Source of the DNA: Endocalyx cinctus
Taxonomy: Eukaryota; Ascomycota; Sordariomycetes; Amphisphaeriales; Apiosporaceae
Assembly: GCA_001600455.1 (NCBI GenBank)
Contig: BCKC01000006.1
Coordinates: 3,576,114 to 3,640,113 of the forward strand
Direction of reading: 5' to 3'
DNA: 64,000 nucleotides
Positions 1 through 64,000 of the stretch are shown here, one piece after another (the stretch's first letter is position 1; each line of letters begins with the position of its first letter). Both the position numbers and the translations under genes were made by a program. The notes under the pieces are model-generated. The model did not search any database. It was not told where the DNA came from and saw nothing but the letters and a program-made list of their open reading frames with translations.

Positions 1-842
1 AGGCCTAGCGACGACTCCCCCTTGTAAGTAGTAGTAGACCTTGCATCACCCTTGCACTCGAGCCATGGCGCGCAAACAACCAGGACAGCATGGGTCTAAT
101 AATATCCGCAGTATTAACTCCATATTTAACCCCGAATACGTCGATTCTGTCTTCGCAAAGACCAAAGAATCCAGACGAGCTTTCATGGCGGACGCCAAGA
201 GTACGAATTACACCGTCGTCCGCCTCGAACTAATTGAACAGTTGTACGAGAGAATGTATGATCAGAGACGAGAACTCGGGCCGGACGAGAAGAAGTGGCC
301 CCACCGCATCTTAGGGAACACCGAAGTCATGGGCATTGACACGGACTCGGAAAAGCTCCGCCTGATTGTTCGCACTCGCGAATCGACGGGGCATTACGGT
401 GGATTGCGTCAAGCTAACGGCGACGACGAGTTTCTCGACGTCGACCTCATCATTGCCGCAACCGGCTACCAGAGACAGGCTCACCTACACATAATGGAAG
501 ATGTCGCTCACTTATTACCAGACGCCGCCGAGAAAACCGGGAATGGCGAAGTTCAAAACGGACATTCGAAGGTTATCGAAGCTCAAATTGGCGGTCGTCC
601 ACTAAACGTAGCCCGTGATTACAGCTTACAATTTGCTCCTGGAAAAGTTTCCGCCGGATCCGGCATATGGCTCCAAGGTTGCTGCGAAGGAACACACGGG
701 GTAAGTGTGCTCTGTACTATCCAACGATATGATGTTTGCCTCCTAACTTTCAATCTAGTTGAGCGATTCGCTATTATCGATTTTAGCCACGCGGTCAGGT
801 GATATAGTAAATTCAATCTTCTCGAAGAGAGGATCAAAATAA
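1..842 (+). CDS. sidA: L-ornithine N5-monooxygenase, 3' part (siderophore biosynthesis)
   Basis: FAD/NADPH enzyme that hydroxylates the side-chain amine of ornithine, the first committed step of hydroxamate siderophore synthesis. The 5' part lies outside the window. Seen exons: join(<1..23, 112..700, 759..842). The first exon fragment reads RPSDDSP and splices over an 88-nt intron into FINSIFNPEYVD, a block typical of SidA. Exon 2 carries VVRLELIEQLYERMYDQ and the ATGYQRQ motif. The 58-nt second intron (701-758) must be removed to give the conserved C-terminus GTHGLSDSLLS; without it the frame runs to a stop at 800-802. The protein ends FSKRGSK. No other siderophore gene is visible on this side. 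Family assignment is firm; the splice sites are inferred from GT/AG and frame. Confidence 0.88.
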
Positions 843-1511
843 AGAACGGTTGGCGACTCTTAGTCTCACACTCACAGCTGAAAGATAAGAGATAAAGGAG
901 GATGATTCCCCTCTCCACCCCCCTCCCCCAACCCCCATGTCATAAATGTTCCTTAGGAAGAAGCCTGACCGGAATTCTCTTGCTGCATCCTGTCTCGAGC
1001 TGAAAATATAAGTAACACGAAACATATGGCGCAAGCCCTGCTATCTGATTACGCATTTCATTTGCTCATTTTTTTTCTTCTTTTTTCTTTCCCCTTTATC
1101 TTCTTTTCTTTTTTAAATACATGAATGACGGAGCAGTGCATACTTAGATACCTAACTAGCAAATACTATCAAATCCTCTCTGAAACTCGGCGTGTCAATA
1201 ATAAACCTTGATAATCTTGACAGAGGTGCTTCTTGGCTGCCAAAACTATGTCTAGCCACCTGTTCTAATCCAAAGTCGGGGATTATATACTTTGGTTCCA
1301 AGCTACTGACTACCTAGGCAGTTACCTGATTCTTCACGTGCTTAATATCCATGCATTCATGGATCTCCCTCAAATTTTGGCAAAGCAATTCCTTTTCTTC
1401 TCACCTACTCCTCTTTTTCTAAGCCGTTAACTTGAGCAATACTCGTTGAACATCACCGTTTTATTATTGATTACTTGAAATCGACGCCATAATTGAAAAG
1501 AATAAGACAAT
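843..1511. other. Intergenic: sidA 3' region and F-box gene promoter
   Basis: 669 bases without a gene. It holds a C-rich stretch near 913-935, a T/C-rich tract at about 1065-1115, and AT-rich sequence before the next start codon. No RNA gene or mobile element recognised. Confidence 0.6.
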
Positions 1512-3452
1512 ATGTCGAAATCACAATTGGATTGCCTCCCCGTAGAGATTCTAGAGAAAATACCAGAAGTATTCTATCACGAACATTTCCCTAGCCTCTT
1601 GTCTTTTGCTCAACTCAATAAAAATTGTTATAGAGCAGCTTCGAGATTTATCTTTCGCAATCTTCATTTCATATTTCAAGATGCGCAGAAATTGAAGCAA
1701 GACGTGGAGAGGTATTACGATGACTGCAATACGTTGAAGGAGAGTATCAAGAAACATGCTAGGCTCATCAAAATTTCCGGACCCATATCCGGGACGCAGA
1801 ACAGCCAGGAAGGTAACCTGCACGGGTATGAAGAATTGTTCGGCAAGGGCAAAGTTGATACACTGCATACGATCCGCTTCTCAAGAGCGCCCTTATATGA
1901 CGTTTCCTCGATTGGCAGTTCGAATATTTGGGACCCCCTTATTAAACTTTTGAGTGCCTTGAGCGGAGTTACCGACATAGTATATGAATGTCCAAACCAA
2001 CATCTTCCGGATCTCCTCAACTCTATATGTAGTTTGGGTCATCGTTCCCTTAAATTCCATATTGTACAGGAAGCTACAACGTATCAGTTGAAACTGGGCA
2101 TTTCGACATCTCTATATTTCCACAGCCTCGAGGTTCGCTACTGCGAGGATCACTCTAATGAATCCATCAATTACAACAGAGAGGCGGCGCTGCAACAAGC
2201 GGCAGAGTTGGCTCCTAACCTGAAAAACTTACGCCTCTTGAAATGTCGCTCTGCCGAGTCTCCGTCTTCATATAATAACCGAAGATCGTATAATGAAAGT
2301 GAAGAATGGAGACTTGGGAAATCTGTACTATGGCGAAAAAATCCTGGTATCTCTACCGAAGCCGTGCGCGGAAATCTAGAGTCTCTGTCGATTGGGGAAA
2401 CCTCTATGTATGAGCCGTGTGAAGACCCGGCTATAATAACGCAGCAATTCCTCGAGGATTTGAAAATAGGTATAGATATGACTGCACTTCAACATTTAAA
2501 CCTTTCTGGAGGGGTCACGGGAGACTCTATGAGGTGGATGTCGGCGAACTGCAGTTTTCCACAACTGAAGCGTCTCACCATCCGACTTGATCGTGACGAC
2601 ACCAAGCAACTATCTCCGGAATTCACGAACCACGCCGTAGCATTCTTTAGAAGTCTGCCTCCGCTGGACGAGTTGCATCTCTTCGGCGCTTTGGATAAGG
2701 AAATCGTCGAACGCGCCTTGGATCGAGGAGAAAATCTACGTCGCATATCAATTAGGCCGGGGGAATCAGCCAGGTCAAGTACGAGAAGATTTCAGCCCAT
2801 GTTTGTTGATATCGGACTGGTGCATCTAATTCAGGTCCGCTGTCCGTACGTGGAGTACTTGGCTATTCCGGTTCGACGAACCTTTTCTCGAGGCAACGAA
2901 GTCGAGATGTATAGAGCTCTCGGTCGCTTCAGACGGCTTCAAAATCTTTTTCTAATACTACGATGTGATAATCCATCGGTCTTACTAGAAGGCAGCCAGA
3001 CTCCGAGCGATCCATCCTTCGAAGGGGCTGACCGGCAGTTCTTTGGCGAAGGCGCGAGCCGAAGACCAAGAAACGGGCATATCAAACAGGCCCTGCTGAA
3101 CTCTGCGGTGGACGAGCAGTTGGCCAATTCTATCTGGGACACGATTGACAATTCTGGGCCAGGCCACTCTCTCCAATCGCTGAAGTTGATAACAACCGGG
3201 GGTGCGAATTTCGGAATGGGCGACCAGGACCCCAATCTCAGGTGCGTGATTGAACGACTAGGTCTTTCGTTTATATTGGAGAAAAACCCTCGCGATGACC
3301 AGAGAAGACCGAAGATCCACGAACTCGGAAAAGGAGCCCAGGATCCATCTCTTGTTAAAGGACCTGTTTTGAACTTGTTTCGCGATATTTGGCCACCCCC
3401 AAACGGAAGCCGAGGCTGGTGGGATGATTGGAAAAGTTTACCATTGCCCTGA
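1512..3452 (+). CDS. F-box-like protein, 646 aa, no introns
   Basis: Single uninterrupted frame of 646 codons. Residues about 8-55 look like an F-box: LPVEILEKIPEVF, then SFAQLNKNCYRAASRFIFRNL, the usual fungal pattern of a helix with LPxEIL followed by a cluster of conserved aromatic residues. F-box proteins bind Skp1 and recruit substrates to SCF ubiquitin ligases. The rest is rich in leucine with irregular leucine-rich segments (for example LKRLTIRLD, LDELHLFGAL, LQNLFLILRC), as in many fungal F-box proteins with divergent LRRs, but no regular repeat can be defined by eye. It is convergent with the calmodulin-like gene. Substrate and function are unknown; the F-box call is good, the LRR reading is tentative. 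Confidence 0.75.
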   Translation: MSKSQLDCLPVEILEKIPEVFYHEHFPSLLSFAQLNKNCYRAASRFIFRNLHFIFQDAQKLKQDVERYYDDCNTLKESIKKHARLIKISGPISGTQNSQEGNLHGYEELFGKGKVDTLHTIRFSRAPLYDVSSIGSSNIWDPLIKLLSALSGVTDIVYECPNQHLPDLLNSICSLGHRSLKFHIVQEATTYQLKLGISTSLYFHSLEVRYCEDHSNESINYNREAALQQAAELAPNLKNLRLLKCRSAESPSSYNNRRSYNESEEWRLGKSVLWRKNPGISTEAVRGNLESLSIGETSMYEPCEDPAIITQQFLEDLKIGIDMTALQHLNLSGGVTGDSMRWMSANCSFPQLKRLTIRLDRDDTKQLSPEFTNHAVAFFRSLPPLDELHLFGALDKEIVERALDRGENLRRISIRPGESARSSTRRFQPMFVDIGLVHLIQVRCPYVEYLAIPVRRTFSRGNEVEMYRALGRFRRLQNLFLILRCDNPSVLLEGSQTPSDPSFEGADRQFFGEGASRRPRNGHIKQALLNSAVDEQLANSIWDTIDNSGPGHSLQSLKLITTGGANFGMGDQDPNLRCVIERLGLSFILEKNPRDDQRRPKIHELGKGAQDPSLVKGPVLNLFRDIWPPPNGSRGWWDDWKSLPLP

Positions 3453-3964
3453 AAAGTAGATCTTGCGGGTAAAATGGCACGGTGAGTAACGACGATGCAT
3501 ATATCATCCACCGCGTTAAGCTCGATTGAACATATCGAGAAGCAATTCTTCGTGTTCACTAGAAGCTAACGAAACGAATAGATACATGAGTTTGGAGTAA
3601 GCAGCGCAGGGTCGGAACCCGAGTGTTGCTCGATCAAAATAGTTCTTAAGATTACGATGAATGATTTTGGTACTTTGATGATTGCCGTGGAGGACCAGAC
3701 TTTTCAATATTCGATCTTTAGGTTAATTGGAGGAGTGTGTTTTGTAACGTAGGCTGCCAAGGTTACTTGATGCATAACTTGGTGTGCAGTCGGGATTGTT
3801 ATTAACTATTACTATCTGCAAATTGACAGTGCGCTGACATCGCGAATGAATGATGAGCCAAATAATTGTTCGTTGTTCGTTGGATACAAACAAGGACCCG
3901 ACCCCATTGGTATCTATATCTTTTTACACGTCTCGTAATAGATCTATACACGTGGCACGGTGTT
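3453..3964. other. Intergenic spacer between convergent genes
   Basis: 512 bases between the 3' ends of the F-box gene and the calmodulin-like gene. AT-rich with only short frames; nothing recognised. Confidence 0.6.
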
Positions 3965-4697
3965 CTAATACTCATTCAGAATATCATTTTCGGCGTTTCT
4001 ATTCTTCACAAATTGCAAGAATTCCCGATCTTTTCGGCGTATTAGCTCCGTATTAATACGGTAATAAGATAGGGTTGACTTACAACTAAGCTTTCCTTCT
4101 CCGTCTACGTTATTGAGTAGCAGCTCGACCTCGGTATCATTCACCGGTTCTCCGAGGGAGGCCATCAATTGGCGAAACTGACTGGCTGTAATTGAACCTT
4201 TACAGGATGGCTCAAACTCCTTCCAAGCGGTTTCGTACTGCTCATTCTCGTCCTTCGGGGGGTATGGTTGACCGGTCATCATGGTGATAAACTCTACGAG
4301 GTGTCAGCAGGGAAATCCTAGTTGGCCGTGTCACGATCCATTATGACCGGGAAAAGCTCTAACCGTTGAAATTGATGGTTCCGTCGCCGTCAAGGTCAAC
4401 TTCCTTGATGATTTGTTGAACTTCCTCCTCAGACGGTGGCTTACCAGGCGTCTGCGACATCACCTTCGCAAACTCCTCCACCGAGATGTTGCCTCCCTTG
4501 TCCGCATCCTACGATAGAAAAATGGTCACTGCTGGAACCATGTTTAAGAATTCCGTATTGTCACTTACGTATGAATCAAAGAGATCCTTGAAGACCTGGA
4601 TTTCCTCTGGCGACAGGGCTCTAGCCTACTTGGTCATTATCGTTTAGCGAAGAGGTATTCATATCGAAATTAGTATGTGAGGGGCTATACGGACCAT
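3965..4697 (-). CDS. Calmodulin-like EF-hand protein (159 aa, five exons)
   Basis: Exons complement(join(3965..4029, 4084..4293, 4364..4508, 4569..4625, 4695..4697)), 159 codons plus stop, close to calmodulin length with a short extra tail. The first exon is only the ATG codon, an arrangement known for fungal calmodulin genes. The start reads MARALSPEEIQVFKDLFDSY. EF-hand 1 (DADKGGNISVEE) and 2 (DLDGDGTINFNE) keep Ca2+ ligands at the usual loop positions. EF-hand 3 (EPSCKGSITASQ) has lost the key acidic residues, and EF-hand 4 (DGEGKLSYRE) is shortened or degenerate. The splice into SYREFLQFV restores the calmodulin-like end. It is probably a Ca2+ sensor, but a divergent paralogue and not the essential calmodulin. 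Troponin-C or myosin-light-chain-like naming would be equally possible. Confidence 0.8.
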
Positions 4698-5279
4698 TTT
4701 GCAGTCAAATGAATGGTGCAAGTTTAAATAAATTCGCGCGAGACGTGCGTACGCCTTTTTCTTTTTCTTTTCTTTTGGGAGTTATTATAGCTCTGGATTT
4801 GAGAGTGGTTTTTAATTATGTCTTAAGTAGTTGACAGCTCAAGAAGAAGAAGAAGAAGAAAAAGAAGAAAAGAAGGAAAACATCCCAACTCTGAAACAGG
4901 CCCCGCAGTGTAATAGAAACAAACCCCTGGAATTCCCTATGCTTGATCAACAGCGCTAGAGAGGCCCGCAAAATGCCTTAAAGGAAGACCCGCGAGCCAG
5001 GCCCGCGCCGAAAGAAATGAGAGAAATAAAAGAATCCACGTAACTCGCCCCTCACGAGTCATGCCAAAGTTCAAGATATGAGATTTTATCACACAAAACT
5101 ATCAAGCCGTATAAAATAGATAAGGATTTTTCTTGACTCTTTTCAAGGAGAATAATGCGTGTATTTATTTACCTTTTCTCCCCCCTCCGTAAGAGAGAAA
5201 GTAAAAGGGAGAAGTCGGGGGAGAGCGTAGAAGAAAGGGAAAGAAAGTAACGAAGCAAGTATTAATGCCTCCATCCAAT
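4698..5279. other. Intergenic: calmodulin-like promoter, purine-rich simple repeats
   Basis: 582 bases. A GAA-rich tract at about 4840-4880 and pyrimidine/purine-biased stretches at 4755-4780 and 5170-5250. These lie 5' of the minus-strand calmodulin-like gene and 3' of the SDR gene. No gene seen. Confidence 0.6.
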
Positions 5280-6428
5280 TTATTGTTCCATTTCTACTGC
5301 CTGGCTGATCAAATCAATTACGGATTGTTCAAACGTCTTGTACCGTATTCCGAGATCGTCGGTAGCCGTATTTCCGTCTAGGCCGTACGAACCGTCAATT
5401 TCCTGTGACTCGAGCATTACTTTTCCTTTGGCCCATTCGAAATGGCCGTGGATGATGGTTGCCGCCTTCCCATAAGAGAATCTCTCAGGCGATACAAGTG
5501 TGTATCGTTTACCTCCGACATTTGTTCTCGTGAGCGCTTCGACGTGGGCTTGAGCTAAGTCGCGAACGTCAACCCAGAAGGGAACGCGCGCGACCGGCAG
5601 CGGCTTTTCCCCGTTCGCGATAATCCAAAGCATCTTGTTCGATTCGTTCAGAGAGCGTACGTTATCGACAGGATGGGCCACAGGACCAAAGGTCATAGGC
5701 GGACAGAGAGTGACCAGGTCGAAACTTGGTTTTTGCTTGTCCATAAATTCCCAAGCAGCGAGCTCGGCGAACTTCTTAGACCCCCGATACGCGACAACGG
5801 CGCTGGTGGAAGGATCCACAGACTCCTCGTAGGTCAAAGGATTCCAGTCATGTGCCGTATACGTAAAGTAGCGCGAGGCCTTCCGATTGGCATCCATTAC
5901 AGCCGCGAATGACGAAGTAAGGACAATACGTTTAATTCCAGACGCGGCAGCAGCGGCGTCGAGGATCGATCGGACACCGTTGATGGCTGGAGTAATCAAC
6001 TCCTTTTCGTTGTCGACCGTGTCATAAGTGAATGGCTACGAGAAGGTGCCTCTCGTTTCAGTACTCGTCTTCACGAAATGACGTTAGATTAAGGGGGGTA
6101 AGACCGCACTTACACTCGCGATATGAATAACGGCATCGACACCTTTTACCGCATTCCTAAATACGTCGAAATTCTGGAAATCTTGGATTTGGACGAAATC
6201 CAACTTGTCGCGAAATTGTGGTCGAACGGCGATCATTGCATTTCCTTTTTCTATCGAACGTGTCGTACCGCGTACCTTTAGGCCCCGAGACAAGCACTCA
6301 TCAACGACATGTGCTCCTATGAAACCTGTCGCGCCAGTCACTAGGATATATTCACTATACAAGTAGAAGATCAACGTTTAATCTACGTGAAGGACAATAA
6401 TGCGATTCACGTACGGTTTCGTAATCAT
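5280..6428 (-). CDS. NAD(P)-dependent extended SDR (ketoreductase / dihydroflavonol-reductase-like)
   Basis: Exons complement(join(5280..6035, 6114..6354, 6415..6428)), 336 aa. A 14-nt first exon gives MITKP and splices into EYILVTGATGFIGAHVV, the N-terminal Rossmann motif TGxxGxxG. The second splice gives VIHIASPFTYD. The catalytic set is present: Ser in LTSSFAA and the YxxxK motif YRGSK. The length and these signatures match fungal Gre2/cinnamoyl-CoA-reductase/DFR-like enzymes that reduce small carbonyls with NADPH in the cytosol. The substrate cannot be inferred. It sits between a calmodulin-like gene and a HET gene, so there is no pathway context. The family is certain; the 14-nt exon is inferred from its good donor (GTACGT) and the frame. 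Confidence 0.88.
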
Positions 6429-7430
6429 TATTTCGGCATTCAAGTTCAAAGCGCGTTTCAGTAATGAAAAGTTCTAAAAATGGCCGATCGGCGATGCTTC
6501 TGAGATAGGAACCTTGAAGGTTCTTTATTCTGCCGTTTTGTTTTCTGTTTCCCACCGTCAGTCTATCCGCCGCGCTGCTTTAGTCACGCAAGGTAAAGTC
6601 CCGGTAAATAGTAGGAAGTCGTGATGATAGCTTAGAATACCTCATTCGTTTAGATAACTTCTTGGACCTCATGTCATCTATCTATCTGGCCAGATATTTT
6701 CAATAAAGTAGTCTATGATGGGATTAAATATATATATATATACTATCAACTCTACTTGGTACTATCTATTGATAATATCTAGTTATCCAGTTAAATTTAA
6801 TTACCGGAAATTAATATCGAGCGTCTTCATCATAAGTTTACCGGTACTACGACTTGGCTGGTAGTAATAAGGGAGGAATCAGCCTGCCAGAGTCCGTAGT
6901 CTCGTTAGAATCTTGGAAATTAAGCGGGCTGGCGGGGTAATAACTCATACCCGTTATAATATTTACTTAAGTACTTACTTAAGTACCTAAGTAGTTATAC
7001 ACTGGTTATGTTACCCCGCTGTAAAAGCCGAATTCAGGCAGCCAGCAGCCTGGGAGCTTAACCTAATAGTGGACTTATCACTGCTTCAGCGCGTCAGTAT
7101 CTTCTTCACTTACTTTAATTAATATTGCCATGCTATCTCCATGTCTGAGGTCGCTTCTGGAACGTCCTTAATTAAGGAGTCGAATACAAGCATCTTCGTG
7201 TTATGAATCCCGTAGTAAAGTCTGCTCATACTGGCCACATACGATAATCTGGGGTAAGTAAACGTAATAGTAGCTCGAGTTCAAAGCTTACGGCTTAGAA
7301 AATGCTTTACGTGTGCCTATAATGAAGCGAAATAATATTTCCTCCCGATTTACCTCGTACAGGTCTTTAAATATCATTAATCGTTAAATGTCAGGTGCTT
7401 ATGCCGGTGAAGACCTATGATAGAAGATAC
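6429..7430. other. Intergenic with AT microsatellite and CTTAAGTA-type palindromes
   Basis: About 1.0 kb. A TA microsatellite lies at 6728-6742 and a cluster of short palindromic words (ACTTAAGTACTTACTTAAGT, ACCTAAGTAG) at about 6963-6995, the same word family that recurs near 12.8 kb and 24.3 kb. No coding potential recognised. Confidence 0.55.
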
Positions 7431-9675
7431 TCAGATCAATCTTATCGCTTGGAGATTCTTTTCATCCTCTCTCATCCTCCTTGCTTCATCAGAAGGTAGA
7501 TGCATCCATCCAACTCGCTTCATTTCCATAAGATCACCTTCATTCTTCATATTCGTTAACACTAACCCAAAGTAGGTGCCATTCGGATATTCGTCTTCAT
7601 CCCCGCTGCTATTCTTCATCGTCGCGTCTTGCTTCTTGCTATCAATCTTCGTGGGGGGATGCCCGCCAATCACCAGCACGTATAGATCGGGGAGCGTCCA
7701 CTTTTCATCCGAGTTATTCCCGTGACGATCTCGATAATCAAACGAAACTCTGTTTCCCACCTCGTCGTCGGTATATTGCGTTTTAAACCGTGGTAACGGA
7801 GTTATCCCTGCTCGCTTGAGCCGTACATCGTGGTCTATAACCTCCTTCTCGGCCCTACGCAGAGGGGCGAGCGGACCATAAATACGTAACCAAGCGTTTA
7901 GAACTTCGCCGTATGGATTTGACGTCTTCAAGTCGACGTGCCATTCCAAAACTTCTGATGTACTCTTCCAGCCGGTCCGAAGCCCGGTGGCGGCTATGCC
8001 GGCGTAGCTAGCCCAGCTCCAGCTCGGGCCTATGTATTCGTCTTCGGATCTTGCCTGAGGACCTCTCTCCCCAAGACCTTGCCACGATATGCCCTCGATC
8101 AAGTTATCGCTCCAAAGTCCGGCAACGTACTTTGCTCCGAACCTCAGCTCAAATAATCTGGCTAGGCCGCTCAGTGCCGGCATCTTATCCGAAGACCTCG
8201 TCACTTTTCTCCGGCCGTACACTCGTAGCACCTGATCCCAGAGCTGACGGTCCAAGCTAGGGTTAGATTCGCGAGCCTTTGCTCCTTTAAGACTCTGCCT
8301 CGCACCCTGTAGAGCCCCGTTTAAGCCGCAGAATCGATCATCCATAAAACAACCATCTTCACCGATAACGCCGGCGTCGCACTCAAAGTACATCTGACGG
8401 GTATTATAGTGCAGTACGCGCCGGGAAAGAATACGCTCCTGCAATGCCCACCCGCGCTTAGAGAGTGGCTCCGACCTGAACCCCCTGTAATCCCAATCCG
8501 CCTCATCTACGGGAAATATCTGCTGGACGTGTACTTGATTTGCGTAACCCGGGAAATCAGTTATGCTACAAGATCGGCGCTCGCGGGTATGGAAGCAGCC
8601 GCGGGTGGCATTATCTGCGCGATTTACGGCAATGACCACGTCTGCATCGGAGTAGATGTGAATCATCTCGGCTGATTCTCTTGCCCAATCCTCGGGGCTA
8701 TCTTGACAGATGCAGAGAGCGTCGATCCAGAGAAAATGAATATCGAGAGACCTGCAGATGTTGATTACATCGCGGAATGTCTTGGGAAGGTCTAAAATCT
8801 TTATACCAGACTTTCTCGATGCGAGAGAATCTCGAGTGGTTATGAAATGCGACCCATCCCCCCACTACGAAGCACGTTAGCGTAAGCATTCCAGTGTGCG
8901 AGTGCTCTACTACTCGCAGGTAGGTCACACGTACGCAGTACGACAAAGCCGCATATCTACCGGTTTGGCCACGAGTGTCTACTAGCTTTACTACCTCACC
9001 GACGGGCCCGACATGAAGCAATCGAGACGGGAATGCGCGGCCTCCCTGAAGACAGCTCTTGTGATTATTGCGACATTCGTTTACCCAAGAAGCTGCAATA
9101 TCTAAACAACGGGCTGATCCAGAATAAAGATCAGAGGGTCGAAGCTGAATAAGACTCGCCGATGCATTGTCTATAAACAATTAGTAACATGGCACACTGG
9201 ATTTTTGATTTGTCGATTACTAACCTGCTTCAACACTGAAAGAAACACCTCCGAGTAGATAGATAACGTTGGGTTCCAATTTGGGATTCCTGGCGAATAC
9301 GAGGAAACCTGAAGCTGAGCCGAAGCGCTTCGTCAGCCATAGCCTTTGCTTGGCTGGCACGCCATCGTGCTCTTGATAAAATTCTATGAAATGCGCGCTT
9401 TTTTGGAATTCTTCAAATTGAGCAACCCATGCTTGAACGCAGTCTTGAACGACGGCGCAAATAGGGCAGTTCTCGGCGGCAGCGGCGGCTAATGAGTCGA
9501 GGTTTGGATGCCACGGAGTTCCTAAGGGGTCTTGGGGGATACCCCGACCGTAAGTACCATTGAAATGAAACGCTGGCATATCCATATTGCCATTAATTAG
9601 AGAAAATGCGTCTCGTAGTGGTGGGCTCGGAAGCTCATGAAAAGGAACAGCTTCACATAATGTGCATAAAGACAT
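7431..9675 (-). CDS. HET-domain (heterokaryon incompatibility) protein
   Basis: Exons complement(join(7431..8864, 8935..9170, 9225..9675)), 706 aa. The raw frames look broken, but two introns restore an intact protein. The first splice gives SVEADNASASL. The second turns YAALSYC into YAALSYCWGDGSHF, the hallmark start of the HET domain (about residue 222). It continues with LWIDALCICQD (about residue 275), then DADVVIAVNRA and GWALQERILSRR, the remaining HET blocks in order. HET proteins trigger cell death when incompatible hyphae fuse and may act in innate-type recognition. The N-terminus has paired Cys residues (CTLCE; CPICAVV) seen in many HET proteins of this layout. No NACHT or NLR domain follows. 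Partner and allele specificity are unknown. Confidence 0.9.
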
Positions 9676-10435
9676 GATGACGTGATGGCTCGTACTCGTC
9701 TTCTTCTTCTGGATAATGATATAGATAATACAAGTGAGGGTTTATGATGAAAAAATGGTAAGCGTGGCTTATATCACTATTAGTTGAATGAATCAAAGAT
9801 TTATAAACACTGCCTCAGCTCGTGGTTAACACTAACCTACTATCGACTGTTCACGGAAAGGTTACAGCGACGTAAGTATATGCCCCGAAGCAGGCCAATA
9901 GGCGACAACATGGCAACTAGGGGGAAGGAGGCTCCTATCCCTTCGAAGTCGAATGCTACAGTGGAGCTGTGACAGGGGCTTTTGAAGCATTTCATTTGCC
10001 GTGCTGCTGTGTTCAGCTGAACAAAGACCTGAGAGGCCAAATTATACCGTAAGAAAATGAATTGTGTTGTAGGTTGTAAATCTATTATGGGAGAGCAAAA
10101 AAAAAAAAAACTCTGAAAGTTGATTACTGCCTACTTAAAAGAATTTATAGGCCACAGCTGCAAAGGGAGAAGGATCTGGAACATTTAAACATAAATTTTA
10201 TAGGTCACCCTGAGATCTATTGCATATATCTAACCCACAAAAAAGGAAATGGGGGAAGACATAAAATAATAAAAAACAGAGAAAACAAATCTTATATACA
10301 AGAGAAAAACTAAATGCGTCAATGTCGAATGATTACCAACCCCGTAACAGCTAACACCTTTTATAACCAATGCCCAGCTCGCTCTCTCTGCCTAATGCGC
10401 CTAATAAGTCTAATCCGAGTCGAATAGTTATGTGT
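9676..10435. other. Intergenic between HET and HD-domain genes
   Basis: 760 bases including the HET promoter and the 3' region of the HD-domain gene. An A14 run lies near 10,099-10,112. Short frames only; nothing recognised. Confidence 0.55.
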
Positions 10436-11365
10436 TTAGAAGTTCATGTCGAAAGTTTCGCCGTGAATTCCTCGTCGGGTAACGGTGTTGGTGCTGTTGT
10501 TCTCGATGCCGAGAGCGTACTGGATCTGGTCGAAGGTGCGGTGACCGACGGAGCTGAAGCCGGGGACGAAGGCGTCACCGAAGTCCTGGATGATGGTGTT
10601 GTAGTGCGCATCGGGCTTGGTGGCGGCGAGCCAGGTGAAAGTGTCGTTGGTGGCGTAGATGACCTTGTTGTCGGGGAACTCCTCTCGGATGGAGACCCAG
10701 GGAGCCTCCGGCACGGCGGGGTTACGACCGCCGGGGTAATCGAAGTTGATAGAGTTCAAGATGAACTGCACGTTCACGTTCTTGTAAGGACCGATACCGG
10801 GAGTTCCGTGAAGAGAGATGCCGTCGAAGACCCAGCTGAGGCGCCAGTCGTCCCACTCGTGAGCAACCGAGCTACCCTTGATGAATTTTACGGCACCCAG
10901 AGCACCGTCAACCTCGAAACGTTTGTCGCTAGATTAATCGGTTAGTATATAGTTTTCCACATAGCTACCCGAGAGAGGGAGAAAGAAAGAGAGAGAGGAA
11001 GCGGCCGGAGTTGGAATAACTTACGCGCTGACATGAGGAGAGTCGGTAGTCTGATCCCAGCCCAGGTCGTGGAGGATGGTGCCCAAAGCGTGAGCCTCGA
11101 TATCGATGCTATTCTTTAGCGTCTCGTTGGCGTTCAGAGCGGCAGCTCCGTACAACCAGGTTCGCATCGAGTGATAGTAGAGGTTAGGCTCAAAGTTCTC
11201 GATCATGGCACGAGCATCTCGCACGAGCTGGGTGTCGATGACCTCGACACCACCAACGACGGTGGTAGGGTAGTTGCTGCAGTTGGGCTTGGCGTGAGGA
11301 TGGCCGCGGGCGCAGGTGGTGGCCACGGCAGCAGTGAACAGGGAAGAAAAGGCGATGTACTTCAT
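10436..11365 (-). CDS. Secreted HD-domain protein (cyanamide hydratase-like)
   Basis: Exons complement(join(10436..10928, 11025..11365)), 277 aa. A 96-nt intron joins HVSA to DKRFEVDGALG. The first about 16 residues (MKYIAFSSLFTAAVAT) form a signal peptide, so the protein is probably exported. The HD metal-binding pattern is visible: His in YYHSMRTW, the HD pair in GTILHDLGWD and a later His in SVAHEWDDW. The motif order resembles the fungal HD/cyanamide-hydratase family, which hydrates cyanamide to urea, but cyanamide hydratases are usually not secreted, so the substrate here is open. A 191-codon open frame on the opposite strand is only a shadow caused by strong codon bias, which itself suggests good expression. 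Confidence 0.85.
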
Positions 11366-11590
11366 TTTGAATATAGGAAGAGAAAACTGCTAGGGTGAAG
11401 GAAAAATAAGACCTGAACTCCTGATAGATTAAGAAGGAAGAAAGGGAAAAAAAGAAAAAGAGAAAAACAAGGAAAAAGAAGAGAGAAGAATAGAGTATGA
11501 GGTGAGATGAGACTGGTGATGATGGTGAGTGAGAAGAAACAGATTTTTGCATGCGGAGAGATCAGATCTTTATGTCTTTTTTTTTTCATC
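11366..11590 (-). promoter_or_regulatory. CT-rich leader/promoter of the HD-domain gene
   Basis: Immediately upstream of the minus-strand start codon, the plus strand is almost purely A/G (about 11,430-11,490), that is, a long pyrimidine tract on the coding strand. Such CT tracts are common just before start codons of well expressed fungal genes. The functional reading is inference. Confidence 0.4.
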
Positions 11591-11842
11591 TCATATGTTG
11601 TCTATCGTGAAGATATCGGCCCCTCAAGTTCACAGATACAAGGAAGAGCACCAAGCGCAATACCAAGAGCTGAGAATGATAATCCATTATTAGAGTATTT
11701 TTAATTAAGGGGATGAAAATAGTAAGCTTCTCGAGGGCAAATGCTCGGTATATCGAACAACGTAGGGTGAACTTTGGTAGAGATCTTGTTTAGATTGAAT
11801 ACCAAGCTTTGCGAGCCTCAACAAAACCACCGAAAGCCTTAC

Positions 11843-11884
11843 AGGCAGGCAGGCAGGCAGGCAGGCAGGCGGGCAGGCGGGCAG
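11843..11884. repeat. (AGGC)n microsatellite
   Basis: About ten tetranucleotide units, the last ones varying to GGGC. Confidence 0.9.
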
Positions 11885-12878
11885 GATACTAGATGTAAGC
11901 TACGATGCCTGCCAGTTCGGGATGCTAAGAACGAAGTTGGTCTTGGAATTAGTCATCTCCAAGCGGCGCTGAAGACGTTTTAAGAGGAAAAGTAAGAAAA
12001 CCAAGACTTCCAAGACGACTTGGCAAAGGTTGGAAAGCTTCAAATAGTAACGAAGTAATCAATAAGCACAAGCTCCCCAGCATCTCATAACGGTCAATCT
12101 AGACCGAACGAAAGGGCGCTATAATGATGATGATGGAATAGCGTCAGAGATATTAGATGCAGTGTATTCTGTATAATTGTACGCATACAGACGTGGTAGG
12201 CCTATTCATTTCAAAGTAACGTCGCTTAAGTCCATCGGACTGGCTTGGCCGGCGCGTTATATCACTTCGGGAAAGTTGAGATAGACATAGAGATGCGTAT
12301 AAAGTCATTTATCCACCGTGGTAGTCGCCATGTGATCCAACGATGGTATATTTGGTAAATACTAAAGCACTGCTCGGGGCGTCTTATCATATTGGCGTTT
12401 GAATGGTGATATAGACGATGCTTACTCTCTCGATCAGTTACGATGAATCAAGGCTCAAGATAGAAATTGGAAAGGGTAAACAAGCCTTGGGACTACGATC
12501 ACAAACCGGTAGCGCTGATGCTTTAGATTACAAAACAGCCGTCGAGATAGAAGACAAAAGCGATTGATTGATCGATTGATTGATTGTTCGAAGAACTTCT
12601 TGGCTGGTTAGATTAGGGAAGAAGATGAAGAGCTGAAAAAGCTCAAAAGAGAGCCGGAAATAGATTCTCGGTTTAGTGCAGATCGAACTTCTAAAAATAA
12701 GACAAATTTTACATGCATTAGAAGGGGGCTGGAGAATTGTAGGTACACTAGTAGCGATTGAATGTACCTAGCCGCCTACCTAAGCACATAGGCTATACTC
12801 CGTACTCAGTATACTTGCAGGTAATACAGCAGACAAAAACACCTACGTCTACTAGGTTAAGTACCTACTTAGGTACTT

Positions 12879-12946
12879 AAGTAGGTACTTACTTGCCAAG
12901 TAGGTACTTACTTGCCAAGTAGGTACTTACTTGCCAAGTAGGTATG
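12879..12946. repeat. 19-bp tandem repeat, about 3.6 copies
   Basis: The unit AAGTAGGTACTTACTTGCC is repeated exactly at 12,879, 12,898 and 12,917, followed by a partial copy at 12,936. Each unit contains the near-palindrome AAGTAGGTACTTACTT. Related words (CCTACTTAGGTACTTAAGT) continue just upstream at about 12,864. Confidence 0.92.
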
Positions 12947-13144
12947 TATTATCGCCTATGGGGAGAAATAGCACTAAGCATCCCTGAAATATAGGTACCT
13001 AGGTAGTAGACCTACAGAAGAGCTCAGTCCTACGTAAGGATACAATAAACCTTCCAAGGTTATCTTTTTACCTTTTAATCAAGCTGTTATCCATGGATAT
13101 TTCTCCTACGAGGTTCCGAGAACCGCCAACTTCTCTTATGAAAC

Positions 13145-13165
13145 TATATATATATATATATATAT
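13145..13165. repeat. (TA)n microsatellite
   Basis: Pure TA dinucleotide run of about ten units in AT-rich intergenic sequence. Confidence 0.9.
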
Positions 13166-14767
13166 TTGGTATACTGGTAAAGCTATCAGCTATGGATATT
13201 CCAGCTGACGAACTATCAACATTACAGAAACAAGTAGAAAAAGTTTATTATCACATCCGTTAAACCGTCCATTAAAGAGTCGGCATGCCCCTACAATCCT
13301 CGTTCGTCCAAGTTAGTCATTTCATTTAGCCCTCCCTTTTCCGATCGGAATCATTTCAGCATAGCAGCTTATATGTTTGCAAATAATCTCGTTAGTCGCT
13401 AAACCTTACTTTCCTGCACCAATCCCACTCATCACGAATCCGGATTCCAATCGTATCGTGGTCTTCTAGTTCAACCGAAAGCCAACGGAGTGAATTATTG
13501 CCGGTCAATAACGAAAGCAAATTCGGGTTTAGCCACGTTGCCACGAAAGCCCCGCCGCAACAAGCTAGATGATTGGTCAACAGAACCAGCGAGCCGCCTT
13601 CCCCTGGTTATTATGATATTTTGGTTCTCCTGGAATATCTATGGAGAGTCGGACAATTTCAAGCTCCGATACGAAGGCCTACGAGACAGCTATTTGGTGC
13701 GATCGACCGGAAATTTGATAATTAAGTGAGTTACTGTTTTCCAGTTACGGGCTCTTTATATACGGCTGATGAAAAAGGAAAGTCTCGTTATCGATAAGCA
13801 CGTATATGTAGAACCTACGATCCGAACAATTCGAGGTAAAAGTCATTCACCGTAGCTACTGAATTAAATACTTGTAACTATTAAAGAGGAACCCGGGCAG
13901 CCCCAGGATCGCGCTAGATAAGTACAACGAAGAAACTACACAGTACATAAGACGCTACGTAGTATATCTTGCGGAGGTGGGTCCTTATAACCTGTCTCCT
14001 TATATCCATGGATGTAGTGTACGGGAGTACTCGACGCTTTGTTGATTTTGCTACCACCCACCCAGCCACCCTGTATGTATATGCGAGTTGAACGAAAACA
14101 AGCACTGGTTTACATACTTGTTTTTGTAATTAATTTGGTAACATAGGTATTATCCATAGTAGTCCTCGTATTGATTAAGTGTAAACTATTTTTCGATGCT
14201 GCTTTCCAATCTGTCTAATAAAAATTATGACGAAGTACCCCGGGGCCATGTTCAAAGATAAAGCTAATAGGCCTAATACGCCTAATACCTAGGTGGGTCA
14301 GAAAGTATGAACTATCGGGAATTAAACAGGTACCTAATTAACTGGATTGGCTGGCCATAACAACTTCAAAAGAAAAAAAAAAAAAGGGGGAAAATAAAAC
14401 CCGTAACAATTTCTAACACTGCTACTATGCCTTGTTATACATCATCTTTCCAGTCCTCGCAAATTTTTCCCCATCTTCAATGTTCAAGCAGCGTGAGTGT
14501 GATATCAAACATAACATCAAACATGATAGATAACGTTAACGCTTAACGCCAATCATCCACTTCTTCTTTGCTCCACAGATTGCTGAACCCCAGCCAACGC
14601 CAGACAGAAGTTCACTAACCCCGGCCTTGTTTAGTAGCCCCACTTACGCTCGTTCCAACCGTTATCTGCTTCTCGGCAGCTCGTCACCCAGTTCCCGCGC
14701 AGCTTCATTCATTAACATCTCTAAGGTATGGCCGCGCCTTTATCCCATCTTCACTACACTACCAAAT

Positions 14768-16405
14768 ATGCTGCAAACGACAAACGTCACGAGATATGCA
14801 AGACTACGCACCAAGACGGGGTGTTTTACCTGTGATTTGCATTCCCTCCCTCCGCTCTACCGGCATCTACTAACCGAGACGTAGGCAGGAGACGGAGGAT
14901 CAAGTGCGGCGAGGAAAGGCCGCGCTGCAAGAATTGCTCTAATATCGGTCATGACTGTGCCTGGCCCACGCCGCATGATCTCCGTGATCGACGAAACTTC
15001 CCAAAAACAGGTCAAAATGTTGATCCGTCGTCAAATTCCCTCGCCCTCGTCTCGCCTGCGCGTGAGACCGGGACGGACGAGCGTAGGCTCGATATCGGCT
15101 TCAGCTGGAGACTAGACGGCGCCGGAATCGAGTGCGAGAGCGATGTTGAGCTTATCTACCATTTTCTCAATACTTTCATATCTGTCCTTGTGCTACCGAC
15201 GTGGAACAGGAAGCACCTTTTAGAGTATCAGTCTGAACTGATTCCCATGATGATGCGCTCCCGAGGCGTTAAGTACGCCGTCCTAGCCTCGTGCGCGGCC
15301 AACAAATACACCCTTTCTAGTAACAATCGATACGAAAAGCTTGCCCTCGTCTACTATTCCCGGGCTGTGTGGCACGCGAACCAAGAGATAAAAGAACTGC
15401 CCACCTCCCAACAAGCTCCCACCGACACGCTGGTAACCACGGTGGTTTACCTATATTTACATGATGTTGGTAGTTCTTCGAAACTCGCCCACCCTCTGAT
15501 TACCCCCTTGCTAATATATGATTTGATAGTTATGGGGACTGGATACCTCGGTCGACCCACGGAGACACGTCACCGGCGCGGTAAAGATGCTTAACATGAA
15601 GTATGATTACGCACCTTCTCAGGCTTCGTCACGACGTACGTTCGACATCTTTACTTCTGAAAGCATACTGTATCAGGCCTTCTTGTTGGCTATTAGGAGA
15701 CCCTTCGCCCCTAATTTTTCCATCGACGCGCAATTCTTGGTTCGCATACAGCATATGCTCGACTCCCGGATTAACACGCACGGCTCATCTCCCGATTCCA
15801 GTCCTATTCTAGGAGCGACTCAATTGCTATACCGCTTGATTTTGGATATCATCAACCTTAATGCGAGGCGGGAAAGCCGAGAGCGCGATGACGCGCCACG
15901 TTTGAGGGCGGAAATGGCACGATGGGAAGCTAAAGTTCTTAATGAATATACCCAAGATAACTTTTCATTGGAAGATGCAGGCTTCTATAAGAGCACTTTA
16001 TCCCTGTATATCCTCGCAGCTTCGCTTCTCCTCGACTGGACGCTCGAGTCCTCCAGATCTAATACGCCCGTCGAACCCGTGGGATTCTTGAACGGATCTC
16101 TACCAACGAAGAGAGATGTAGATAAGACCTCCCACAGATGGCAGATTTCTTGTGCCTTTTCCATATTACGTCGACCGGGGGCTTGTGAAACTTGGGCCCG
16201 ATGCTACTTAGGAACTTGGCCGATGCTAATATTTGGCTATGCCGTTGGCGATGACGGAGATATCATGCTAATAAGACATATGCTTTCTTATACAAGACAT
16301 CTCATGGGCTACGGGGAAAACCAACGAATCTTGTGCGAATTAGAGGCTGTCTGGAGTGCTAGAGGTAATGGCTCTCATAATCCGATGGACGATCCCATAA
16401 CTTAA
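14768..16405 (+). CDS. Zn2Cys6 transcription factor (506 aa)
   Basis: Exons join(14768..14831, 14885..15465, 15530..16405). The first 53-nt intron splits the zinc cluster. Spliced, it reads GCFTCRRRRIKCGEERPRC followed by KNC and a final Cys, a complete Cx2Cx6Cx5Cx2Cx6C Zn2Cys6 cluster preceded by a basic RTKTG, typical of fungal regulators. The second intron (15,466-15,529) joins YLYLHD to LWGLDTSVDPRRH, continuing the C-terminal fungal-specific factor region. ATG 14,768 is the first in-frame start upstream of the zinc cluster. It is a nuclear DNA-binding regulator. It converges on the MFS gene at 16.9-18.6 kb, a common regulator/transporter pairing, but no shared target can be shown. Confidence 0.88.
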
Positions 16406-16917
16406 TTTTTCATCGAGAAAAAAAAAAAAATTACAACTGAACCTCTATAGTAAAGCATGATACAAAAGACCAAAACAAATGTTTACCTTTTTTTTTCTTG
16501 CCTTGATCCATAAAGCCTGATCACGGTTTGATATTATTTTCATGCATCCGCAGGTCCATGCATCAAAGGGATCTGCCCACATTTAAGCTTGAAGAGCTAA
16601 CTCGTTATAATATTATTGTTTAAGCATACCTAGGTATTGGTATTCGATATGAATTCAAGTTCTAGTATCCCTCTTTACCGCAGTCAATTTGTTACGCGAT
16701 ATAGAACTTTAGGATATTACTATATATGAAATTTTGATGGGAGGACTCTTGAAGTTATAATGACTACCGGTAAAGCTCATGTTGGGTGACTTATTAAGCA
16801 TACAGTGGAATAAAAATACATTCTACGAAAAAAAAAGCCCAAATATCGTACTTGGACGTGAAAAATTGAACGCCTAGGAATTGCCGGAAGGCATTATGTC
16901 TGTGCGAAACCCGTCTT
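16406..16917. other. Intergenic spacer between convergent regulator and transporter
   Basis: 512 AT-rich bases with homopolymer runs (A at 16,417-16,429, T at about 16,490). Both flanking genes end here; no gene seen. Confidence 0.6.
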
Positions 16918-18561
16918 TTAGTGTGACGGGTTGGTAATCCCCTTCTGAGCTAAATGCCAGTAACGTGGAGCGCTACGACGTCGAAGTGACTTGCCTTTCC
17001 AGATCATGAGCAGAAATGTGCTGGTACATGCAAGGGACAAGAAACCTGCCAGGATGAAACAATTCTGAAGGCCCATATTCGTGTACCACGGCGTAATCCC
17101 GTATGAGATCGCAAATCCGAGGGTGTTTCGAATAATGATGATAGAAGTTGTTGACATACCGCTGATGTCTTTGAAACAGTCGACATTATATGATAGCGCG
17201 ATGGACCCGCCGGTAACGCAGCTAAACGTGAGGATGCCAAGACCAATCGCTAGGCCTGGCCAGCTGATATTGTGCTGCGCACCAACACCCCAAATGATAA
17301 GGCCGGCGCACGAGAGGATCCCAGATAGCGCCAAAGGCCATAATCGTTGTTCCGGCTCTCGGATGCCTCCGTTACGACGAGCAAGCTTTAGCGTGAACCG
17401 GTCGGCAATCACTCCCGACCATACGCATCCCACAGCAGCCCCGATAAGAGGTCCGAGGTATATGAGCCCTACTTGGCTAGTTGACCAGTTGTAAGGAGCT
17501 ACACTCAAAACCGGAGAAGTCGTCGCGTTCAGCACGTTATACCACGAGAGGTTAATACCGTAGATGAACCCTGCCCAAGCAATAGTCGGAAACTGAACGA
17601 TGATCGGAAGCGGTAGTAGCATAGATTGGAGCATCCTTAGGGTCGATGGGCGACCTTTCATGTCCGAGAAGGGGTAAAGCTTTTGAAGATAGGTACGTTG
17701 TTTTGGAAACATCGCGCCAGCGGTCATCGACGATTCGCTCTGGTCATGGCTTTCAACTTTCTTCAGCGCGCCGGCCGAGGAGATAGTTCCGGGTTCGTTC
17801 TTCTGTCCGGAGACAGCTTCGTCCTCGAGGCCCTCCAGAGTTGATCGGAAATACATTGTCTCTTCCATGAAAAAGAAGACGATAATGAACCCAACTGCCG
17901 CGATAATAGCGCCAAAGTGCATGGTCCATCGCCAACCATACGCTTCCGCGAAGAAACCCGCCACGATCGGAGCTAAAAAGTTGGAGCCGAACAAAGCGAA
18001 GACGTAGAGGCTCATCCACGCTCCTCTCTCGTGCGCAAAGAAGATATCCGGAATGCTTACTTCGGGCAACGCTTCGATCGTACTCGTAAACAGTCCGATA
18101 AGAATGCGGTGGGCATACCATTCCCCTTCGGTCCGAGAGTACGCCGTCCAGACCATAAGCGGGACCGTGAAGAGCAGAGAGAAGAGGTAGACGCCGCGGC
18201 GGCCGTACGTCAAAGCAAGAGGCTGCGTAATCAGACATCCCCATCCGAGGAAAAGGAACTGGAGACCCGTTCCTCGCACCAGCGCCGCCGTAGAGATTCC
18301 CGTGTCTTGCGTGATATCGGAGAGAACAGAATACTGTAAGGTCCCCGGCACTCCGGTACCGAGAGTATATACCAACACCATGGCGACGGCGACATACTTG
18401 CGCCGAGCACTCCAATTGAGAGGATCTTCGGGATCCGCGCTTGGCCGCGGCACAAGCTCTACAATACCATCTTTTCTCGATTCTGTTAGTTCGACAAGGT
18501 GTACGGTGCCCGGAACGACCTCGGGGTGTTGCTCGACAGAAGTCATGCTGACGCGGATCAA
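16918..18561 (-). CDS. MFS transporter (major facilitator superfamily), 547 aa
   Basis: Intronless membrane transporter. Residues about 40-540 contain the usual series of hydrophobic helices. The cytoplasmic loop motif is recognisable as ALTYGRRGVYLF (variant of GxxxDxxGRR), and FFFMEETMYF follows helix 6 before a hydrophilic central loop. NWSARRKY just before helix 1 is typical of fungal drug/HOL1-like H+ antiporters. A second in-frame ATG (MTSVEQH, 18,546) could be the true start. It faces the Zn2Cys6 gene tail to tail. Substrate unknown; export of small molecules is the common role of the family. Confidence 0.9.
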   Translation of the reverse strand: MIRVSMTSVEQHPEVVPGTVHLVELTESRKDGIVELVPRPSADPEDPLNWSARRKYVAVAMVLVYTLGTGVPGTLQYSVLSDITQDTGISTAALVRGTGLQFLFLGWGCLITQPLALTYGRRGVYLFSLLFTVPLMVWTAYSRTEGEWYAHRILIGLFTSTIEALPEVSIPDIFFAHERGAWMSLYVFALFGSNFLAPIVAGFFAEAYGWRWTMHFGAIIAAVGFIIVFFFMEETMYFRSTLEGLEDEAVSGQKNEPGTISSAGALKKVESHDQSESSMTAGAMFPKQRTYLQKLYPFSDMKGRPSTLRMLQSMLLPLPIIVQFPTIAWAGFIYGINLSWYNVLNATTSPVLSVAPYNWSTSQVGLIYLGPLIGAAVGCVWSGVIADRFTLKLARRNGGIREPEQRLWPLALSGILSCAGLIIWGVGAQHNISWPGLAIGLGILTFSCVTGGSIALSYNVDCFKDISGMSTTSIIIIRNTLGFAISYGITPWYTNMGLQNCFILAGFLSLACTSTFLLMIWKGKSLRRRSAPRYWHLAQKGITNPSH

Positions 18562-20046
18562 ACTCGTCAGCCTGGACCAGTGGGCGATGAACGATAAGTA
18601 AAATGAACTCTCTCAGTTCACGGAAGAAGTGATAATACGTCAATGGTTGGCGAAACAGATGATAATTATAAAGTCTTTCCGTAGTTTTTGAGAACGATGC
18701 TGCATTTTAATAGTTGTTTATGCTACTCAGCTAATTTCGTAGACCCCCTCCTTCCGAACCCAAACAGGCGATATCATTGATCAAAAAGGCTCTGATCTGC
18801 CAATCATAGCAATTTGCGAGAGAAATGGGGCGCGATAAGCATTTCTGGTGGGGCACAGTTATGTTGGTTATATCACAACATAAAAGACCCTAGATATTAT
18901 TATCGAGCCACATTTTATATTGTAGCCTTTATCAAGAGGTGTGGGGGGATGCATGGACCGGGGCTGGATAGGTATAATTGTAAATTGATGGTGCCAGATC
19001 GGTCGAAAAGGAGGTTAATTGTAGCCGGCCGATTAATGTATTCTTCGAGGTTCGATGCAGTAAATCGAATAGCATCGAAGTCATGCCAAATATGAGGAGT
19101 ACAAAATTAGGGACAAAGGGTAAGCTTGGCCACGGCGCATTAAGAGAACTATGATGATGACCTTGGCTGTCAAAGCTGGTATAAGTACAGCATTTAGAAC
19201 TCGCCTAGGTAGACGATTTCTGCGCGAATGACGGTGCCGCTATCCCCTCCCTGCGCAACACAGCTATCGCGATGGCTAATGTCTAAACAGTTGTCAATGC
19301 TCAATTTAATATTCAGGAATTGAGTTACTTTGCAGATCCAACGAATAGCTCTCTCGGTAACTAATATCTTAACGTAGAACTTAAGTTAAGCTGAAGTATC
19401 TTGCAGAAGTCCTCTTTGATGGATTCCATTTCAAATCAAAACAGTTATGAATTGAATGGTATAATGATGGAGCTAAGAATCAATAGAGTACCCCAAATTC
19501 TTTCCTCGCATCATCCCCTTTGTAATTCGTTTGATACTATCTAAGGCACCCTCCTAGATAAACAGAAATGGGATGTTCTCTTATCTGCTTCTTTGCAAAC
19601 AACTACTCTGCAGTCTTCCTTCGAATAACCACCCCCGGGAAGGGTTCCAAATCGGCGTCCTATGGCAGAGTAGCATGGCTCCGCGCGACGGACGGTCGTT
19701 ACGGAATCTAGAGCATAGCGGAGGTTGTTTTTGGTGTGCACTCGGATTGCGTCCGCACATTCAGGCGAAGTGAGTGTAGTCGAAGACGGTAATCTCTCCA
19801 AAGCTCTTGGCTAAGTAAAAATGGAGCGGAGACGACGTGGAAAACAGGGATGAAGCCGGAAAGGCGAAGTAGCTGAAGGGCTGCTGTGCAGTTAGCCGTA
19901 GAGCCGACCGACAAGAGCGCGGGTATGGGATGAGGACTTTGGACTGGTCGACCTGGACTTCCCAGAAATCTAAGACTGTAGAAGAGGGCCAGTCCTGACG
20001 TTAATTAAAGCGGTGATAATTATTGGTGCCTGCTCATATCGTCAAT
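18562..20046. other. Intergenic region upstream of MFS gene
   Basis: About 1.5 kb including the MFS promoter. Only short frames; no conserved protein motif recognised on either strand. Confidence 0.5.
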
Positions 20047-20592
20047 CTGGAGGTATCCGGAGCACGTTGGTACCTGAAACACAGACCTAAGTGGTAAACG
20101 CACCTACGGGTTGAACGAAGGGACCCATCCCCACGACCGCAGATCAGGTCCCGGATTCGATACTTTTCCCACTTGGCTCTGGGCCGATGACATTCATTTT
20201 ACCGGCAAAGTCGCAGTCAGAAATTGCACCGGGAGTAACGTGGGATCCAACTATCTAAGTATGGGCGGGATAGGCCGAAATAGTGTGAGGAAATAGGGTA
20301 CGTTGGAGTGCAGGGTCGCGCAGTTACGTAGCCAGAGCTGAGTAGCAGGGTAGCAGTGTAAATCTAGGAGCCTAATAAATAATTTTATTCATTCTTGACC
20401 TCCTTTATCCCTCATGAGAGGCGGAAGCCTCTCCTTATACAGATCTATCTTGCGTAGGCTACCCTCCGGGTAGCCGTAGCCACGCTTCTAACTAAATTCC
20501 TCACCTTATATCCCTGAAAACAGAGTCATCGAGCTTGATAAAGACGCAAATAATGTTCCCGTGCTTTAGTCCCAAGCACTGGAGGTATCCGG
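20047..20592 (+). mobile_element. Candidate SINE-like insertion with 14-bp target-site duplication
   Basis: The 14-mer CTGGAGGTATCCGG occurs exactly at 20,047-20,060 and 20,579-20,592, enclosing 518 bp. Just inside the left copy is a tRNA-like A box (GACCTAAGTGGTAAACGC, about 20,084-20,101), and about 50 bp further a degenerate B box (GTCCCGGATTCGATAC, about 20,148-20,163), the layout of a tRNA-derived, RNA-polymerase-III-driven SINE. Towards the right end are two strong hairpins (20,416-20,433 and 20,457-20,475). There is no A-rich tail and no second copy in the window, so the class remains a hypothesis; the direct repeat itself is fact. Confidence 0.4.
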
Positions 20593-21212
20593 TGACCCAC
20601 CTAACGCGGTCAACACACTGAGAGTATTAGGTAATGTCGGTTCCACTTGAAACGGTGTTGTGCAGAGCATCTCGATACTCCTCCGTTCATGTTCAACATA
20701 TATTTGGGATTAGCTAATAGAATAGGTAGGGAGATCTCCTTTTACCTGACAATTCGGTATACTAGTCGACTTGGTAGATGCTTTCCGAGGCAATTCACGA
20801 TGCTGGGTATCGTGGGGTGCGCTCTCATGATCGGAGAATGGTAATGGTATACAGGCCTCTATATAGTAAGAATACTAAAAGTGGTAGGTATACAAGCTTA
20901 GCTGATTGTCAAGCTGAAATAGATCAATAATAGTACCACTGTTTTACTAAATTGGGTAATGTACAATCTACGCCATATACGTAGGTATATAAGGTATTTA
21001 CTTCGTCACATTAGAATCATAATTAAATAGATTGATATACACTCTTTTATTATTAATTAACATATTCCTTATCGGCCGCACTTGTCGTCAATACTAATTG
21101 CCATACTAACTGGGCAGAAGTAATCATCATAAGTGTCTTCTAACGAAAGCCCCTCTTTGAGAGGCAGCGCGGCAGCCGATCCACTTGTCTCGCGTCACCT
21201 CAAAGCTATTAG
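20593..21212. other. Intergenic, AT-rich
   Basis: About 620 bases before the 3' end of the C2H2/Zn2Cys6 regulator. No gene recognised. Confidence 0.5.
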
Positions 21213-24094
21213 CTAGTTATGAGAAACTTGCAACTCACTCAAGAGGTGAATAAGGTTGTCAACGAGCGGCGGACGCGGTTTCCCTTGATGATTTCTGCAC
21301 AGTATCGCGATGATCGCCTTCATTAGGGCGTCCAGGTTATGCAGAGATACCTCGGCAACGTCGCTTCCGTCAGCTGTCATACTTGAGGGATCGTCTCTTG
21401 GGAAATTGTGGATGCAAGGGGACCCCCTACCGAGCTGGACGAAGCGCTGGACGGCAACGCCGTCGGCGTCGTCGAGCCAGACCCACTCTCGGACTCCACT
21501 GTAAGAATTATCAGAACGTAGCTGGCCATAGGCCCAGAGCACGAGGCTGGCGTGGTAGAAGATGATGGCAACGGGACCCTGAATCCGCGTCTGCGGGAGG
21601 AGCCTCGCGCCCCGGATCACCTGAGCCGCGTGCCAGATGGCTTGTCGAGCCTCGTCTCCGCACGCCCATTCCAACACGGTGGCGTAGACGTCCTGGGCCT
21701 GAGAAGGTCCTTCCATGCCTGCGAAGTTTTGAATGTCTTCAAAGGGGGCATGCATGTGGGTGTGGATATGCTCAAGACGCATGACGACGCTCACAGTCGC
21801 TATCGAGGAAGTGTCGATGCAAAGGCGGAAGCGAGTGAGGAGCTTGGTCATCTCCTCCTGCCGCGACGCCATCAGGAACGCGTTCCAGTGATAGGAACTG
21901 CCGCGCTGGAAAACACCCATTTGGAGATACTCCCACAGCAGCCTCCAAGCACAAGATAGATAAATGTGGCTAGCTGTGGTCAAGTCTGTATGGGTATGAC
22001 TGGATTGAACAAGCTCCGGATTCTCCAGGTAGTCAGATAAAGTAGTCTCTGGCTGAATGACTAGAGACATAAATATAGTTTTCCACTGATCGGGAGTTTG
22101 CGCGGTCCATAAACCCTCTGGGCAGGGTAATCCGAGTTGTGTTTCAGCGTAGGACATTAACGGGTTAACCAGAAGCGCGATGGAAGAGTCGGCATCGTGC
22201 TGGAACAACCTGAAGACAAGACGCCGAAAGGATTCCCGTTCTATCCACTTCAGCCACTTATGCCGAAGTAACTCCCCTTCGTCGTTATGGCTTATATCAA
22301 TCTTGGGGTAGCCAGCCGACTTGAATTTGTAACTACGCCTCAGCATGGTCAATATAGGTTGCAAAAAACTCTCGGCAATCTCCACCTTGCGGCTCTGTCC
22401 ACTCCACAGGCTAACCTCGAGAGAAATAAGCCAAGCTTGGGTCAGCTCTAGGTCTCTTGTGGTGGAGTTATCCCTTTCCCACTGTATGAACACATGACAA
22501 GTGGTTAGCATTGGAGCTGGCTTATTGGCGTAGACAAGTCAGGACTTACCATCTTGGGAACGGCGCTCCTGACACACTCTTGGATGGCGAAGCCCAACTT
22601 CATCAAAGTCAGGTCAGCCGTCAATACAGCACCCGCAGAAGCAAAAGAGGCGAGAAGCTCGGCTCTCTTGGCGCTCAAATCAAAAGCCGCAACGTGTATG
22701 AAAACGTCGGGCCGCACGACGGGGGACATCAGGTAGAACTGGATCAGATTATCTAGAAGTTCTAGCGAGGGAAACGAGGCAACGACTTTGGCCTGATTCT
22801 CGGGACTGCAATTGTCTACCACCAGCGCTAGGATCTTGTCGCGCGCCGCGACACCGAGCCGGGCCGACATGATGCGTTTCTCGAGCACGATCCGCGACTC
22901 GGGAGAATCGTGCTCGGCCGTCGTCGAGGGCAGGGACAAGTTGGGTTCCTCGGCCCTGCCGTGATGCTCCGCGTTGGGACGAAATCGCCAGTGCGTGTTT
23001 CTGAAAGCGTTACTGCGCCTCGCGACCGGCTGATCATCGTTGACGTGACCGGGGACGGTATTCAGCGCCTGGCTGACGCCACTCTCGCTATACAATTCGA
23101 ACGGGGCATGCTCGTTGTACGAGTTCAGAAACGCCAGGTCAATGTCATCGAGTATGAGCTCGGATGGAAAGTCGGTGTGAAGTGCCCTCATGGGAGTCCA
23201 TTGCCCCGGGGGTGGAGGACTCTCGGGGAAAATATTAGGAAATGCATCTCGGACATGCGGCGATATGTTATCCTCTGGAATGCGGTAAACAAGAGTTAGT
23301 GCGAAGTCAGGTGTGTCGCAGGTGCATGTACGAAACCTACTTGGCAAGATTTCCATCTGAGGCGCGGTATCCGCGTCATTCTGATCACGGTGGTTCGCTA
23401 CGATGGCCGACGGAATCGGCTTAGCGACATGAGTATCTTGCTTCCCGGTATGCGGAAGACCGGTGAGGTTACGGTCGGCACCGTCATGAAAGGGGTGACC
23501 TATACAATTGGAACCCTCCGATGTCAATGATACCGAGTTTTCAACCGGGTTGATCACTTGACTTCCAAAGTTCCACACGCATTCTATCCCGCGTGCCAAG
23601 CAGCGTTGGCATGGCTTGCTCTGGGAGCAACGGAAATGCCCCGACGCACACGCTCGGCAAGCGCCGGACACGCGCGAGGCAACGCCGGATCCGCCACGAT
23701 TCCTACGCGATGTAGTATCTGATTCACCGAGGTTGTGACCAGCTACATGCCTTTTGAGCAAGTCCCTGATAGTAGATCAGCATCGGGATTTACGAATGAT
23801 GCGGGGGAAAGGAGAATAGGACTTACTTCCGACCGAATGCTTTCTTGCATACGTCACATTCGTACGGTTTCGACTGCGTGTCTATCCGGGTCGGGAATTG
23901 ATGCTGTCAGTAAGCCGGAATTAAATCAGATATCTATTTATCTATTGGAGATATGATACTCGAAGGGGCTTACGGGTACGAATATGTCGGGCTAGATGAT
24001 CAGCACGGGTGTATCGTCGATTGCACTTCCCGCACTGAAAGAGCGACCGCTGCTCGCTCGGGACATCAGTTACATCCACATAAGCGGAGGACAT
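21213..24094 (-). CDS. Dual zinc-finger regulator: two C2H2 fingers plus a Zn2Cys6 cluster (864 aa)
   Basis: Exons complement(join(21213..22481, 22550..23274, 23341..23765, 23827..23881, 23974..24094)). Exon 1 encodes finger 1 (CGKCNRRYTRADHLARHIR). The splice restores the classical linker THTQSKPY and finger 2 (CDVCKKAFGRKDLLKRH). About 30 residues later comes a Zn2Cys6 cluster, CRACASGHFRCSQSKPC plus QRC and a final Cys, with Cx2Cx6Cx5Cx2Cx6C spacing. The C-terminal half resembles the fungal-specific factor domain. The 66-nt intron 23,275-23,340 is a multiple of three and open, so it could be retained; its GTAGGT donor, CTAAC branch-like site and CAG acceptor favour removal. Combined C2H2/Zn2Cys6 factors are a known but small fungal class. 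It precedes an MFS gene on the same strand; targets unknown. Confidence 0.88.
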
Positions 24095-25047
24095 TTGTGA
24101 TATACATGTAATTTAATTGAAAAATCAATCAGATTCCGACTTGTGATATTGGCAGTCTGGAGTCGCAACGGGCTGTTCCAAAGGATTTGCTGAGACAGTG
24201 TTCGGGTAGAGGTGGAGGGAATTTCGGGAATTTAGGTGGGGGGGAGGGGAAGGAGGGCTTAGGGGTTTGGTTGATTCACACTGGGTCAAGGGCTAAGTAA
24301 ACAAGTGTATACATAAGTAACTATCGCAGGTTTACCGCGTACTAACTACCTAGGTACCTAAGAGTCGGTTCAAACGGACCTATTTTCTTATTATATACGA
24401 TAACCGTTATCATTATATTTTAAATGAATCTCTCTGTCTCTCTGTACCACGTGTACAATATACGTGTCCACATCCATAGATATAGTATACACAGTCAATC
24501 CCCGCCATCCCCGCCTCCATACTCTACCCCAGCTGCCCAGATCGTGAATTATCATTTATTGGTGGAACTTTTTGCGGGGTACCGAAATTAGAAACCAATT
24601 AAACTTGAGTCATTCCCGAGGTCATGACCATCTCCTGTACGAAATAACGGGACTATACTCCGTACATGGATACTACCTACGTAACTACAAGTATGTATGC
24701 TACGAAATAAATTACCTTGCATCCTATTATGATTTTGCTAAGTTAGATTAGATAGCGTCCCTACGTTGGACCGTACATTAATTTCACTTATACGTATGTA
24801 TAGAAGATGATTAACGCAAATTTTAGTCGGGCAGCTATAGTTGACTGAATAATTATAACAACAACAATTGACCGTACAATTAAAACAGAGTAACGTGGAA
24901 GTTATACCTATACTAGCTACCAGCCCCGGATAATACTCTATCTTGTGACATGGGCTTTGCTTTGCCGCTTTACAAGTATTCTCTGAACACGGACCCCCTT
25001 GCAAATACATGGGTAAAGCTGATCAAAACTTCTAAATTTCTAATCCT
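24095..25047. other. Intergenic between regulator and MFS gene
   Basis: 953 bases: promoter of the minus-strand zinc-finger gene and the 3' side of the MFS gene. A G-rich tract lies at 24,234-24,258 and a CCTAGGTACCTAAG palindrome at about 24,349. No gene recognised. Confidence 0.55.
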
Positions 25048-26918
25048 CTAATCCTCGAGGAATTTGGATGTAAATTGCCGAATCTGTTTACCCCAGATAT
25101 ACATGGGAATTCCCATAGCACCCAAGGCACCCGTCAGCCCACCAAAAATGCCAAATGCTCCGTCAAACCCGTTGTGCGCAATCCAAGGATCGATTCCGTA
25201 GCTGACTCCAAACGAAATAATACCTCGGAAGGCGCACACGATAATCAATACCGCTCCGGCCCGCTGCGGGTAAGAGTCGAGCAGGTAGGTGATGGCCACG
25301 ATGTTGGCCCCGATGAAAGTGAAATAGTAGGCCGCGATGGTCCATACGTATAAGAACCAATGATACCGCTCCGGGTGCGCGCCACCCTGCCCGTAGAGAA
25401 CGGCCGTGAATATACCGACGATGATCGGTATTACCAGCGGGATTATGCGCGTCTCGGGCTCGTGCATACCCCCGCGTCGTTTCGCCACCCACTTGATGAT
25501 GGCATCTGAGCCGTGCCCAAAAAAGGGCAGCGCGATCAGTGCCGTCACGATCTGTCCGCAGTTCACGTAACTCGTATTCATCGACGGCCAGTAATATGGT
25601 GCTCCCTGAACGATGGCGCCATACGTAGTGCTGATCGCGATGTTGCAACCCAACGTGAGACCGTTCAGCAACATGCACCAAAAGACGTTGGGAAATAAGA
25701 GCAGCTCGAAAGACTGGAACAGCGTCTGCCGGCCCAGCTTCCAGTCGGGTGTTCCCACCCACAGTCGCATATCCGACCTCCATGTTCGGGCTGCGTGCGT
25801 CGCGGTGTCGAGCTCCGGGCGGGTCGTGTATACTTTGATGATGCTACTATCGTCGTTTTGGAAATCACCGTCGGACCGTGGGTACTTGGTCTCGGGAACG
25901 AATAGCAAGATCATCACAAATGTAAAGGATATGAGAATACCTCCAAGCATGTACCACCACTGAGGCGTAATCGCCGCCGCGATGGTGCTCGCGAAAAGAA
26001 CCCAGATGGTGGTTAAAATCACCTGGACCGTTTGCTGAATCATCAAGCCCCTACTTCGCTCGTGAAGAAAGAAAATTTCCTAACACTTCTAGTTTAGCAT
26101 CCACGATGATCCCTGTCTTGATAAATGGGAATCGAGGGTTGTTTTCGACTTACTTGCGTGATCATTGGCACCAAAGCCTCGCTTTGTCCAGCAGCCAGGC
26201 CGATGATCATTCGAGCACCGAGATGCCACTCGTACGTGGTAGCTTTTGCGCTCATAATGGAACCGATAATCAGAACAATACAGGATACCAGTAAGACGAT
26301 CCGGCGGCCTACGGCATAGGCAACCGGCATTCCAAGCAGATTGCTGATGCCCCTAAATGACATTAAAGTTCAAAACATGGCTCAAGTGAAATAGATTCAA
26401 GGTCGAGTCACTCACATAAAGAGACTTGGGTAGGTCATCAGCCCCGTGATATCCCGCCCGTTTTTTCCGGCAGCGAGGTAGTCCGGAATATAGAATTGCA
26501 AAAGTCCGCCAAAACCTGATACTAACGCCACACCAACGGTTGAAACTTTTTGACGATGTGTGATCTTAGCCAAGTCCTTTTGTTCATTACATGAACTTAT
26601 TTATCGAGGATTTCAACTCACATGCGGAGATAAGAATGATGACAACCGTCTTCTGCCATACGCTCATATTCAATGGATCTATGGAATAATTAACATCTTT
26701 AAACTCCATTCATGACGGATATCTTATAGTTAAAGCTGTAGCATACCTCTTGGATCCGTAGTTGGTTTCGGGATATAGATGATATTTCCATCGATAAGTT
26801 TGACTGTTCCTTGGGTGGCAGACTTGGTCTTAACTAGTTCGTGAGGCTTACCGAGGTCGATATCGACATCGATGTCATCGACCTCCTCTATCGTCGGCTT
26901 GTCCTTTGAGTCTATCAT
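25048..26918 (-). CDS. MFS transporter (529 aa, five exons)
   Basis: Exons complement(join(25048..26079, 26154..26352, 26416..26545, 26622..26678, 26747..26918)). Splicing yields TTDPRDPLNMSVWQK before helix 1, LISAFSTVGVALVSGFGG, SLFMGISNLLGMPVAYAVGRR (helix 2 and the A-motif loop), ITQEIFFLHERSRGL between helices 4 and 5, and CAFRGIISFGVSYGIDPW in helix 11. These are family landmarks of fungal HOL1/TRI12-like MFS transporters. The N-terminus is acidic and cytoplasmic. The protein is in the same subfamily as the transporters at 16.9 and 40.0 kb but clearly diverged from both. It could serve the adjacent cluster or the upstream regulator; the substrate cannot be told. Confidence 0.88.
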
Positions 26919-28008
26919 GATATGCAGTTGTTATTGCTTTTTTGTTATAAATAATTAAAATTGTAATCCAAAAATTGAACAGTTGAACACTAACTGAGAC
27001 CAAGAAGGAAAGAAGTAAAAAAACGGTAATCCTAGTTCTACGATTTGACTGAAGAATAGAAGAATGTTGAAAAAAAAGAAAAAGCAGACGCACACGTCCC
27101 GACCCAACTATTTATCATACAAAACTTGACATCGGAACATCCACGTCGGTAGATTGTTAGACTTGATACAAATTCTCCAATACTTGGGTATCCAATCTTG
27201 ATTCCAAATGTTCTATCCCGCGAATAGGGAGGCATTCACATCAACTGGCCAACCCACACCCACCCACACCCACCCACAAGCACCCCTTGACCCGCCTTAC
27301 CATAGTACGGCTCAAGCACTGTGGGATTTCCCCAGATTCAGCTGCGGCACTTACCTAAAGAGAATCCCTATCCCTGTCTCATGCACTTGGAGAAGTTGGG
27401 GGAGGGGCCGAGTTTAGTTTGAGGGTGGGCTACGGCTAAATGTGTAACAAAGTCCCTGCTAAGTTAAACTCATCATATAATTCCAGCTTCACGCTTGGTT
27501 TTCCTGTTTTATGCTTAACCCCGTTCCCGACACTTGATGTAGGATTCCCTATTACTTAGCATACGTAATAACTAAAACTATTGATTTTACTTACCACGCC
27601 TGCTTTCGGTATTATGTTAGAATGTGCTAGGAACTTGACGATCGCCATCACAGTTTACCGAGTAGAAATAAATATTCACCGTCTTACAATTGATAGTAAA
27701 TAAATCAAGTTCCGTGCTATGTGGAGTAGATACTGTACTTGCGTGAATGCAGATAGAAAGTCATAGTTACATTTCCATAATTCTCTAGTATCCCCGTAAA
27801 CACTCTTATCTAGTAAGCCTTGCATCCTACTAATTTCAATACAGTATCATTGACCTCTGGCTTCTCGAAGGGTTCAGTTCTGTACTTAGGACAGATCTTT
27901 CCTTTACGCATTGGCTTTTCGCTAGTCGCCCGTACGTTGCTACAGTAGGGTAGTAGGGTGGTTAGTAATTCACAGCTCACAATTTTCTACAGACAAAGAA
28001 GAAAAAAC
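26919..28008. other. Intergenic boundary of the putative metabolite cluster
   Basis: 1,090 bases. Includes the MFS promoter with a pyrimidine-rich leader on the minus strand (27,060-27,085), a CCCACA microsatellite (27,251-27,278) and AT-rich sequence. No gene recognised. Confidence 0.55.
27251..27278. repeat. (CCCACA)n microsatellite
   Basis: Short imperfect hexanucleotide run in intergenic DNA. Confidence 0.75.
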
Positions 28009-29073
28009 CTACCAGTGGGGCCAGTGAGTAGTTCCCATGTAGTTTTCGAAGCAGGTCTTGCGAGCAGCTAGCACTTCATCGTCGGCAAACCTTTTAGGGG
28101 TCATACAGATGTACTGGACGTGGCGGATCTGGTCGCCCTCGGGAAACTTGGCGTAGTGCATGGTACGCGAATCCCACAGCACAAAGTCACCCGGCTCCAT
28201 ATTAACCTTAAACAGTTCGCAGCCTTGCGATTCGAACCACTTCACGTCCTTCTCGCTGAAAAGAAACAGATCCATGAACTGAATCTCTGGGGGCGGAGCA
28301 TCTTCATGGTCTGCCGAGTCCCGCTTGTGCTCGAAGAACTTGTCGAAGAGCTTGGATGACCCCTTCATCAGCATTAGGCCGCCGTCGTTGGGGCCGTTTG
28401 GCGCGTAGTTTAGAAGACCCTGAACAGCTTGCATCCTGAAAATTAAAAGTTAGTTCATTCTGTCTTGATTTTTTTTTTTTTTTGGCTTGTTCTTCTTTCG
28501 ACTTACCCCTTGCGTTCCGGGTTTTGATCGCAGTGCGGCCACGGGCTCCACGAAATGTCTTTCCGGTTCGGCATTGAGATATTCATGCCGTCGAAAGAAG
28601 TTATTAATTCTTTTGTTCCCCAAAGCTTCTCAAATATCTCGATGACGGCGGGCTCGGTTCGGGCTTCCCACGACATCTTCTCGTGCGCGGAACCGTAAGC
28701 AAAGTACATGCTTTCGTGAAAAAAAGATATCAGTATTGAACTCGAAAGTATCAAGGTTGTTATAGTAGACACGAGATTGTGGAAAGAATTCAGCTACTCA
28801 CCCTCCTTTGAAACTGATGGGCAGGTGGTCCTCTGTCCACGTCTCAGGATTCTTCTCGTCGAAGCCGAGCTCGAAGTTCTTGATCCACTGTAGCTGCTTG
28901 TCGCAATAGTATTGCGCACGCTCCTTGCTAATTACATTTTTTATGACTACGCAGCCGTTCTTGTGGAACTCGTCTCGCCAGTCGCCGTAGTATGCGTCGG
29001 GATCGAAAGTGATAAGGTCTTTGGTCTCGAATTTCGGAGACACAGTTCGGGATTCGGTAGTTGTGGTAGACAT
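28009..29073 (-). CDS. Phytanoyl-CoA dioxygenase (PhyH) family Fe(II)/2OG oxygenase 1, 300 aa
   Basis: Exons complement(join(28009..28435, 28507..28710, 28802..29073)). The fold signature is present: an N-terminal DEFHKNGCVVIKNVIS, the metal ligands HxD in WPHCDQNPE and the distal His in LWDSRTMHYA, followed by an Arg (QIRHVQY) that can hold 2-oxoglutarate. Such enzymes use Fe(II), O2 and 2OG to hydroxylate, desaturate or rearrange substrates and recur in fungal polyketide and meroterpenoid clusters. It is divergent from the CocE-type hydrolase gene with a 709-bp shared promoter containing a CGG repeat. A second, clearly distinct PhyH enzyme is 6.5 kb away. The start MSTTTTES has no competing upstream ATG in frame with the fold. 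The substrate is presumably the cluster's polyketide (inference). Confidence 0.88.
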
Positions 29074-29782
29074 GATTAAAAGGTATCTCGAATTAGACTT
29101 GTGATTTTTTATTTCTGAGTTGATACAATAGGTGTACAATACAGTGCATGAAGATGATTTAAGAGAAATGGTTGATAAATAATTATCGTGTGCTGGCTGA
29201 TATGGTAGCGGAAGGATGTCGATTAATAGATATACTTTGAGACGCTGCCTATTAGTCTTGGTCTCGTGCTTGTATCTAGGAGAAACCCTCGATGACAAAC
29301 GAGATGGAGTGTTTCCGGTTCGGTTCGGTTCGGGAAATATAGTTAACGGAAAATGGAAATATATATATATATACCGAAGTGTACATGAAACGGCCCCGGT
29401 CAATTAGAGCGGGGAAAGGTCCCGTAAAAGTTAAAAATCCCGACGGCTTAGCTCGGATCGTTGATTTCCACGGACTCCTCATTCTCCCCGTACTTCAGTT
29501 TCACTTGCAAATCGTCTTTGAACTAACCTCCACAAACAAAGATCCCGAGGCTTCCCCGCACCGAAGCCCTTCTAACCCCAAGAGAATTGCCTACGGGAAA
29601 TCTGGGGTTATCCACCTGCTGTTCCCGTGAGGATGCGAACATCAATAAATTACGGACGATATGATTGGCAATTTCTGTTATGCGTATTGAAGACTTCCAT
29701 GCTTCCTCTCTTCAACTTCTGATCACCCGCCCTAAGCTTAACGTCCCTCATCACATTCTTTCAAAGTCTCGCGTCGCTCATC
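29074..29782. other. Shared divergent promoter, PhyH oxygenase 1 / CocE-type hydrolase
   Basis: 709 bases between two start codons pointing away from each other, so both genes could be co-regulated from here. Contains the CGG repeat at 29,315-29,334 and a TA run at 29,360-29,372. No gene inside. Confidence 0.6.
29315..29334. promoter_or_regulatory. CGG direct-repeat motif (four CGG at 5-bp spacing)
   Basis: CCGGTTCGGTTCGGTTCGGG carries CGG triplets at 29,316, 29,321, 29,326 and 29,331. Its near edge is 242 bp upstream of the PhyH 1 start codon. Zn2Cys6 factors bind CGG triplets, often in pairs. A three-CGG version lies at the same distance upstream of PhyH 2. Confidence 0.45.
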
Positions 29783-31648
29783 ATGCCGGACTACGTACAA
29801 GTTGCCACCAAGAGGATAGGTGGATTGAAAATCGGCGAGAACGGCTACGTAGGCTTCCAGCCAGGGAAATCAGAAGTGCTCAAAGCCGGATCGAATCCGT
29901 ACAATGCAAAGCCGCTGAAGAGCGACATACGTATCGACCATGATGTTGAGATCACCGTCAGGGACGGAGCCCGTCTTTACATCGATGTATATCGGCCAGC
30001 CGACAACGCCGAAAAAGTCCCTGCCATCTTGAGCTGGTCCTGCTACGGCAAGAAGTACAGCGCGCTCGACATGCTACCAATCACGGTGTGGCATTGCTGC
30101 GTGCCCAAAACCGACCTTAGCGGGCTGGAGAAGTTCGAAGGGGTTGACCCTGAGTACTGGTGCCCCAGAGGATACGCCGTCATCAGCGTCGACTCCCGCG
30201 GCGTGGGTCATAGCGATGGTCAGATATGCGTCATGGGACCGCAAGATGCCGAAGACGGCTACGATGTGGTCGAAGCCGTCGCCAAGATGGACTGGTGCAA
30301 CGGCTCGGTTGGCATGGCCGGTAACTCGGCGCTGGCCATCTCCCAGTGGTTCATCGCCGCTGAGCAGCCGCCGTCGCTTAAGGCCATCGCGCCGTGGGAG
30401 GGCATGGGTGATATGTACCGAGAGCAATTCTGCCGGGGCGGCTGGTTTTCCATGAGCAATTTTGACCTCATTACCGAGGCGATTATCAGGGGTCCGCCCA
30501 ACTCGGGCGTCGAGGATTTCGCCGAGATGTACCGAAGATCGCCGACACAGAACGCATACTGGGCTAGCAAGAGAGCGGATCTCAAGAAGATTCGCTGTCC
30601 CGCTTATATAAGAGGATCCGACGTCAGCAGTATCCACACGATGGGTTCTATCCGCGCCTGGCTAGAGATTCCGCATAAGCAGAAGTGGATTCACTGGGGT
30701 AGCAAGCAGGAGTGGTACGAGCTCTACAGCGAACCTCATTCCATGGTCGAGCTTCAAGGGTTCTTCGATCGGTATCTGAGAAATGTCCAGAACGGCTGGG
30801 AAAGCAAAACACCCAAGGTCCGGTGGTCGGCTTTACAATTTGGCAACCGTGAAGCCATCGATGACATTGTGCTCGAGGACTTCCCAGTGCCAGGTACCGA
30901 TTACAAGGAATTCTTCTTTCAGCCAAATCAGGGTCTAGGTAGCGATCAGTACCCGACCAGCGGGAAGGTTTCGTACGATTCGGAGCGTTTCGAAAGCTTC
31001 GTAGAGTTTAAATACCAATTTTCTGAACGTGCCCGGCTTATTGGGCTTCCTAAGGCGGTGCTGTATATGTCTAGCGAGACTCGGGACGACTTCGTGGCGT
31101 TCGTCATACTGAGAAAGAAGGACAAGGATGGTAAGGATATGATGCACCTCAACTTTCCGTTCAAAGCCACGCCTGTTAAGGCAATCGAGGATATCCCCGT
31201 GAAAGAGCAGGCTAGTCTTAATTTGCACCTAGGCTCTATGGGTATTCTACGAGCATCGCACCGGGCCATAGATGAGTCTAAGAGCATCCACCCACAGTTT
31301 CCTTTTCATCCTCACGAAAAGGAAGAGAAGATCCCAGCAGGAACTGTGACAAGACTGGAAATTGGTATTTGGGGGATGGGCGTCGATTTTGAAGCCGGTG
31401 AGAGTATCAGCGTAAGGGTTAGTATTAAAATCCATCATCCTCTCGTCTCTATTACTTTATGACAAGAAAAATGCTAATAATGAGGGCCGGTACTATAGAT
31501 TGGTGGACAGTTCCCGAGTATTGCCGAATACAAGAGCTTTTCGGCGCCCAGGCCGGAACACGAGCTAAACAGAGGCACCCACTCCGTCCATTTCGGTGGC
31601 GAATATCCCAGCTCCGTCATTCTCCCCTTTACACCAGTACCCAGTTAA
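29783..31648 (+). CDS. CocE/NonD-type alpha/beta hydrolase (X-Pro dipeptidyl-peptidase-like), 594 aa
   Basis: Exons join(29783..31417, 31499..31648). The intron (donor GTTAGT) joins ESISVR to IGGQFPSIAEY and supplies the conserved C-terminal HSVHFGGEYPS; without it the frame ends early at 31,462. The N-terminal hydrolase core has the nucleophile elbow GNSALAISQW (Ser about residue 182), preceded by DSRGVGHSDG. An Asp (RGSDVSS) and a His (KWIHWG) follow at fitting spacing. The C-terminal part is the galactose-binding-like jelly roll of the X-Pro/CocE family. These serine hydrolases cleave esters or amides. Nothing indicates secretion. In a metabolite cluster it may hydrolyse an ester or the released acyl product; this is inference. 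Confidence 0.87.
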
Positions 31649-32344
31649 TCAAGCCAATATTTCATTAACTATATTAAGGCAAAGTACCTGAATCATAGGC
31701 TGGGCCTGAACTTGAATAAAATGTTTATATAGTAGTCTCGACATCGCCTTCGAAGGTCCAATAGTATTTAGAGGACGGGCTGTTTGATGTAATGAAAGAA
31801 TTACTAGATAATATACAACAATCGAGGTCATTTATTCCTGCTAGTGAACTCCGTTTTTTTTCGTCACGCGTACTCTGTCCTTCTTGCCTCTTTCACCAGT
31901 CACTTCGACCAGTGTGCTCGTAGACCGTAGCTTGTAACCCATGCTCTTTTACCCCGTACCCATACAGCCATACTATCCGTACTTAGCCCGATTTCCACAA
32001 CTTTCTCCACATTCCGCATATCTAGATCCCTGTATATAATCTCCACGAACGAGCACCCCGCATATCATCTAAGATGTTTTTTTTTTCTTAAGTATACCGC
32101 GTGCGTGATCAAGACTTGGTGCTAGGTTAGTACTCCATGCGGCAGTTGCGTTTTTCGAGACGTCTCAAACATATTCTTCTTTCCCCACCACCACCACCAC
32201 CATCATTTTATTTACATGCAACAGATCTTCTGAGGCAGTTGCTACATTTATTTTATAACCTATGCAACTACTATATATATCTAAATAAACCCTGTATACG
32301 ACATAGCAGCGGCAATTCTCAATTCCAGCCAAATTACGTGTCAA
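31649..32344. other. Intergenic upstream of Zn2Cys6 regulator
   Basis: 696 bases with a CCA microsatellite at about 32,183-32,203 and an AT-rich leader. No gene recognised. Confidence 0.55.
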
Positions 32345-35040
32345 ATGACCACTGGAACAGAGATTCCGAGTCCGGCCCCTTCAGGGGCGTCGGATCAATT
32401 CTTACATAAGCGTAAGAAGAGTCGAAGAATCAACTTCGCCTGCAACTATTGCCGGCAGCGCAAGACACGGTGCGATGAACGTCAGCCTTCGTGTCACGCC
32501 TGCACAGCCGCCGGTATCAAATGCGTCACCACGGATCTTCGTCGTCCGAACAGCCGCGTCCAGCGCCGGGAGGCCGGTAAAGCTAGCCCGAGGACACGGC
32601 GGTCGAGCATCGCTCGTATCCCCACCCCCGCCGTCACCACAACCGAAAGTCAGAGTTGGCCGACGGGCACACTTCGAAACGGCATAGTTGAAATACTGGA
32701 GACCGCGATTCCGTACCCGAGCTCGAGCTCTATCTCGGAAGAGCGGGCAGGTACGCAGCTCGAAGAACAGACAGACCCTATTAACCAAGCCGGAGCCGAT
32801 TTAGGAACGCCGTACCCTAACGATAGGTCAAAGAATACTAGGACGCCGAGGCGCGACATGTCAAGAAGAAAAAATAGGAGCTCTCTCCCAATGTGGCGGC
32901 AAATCTCTGGCTCATCCTCCTTGGTGATCTTAACCGAATGGCTCGACCTGGCCCTTTATCGGCTTGGACTCGAGCGCCACCGACCTCGGCTCTATGATGT
33001 GAAGAATTCCGGGGCTGAGATCGGTCCAACCGTTTTCCCTACATCCCTGAAGCTACGCAGCCTACCATCCGCTACAGCTTGCAGAGAACTAGCCACCAGC
33101 TTCCTCGAGCACGTCAACTCCCTTTTTCCCATCTTGGATGGGTCAGAGACGGAGCGATTAGTCGAGGCGCTTGTTCGGACCGGACCTGAGCAGCTGGCAG
33201 AATCGTACGGCTTCATTCTGCTCCTCAGGACCTATCTGCTCCTAGCAGTCGCCGCCGCGAACAAGGGCGCGCCCGAGTGGCGATTGTTCGTTGAAGACTG
33301 CGTCGCCCTAGGCCGCTGCTACGCCGGGCACCTCATCGGCACGGCATCCATGGAGTCTATACAGATCCTATTCTTTCTATCTTTGTGTCTCAAGTGCAAC
33401 GACGAGATATCAGCTGCAGCTGCCATGATCGACCTCGGCGTTGCGGCTGCTATCAGCATGGGACTGAATCGTCCCGGATCATCCTCGCTAGACTCCGCTA
33501 AGAGAAAGACCGGGGGAGTTTCCTCGCCGCGCGATCAGAGACGCAAAACCTGGATCGCCGTGTATGGATACGAAAAGCTTTTGTCGTTCGAGATCGGACG
33601 GGTGTCCTGCATACCACACGACGAATCGGACGACGAACTTCAACTGTTTGATGAAGAGACACCTGCCGAACACCGACCCGAAATCGGCGGTAGCATCTTT
33701 GACGAGAGCCAGGAGATGCGCGATGAAGCCCCGAAGTTCAACTCGTACTCGCGTATGACTTTTCAGCTTGCGAAGCTGCTTAGCGACGTCGGAAGAAGGT
33801 GCACATACGCGCGGTCGTGCGAGGAGCGAGTAGACGGTGACAGCATTGCCAGGGCCGCCGCGATCAAGGTCCAGACGATCGGTGAAAGTTGCTCAATGCT
33901 CATGACGTGGGCAGATAGCTTACCCGCTGAGCTAAGGTGATATTCCAACTCCCTCACTCATCGTTCTGAAATCTCGTGCTCGAGAATCAGCCATTGACCA
34001 AGAATTCTCCCAGGGTAGACCCACATCGGATCTTATTTCAGCGTCGACTAATCTAGCCCTATTCTCCTTCATTTCCATTCAATATCATGTAGCGTAAGAG
34101 ACAGGCGTGATTGCCGTTTCCGACTTCCCCTTCCCCTTATTCGTTCTCGTGGTAAAGTTTTTAACAGCTAACGACATGTATCGACCGCTCCTGTCTTAGC
34201 CTCATCATGTTGACACGTAACAGCTTGTTCTTAGACAAGGAGGCCTTCCAACACGCCATCGCCGTCATCGCCAAAGACAAACCCTGGAGCTCGATAATAC
34301 GCAGCGGGCATTCAATCTCCGTCAACTCAGCCCGAAGGATCATTACCATGCTAGTCGAGACCGACGAGGCCAACGTCACCCCTTTATTCCCCACTTATTC
34401 ACCCCCGCTTCACGCCATGTACATCCTGACCGTCTACGTACTACGCCAGCCTAATTCCAGGATGGCGAAAACAGATCGTGAGGTGAGTAAATATGATTCT
34501 ATTTCCCATTAGATGAAGACAATTTTACTAAATGAAAAAAAAAAAAATTTCGCGTGGTTGAATTAGCTCATATCTAATGCTGCTTATTTTATCCGCCGTC
34601 GACATGATGCATTGGGTGGGCCAAACAAGGTAGAAGAGGTCCTAAGCAGGGTCGAGAAGTTAACACAAAAGGACGATCATATATCAAGTAAGAATTCCAC
34701 GTTACCGATACCTACCATATTAAGCAGACCCTCCCCAGCAGACCCTCACGAAATCACACATCACGAAGACGGCAGCACTCGCCAGCCTGACCAAAGGGAC
34801 ACTTCATACGAATCTCGATCAAACATGATGATCTCGAATTCCAACTGTACCGCAACGAGTTGGTGTGATAGAGAATTTGAACTTGTTGGCGAATATGACG
34901 TTGCCGGGCCTCAAACTACTGAGTCAGAAGCATGGTCACCTGCGCTCGCGGATGAGATTGGCATTGATTGGCTTGAGTTTGTCAATAGATACTCCGACTT
35001 CCCCGACTCAGAAGCATGGATAGATTCTATGCAGTTCTGA
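32345..35040 (+). CDS. Zn2Cys6 transcription factor with fungal-specific domain (807 aa)
   Basis: Exons join(32345..33936, 34019..34093, 34200..34482, 34567..35040). Basic KRKKSRRINFA leads into the zinc cluster CNYCRQRKTRC, ERQPSCHAC and a final Cys (about residues 33-60). The middle region has the fungal-specific factor pattern (SFLEHVNSLFPILDGSE, then MIDLGVAAAISMGLNR). A 75-nt internal exon is needed to get SIQYHVALIML, the conserved helix of this domain; skipping it leaves an unusually long 263-nt intron. The gene lies between the two PhyH oxygenases and is the natural candidate for cluster-specific activator and for binding the CGG repeats upstream of both. That regulatory link is inference. 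Confidence 0.87.
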
Positions 35041-35612
35041 GCAGATATACTGAGCTCGTACCGAATAAAATCTTAATTTTGACTTTTATCTATCTCGAAA
35101 TAGTCAGATAGTTGTGTTAATTATTAATGCTCAATTTCTAAGTTGGCTCGTCGACATCTGAATTATGTGGACTAACTAGTAGCTAAACGTCGATCTGACC
35201 TAAGAACATGAGACGGAGTTATTTGTTGCCCTTTTTTTCGATCGGCCTCCTCAGCTTTGTCCTTCGTTAACAGCTTCAACGCTATGTTTTCTCACTTGTT
35301 ACTTTACTTAGTATAATAATTAGATATTCCAAACTTGACGGCCCTTTTCCTCATTAAACGCTTTGGTAACAAATTCAACCTTTAAGTAAGGTGAAAAACT
35401 TTTCGTCTTACTCAAATTCCAATTATTTCTATCATATACGATCTTCCTTACTCCGCCGCAGCGCTACCAATCTAATATGTCAAGTGTTCAATGAAGACTT
35501 CACGGTAGAGCACTTATATGGAGAATGAATGTTGTTGATAAATACATAACGAACGAAATACTGCTACAAATACTATTTTCTATCGACAGCCCCCCACGAA
35601 ATCCGTGTCGTT
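35041..35612. other. Intergenic spacer between convergent genes
   Basis: 572 AT-rich bases between the 3' ends of the regulator and PhyH oxygenase 2. Nothing recognised. Confidence 0.55.
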
Positions 35613-36783
35613 TCATGCTGCTTCAGCCTGCACATACGGAATCCCAGTCAACTTGAACCCACGCTCGCTTAATTGGGGCGCGCTCCTTGGCTTTCCCGTG
35701 TTATAAGGGCAAGGCTTCCCGTTACGGATGGCCGGTGGCGATCCGACAAAGGTGGCGTTAGGCCAGTGCGTGGTTCCCTGTAAATTTTCAAAGGCGCCCT
35801 TCTTTCTGATCAGGTCGGCCTGCGAGGCCTCGGTAACGGGCATATAACAGGTGTAAATGGCGAAACGGGGACTCTCGCCTTCGGGACTCAGGTTGTAGTG
35901 CGGCGTTCGGCTATCCCACAAAAGCAGGTCGCCAGGTTCGGCATTAACCTTAACCCATTCGCAGCCTCTTTCCTTAAGCCACTGCATCCCCTCAGCCGTG
36001 AAACCGTACCACTCCGGCGTCCAAGCAGGGATGCGGTTGGGTTCGTCGCGAAATTTCTCGTGGAACTCTTCACTTAGCTGGTGTCCGCCCTTGCAGACTA
36101 TGAGGCCACCGTCGCGTTCGCCGTTGGGTAACAGGTTTACCAAACCCTGCAGGCACCGGAATCCGGGCTTTTCCGGGTCCTGGTCCTGGTGCGGCCACGG
36201 CTTGTTAGGGGCGACGTCAGTTCTGTGAGGGAATGCTACGTTGATCACATCGAACGACACAATTAGGTCCGAGGTGTCATACACTTTCTCGAAAGCGTTG
36301 ATTACTCCTTGCTCTTGCCGTACTTTCCACGTAAAGGACTCGTGAGGCGCCCCATAGCTAAGGATCATCCCCTTTTCGGTGATGACTGGTAGATGTTCTA
36401 GCTTGACGGTCGAGGGGTCGTCACGCTTAAAGCCAAGTCCTCCGGCACTAGATCATTGAAGATTTAAATGTAAGTAAGAACCAGAAAAAATACAGAACTA
36501 AGGGGCGATCCTCATCTTACAAGGTTTCGAGATAAGTCATCATCTCATCCGCGTATTCATCAGCCCGCTGCCGCGGTACGGCTCCCTTCACCACCGCAAA
36601 GCCATCGCGTAGCAAGTCGTCTCTAAAGTCACCGAAAGTTGAATCAAGGTTGTTGAATAGTCGACCGGGTCCACACGGTTTGGCTTGAACGGAAGTCGCT
36701 GATTGTTTGTCGTTAAGCGTCTGTTTAGGGGCGTCCGACGTAAACACTTGTGCCGAAGCTTTGTCTGAGGAGTTGGCCACCAT
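35613..36783 (-). CDS. Phytanoyl-CoA dioxygenase (PhyH) family Fe(II)/2OG oxygenase 2, 365 aa
   Basis: Exons complement(join(35613..36447, 36521..36783)); the 73-nt intron joins TYLET to FAGGLGFKRDD. The metal-binding HxD is in WPHQDQDPE and the distal His in LLWDSRTPHYN, followed by an Arg (SPRFAIYT) for 2-oxoglutarate. It resembles PhyH 1 in domain order but has a longer C-terminal tail with a second conserved stretch (NGKPCPYNTGKPR) and only moderate identity, so the two are not a recent duplicate. The N-terminal 35 residues are low-complexity. Likely role: oxidation of the cluster product in the cytosol (inference). It is next to and on the same strand as the FAD monooxygenase. Confidence 0.88.
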
Positions 36784-37539
36784 CGTGTTCAGTTAAAGTT
36801 TGGCGATTCGATAATAATAACTAAAATGATAGGAATGAATAGGTTCGATTTTGTCCTGGTTTAAATTGTTTAGCTGGTCAGTGTTGTTGAAGTGGTGTGG
36901 CTTATTCAAGCAACCCTGGGTGCGGACCAAATTTAAAGGTCAAAATTAGTGTCTTGCGGGGGCAGAATAAAACTTATCTCCTGAATCAGAGTGCTCCAGA
37001 CCTAGGCTTGGAATTATCTGTTCACGGATCGGTTCGGCATCACCCCTCACAAGGTTTGGCTACTATCCCCACAGTCAACTGCAATAAGGTTGATCCCTGC
37101 TCCGGCTTGTCTTGTGATATAGGCAATATGTAACCCATTTATACCCGAGAACAGTTGGGGTCGGAACAATGTGGAGAAAGATCTTGGCTCCCGAATCTCT
37201 AGTTCTTCGAAGAAGAGAAGAAGAAAGGACTTGTAAACTGTTACTAAATAATATCAAATCTCGGGTTTTATCTGTGAAAATGAGATTATAATAAGTAATT
37301 AGAGTTTTTAATTAGAAATACCGAGTAGATTGTATTTACACAAGAGACGTTCTTACTAAAGGTCTCATCTCAGTAATTTTGAATATTGGAATACATTAAC
37401 CTTTGGAGCATTTCAGTTTTATCACCCGAGAGCTTTTCGAGTCTGGAGTGTGACTAAGTGTTGTAGCATATCTTCAAAGGCATTTGATTATACTATTGAA
37501 AGCTACGGGGAACTTGATAGATCACTGAAAACCACTCGC
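36784..37539. other. Intergenic: PhyH 2 promoter and FMO 3' region
   Basis: 756 bases. Contains the CGG repeat at 37,025-37,037; otherwise AT-rich without recognisable genes. Confidence 0.55.
37025..37037. promoter_or_regulatory. CGG direct-repeat motif upstream of PhyH 2
   Basis: CGGATCGGTTCGG has CGG at 37,025, 37,030 and 37,035, the same 5-bp spacing as the motif at 29,315. Its near edge is 242 bp upstream of the PhyH 2 start codon, matching the other site. Confidence 0.45.
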
Positions 37540-38864
37540 CTACGCGTTACCTCTTATCATCGTAGCCCAGTTCTTGGCACCATTGTAGCTACAGTTATAC
37601 TTCATGAACTCGGCAGGGTTTAGCTTGACCTCGTCAGACTGCCCGTCCGTGGCCGGACGTGCTTGCTGGCGACTATACTTCTGAATCAAGCTTGCACGAT
37701 CGTACCGAGTCTCATAAACAGATACCAATGCTTGTTTCACCTGCTCCGCCGTTGGGTTAGGGGGTAGGTCCGCCAAGTACGCTTGCAGAGCGTCGGCGTC
37801 CTCTATGCTCTGCGAAGCCCCCTGGCCTTGCGTGGGTAGCATAGCGTGCGCCGCGTCCCCCACTAATATCGTCCGGCCACGAACCCACCGCGGGAGAGGA
37901 TCGACGTCGCGGAGATGCCACAGGGCAACGTCGGGAGCTTTTCGGAATATAGCGAGAACCCAATCTGGGAACCCGGCAAACGATTCTATCAGCGAATCCC
38001 GTGAGCCCTCGGCTACCCACGAGTTTGCCGTGGACTGCTCTCGGCCTTGCTCATCCGGTACCAAGGCCACAAGACCGAACAACTCTCCGCCGCGTCCAGG
38101 TCCCATAATAACCCTTTTATCGTGTCCAACAATCATGGTCGTGGTTGGTTTGGTAACGTCCAGGATGTACTCTGGTATGCCGATCCCCGAGAGGACTTCG
38201 GCTGGAAATAGTAAGCGGTATGCCGAAATTCCCGTTGGTACAGCCTCGCGCTTTTCTCCCAAAACAACCGTCCTCATTACAGAATGAATACCATCTGCTC
38301 CGATGATAATATCGCCCCTCAACGTCTCGCCGCTCTCTAACTTAACTATACCCTCATCCGGATCGCAAGATGATACTCGGCATCCCGTCCGGATCTTTGC
38401 TGGGTTTCCGGGCAGCGATTCGGAGGTGGCCGCCTTCAGCAGAGCGGTGTGAAGGTCTTGACGATGAAGCAAGACGCGGTCAGCACCAAAGCGACTAGTA
38501 TCGAGCTGCACTTCGTTGACCAGCTTCCCCGTCACATCCAGAACGCGAAAGGCCTTGTCTACCAAGGGCTTGCAGGGCGCGAGAAATTCTTCGAGGCCCC
38601 ACGAAGAAATGATTTTGGTCGCATTTGGCTGGAAAGATATAAGAGCACCTGTTTCTCGCAGAAGGCGAGAGCTCTCTAAAACCGTCACGACGTATCTCGG
38701 AGAGCGGAGAGCGATTGCCTAAAACATAATATCAGCTTTGTCGAACATGCACTCAGAATCCTTCCAGCGCATGTTACAGTCACGGTACTACTTACGGTTG
38801 ATAACCCGGCTATACCACCGCCGACGATGATGATGTTGATATCATCTTTTGACATGCTTTCCAT
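37540..38864 (-). CDS. FAD-dependent aromatic-hydroxylase-type monooxygenase, 415 aa
   Basis: Exons complement(join(37540..38718, 38796..38864)). The 23-codon first exon encodes the dinucleotide-binding GGGIAGLST; the 77-nt intron then gives AIALRSPRYVVTVLE. The other class-A flavoprotein monooxygenase motifs follow: the DG motif in IIIGADGIHSVMR and the GD motif in LVGDAAHAMLPTQGQG. Salicylate-hydroxylase-like enzymes of this type hydroxylate or epoxidise using NAD(P)H and O2, and they are frequent tailoring enzymes in fungal clusters. No N-terminal membrane anchor or C-terminal extension is seen. An ATG three codons downstream (MSKDD) is an alternative start. Substrate unknown. Confidence 0.9.
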
Positions 38865-40024
38865 GATGGTAGATAGTAATTAGATGCCTGTTAAAATAAA
38901 AACTCTTATCAAAAAGCTAAATATGGAGATATCGTAATAAGATTGGTTCCAACCAAGACATAGTCTCGAATCTTGGAATAATATTTAGAATTGGTGACAG
39001 TTGCTATTCTTTATCAGTCGGTAATTGCTTGACCCGGCATGGCATCAACGTACCTATCCGTATATGTCGACACAACATAAAACTAGTTATAACATCAAAC
39101 CCTACACACTTCTCTAACTTGAGGGGCCGGTGGCTTTAGCAAAGTCGCAAGCCTCTCCGCATCGTTATTACCCAGGTTACGTATATGTCCTAACCCAGTT
39201 GGCATATGTAGTACTTTGAAATCTTCCCCGCTGTAACCTCACAAAAGCGGAGAGCTTCCCCATATTCCCCCACAACTCCCGATATAGTGTAATGGTCGAT
39301 CGTCCGGAACCTCCACATCTGAATAGGTATATACCCACTGAAGAGATAGAAATATCGGCCTATAGAGTAAGTCTGGTCAGCCATACCGTATGCGGTCCAC
39401 TAAATACTTCGATATATTTACCCCAGGATGATCTAGTGCGAACAGGGAAACTCGCGCGAGGAACTGGGATAAAGATATGCGCTATTAGATCAAAACGCTA
39501 AGCGTAATTATTCCATGATGGGAGTTTCGTGCGTTAGCCCTTTAGGTGTTCTTCCGTTCACTCTCTTCTCATTAGAGATTTAGAGACTTCCCCGGTTGCC
39601 TCTGCGTCACAAGACCAACGCCCCTACTTGCCACGGCAACTTCTGGATAATCATTACCTTTACATCGACTGCGATAAAGAATGGCAAGGGGCGGCTCAAT
39701 TTGGAGGGGCCTCGGTTGAATTATCTGACGGGGAAGTGGGGACTTACCAACTTATCCTCCTCCCTATATATCAAAGACCTCCAAAACTTTACGAACTATT
39801 AAGATTATGATGACACACCTATATTTGCCGTATTTTTGACTAAAGGCTTAGTTTTTTCATCACACGAGTACTTAAATTGTTGATGATAATTAGCATATAT
39901 ACTATATTGCGAAGAGTGACAAATTTATGTGTTTCGGTTTTTTTTTGGTGTGCACCGCACTGTGGCACTTATATAGAGTAGAGTCCTATTCTTCTTCAAT
40001 AGGGGAAGCAAACTTAGAAAAGTC
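38865..40024. other. Divergent intergenic region, FMO / MFS
   Basis: 1,160 bases between two divergent start codons. A slightly GC-richer stretch at 39,590-39,810 gives two overlapping short frames without a recognisable family. No CGG repeat like those at the PhyH genes was seen. Confidence 0.5.
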
Positions 40025-41787
40025 ATGGATCTACGCGGCGTAGAGCCTAGAGGTCATAGGGGGCCGAAAGGAGCTACCGTTGAGCATTTTGATAAACTTG
40101 AAAGGGGCGAAGACCATAAGAAAAGCGGGCATGTCGACGGTAACGCTCTCATATACAACAAGGCCGGGGAACTCAGACGTATCCCCGTGCCGTCGGACAG
40201 TCCCAATGACCCACTGAACTTCACGGACTGGGAGAAGTTCGCCATCATATTCTGCTGCTGTTGGTTCTCTCTCTTCGGCATCGCCCTCGCTAGCAGTCTC
40301 GGCGGCATCATCAGCGTCTTCTTCAACTTATATTCGCCACTAGGATATGGACCGGATAAGATTACTCTGTTGATCACACTGCCAACATTGTGTATTGGGC
40401 TAGGTGTGCTACTTCGCCCGCTTTCTTTTCTTTTATCGATTTTAACTTGGCGTACAGAAAATGGGAGTAAGGCTGATGAAACTAACATATTTTTATTTTC
40501 CAATCAGGAAACTACATTATTTTACCACTAGCACTCGCGTACGGCCGTCGCCCCATATTTCTCCTCAACATGGTCATCCTCCTGGCCGCGACTATAGCAG
40601 CGGCCTTACAAAGCAGCTACGAGGGTCATTTAGCGTCGCGCGTTATCCAGGGGCTAGTAGCAGGCGCCTCGGAGTCACTGCTGCCGCTAATGCTAACGGA
40701 AGTAACCTTCCTGCACCAGCGGGCTCACATCTTCGGCTTGTACTGGTCAACGCAGAACATCCTGGGCTCTATCATGGGTCTCGCGACAACCTACATCAAC
40801 GCGGATCTGGGATGGCGCTGGTACTACTGGGTCTTCGTCATCTTCATCGCAGTTGGTCTCGTTTTGTCCGCCGCCGGGGGTATCATGGAGACCAAGTTCG
40901 CGCGCCCGCCCGCCAACCTCGATGGACAGGTCTTTATTACTGACGAGTTTGGTGTGTCCCGCGCCGTGGCCGATCACGAAGCCCAGGAGATACTAGAGCA
41001 GCAACAGCTCGAAGCTTCGGCCTCCAAGGATGGCGAGGGCGACAACCAAGCGCAAATCGAGTCCCGGTGGAGTTGGAAACAACAGATGACTCAGTTCTGG
41101 TCGCCGAGCCCGAGCGCAGGCCGCATCATCGTCAACACATGGATACAGATGGGGCGGAGCTTGGCTTACCCAGGTATCATATACGCCATCCTCGCAACTT
41201 CCATCGTACTCGGATGCAGCGTCGGCATCTCGTTAACGTACGAGTCAGTATTGGTGGATACCTACGGCTGGCGTGCGGAAGACGTGGGGCTCATCAACAT
41301 CGGCGGCTCCATCGGCACCTTACTCGCCCCGTTATACTGCTCTTTCATCGGCGACCCCGTCATATTCCGCATGGCACGACGAAATCACGGCGTCCACGTG
41401 CCGGAACACCGGCTTCTGATTCTTATATTCCCCGCCCTAATCGGCGCGGTATCACTCATCGTCTACGGCACCACCAGCACGGGCGGCTCTACCTGGTGGG
41501 GCCCATACTTAGGCTGGTCTTTTTTCCAGTTTACGTTCGCGAGCGTGCTAGTGGTGTCGACAACATTCGCGACCGAAACGGCCCCTAAGAACCCGGGCGC
41601 TGCTCTGGTTCTCGTTGTCGGGACAAAGAATATCGTCTCCTTCGGAGTCACTCACGGGCTTACACCCATGATCGATCGCTTCGGGTATCAGCTGAGCTTC
41701 GGAATTCTGGCTGCTATCCACTCCGGTATTTTCCTGTTAGGTATTCCCTTTTATTTCATGAATAAGCGCTGGAGAGCTTATATATAA
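40025..41787 (+). CDS. MFS transporter of the cluster (552 aa)
   Basis: Exons join(40025..40403, 40508..41787). The 104-nt intron lies within helix 2 and joins CIGLG to NYIILPLALAYGRRP, the loop A motif. The protein shows the pre-helix PNDPLNFTDWEKF, helix 4/5 loop LTEVTFLHQRAH and helix 11 GTKNIVSFGVTHGLTP of fungal TRI12/HOL1-like exporters. Its acidic central loop separates two six-helix halves. Its position between the FAD monooxygenase and SDR genes makes it the likely exporter of the cluster product or a self-protection pump (inference). It is related to, but clearly diverged from, the MFS proteins at 16.9 and 25.0 kb. Confidence 0.9.
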
Positions 41788-44536
41788 AATAAATTCAATA
41801 TATAGTCTTAAAGAATTAAGCCTCGAAGCATTGGGAACAGGATATGTGAAACTGTGACGCGCTGTGCTTAGATTATATTGGCTACTTTCATGAGTATTTC
41901 CTTTTCTATTTTCTTTCCGGAATAAAACCTGTACCCGATCCTAGAGCGCTGCCTGTCAGGGGTTAGGTGCCAGGTAGCTACCAGCTACCTCGGTGTGAAT
42001 ATATTATTACGATGTATATATATTTGCAGCCCCCCTTTCATGTATTTAGTATGCGAGAAGATGCAGGAATCAGTGTCTTGTTGAGCCGCACACTACCTAG
42101 CTGGTATTATGCGAGCTGTACCTTCACTCCGGTATACTCACTTAGGTACTCTCACAAGATAATATACTCTTTCTATACCAAGGCCAGTAATTTTCAATGC
42201 CCCAGGTTCCTAAGCAGCGGGGTGCGCGGATAATTGCGAAGATGCCGAAGGGACTTTCAGTATCTCCAATAGGCAGCTTGATCCAGAGAGACTATCTAGA
42301 GTTAGACCGAGGAAAACATATATGGGTGAGGGTAGCCGCTTACCACCTTGTTCTTATGCATCGTCGTGGCTATAAAATACCAATTGTGCCCCTATATGAT
42401 TGAAGGCGTTTTGTGAAGCGCGACTCAGGTGTTCGATTTCTTGTATTTCTACTCTATCTTTAAGTACCAGGGGTAGGATTAATTTATTTCGAAAAAAACA
42501 TCCCCCCCCCCCCCAAATTCTACTCTAAGCGCTATTTCTAACCCAATTTTATAGTAGGATTGGTTTTTTTTGTATAGGAGGGCACAGTCTGTTTTTTCAG
42601 GTATTAGGGATAGAATTAGTTTTTTTCGAACAACGTATTTCCAGCTGGGTGGTGGCCTGGTATAAGGGGTTTTGACATAAATAGATCGTATTAACGGAAC
42701 ATGGGCCATAAACTACGTAAAGGTTGTATGGGAACTTTGGCCTTCCGGCCGTAACTTAGAACGAAAGCAGTCTACTTGAAAATTTTCCGAAAGGGAGCGT
42801 GTCTCCTCTATTGACTATGGGCGATGGCTTGATCTTCTTGAACAGAGCTGAAATATGTCTACTTTATATAAGTGAGATAGCCATACCCATTGACGAAAAA
42901 TAAATATATTTGGATGCGTAAAGTTTTTATCCCGTGGTCGCTACATTTGCGCAGTAGCCGTATAAGTTTTACTTACGAAAAAGCATAAATAAAGGACCGT
43001 ACTTTTATATAATTAATTATATAAATAAATAGGCGAACGGAATAAATATAAATAAAAAATTATTATTCTAAAAATGAACCTTAGACATTTATGCAATATT
43101 TCGCCGAATTAAATATACTTATGGGAGAAGAACAAACACGTCGAGACCGCCAATCTCAAGTACTTCGTCCCTATAAAGACCTATACCGCACTCAACAACG
43201 CCAAATATTTTAAGGACATAGTTACCGTGCCGTCATAAACCCCCATTGCAAGTTATAACTATCTAAAATTTCCAAGAGCGCCTATTATATCTCTAATAAG
43301 GATGAGTGTCTAAATGATTATTATCAACCAGTCATTAATGTGATGATCGGTCGATTCAATATTCCTAGATCATATTCGAAGACCTAATGAAACGTAGTTA
43401 ATTGATGAAAATAAGAACAGTCACTCTCGTATTATGCGCGAAACCACTGACGTTATCCACATGCATGGTAATCATTCAAAAGCATACATCGCGTTTCGAG
43501 TAGAATACTTTCGTAATTCTAATTAAGTCTGCTTACGTCCCTGATTTTACTTCGCCCTTTCAATCCGTCATACCCAATCTCACTTCTAACATCTTCTACC
43601 CACAGTGACTATTTATACGATGGGTAATTACATTGTTAGGAGTATGATAACCTCGTTTTGGATGTATAGGTAATAGATTCTTATCTACTCCGTAGAATGA
43701 ATCATTTCTCGCCAAATACCTGTATCGGTGTGATACTACGGGGTTACATAAGATTTACCAATGCGTATACGGAGCACTATGGAGGTAGTCGCCATGTTGT
43801 GACCAAAATTGTTCCCGTATTGGAAAGCAATGGATGTTGGAATGTGAATAAATAATATTTCATACATTGTAACTAACCAACATAAGGACACTTCAAGGTA
43901 AAGCTAAGCGGCAAGAAGGCCTATGCGATCTATAAGACTATAAAGGGACATTAGCTCAAAGCACGGTATATTTTAGATATATACACTGTTTGATTTTTTT
44001 TTATTTTTTTATTTTTTTCAACTATGCTTTCAACTCCTTTTTTGCTCTCTTAAGATACGGTCACGGCCTAGCCCTTCCTCGTACCCCCAGTTCAAAGGAA
44101 TCCGTAAATAAATTATTGCATGAAGGCTGAGAATACCGTATTTCTAACAAACTTTTTGTAAAACATACTATATTTTGAGCTAACAGCCCATTTTGGTCGT
44201 ACGGAGCCCCGTCTTAGATAGTAATCGTGCATGTGTACCTTCAGAGCATGGCCCCTTTCACGTTACATTACCGAGGGTGGCTTAATTAGCTGACCACCAC
44301 AGTATAAGCATGCATTTATATTTGTAAGCAACTCTAACTAATGACTTGATGTCGCTGCCCCTCTGTTGTCCTGTCTCAACCATTCATTCCCCTCATCCTT
44401 TTTGTTTCCGAAGTGTACATTTGCAAGTATAAATCTGACGAACTAACTAGTACCCTGAGTACCCAGGAACAACTAACAAAAGCGAAAGACGCTTGACCAG
44501 ATACGCAAATACCATTATACTTAGAGAACGGAGACC
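41788..44536. other. Long AT-rich gene-free stretch inside the cluster
   Basis: About 2.7 kb with no supportable gene. Contains a C13 run (42,502-42,514), two weakly similar AGGGxTAGxATTAxTTTxTTTCGAA segments (about 42,470 and 42,610), and very AT-rich sequence at 42,990-43,070 and 43,980-44,040. It could be decayed transposon sequence, but nothing is identifiable by eye. Confidence 0.5.
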
Positions 44537-45434
44537 ATGACCACCACCAACGTCTTGATCACCGGCGCCAATAGGGGCATTGGCAGAGGCTTCGTTGAGG
44601 CATACCTAGCGAGGCCTCACCACGTCGTTATCGCCGCAACGCGAGACCTTAACAACGAGACGTCCAAGACCCTGTCTCAGATAACCAACATTGGCGAAGG
44701 TAGCCGGCTTATTGTCGTCAAGATCGATGTCGTTTCCCCGACTGACTCTAAGGCCGCTGTCGAGCATCTGATGATCAATGAAGGAATTGGGCACCTCGAC
44801 GTCGTCATCGCTAATGCTGGTGTTGTTTATATCTGGCCTAGTATTGCTGACCTCAAAGTGGAAGACTTAATGGCCCACTTCGAGCCGAACGTCCTCGGAA
44901 TTGTCTATTTGTACCAGGCCACGCGTCAGCTACTACTCAAGTCCGCCAACCCGAAATGGATTACTATTGGTTCTAACGGAGGGATGATCGAGGTAAAAAC
45001 CCCTATTAATCTTCATTTTGATTTATGCCTAGGCTAACTTACCAACCATGTGGTGCTTTTACAGTAAGACATGATGCCAAACGCTCCCAAAAGAGACAGC
45101 TGCTGCTTTACGACTGTGATAATTGTAACTAACCTACGAGTTTAGGGGCCAAGCACCTATTCCCAACGCCGCATACGGGCCAAGCAAGGCAGCCGCTCAC
45201 TGGCTTACCAAGCGTATCAACGCTGAGGAAGAGACTTTCGTCACCCTCGCTGTGCATCCCGGTTGGGCCCAGACAGGCATCGGCAACAGGGGTGCCAACC
45301 TGCTTGGGCTCGAGCAGGCTCCTTTGCCTGTAAAAGACTCGGTAGAAGCCATGTTATCCATAATCGATAAGGCAACTAAGGAAGAGACGGCGGGCAAGCT
45401 TTGGGACTACACTGGAGAAGTATTAACCTGGTAA
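44537..45434 (+). CDS. Short-chain dehydrogenase/reductase (about 254 aa)
   Basis: Classical SDR: cofactor motif TGANRGIGRG at the N-terminus, NAG (VIANAGV), the catalytic Ser region WITIGSNGG and YxxxK in AAYGPSKAAAHWL. The C-terminus has HPGWAQTGIGN. Proposed exons join(44537..44992, 45033..45052, 45146..45434). The first intron (donor after IEG/A position 44,992) and the final exon are clear. The 17-20 nt middle exon (EANLPTM) is required for phase but its donor is weak and could be at 45,050 or 45,053. Resembles norsolorinate-ketoreductase-like fungal enzymes that reduce ketones on polyketides with NADPH. Its place in the cluster suggests a tailoring ketoreductase. Confidence 0.82.
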
Positions 45435-46678
45435 GACGAGCTACCACTTCATGACTACAAAGTATCAGCAGTTTGGTAAAAGCTTTTATACATAAATGGA
45501 AATATACTTAAGTATGACCTGGATGTGGAAAAACTCAACTTCCTGGCAATCAGATATTAGGTCATAAACACATAGTTATTGAAATTCAGCGCTCTTAGTG
45601 CTCCATTAACTATATATATAACGGTGAAATGCGTCAATGTGGAGAATTATATTAGTACAAAGTGAAAATAATCTTACCATAACGGTCCGAGAGATTGCCT
45701 AACCCGTGAAACAAACACCTCAAACCACCGAGTAGGATGTATAAAATCTTGAGCTCCCCTCTTTAAACATAAAAGTGAGTAATTTCTTAAGTCTTAAGTA
45801 AATTCTAATTTTATAGTAATAATTTCTATGATCGCAGTTCTCTTAAACAAAAAGTCCACCACTATGCCAAAATAAAGATGATTAAATTTAACGCGACAGA
45901 AAACTACTACCAAAGTTTGACGTTAATAAGTCAATATTTGTACTTAATGGTTCATCTCCATCATGAGGGTTTGTATCACTAAATAGTAGTCACATGTCAC
46001 AATCTAGGATTGAAGAGACAGCTTGTAATGTAATTATTCCTGTTGGAGAACCTGCTTACTTAAGGGGATTATAATGATTATACAAGCTTCGCATGCAAGA
46101 TATATCATAACCACTTAACCTAGAGGGTAATTAGGAGATAAAAAGACGCAAGTTAAAGAAAGGAAAAAGGATGAAGCGCACGCGGGAACGGGGATTTTGG
46201 AAAACGCCGTGAATTATGTTGTATTGTCTTAGAACCGGGCTAATTAGCAAGGATTACGACAGTTTATTCTGTTAACATCTTTGACTGGCATAGGTATACT
46301 GCCCGCTCATATGGTTGTCTCATCTTGCATGAGAAAATCATACCGGGGTAAGCACGCTGATGCTGCATAATTGCTTACCGTGCATGTGTTTTACACATAT
46401 AGTCACGGTGAGCAAGCATAAGATGGATGAAATAGCATGTAGTTACTAGATAAGGAAACGTCTCATAATATTCACATCGTCTTAATCATGCCACGGAGAT
46501 ATTTGGGTGCATGTAGAAAGGTAGTTATATAACAACAATGGCAATGGATATCGTATAATTGAAGAAATGAAACATCAGTGAGATATGTACTCAAGATAGT
46601 AAGAAAATTCTTCGTCAAGTGCTGCAGAGGAATTTGGAAGATACCTTATTCACTTAGCTAAAGAACGCAATTTCGGAC
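45435..46678. other. Intergenic upstream of P450
   Basis: 1,244 AT-rich bases. A single 10-bp match to the tox-box consensus described for ToxE (ATCTCNCGNA, here on the minus strand at 45,686-45,695) lies about 1 kb before the P450 start; one or two such matches are expected by chance in a window of this size. No gene recognised. Confidence 0.5.
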
Positions 46679-48574
46679 ATGGATAGGTTGCCTCACTACT
46701 TTCCAGCTTCGCTAGTGCTGGGGGGGCTTGCTCTCTTCTTCTTGTATCGACTTGCCCTCCCCCGGCCTATCCCCGGCATCCCTTACAATGAAGCAGCAGT
46801 ACGCAGCATTTTTGGTGATATCCCGACGATGATGTCGCATATATCGCGGAAGGGCGACTTTATCTCTTACATTTCAGAGACGATGTCGGTGCTCGATTCG
46901 CCCCTTGTACAGGTGTTCGTGCGCCCGCTAAGGCCAGTCGGTAACAAGCCCATGCTAGTTTTAGCGGACGCACGGGAGACGCAAGACATACTACTCCGAC
47001 GCACCCGAGAATTCGACAGGTCGCCGAGCATGGGTGACCTGGTGTGGGGGCTAGCGCCAAACCACCACATTCACCGACGCACCGAGGACCCGGCTTTCAA
47101 AGCGCAGCGCAGGCTGATCCAGGACCTCATGACACCCGCTTTCCTCCGCGGCGTCGCCGGGCCCACCATCCATCGCAGCACGCAAGTCATGATCGATTTG
47201 TGGAGGGTGAAAAGTCGAGCTGCCAAGGGCAGGCCATTCGGAGCCGCGCTGGACCTCAGCAATGCCGTCATGGACGCCATAACGGCGTTCGCGTTCGGGG
47301 ACGGTTTCAGGTCGAAACATAGCGCCACTAAACCCGCTCTGGAAGCCCTCGAGGCAGCTCTGCGTGCGGACCCAGATTTCATCTCGCGCGAGAAAGCGAG
47401 CAAGGAGAACCCGGTCCAATTTCCGAGCTCCCATATGGATGACGTCCTTCAAGCCGTGATGGAACTGACAGATACGATCGGCGAACTGCAGGGTAATCCC
47501 CTACCAAAACCGACCTGGATGTATGTGCTACGAAAGCCTCGAATCCGCAAGGCGTGGAGGCTTAAAGAAGCCTGTATCCTTGAGGAGTTGGATTTATCCT
47601 TCAAGCGTGTGGGAAAGGGTGGGGGCAGTGGTTCTAAAGTTGGTTCTGCTGTGGACCACATGGTTCAGCGGGAGATCAATATGGCGGAGAAGCAGAATCG
47701 GACGCCGGATCATCTTTCCAGGATCATAGTCGATGAGGTGGGTCCAATCCTGTTTAATCTCGAAATATCTCTGCTCTCGTTTCTGATTTTTGCTCCTCCA
47801 TTTCCATTACTCTCAACTTCCAAATATACCGTACTAACCTCTCTTTCTCTCTCCCAGATTTTTGGATTCATCTTTGCCGGCCACGAAACAACGAGTACCA
47901 CGCTTAGTTGGGCAGTCAAATTCCTAGCCGATCACCCGGCCGCCCAAACCAGGCTTCGGAAAGAGCTTCAATCGTCGTTTGGAGCCACCAGTCCGTCCTT
48001 TGAAGCCATAAATAATAACCACTTGCCATACCTCGACGCGGTACTAGAGGAGATATTGCGTTGCGCAACCACCGCCTCCGTGGTCGATAGGATCGCCCTG
48101 GTGGATACTGAGATATTGGGACACGAAGTTCCTAAAGGAACTGTTGTAACGTTTTTGACCAGCGGTCCAAGCATGTTGAACAAGGCATTTCCGATCAACG
48201 ACGCAGTACGCAGCGCCAGCAGTCAAGAGAGACTGGAAAAGGACAAATCGTGGGACAATGACGGTATCGCTGCTTTCAAACCCGAAAGGTGGCTAGTTTC
48301 AAAAGTGACCGGTAAACCGGACGTGACTGGTCTCGAATCTGAAGATATCAACTTCGACAGCACCGCTGGCCCCCAGCTAGCTTTTGGTCTGGGTGTTCGA
48401 GGTTGCTTTGGTAAGAAACTCGCGTACCTGCAAATAAAGATTGTTTTGGCACTGGTTATCGCAAACTTTGAATTACTCCCTTGCCCTCAAAGCTTGTCAT
48501 CGTACGAAGCCGAACTGTTCGAGGTGAAAAGGCCCAATCAGAGCTATGTACTGCTAAGTGAGATTGGTTTGTAA
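46679..48574 (+). CDS. Cytochrome P450 monooxygenase (591 aa)
   Basis: Exons join(46679..47737, 47858..48574). The start has an ER anchor (SLVLGGLALFFLYRLAL) followed by the proline-rich hinge PRPIPGIPY. The I-helix is IFGFIFAGHETTSTTLSW, the ExxR motif EEILR, then FKPERW, and the haem loop is FGLGVRGCFGKKL with the proximal Cys at about residue 536. The 120-nt intron is a multiple of three with no stop, so retention would add a hydrophobic 40-residue insert just before the I-helix; GTGGGT and the pyrimidine-rich CTCTCCCAG acceptor support removal. It is a microsomal monooxygenase using electrons from CPR. In this cluster it probably oxidises the polyketide. The CYP family cannot be assigned by eye. 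Confidence 0.9.
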   Translation: MDRLPHYFPASLVLGGLALFFLYRLALPRPIPGIPYNEAAVRSIFGDIPTMMSHISRKGDFISYISETMSVLDSPLVQVFVRPLRPVGNKPMLVLADARETQDILLRRTREFDRSPSMGDLVWGLAPNHHIHRRTEDPAFKAQRRLIQDLMTPAFLRGVAGPTIHRSTQVMIDLWRVKSRAAKGRPFGAALDLSNAVMDAITAFAFGDGFRSKHSATKPALEALEAALRADPDFISREKASKENPVQFPSSHMDDVLQAVMELTDTIGELQGNPLPKPTWMYVLRKPRIRKAWRLKEACILEELDLSFKRVGKGGGSGSKVGSAVDHMVQREINMAEKQNRTPDHLSRIIVDEVGPILFNLEISLLSFLIFAPPFPLLSTSKYTVLTSLSLSQIFGFIFAGHETTSTTLSWAVKFLADHPAAQTRLRKELQSSFGATSPSFEAINNNHLPYLDAVLEEILRCATTASVVDRIALVDTEILGHEVPKGTVVTFLTSGPSMLNKAFPINDAVRSASSQERLEKDKSWDNDGIAAFKPERWLVSKVTGKPDVTGLESEDINFDSTAGPQLAFGLGVRGCFGKKLAYLQIKIVLALVIANFELLPCPQSLSSYEAELFEVKRPNQSYVLLSEIGL

Positions 48575-48996
48575 TAGTTAGCCAGCTCATAGGAAGAATT
48601 TATATTACATTACTTCTCAGTACCCCAGTGTGGAGAATGAAATATCAGATTTTCGTCATTAATAGCTTGTGTCTGCATGATTTTCGTAAGGGCATCCGAT
48701 ATTTGGTCATCTTTTATTAACTAGCTTATGACATTGGTCAGAAGTTTATCTTCAGTCCCTACCTAACACTTAATAGATCTCATTCCATATAATACGTGGC
48801 AAGTATCATCTGATAAAGAAGAAAGTGGACTAATAATAAGTTAACTAGACGCGACACCGCCAAAAAAAAAAACATGAGTATGTACATAGAAAACAACACT
48901 AATAATAATACATAGCCGTGTCTTGTGTAGAATCCATCAAATTTAAACCACCCTTTGATCCCCTGTAACAGTCACTAGTTGGAAATTGTATTTTCC
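48575..48996. other. Intergenic spacer between convergent P450 and BBE genes
   Basis: 422 AT-rich bases containing 3' regions of both genes. Nothing recognised. Confidence 0.6.
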
Positions 48997-50899
48997 TCAC
49001 TCAGCTCGACACAGTCTTCCATCTGACGCTACAGACCAATAGTCACTTCCCACAACTCCGGGTCCGTACAGTAGGACATTCGAGTCATATTTCTTTTTAA
49101 CATCTAGGAGTCTGTTGTAGTTGGTGCCATAGAAATCCTGCTTCCAATATTCTAGGTCCAGGGTGCCCTCGTTAACATAGATGCCGCTGTCCGGCATCAA
49201 ACGGCGCAGAGTATCTTGGCCGGCGAGCACTCCGGAATTCAATGTGTCTAGAAGCTCGAGAGAGGCGGCCGGATCCCAGAGAACCGTAATACCAAGGGAG
49301 TATACCATACTTCGCCACGCCGGTAGGACAGAATTGTCGAGACCAGTATGGGATACGGACAGGTCAGCAGCGTTGCCGCCGATGGTAAATTCACCCTCCT
49401 GACTGCTTACTATGCCTCGTAAGGCTTCGATGAGCTGTTGACGCTGATCTTCCGATGTAACGGTGGATAACGGAACAAACCGGCCACCGATAAGAGTGTT
49501 GGTCGGAAAGTTCCCGTAAGGCAGGTCGGCTGTTGAAGATGTGAAGTAGTCGTAATAGGTCGGCTCGTAGACCACATCTTTTGCGTACTCCACCCCAAGT
49601 TGATCTAATTGAGCTATCAGGGGCGCCAGATTGTCCGGTATCACCGTATCGTTGCCGTTAGGCACTCTAAGCAACACTAGCATCGTCTGTGCCGAAATGG
49701 TAAAGGTACTGCTAAAACCGGGGATGCTGTTCCACTTTGGCAACATGACGTGCCAGGCGTCGACGGCCGCCCAGTATGCATCGTCGTTGGTGTTGTTAAA
49801 AGTCAATGAAGCGCCGGCAACAGGGCCATCAGGATGCGCCCGAGTTGTCTGCGATAAGACAACAGCGTACGCGCTGCCACCGCCACCGTTAAGGGCCCAG
49901 AAAAGGTCGGAATTCTCCGTTGGCGATGCTACCAGATATCCTTTGTCTGGTGTTACCACTTCAAACTCAAGTGTATTATCGGCTGCTAGGCCATAAAGCC
50001 CCATTAGAGGACCGTGACCACCTCCGCTAACGTAACCGCCGGCAAGCCCGACTGTCGGGCACAGGCCGCCCGTCACTCTCAGGTTGTGCGATGCGGCGGC
50101 TGCATAGACCTCGTATGCCTGTACTCCAGCACCGAGGCGAAATGCGGGCCCCGTGTAGCTGTCGCCAGTGTAGTTCAGAAATGATATCGACTTGAGATTA
50201 TGCATCCATAGAGATAGGGAGCCCTTTCCGTTGGAGCGTCCGAGATAGTCATGACCCGTATTTTTGACAACGAGTCGAATATTACTTTCCTCAGCAAACT
50301 TGAGTCCAGCAATAACGTCCTCGGCACTGCTTACGTCAATGGCGTAATTCGGGAGGTTGCCCATTGTGCACGCTGAGCTGTCCTGGATGACACTAGAGTT
50401 TGCAAAGGGCGTGCATGAATTATTGAGAAATAACGGGGACATGACTTCTACCGGATTTGGAAAACTGAATTTGCATCATAATATTAGAATCAAACCTATT
50501 CTTCCTGCTAAGTTTTGGACATGACTAATTGATAAGAAGAGGGGAGAAAAAGGAGGTGAGAGGGGGGTAGGGAGGGAGGAGAGTAACGCACTATGTTTCC
50601 TCCTTGGTCCAAACACTTCGAAGCATTGTGCATTCTTCGGCACTAGCCGCAGTACCATAACAAACCTTGGCGATTGGGCTACCGGCGATAAGCCGCCCGT
50701 TTACTGACTGGTTCAATTTCTGCCATTGTTGCTCCGAGGGCCAGTTCGTGTCCTCTGGTAAGTAATGGCAACTTGGCGCCGTATTCGCTCGAGACAGAAT
50801 ATTAGGGGAAGATATAGCCACCCTTGCGCTAACGAGTGTCGTAAAGATGACTAGGGCAGCTATTTGCCTCCATAAGGCCGCGGTAATAGAAATAGGCAT
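48997..50899 (-). CDS. Secreted BBE-like FAD-linked oxidase (591 aa)
   Basis: Exons complement(join(48997..50464, 50592..50899)); the intron joins KEETY to FPNPVEVMSPLF. A signal peptide is visible (WRQIAALVIFTTLVSARVA). The FAD domain carries both residues expected for bicovalent flavin attachment: His in KNTGHDYLGRS (about residue 174) and Cys in GGLCPTVGLAGG (about residue 238), followed by SGGGHGPLMGLYGLAADN. The berberine-bridge C-terminus (NEGTLDLEYWKQDFYG, NYNRLLDVKKKYD) is complete. The enzyme oxidises alcohols or forms C-C/C-O bonds, producing H2O2, in the secretory pathway or outside the cell. Several N-glycosylation sequons agree with export. Such oxidases are recurrent late-stage enzymes in fungal clusters; the substrate is unknown. 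Confidence 0.92.
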
Positions 50900-52976
50900 G
50901 ATATAGTACTAGAATATTACCAGCCAAAGATGTCATACAATGGGATTAAGTTCACGACAATCATTTTTACCATGGTGACTGGAAATGATTGCTTTAATAG
51001 TTACGGTGCACCCAAATTCACAAATGCTATGTTGCTATATAAAGATTCATCTCTTCCTGGCTAGATCGGATAAACTCACGTTTTCTTTCATCGTTCCACC
51101 CTTTTCCTTGAACACTGCCTCCTCTAATCTCCCCTGGGGGTCAGCCAAAGGATTAGCCTCATATATTACGAGAGAAGATTTTAAGGGCTATTTAGGAAGG
51201 ATGCCAAAGTCCGAAGCCTCTTACAGGGGTACTGATAAAAGGAACGTGATTTTGTTTTATTCCTTGACCGTCCGAGTATCAAGGGATTAATTCCAATTAG
51301 CATACGACGAAAGGCTGACTATATAATCAAGATGATTCAGCTACATCTATAGACGATAGGTTGTTGGTTCTTTTTAATCACATGAATGAGTAACTTCACA
51401 TAGCACGTAAGGGGGCGCTGAGCGTGTGTCTTTGGTAATCTCTCAGCTATCAGAGATCAAGAAGTCTAAAGTCAAGTGGATCAGTGTTAACGATCAATGT
51501 TGAGTCTAGAAACGACAGCACGCACGTGTCCCAAATAAAAATAGACCTTCTTTTAAAGGCCCTTATACTGAATCGGGACAAAAATAGAGGTGTGTGGAAC
51601 AATGTATGACAGCTAAGATGGGGCCCAATTGTAATGTACGATATACGAACAAGGGAAAAGTGTATATAAAAGAACGAAGTGTATTAAAAGTAATGAATGT
51701 ATAGATCTGACTATGTAAAAACTATGAAGGAAAAGAAGATAATCCGATCAAAGTAAATCCCCGAAAAGAAACGTGGAAAAACTATTTATACCCCTTTTCT
51801 AAAAGGTATTAAACTTGAAGAATTCCACTGTTAATGGCACCATCCCTGATTCAATACTTGCAACGTAGCGATACCCATTTGACCTAATAATACTATCGCG
51901 ATAGCTTCGTCCCCGTCCTCGGGCTCTCTAGGAACGTAGCGCCCACATCCAATCCCCTCCCCTACCTAGTCCTTGCTCTTACCTCCTTGCGCTAATTATT
52001 TAAGCCACAACCTGATATTGTTAATGGTGCAAAAAGGCATTTGACCAGCGAAGTTTTTGAGTCAAGCCCGACGTATGTAAGTATAATGAATCGAGATAAT
52101 AAGCTTAGGTGAGATATCAGCTTAGGCGATATAGAGGCTTAGGTGAGATACGTAGGATAAAAAAAAAAAAAAAAAAAACCCTATTATTTTTTTCTGCCGT
52201 ATTTGCTGAAGCACGTCATATGCGCGAACATTATGTATACTAGTTATAGGAGTGTCGAGGAATTTAAGTCTCTCGATAAGTAGCGCCGCTCCCCTGCCTT
52301 AACTCCGAAGTTACATATATGGAGCAATATTTTTCTTTATATATAAATCGTACCATAGACAAACAATAATGGTGAGAACCTCAAGCGATTACGCGGTAAG
52401 ACCGGGGAATGGATCGTGACCCTAGTCTCGCGGTGCCAGGGAAACTATTGATGGAATCTCGCTTTCGTTATCGTATCAGTGCGGAAGGAATGCATGTACC
52501 ATTTGGCAGCGAATCAAGGCGACTTGGACCGTAAGCGTTACACGAGCGGGTGGGACTCTGAGACTTAATCAAGCCGAGACGTGCCAACGGCTCAAAACAA
52601 AGCATTAATGGCCGCCTGCCGCTAAGGGCCGCGCCGTACACTAGATTCCTGTTTGCTAGCAGTCCTGTTGCGCGTCTGATTGTAGAAGCCACAGCTCGTT
52701 ATCGGACATCTTGACCTTTTATTTGATGCATGTTGGAGCTCCCTTGCGGGTCAGAAGGACAAAAGCAATGGTTTTATTCAATTTTCTTGTACCAGCTCGT
52801 TAACTTAACCCTGCAATAGTCCCTTAAATTACCCCATTGCTTTTTATAGATCACGTGTCGCTTCTTTATCGACTACCTATCTTCCAATCAGTTCTGCTTA
52901 CTTACCTGTTTTATACATTGGTTGCACTCGGCTGGGTTCAAGGAGCTAGCACTCTAGCTGAGCACTTCTCTTCAAC
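50900..52976. other. Intergenic, upstream of BBE oxidase and bANK regulator
   Basis: About 2.1 kb. Contains short GCTTAGGYGAKATA repeats at 52,103-52,152, an A18 run at about 52,160-52,178 and a GC-richer island at 52,380-52,700 with a 74-codon minus-strand frame of no recognisable family. No gene could be supported. Confidence 0.5.
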
Positions 52977-53916
52977 ATGGCACCAAATATTGATAATGCC
53001 GCCGTTGAACGTCGCCGTATCCAAAACCGCATGTCGCAACGCAGATATCGCCGTGAGTGTAACACCAAGCCAGTGGTGTTAGACAGAGGCGATGGCCCCG
53101 AAGTACTAATGTTGCTGTTTAGGGAGACAGATACAAATACCGGAGGTTAATTTTGACCTGGCAATTCTGGAGCAAAATCAAAACCCAGCTCACCACGCTG
53201 AAAGCTTCATACTTTCACCATTACAGGACTCCTCTGAAACATGCAGCGGTATCAAGCTCACATGTGATGATGACTCAGTAGTTCAAGGAGGAGACCAGGT
53301 TTGGAATGACTTAGATTTGATTGACACCACGTTCGGACTATGCGTAAACGAAAATAGTGATGGCGCGGAGTCGGGGATTCCAATTGCAAGCGGCTGCACG
53401 TCGACTTCTTGGACAAGTCCCCTCCACCTTGCGACCCAAAACAGAAAAAGCAACAGCTCTATCATTCACATGTTACTTGCTCACGGCGCAAACCTTAATG
53501 AGGTTGACGGCCGCGGTCTTTCTCCTCTATCATACGCCGTGATGGCAGGCAACCTGGATACCGCTCGTCTCTTACTTTCACGAGGAGCCAAGATTTTACC
53601 AGAGTCTTGCGGACGGTCTCCTTTACACCTAGCGGTGTTATACAGGCAAGAAGCCATGCTGCGTTTGCTGCTCGAACATTGCCCCCTTGTCAGCCCCTCT
53701 TTAATCAACGAGACTCACGATGATTCCGGCATGACCCCCTTACACGTTGCCATACGGGAAGACTTCACGGAAGGCGTCGGGCTTTTACTGCTCCACGGTG
53801 CAGACCCGTGTTTGAAAGTTGTAGACCGCCGGGAAGCCGTTGGCCTCGGCTCGGCAGGCTCGGAGCACGCAGGTAAATGGGAAAAGTTCCTTGCCAGAGT
53901 CAGGATAGTCAAGTAA
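52977..53916 (+). CDS. bANK transcription factor (basic region plus ankyrin repeats), ToxE-like, 289 aa
   Basis: Exons join(52977..53052, 53123..53916). A 70-nt intron splits the basic region; spliced it reads AVERRRIQNRMSQRRYRRR (about residues 9-27), a bZIP-type DNA-binding basic region. No leucine heptads follow. Instead, after a 90-residue acidic/polar linker there are about four ankyrin repeats: TSPLHLATQ, LSPLSYAVMAGN, RSPLHLAVLYRQ and MTPLHVAIRED, each followed by a helix such as LLLSRGA or LLLHGAD. This architecture defines the bANK class, best known from ToxE of the HC-toxin locus of Cochliobolus carbonum and related cluster activators. It is a likely second regulator of this cluster. 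The protein is shorter than ToxE. Family call is firm; the role here is inferred from position. Confidence 0.9.
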
Positions 53917-55199
53917 TCTCCGTCATAAAGCAGCCAAAGTAGATTAGATTTACAGAAGAGTTACCCATTGCTCTAAACGTATGGCTCAGAGGCAGGTGGC
54001 GTAACATTCAAAAGTTGCGCCCTACTCATTGAGATACCGGAGAGTTGCCCATTAGCAGCTTACATGATATTCACCTGCGATCAATACCTCAACGTAACAT
54101 AGCTATCTTAGTTTCTAGGTTTTCTGGGACATTGATTTATGAATAGAAATGCATGGACTCTTGAATCAAAGTTCTTTCTCGCGCATTAGAAGCAATTAAA
54201 CCGAGTTCACTAAATATTTACGTGCGTAACTAACAAACGCTTTCCATAAGGAACAAAAGCCACCAGTTCTCCTTATCCAACAGCGAATCAAAATTGTCCC
54301 ATTATTTCCAAAATTTCTCCTTAAGGCAAACTTGTACCCCTCTTATAGCATCACCTCTTATCGTCGTATTAGGTAATTGACTTCACCCTCGGTATGTGAA
54401 TACATGTAAGCCTCTAGTAAAGCAAAAGTCCCATACGACCTGATAGGCTATAACGGCTTATGTAGTCTCCACTTATGCCCGAGTTTACGAAGGATCTTCT
54501 ACACGCCTCTACACGTACGGAACCATCTTTAAAAACCCCTGTGGTTTTTTTATCTTATTTGTTTTGTGTAGCACAGTAAAAATTGTAAACTTAGGACGTT
54601 TTGTGGGCTACAAGCTTACCTCTCGTCTTATCTTTTATGTGTAACACAGTATAAATTATAAACTCAGGATGTTCTGTGAGCTGCAAGCTTACTCCTAATT
54701 TCAGAAGCTTGTACTGTGTTGTATACGTATGCATAGAGATTACCTACATAGAGGCTAGTTCTAGACATGATCTTGTTGGTTTCCTTACCTTGCATATTAG
54801 GATGAAGGTTGGTTCCAGAACATCTGCGGGCAGTAATCATAGTACATAGTATGCATCATGAGAGTTGAATTCTTATCGTCAGATATGACGCCCACCGCCG
54901 TCTTCTCGTATCATAATCCTGCATAGGCCTTTTGCAACTCTGGGTGAGACTACAGGAATCAAAGCTGATAAAATATCATCTTGCTTAATCAGTAAGCACA
55001 TATACGTATAGTATAGCTGAGATAGACACCTAGTTAGGTATGTAAATAATAAGGTATCTAATGTGAAGGCATTTATTGAAGATTAGCTTCACGAGTACTA
55101 TAGGTAATATATTTCGTTTCGTCTTCACATGATTATGTTCAAGAACATTTAATTCTTATCACCCTTGAGTTGCACAGCCCACATTACTAAACTCACACG
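53917..55199. other. Intergenic with a 73-bp tandem duplication
   Basis: About 1.3 kb before the acyltransferase gene. Apart from the tandem repeat at 54,553-54,698 no structure or gene recognised. Confidence 0.55.
54553..54698. repeat. Diverged 73-bp tandem duplication
   Basis: Copy 1 (54,553-54,625) and copy 2 (54,626-54,698) align without gaps. Shared anchors at exactly 73-bp offset include CACAGTA, TAAAC and CAAGCTTAC. Most mismatches are C/T or G/A transitions. Confidence 0.8.
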
Positions 55200-56524
55200 A
55201 TGGTTGCCAGGGCGATCGGATCTTTGGTGGTCTGCCACTCGGTGACGCTCGGCTCGGTAATCTGGGCCCTTGCCTTTACTCCGACCAACTCGTTTTACCG
55301 AGTTGCCTTAGTACCCTTCCTTGCAGTTATCGCCGTCTACCTTATTCCTCTCAACGTTGCGCAATTTCCCCATGAAGTCATATCCAATCTCATGAATATG
55401 CACACCGTCGGTCTGGTCTTCCAAATCGTCGATTTCGGTCTCATCGGTGGGTGGAGCTGGCCCGCGCGCGGGCCAGCGTCCACCCGCGGTGGACAGCGAA
55501 ACGCAGACCTCGGCATCACCGAGAGGAAAAAGCTGGATCCCCGCCCCGAAACTCTGCCATCCCGGCTTGAGTGGGGACTCTTTGCAGCGACGGCTTGGCG
55601 CGCTCCGGATACGATTTGGGAGGTTAAGGGCATACCACGTGTTCGGCGGGACCCAGGCCTAGTTCATTTCCTGGCTCTCAATTTACTCAAGTTTGTCGTC
55701 TCCCTGCTCGTCATCGACGCACTATCGACGATCGGCGGCGAGCCACCCAATCTTGAGGAGAGTGCTGTCATTTTCGAATGGAACAAAGTTCGATTCCTGT
55801 CCCGCTTACATGAAGTAACGCTACACGAGGCCATATCAAGAGCTGTAATAATGTTTTTATGCTGGGTGACGACTTATTATTCGATCCAGGCATTTTATTG
55901 CGTCTCAGCCATACTTGGCGTTGCTTCAGGTCTAACGAGTATCAGCTCTTGGCCTCCCATGTTCGGATCGATAAGGGAAATGTACACAGTGCGTAATTTT
56001 TGGGGGTGAGTTATCATTTCACTGGTTTGGTTATTACCCACCGAAATTCCAAAAGTACTGACGAGATTGCTCCCTAAAACAGCACATTTTGGCACCAAGC
56101 ACTCCGCCAAAAGCTCGGCGGTCCAGCTTACTACACGACGTACTCGCTACTTAGGCTCAGAAAAGGCGGCATCGTAGGTAGATACCTCAACACCTTCCTG
56201 GTGTTTTCGTTATCAGGAATCTACCACCTCGCCGCCCAGGAGCATGGGCACGGTATCCGGTGGGCATACACCGGTACCTTACGCTTTTTCTGCACCCAGA
56301 CGCTGGGTATCATGCTCGAGGATGCCGTACAAGCGATATTACGCCGCTCAATAAGTTACAAGCCAAGCCGTTCAACCACAGCTATTGGATATCTATGGGT
56401 AGTGGTTTGGCTATACTGGTCATCGGCCGCCTGGTTTTATCCTCAGCTGCAGGTGGCTTCCGAGAAGGGAAAGCTTTTGCCTTTTAGCGTGGCGGAGCCA
56501 TTGCTTCGTTTAGCGTTCAAATAA
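55200..56524 (+). CDS. Wax-synthase-like membrane-bound O-acyltransferase (415 aa)
   Basis: Exons join(55200..56005, 56083..56524). The splice creates RNFWGTFWHQALRQKLGG, the signature of the wax-synthase domain (usually RSFWGRxWHQ). Further on is LVFSLSGIYHLAAQE, with the conserved catalytic His. Several hydrophobic helices are present (for example FLAVIAVYLIPL, LALNLLKFVVSLLVI, AFYCVSAILGVASGL). Enzymes of this type transfer acyl groups, often acetyl, from CoA to hydroxyls of terpenoids and polyketides in fungal clusters, acting in the ER membrane. A late O-acylation step fits the context. The first exon contains an unusual palindrome-rich stretch (GCCCGCGCGCGGGCC, about 55,460). Confidence 0.87.
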
Positions 56525-57030
56525 TTGCTTCATGACATAGGGTTCACATAGTTACCAAGGTAGTGAGAAATCTGGAATCAAAGAAAGAGAGAACATTTAT
56601 ATTTAAACATATATCTATTTTATATATAAAATAATTATATTCTTAGACTTTTTCCGGCGTTTTATGTCATTTAGAGGCACTTCGGCCCGGTTACCTTAAC
56701 CACGTTCCTGACATGTTATCAACTTAAAAATGGTATAAATAATATAAATAAATGATTAAGAGTAACTAGAGATGGTGGCCCACTAAGGGGGGTAGTCCGG
56801 TAATGGGTCGTCGACGTTATGGATTATATCAAACTTCGATACAATATACAGGGCTCTTAAACCTACCAGTATGCAAGATCGTCGTAATAACTACCGGCTC
56901 GACGCCATTCGATTCTCTATGGAAAATTATTAATTAAGAGTTCAAGACATCCTGATGAAAAAAGGTTTTTTTTTTTTTTTTTTTGAAAAAGAAAAAAAAA
57001 AGATTATTATCAACGTCTATCAAATCTTTA
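56525..57030. other. Intergenic spacer between convergent genes
   Basis: 506 AT-rich bases with a T19 run (56,966-56,984). Both neighbours end here; nothing else seen. Confidence 0.6.
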
Positions 57031-58055
57031 TTATTTGACATTTCCTTGAAGTGCGTTATTGACAAAATTTATCATCGCAGCCAGTACATCTGGAAGTGCT
57101 TCACCAGAGAGAACATTCATATGCCCAGCTCCTTTAGCGATGTGGAGCTCCTTTGGACATTTGATCATGTTGAAAACCTCTTCCTGGTCCTCCGGTAATG
57201 ATACGTTATCTAGCTCAGGGATGACCATCATAGTGGGTATATCCTCCAACATTTCATCTAGCAAATCTCTAGGACGAAACAATGCCATCTTGTGGTACGA
57301 CTGCAGTGTGATACGATCGCGAAAGTTGGCATGGCCACGTTCAACAGCGGTCCTCATCAGTATGTATGCTTCCTGACCACCAGGCCCCCCTGAGCCCGCA
57401 TAACCAATCGGATTCTCGCCTTTGCTGTTGAAGGGCTGGAGTGTGAATGGCTCGTTACCTCTCAGCTGAGATTGGCGGTCTTTCATGAGCTGTGCGAACG
57501 CCATTTTTCTCTTGTCCGGTCTGATGAATTTGAAAATCGGACAGACCATCACGAGGGCGGCGGCTCGTCTATCGATTGCAGCTGCGCATGCACTTATTGT
57601 ACCCCCCGAGGACATCCCCCAAAGTACTATACGCCGCGAATCGACGCTGGGAAGTGTTGCCGCGTAGCTTACGACATCTAGGATTGGTCAGAATGAAGGA
57701 ATTCTCATGAATATGCTCAAATAATTACCTGATATATCTTCTGAGTTTTGCCAGGGATCGATTTGATTACGTGGAGAGCCACCGCTACCTCCTATGCTTC
57801 TCGAATCGTAGAGGAGTACATTAAAACCTGCTGACTGAAACCCGATGGCTGTGTCAAAAAGACTCATTTCTTTCACGCAGTTGAGCTAGAAATTCGTCAG
57901 CTGGCTGGAGGCGCGAAAACTGAAGCATAGTTGCTTACGCCGTGTGTCATTATGATGGCTGGTGCAGGCCCATCCACCCCCCAAAACCATCCTTCAAGGG
58001 TAATACCGTCAATGGTCTTACATTCAACAGTCTTATGAGGCCTCAGGGAAGCCAT
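57031..58055 (-). CDS. Alpha/beta hydrolase, possible polyketide hydrolase or transferase (306 aa)
   Basis: Exons complement(join(57031..57677, 57729..57885, 57939..58055)). The order of motifs is complete: oxyanion region IIMTHGLNCVKEM (created by the first splice), LLYDSRSIGGSGG, nucleophile elbow WGMSSGGTI (GxSxG), Asp in IPELDNVSLP and His in KGAGHMNVL. An in-frame ATG at 58,082 would add nine residues (MFSSPTNLT). It is divergent from the HR-PKS, with a 936-bp shared promoter. Stand-alone hydrolases of this size, next to HR-PKSs, release or transfer the acyl chain from the carrier protein, as in the fumagillin cluster; similar hydrolases occur in Alternaria host-toxin clusters. That role is inference, since the partner ACP is missing here. 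Confidence 0.87.
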
Positions 58056-58991
58056 AGTGAGATTGGTAGGAGAAGAAAACAAAGGAGATAAATAGGATCA
58101 AAACCGCGGATCTAGTTACGAGGGAAATCATGCGTTGTAGGAAAGGCAATGTGTGTATGAGAAATATAATCTGGCCTAGATTTACTTGATGATATTCGGC
58201 GTGACTTGAAGCACCATGACAACCTCGAACATGACAATAGTTAAGATAACAACATTCCGGCTACTTACTTGGTACTTCGATGATTCTATAACATCCTTGC
58301 ATAAGTAAGCGGGTTGCATTTTTAATACTGCCGGGTAATAATTAAGGCATGTTCATTTTAACATAAGGAGTCGTAGTAATTAATGGTGTAATGTGAAACA
58401 GAGCTAAGTAACTTGACCAAAATGTAAGAAAAATCAGCATGCATTTGTTATTTTCCAAGAGTAATCGTGCATTGGTGAGAATGCAGGAACTCAAGGAAAT
58501 GTGCAGAAGTCAGCATTGGATAATCACAACGCAGTAGTCTAGAACGATTGTCTAGGTAATTTTGGAGCCTGACGGAGCAAAGATGACCCGTCGTAATTGA
58601 TTCAAGCTTACATACTGAAACCCCCGAGATGGGAACAACAGCGTCAAAGATAATGTTAAGAATGATACATTCAAGAACAAGCAAAACAAACGATTGTCAC
58701 GGCGTACAACCATTCCAGAGCGGGCCAGAATAATCATGCAGTATCTATAATCGCACATGAAGTTGTCACAATGACTATTAGGACTGAAATTTCAAACAAG
58801 ATGGCATAGCTGTAGGAACAGGCAAGAAATAAATGATAAGCATATATCACGATTACATATGTATGAATCTAGACATATCTTAGGTATAATAGTCAATAGG
58901 TTACAGAAGATTCTGTTCTATTACACATGAAAAAAGCCCATCTGTACTTCCCTTTTCTCTTCTCTCACACGCCGTCTACCATTAAATAACC
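58056..58991. promoter_or_regulatory. Shared divergent promoter, alpha/beta hydrolase / HR-PKS
   Basis: 936 bases between two divergent start codons. The PKS start has a good context (AACCATGG) with a TATAAT-like word at about 58,886, some 105 bp upstream. AT-rich, no gene inside. Co-regulation of both genes from this region is inference. Confidence 0.5.
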
Positions 58992-61900
58992 ATGGGGAAA
59001 TCGGAGCAGTACGAAAAAGAGCCTATTGCTATCGTGGGCTTTGCCTGCCGGCTTCCGGGAGGTAATTACAGCCCGCAGAAGCTCTGGGATTTTCTCGAAC
59101 GTGGTGATATAGCCAGTAGCATCGTCCCGCCAACGCGATTTAACCTGGACGGACACTATGACGGATCCCTTAAGCCCAGGACTATGCGTCAGCCCGGTGG
59201 CATGTTCCTCAAGGACATCGACATCGCCGACTTTGATGCTGGATTTTTCGAGGTCGGAGGAGCCGAGGCCACCGCTATGGATCCGAACCAACGGCAAATG
59301 CTTGAAGTCGTGTTCGAGGGACTGGAGAATGCGGGAATATCGATGGATAAAATCGATAATTCGTTAGTAGGGTGCTACGTCGGTTCCTACGCGGCGGATT
59401 ACGGAGACATGGCAAGTCGAGACCCGGAGGACCGGCCCCCCGGTAACTCGCTTGGAATTGCTCGAACCGTTCTCGCAAACCGTATTAGTCACTTTTTCAA
59501 CCTTAAAGGCCCGAGTATAACCCTCGATACAGCATGTTCCGGGAGTCTAGTCGGTCTCGACTTGGCATGTAGATCCTTACAGACCGGTGCTATTGACATG
59601 GGCATCATCGCAGCCTCCAACTTGTACATGAGTCCAGAACATCTCATCGATGCGGGCAGCGTGGGAGGGGCTCATTCTCCAACCGCCTTGTGTCACACGT
59701 TCGACGCAAGTGCTGACGGATATGTAAAGGCCGAGGCAGTCGGCACAATAATCGTCAAGCGACTCTCCGACGCTATCAGAAATCGCGACCCGATACGGGC
59801 GGTGGTTCTCGGCACCGCATCAAACCACAATGGACGGACCGCGGGTATTGCCAGCCCTAACGCCGAGTCTCAGGCTCTCGCAATTAGAGCGGCCTACGCA
59901 AACGCCGGAATCGCCGACTTCAACCAGACTACGTATCTCGAATGCCACGGCACGGGCACCATAGCCGGCGACGCCAACGAAGTCCGAGGGGCTGCCGCCG
60001 TTTTTGCTGCCACACGCCCCGCTGACAAACCCCTCATAATTGGCTCCGTGAAAAGTAATATCGGTCACTCGGAGCCGGCGGCTGGTGTATCCGGACTATT
60101 GAAAGCTGTCATGTCGATAGAAAAAGGGGTAATTCCGGGCAATCCAACCTTCAAAAACCCTAGTCCCAAAAGTACGTATGAACATGAACCCTCCCAACAC
60201 ACCGTCCCCGCGCTTGCTAACATGACGTGATTTTAGTCGACTTTGCCGGCTGCAAGGTGAAAGCGTCTAAAAGCCTCATACCCTGGCCAGCCGACTCTCC
60301 ACGAAGAGCTAGTATCAATTCATTTGGTATCGGAGGTGCAAACGCTCACGCTATAGTCGAGAAGGCTAGGCCACAGGACGCGGTATACCACGTTTCATCG
60401 TACCGCGATCCCGAAGATGAGTTTACATTTGACGATGATGAAACCTCCACGCCTAGTCTCCTCTTATTGTCGGCGAACGACGCTACTTCTCTCCGTGGCA
60501 GCATTAAAGCTCTATGCAACCATCTTGCTAACCCACGAGTAAAAGTCGACCTATCTGACGTAGCATATACCCTGTCAGAGAGGCGGACACACCTCTGGCA
60601 CCGCGCGTACGTCACAACTCGCAGCACCGAGATCAACGAGTCTGATTTCGTCCTGGCCAAGAAAAAACACCAAGCACCCAAGGTCGGTCTTGTTTTCACA
60701 GGTCAGGGTGCGCAATGGCCTCAGATGGGCAAAGAACTTTTGGAATTCTTTCCCTTCACGAAGTCAATTCTTGAAGAGCTGGACCGGGCACTCCAAACGC
60801 AGGCCGACGAGGCACCGCAATGGTCCCTCGTCACGGAACTGATCGAGCCTCGGTCCACCGACCACATGCGAAAGCCAGAGTTTTCGCAATCACTCGTGAC
60901 GGCTCTACAACTTTGCATCTTGGCCGTGTTGGAATCCTGGAACGTCAAGCCTAGCAGCGTGGTAGGCCACTCTTCCGGTGAAATTGCGGCCGCATACGCA
61001 GCTGGTTGGCTTGATCGTGCCGGTGCTATTAAAGCAGCCTATTACCGCGGTCGGGCCGCCGCCAATCTCCAGGGCAAGATTGATACCGATGTCGGTATGC
61101 TTGCCGTTGGTGTAGGTGCCGACGTAGCCTCTCTATTTCTAGAGAAGTATAGCGGAAAAGCTTGGATTGCCTGTTTCAATAGCCCTACCAGCTTGACGAT
61201 TTCCGGCAAGAAACCCGCCCTCGAAGCCTTGGCGGAAGAGATCAAGGCCGCGGGCCACTTTGCCAGGCTACTGATGGTAGATATGGCTTACCACTCCGAG
61301 CTCATGGGTCCCGTCGGAGATGAATACGTCCGACTTTTCGGGCATGATGCCTCGTTCAAGACATTGGACGGTGCCTCGTCACCCGGCGTCAGCATGTACT
61401 CATCCGTTACGTGCTCGAAACAAGACACAACTACCGATGCTCGATATTGGGCGGCCAATATGCTTTCCCCCGTCCGGTTTTCGGAGGCGCTTACGGAATT
61501 GGTGAAGCAAGACTCGCCTGATATTCTTATCGAGGTTGGGCCGTCGGGTGCGCTCTCCGGTCCCGTCTCCCAAGTGCTCAAATCCGTGTCTGGCGGTGAA
61601 AATGTCACCTATTTCGCTTCTTGGTCACGCGGTGCAAACGCGGGCAAGACCCTTTACGATGCCGCCGGCAGGCTCTTCGTCGCTGGTTATCCCATCGACA
61701 CGACCTCCGTTAACCGGTACAACGACGAGGTCCGCACGGTCATCGACCTGCCCAATTACGCCTGGAATCACACCATAAAATACTGGCACGAAAGTGCCGC
61801 CAGTAAAGACTGGCGGTTCCGAAAGTACGTGGCCCACGATCTCTTGGGGAGCAAAATTCTCGGCACCCCTTGGCACACCCCCGTATGGCGCAATCGCCTG

Positions 61901-63905
61901 AACGTTAATAACGTACCCTGGTTGCTAGAGCACAAGATGGGCGGCGACGCTATCATGCCCGCAGCCGGGTTCCTGACGCTTGGGCTGGAGGCGTTATATC
62001 AAAAGCACTGCGCACTCCTTCCCGACGATAAAGTTGCTCATCCCGCCATCAACGAGCTGTCCTACCGCTTCCGGAACGTTCGCTTCAGTCGCGCCATGGT
62101 GATCGAAAGAGGCAAAGATGTGCTATTGATGCTAAATTTGCACAAGGTTCCCGGTAACAGCGACTGGCACGAGTTCCGTATCTCGTCGACCGAGGCGGAT
62201 GTAGTCTCGGAACACTGTTGGGGTATGGTTCAGATCAACGAGCAAGTGGAAGAAACTCTCGAGGATCTCACCTTGAAGTCTCCCCAGTCTGCTAAATTAT
62301 GGTACAAGGTGGAGCGCGAGATCGGCATGGACTTCGGGCCCGCGTTCCAGAAACTAGTCAGTATCGAGGCCACCAGCGGTCAACGCGCATGCCGTACCGT
62401 AGTATCGCTTTCGCCACCCGAATCGGCATGGTCGCCCCAGTCTTATTATCCGATCCATCCTGCCGCACTTGACGGCTGCTTCCAGACTCCCATTCCCGCT
62501 AACATGGCAGGAGAACGAATAAACGTAAGGGACGCCATGATTCCTCATATCGTCGACGAAGTCATCATCAACAGGGTACCCTCTAATCTACATCTGGGTA
62601 TATCGACAGCCACTTCTGTTTATTCCGGTCGTGGACGATTAGATCAGGACAAGAGCTGGGTCGCCAACTCTTCCGTCTACGACCCGGAGAGCGGAGAGTT
62701 GCTTATGCGCATCACCGGCCTGAACTACGTCAAATTGGACGTGGCACCGAAGGACGATCCTCATACCTTCCACTGCGTCACCTGGAAGCCGGACATTACG
62801 CTTCTGACGCAGGACCAGGTCATGTATCTCCCGCAAGGAGACTCGTCCGGCAAGAATAAGCTTAACACATTGATAGAGCTCATCGCCTATAAGAGAAGCG
62901 CATTGAGAGTGCTCGAGATCAACCTCGACGCAGCAGATGATTCGTGCTTGTGGTTCGAGGTGACGGTCAACTCGTCAGTCGGAGACGCATATCAGCGGTA
63001 CGATTTTGCCTCGCCAAACCCTAAAACTGTAGTCAACGTACAGGAAAAATACCAGGGGAAGATGAACACTTCCTTCCACTTGGCCAACCCCGGAAGGGAA
63101 GGTCTAGGTCTCGAAACACAGGCAGCATATGATTTGGCTATAATAAAAACGAGCAAGCTGGCGGTCAAAGAGGATGAACTCGCGAAAAACCTGAAGCCGC
63201 TTCTACGCGACGCTGCCCTCACGCTCTTAGTGCCGGCCCACGACAAGACCTATACGCCAGACTCGGAGAGACCCGAAGGTCTCGACGAGGGAAACACCAA
63301 GACGGGCTCCCCGGATCTCGATACACCTGGAACGCTTTCTAGCTCCTGGGGATCAGAGATAGACGGGCCTTCGGGGTCCACGAGCGCTACGTCTTGGGAC
63401 GATAAGGCCGCTACCCCGCTTTCTGGAGCAAGCAGCCGGTCATTCCTTTGGAAATGTATAGCGAAATCTACCGGCTCCAGTTCCGTCCTAGAGATTGCGG
63501 ACTCCACCGACGCTAGCAACAGCCCGGCATACCTGTTTAGCAGGCTCAACATTAAGAAACCGGAGACCGAACCGAATCGGAACCTCGTCGTTGCTCGTCT
63601 TTCCAAAGAGAGCCCGAAGAGCCTCCCGCCCTCCCTTCGAGCTAGATTGGAGACGTCCGGCTGGTCGATCACCTACCAGACCTACCCGTTCTCGTTCCTC
63701 AGCAGCGCGTCCAAAGCCGTCGTGCTAGTCCTCGACGAGCTGTACAAGCCGGTACTGAGAAACGCCAGCGAAGAGCAGTGGGACGCGGTCAAGGACCTCG
63801 TCAACTCGGGCCACCATCTCCTGTGGGTTACGAAGGGGGCGCAACACCGCGTAACCGACCCGGACAACGCCCTCATTCACGGCTTATTCCGAGTCGCGCG
63901 CAACG
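58992..63905 (+). CDS. Highly reducing polyketide synthase (KS-AT-DH), cut short by the telomere
   Basis: Exons join(58992..60171, 60237..>63905), about 1,616 codons, whereas HR-PKSs usually have 2,300-2,500. The 65-nt intron joins NPSPK to IDFAGCKVKA. KS: DTACSGSL (Cys182), ECHGTGT (His319), SNIGHSEP (His359). AT: FTGQGAQWPQMG, then GHSSGE (Ser639) and the YHSELM substrate motif. DH: LLEHKMGGDAIMP (HxxxGxxxxP, His959) and HPAALDGCFQ (Asp1139). After DH only a short C-terminal remnant of a methyltransferase-like region is seen, without a SAM-binding GxGxG, then a low-complexity linker and the start of the structural region before ER (LIHGLFRVARN). There the gene runs into TTAGGG repeats, so ER, KR and ACP are missing. 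The frame has no stop; it continues as (Arg-Val)n to the last base. As it stands the enzyme cannot hold a chain on its own ACP. Confidence 0.93.
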
Positions 63906-64000
63906 GGGTTAGGGTTAGGGTTAGGGTTAGGGTTAGGGTTAGGGTTAGGGTTAGGGTTAGGGTTAGGGTTAGGGTTAGGGTTAGGGTTAGGGTTAGGGTT
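63906..64000 (+). repeat. Telomere, (TTAGGG)15
   Basis: GGG followed by 15 perfect TTAGGG units and TT up to the window end. The G-rich strand runs 5' to 3' towards the end, the correct polarity for a right-hand chromosome terminus. No variant repeats, subtelomeric repeat or RecQ-helicase gene lies between the array and the PKS gene body. Confidence 0.98.

Follow-up and report, generated by a model that had tools for sequence, protein, structure and literature searches.

Telomere-capped terminal truncation is a process already known in fungi, of which the PKS end described here would be a further example. In the accessible portions of the Epichloë literature, the lpsA gene of Epichloë amarillans E57 is described as 'truncated at the telomere', and the EAS cluster of Epichloë inebrians is broken by the telomere just after cloA (PMC4417967). 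The available text on Tolypocladium inflatum reports subtelomeric NRPS genes of which one was cut to three of eight modules, with one whole cluster lost, and these losses were judged true because telomere repeats were present (PMC6367777). In Pyricularia, the accessible data give seeds of 1 to 4 bases for de novo telomeres in 19 of 24 rDNA events and seeds in 17 of 23 truncated MoTeRs, five of the six exceptions ending in C (PMC7367193), and telomere-adjacent sequences are described there as poorly conserved (PMC8381367). Among the titles and abstract openings listed in a literature search, mostly outside the subscription literature, there was no telomere-cut PKS gene, and the 12 papers listed of 70 on the aflatoxin cluster yielded no usable telomere case.

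The contig end analyzed here resembles E. amarillans E57 in that a secondary-metabolite megasynthase gene is cut at the telomere, but lpsA is an NRPS gene of an alkaloid cluster, listed among remnants in the available text, whereas here a PKS frame runs on without a stop codon (PMC4417967). As in E. inebrians, the telomere lies inside a metabolite cluster, though the accessible account of that species describes a complete cloA, with the repeats one base away from its stop codon (PMC4417967). Megasynthase genes were lost at chromosome ends in T. inflatum as well; a direct joint between telomere and broken gene is present in our locus and is not stated in the accessible Tolypocladium text (PMC6367777). 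The truncations of Pyricularia (Magnaporthe) oryzae likewise join single-copy sequence to TTAGGG with short or absent seeds, but those in the available reports were seen in progeny and across strains and were often linked to MoTeR or rDNA, whereas ours comes from one assembly (PMC7367193, PMC8381367).

The window, that is, the whole stretch of DNA analyzed, comprises the terminal 64,000 bases (64 kb) of contig C6 (3,640,113 bases in total) from a genome assembly of 44.8 Mb in 15 contigs. Its position 64,000 is the final base of the contig, and it holds no N bases. From 63,906 to this last base the sequence is in perfect TTAGGG phase, preceded by ...CGC AAC G and opening with GGG; some 15 exact repeats ending a contig are not a product of chance. 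An open PKS frame is joined directly to the perfect repeat, unique internal sequence thus adjoining telomere in the assembly, which confirms what a sequence-only reading of the window had reported. That reading had placed the feature at 63,880 to 64,000; the repeat portion stands from 63,906 onward, but positions 63,880 to 63,905 belong to the PKS (Table 1).

Table 1. Features of the terminal part of contig C6, in window coordinates.
Feature	Position	Strand	Basis
Cytochrome P450 open frame, possible cluster member	46658..48574	+	Pfam PF00067
FAD/berberine-bridge oxidase open frame, possible cluster member	48997..50475	-	Pfam PF01565, PF08031
MBOAT_2 acyltransferase-like gene, two open pieces, possible cluster member	55191..56524	+	PF13813
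Alpha/beta hydrolase open frame beside PKS, possible cluster member	57031..57687	-	Pfam AXE1, Peptidase_S9, Abhydrolase_6 above cut-offs
HR-PKS exon 1: ketoacyl synthase (KS)	58992..60171	+	Pfam PF00109, PF02801; DTACS, HGTGT, NIGH (taken to be KS motifs)
Predicted intron, 65 bases, GTACGT...GCTAAC...TTTTAG	60172..60236	+	Splicing gives KIDFA-type context as in P0052, P0093
HR-PKS exon 2, cut on its 3' side: KS extension, AT, DH, pre-ER stretch	60237..63904	+	PF16197, PF00698, PF21089, PF14765
Expected last native base, the G that opens the conserved Glu codon	63905..63905	+	E next in 116/117 homologs
Telomere repeats, 95 bases, contig end	63906..64000	+	Contig-end sequence

The predicted product of the first exon (P0002) matched both KS halves in Pfam and that of the second (P0001) matched KAsynt_C_assoc, AT, and both DH halves, with no ER, KR, or ACP family among the Pfam matches of the PKS frames. 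This bears out the earlier description of an HR-PKS with KS-AT-DH and without ER-KR-ACP, and identifies the locus as a 5' fragment rather than a working HR-PKS gene. All six motifs that we sought as presumed marks of KS, AT, and DH are present, and the fragment is 57% identical to its homolog P0082 over 1,017 alignment columns. The frame comprises 1,616 codons to 63,904 without a stop; it is open from the predicted intron acceptor into the repeat and continues through the telomere as (Arg-Val)n to the end of the contig. Within the last 1.1 kb of C6 it stays open over 339 codons as far as the junction, compared to 6 to 86 codons for the five other frames that touch it. Any product would be non-stop and non-functional, pointing to loss of function. 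Upstream, a family scan of chosen open frames identified four possible cluster members (Table 1); among the two MBOAT_2 pieces, the second scored above the PF13813 cut-off and the first below it, at 20.1 of 25 bits.

How precisely the gene is cut can be read from an alignment of the 120 homologs listed of 3,040 found. The junction column is crossed by 117 of the 120, the other three having no letter there or an end nearby, so a conserved stretch that is unbroken in the homologs is severed at the junction. Of these 117 homologs, 116 have Glu as the next residue and one has Ser; the lack of this conserved residue here indicates that the PKS gene is cut. Asn, the last native residue of the window, occurs in 5 of the 117. 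Where homologs have a Glu codon the window reads GGG, and given that this codon is GAA or GAG, a native origin is expected only of the first G, at 63,905. That base falls outside the perfect repeat phase, so that any telomere-like seed would amount to no more than a single native G, out of phase. The proposal that GGGG microhomology primed the new telomere is therefore not upheld.

The distal part of the gene was sought, as the sequence-only reading had suggested, with the 764-residue ER-KR-ACP portion of P0082 as a query against the assembly. With 59 of 118 candidates scored, there were 84 matches, of which the best long one reached 33% identity over 577 of 764 residues, the best for the ER segment 51%, and the best short one, which covers 103 residues of the KR part, 54%. 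Between P0082 and the eight relatives chosen for comparison, identity over this piece was 47 to 62%. For the ER segment of P0082 it was 73 to 81% in P0055, P0093, P0106, P0114, and P0120 and 46% in P0073; these six relatives align over at least 76 ER residues, and P0044 and P0052 gave short ER alignments only. Thus, no ortholog-level ER-KR-ACP was found among the scored candidates of an assembly in which 15 of 30 contig ends carry no telomere, ends at which the distal part could have gone unassembled. Some ER-KR pieces (e.g., at C4:4434725, C6:1157858, C10:334935, and C11:1071338) had no KS-AT-DH partner among the 37 of 111 KS-AT-DH candidates scored. Their identities to the query, approximately 31 to 47%, would place them at paralog level, though one of them might conceivably be the orphaned distal piece. 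The PKS DNA itself is single-copy, found once in the genome, which by a criterion given in the available Pyricularia text argues for simple truncation rather than duplicative capture (PMC8381367).

We consider it likely that this chromosome lost the tip of its right arm back to a point in the HR-PKS gene between DH and ER and was capped there by TTAGGG. Terminal loss of the rest of the PKS followed by telomere capping, as first suggested from the sequence, remains the best reading, given the single-copy DNA and the missing ortholog-level distal part. In the sequence of events we propose, the arm would have broken within the gene, between the regions encoding DH and ER, and the new end would have been capped with TTAGGG, most likely by telomerase, from a seed of at most one base. 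All sequence distal to the break, ER-KR-ACP included, would have been lost, and the remaining 5' fragment, reading into the telomere as Arg-Val repeats, would encode no working synthase. The contig end would then correspond to a genuine chromosome terminus of the living strain, with breakage presumably preceding capping.

An alternative, which we regard as unlikely, is that the junction is an effect of assembly, either at an interior telomere-like array or from a minor truncated variant in the culture, with the assembly graph having stopped in shared telomere words. The perfect tract is exactly 95 bases long at 12 of the 15 telomeric ends, irrespective of phase, and these equal lengths are probably an assembler signature rather than biology. 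The default k of ALLPATHS-LG is 96, and a graph assembler with this setting would leave 95 bases at a k-mer knot. If this is the origin of the signature, the junction words come from actual reads, but the assembly would show a terminus and a long interior array in the same form. Other contig ends stop in near-identical repeats. Against this, three of the 15 ends do not fit a simple k-mer picture: C7R has 95 bases from its first repeat but a G-run within, leaving a perfect suffix of 32, and the perfect suffixes of C9R and C15R are 62 and 124. Of 203 matches to three TTAGGG units, 199 lie in the contig-end stretches examined, all at the 15 telomeric ends, so that with at most four elsewhere there is no long interior array. 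The sole listed array outside the ends, at C1:4495470-4495493, has four units. In the available Pyricularia text, interior arrays exceeding four units are described as extremely rare outside foxtail strains (PMC8381367). Nor did the far side of such an array, in the form of an ortholog-level ER-KR-ACP, appear among the scored candidates.

Less probable still is that the broken end gained its repeats from another telomere, through recombination or end joining, instead of by telomerase extension. The weakness of the seed would suit such an origin, and the accessible Pyricularia text documents that failed ends can undergo duplicative repair (PMC8381367). However, the sequence beyond the junction is pure repeat and includes no captured subtelomere, the PKS DNA was found once, and among de novo telomeres of Pyricularia a counted seed is likewise missing from 5 of the 24 rDNA events and from 6 of the 23 truncated MoTeRs, as far as the available data show (PMC7367193). 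That the truncated PKS is maintained as a useful product, for instance a KS-AT-DH fragment working with other enzymes, is highly improbable despite its long open frame and the presence of the motifs sought, as it has neither ACP nor stop codon and the contig stops too soon to accommodate a normal 3' end.

If the favored terminal truncation is accepted, its age can be bounded. Across 4,848 coding bases there are zero stops, and the frame is in register with the homologs. Assuming free drift since the break and zero lesions, the bound on neutral divergence at 95% confidence is about 0.5% if indels are assumed to be 10% of substitutions and 1.7% with no indels. The earlier view of a recent event is therefore compatible with the intact frame, but recency itself is bounded rather than established. 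No close relative with an intact locus was found; by RPA2 (an RNA polymerase I subunit) the fungus falls near Xylariales, a Daldinia protein at 86% being the best among the 120 listed of 3,192 found.

Telomere repeats are present at 15 of the 30 contig ends. We compared the contig-end stretches examined with one another (6 to 8.6 kb each, 1.1 kb for C6R; matches longer than 150 bases at E up to 1e-10) and found no such block common to any two of the 15 telomeric ends, every match involving at least one end without a telomere. Telomere adjoining unshared sequence is therefore the rule in this genome, though the comparison is biased in that subtelomeres common to several ends would be poorly assembled. 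The sequence-only reading had drawn attention to the missing subtelomeric filler, which holds as an observation at C6R but does not single the event out as unusual. Some contig ends are near-identical in blocks reaching 6.6 kb: C10R and C15L share 6,610 bases at 99.9%, and C8L and C8R also end in near-identical repeats; these four contig ends seem to stop in unresolved repeats.

A second telomere, at C5L, probably cuts a P450 gene on its 5' side, as the p450 profile is matched at 374 to 449 of 462 only and approximately 46 residues precede the match back to the junction, in a peptide assembled across a presumed intron. The telomeres at C7R and C9L may also cut genes; Pfam gave no family for either junction frame. 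Frame length alone is no proof of a broken gene at C7R, where 128 codons are open, given approximately 0.2 such frames expected by chance among 90 frames at 15 ends (estimated by hand). Among other pieces near the ends, one at C1L looks by eye like a decayed LINE and had no Pfam match, and an ER-KR PKS piece full of stops lies at C2:1357-2928, 1.3 to 2.9 kb from the C2L telomere. A junction of GC followed by TTAGGG was noted post hoc at 5 of 15 telomeres (C2L, C3L, C6L, C7L, and C7R); Pyricularia truncations without a seed likewise tended to end in C in the accessible data (five of six exceptions, PMC7367193).

The C6 terminus provides a base-resolution example of a fungal chromosome end erasing a natural-product gene, in which the conserved Glu codon allows the breakpoint to be placed to within about one base. 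It also carries a warning that telomeres of a uniform 95 bases may reflect the assembly method. Given that no block longer than 150 bases is shared among the 15 telomeric ends, that cuts occur at C6R in a PKS and probably at C5L in a P450 gene, and that a PKS piece lies near C2L, we tentatively raise the possibility, in our view a doubtful one, that chromosome ends in this lineage near Xylariales may undergo repeated rounds of breakage and capping, without a subtelomere common to them, and that metabolite genes on the arms may thereby be eroded one at a time. Together with the probable second case at C5L, the C6 end makes it possible to test the rate of such renewal in sister strains.
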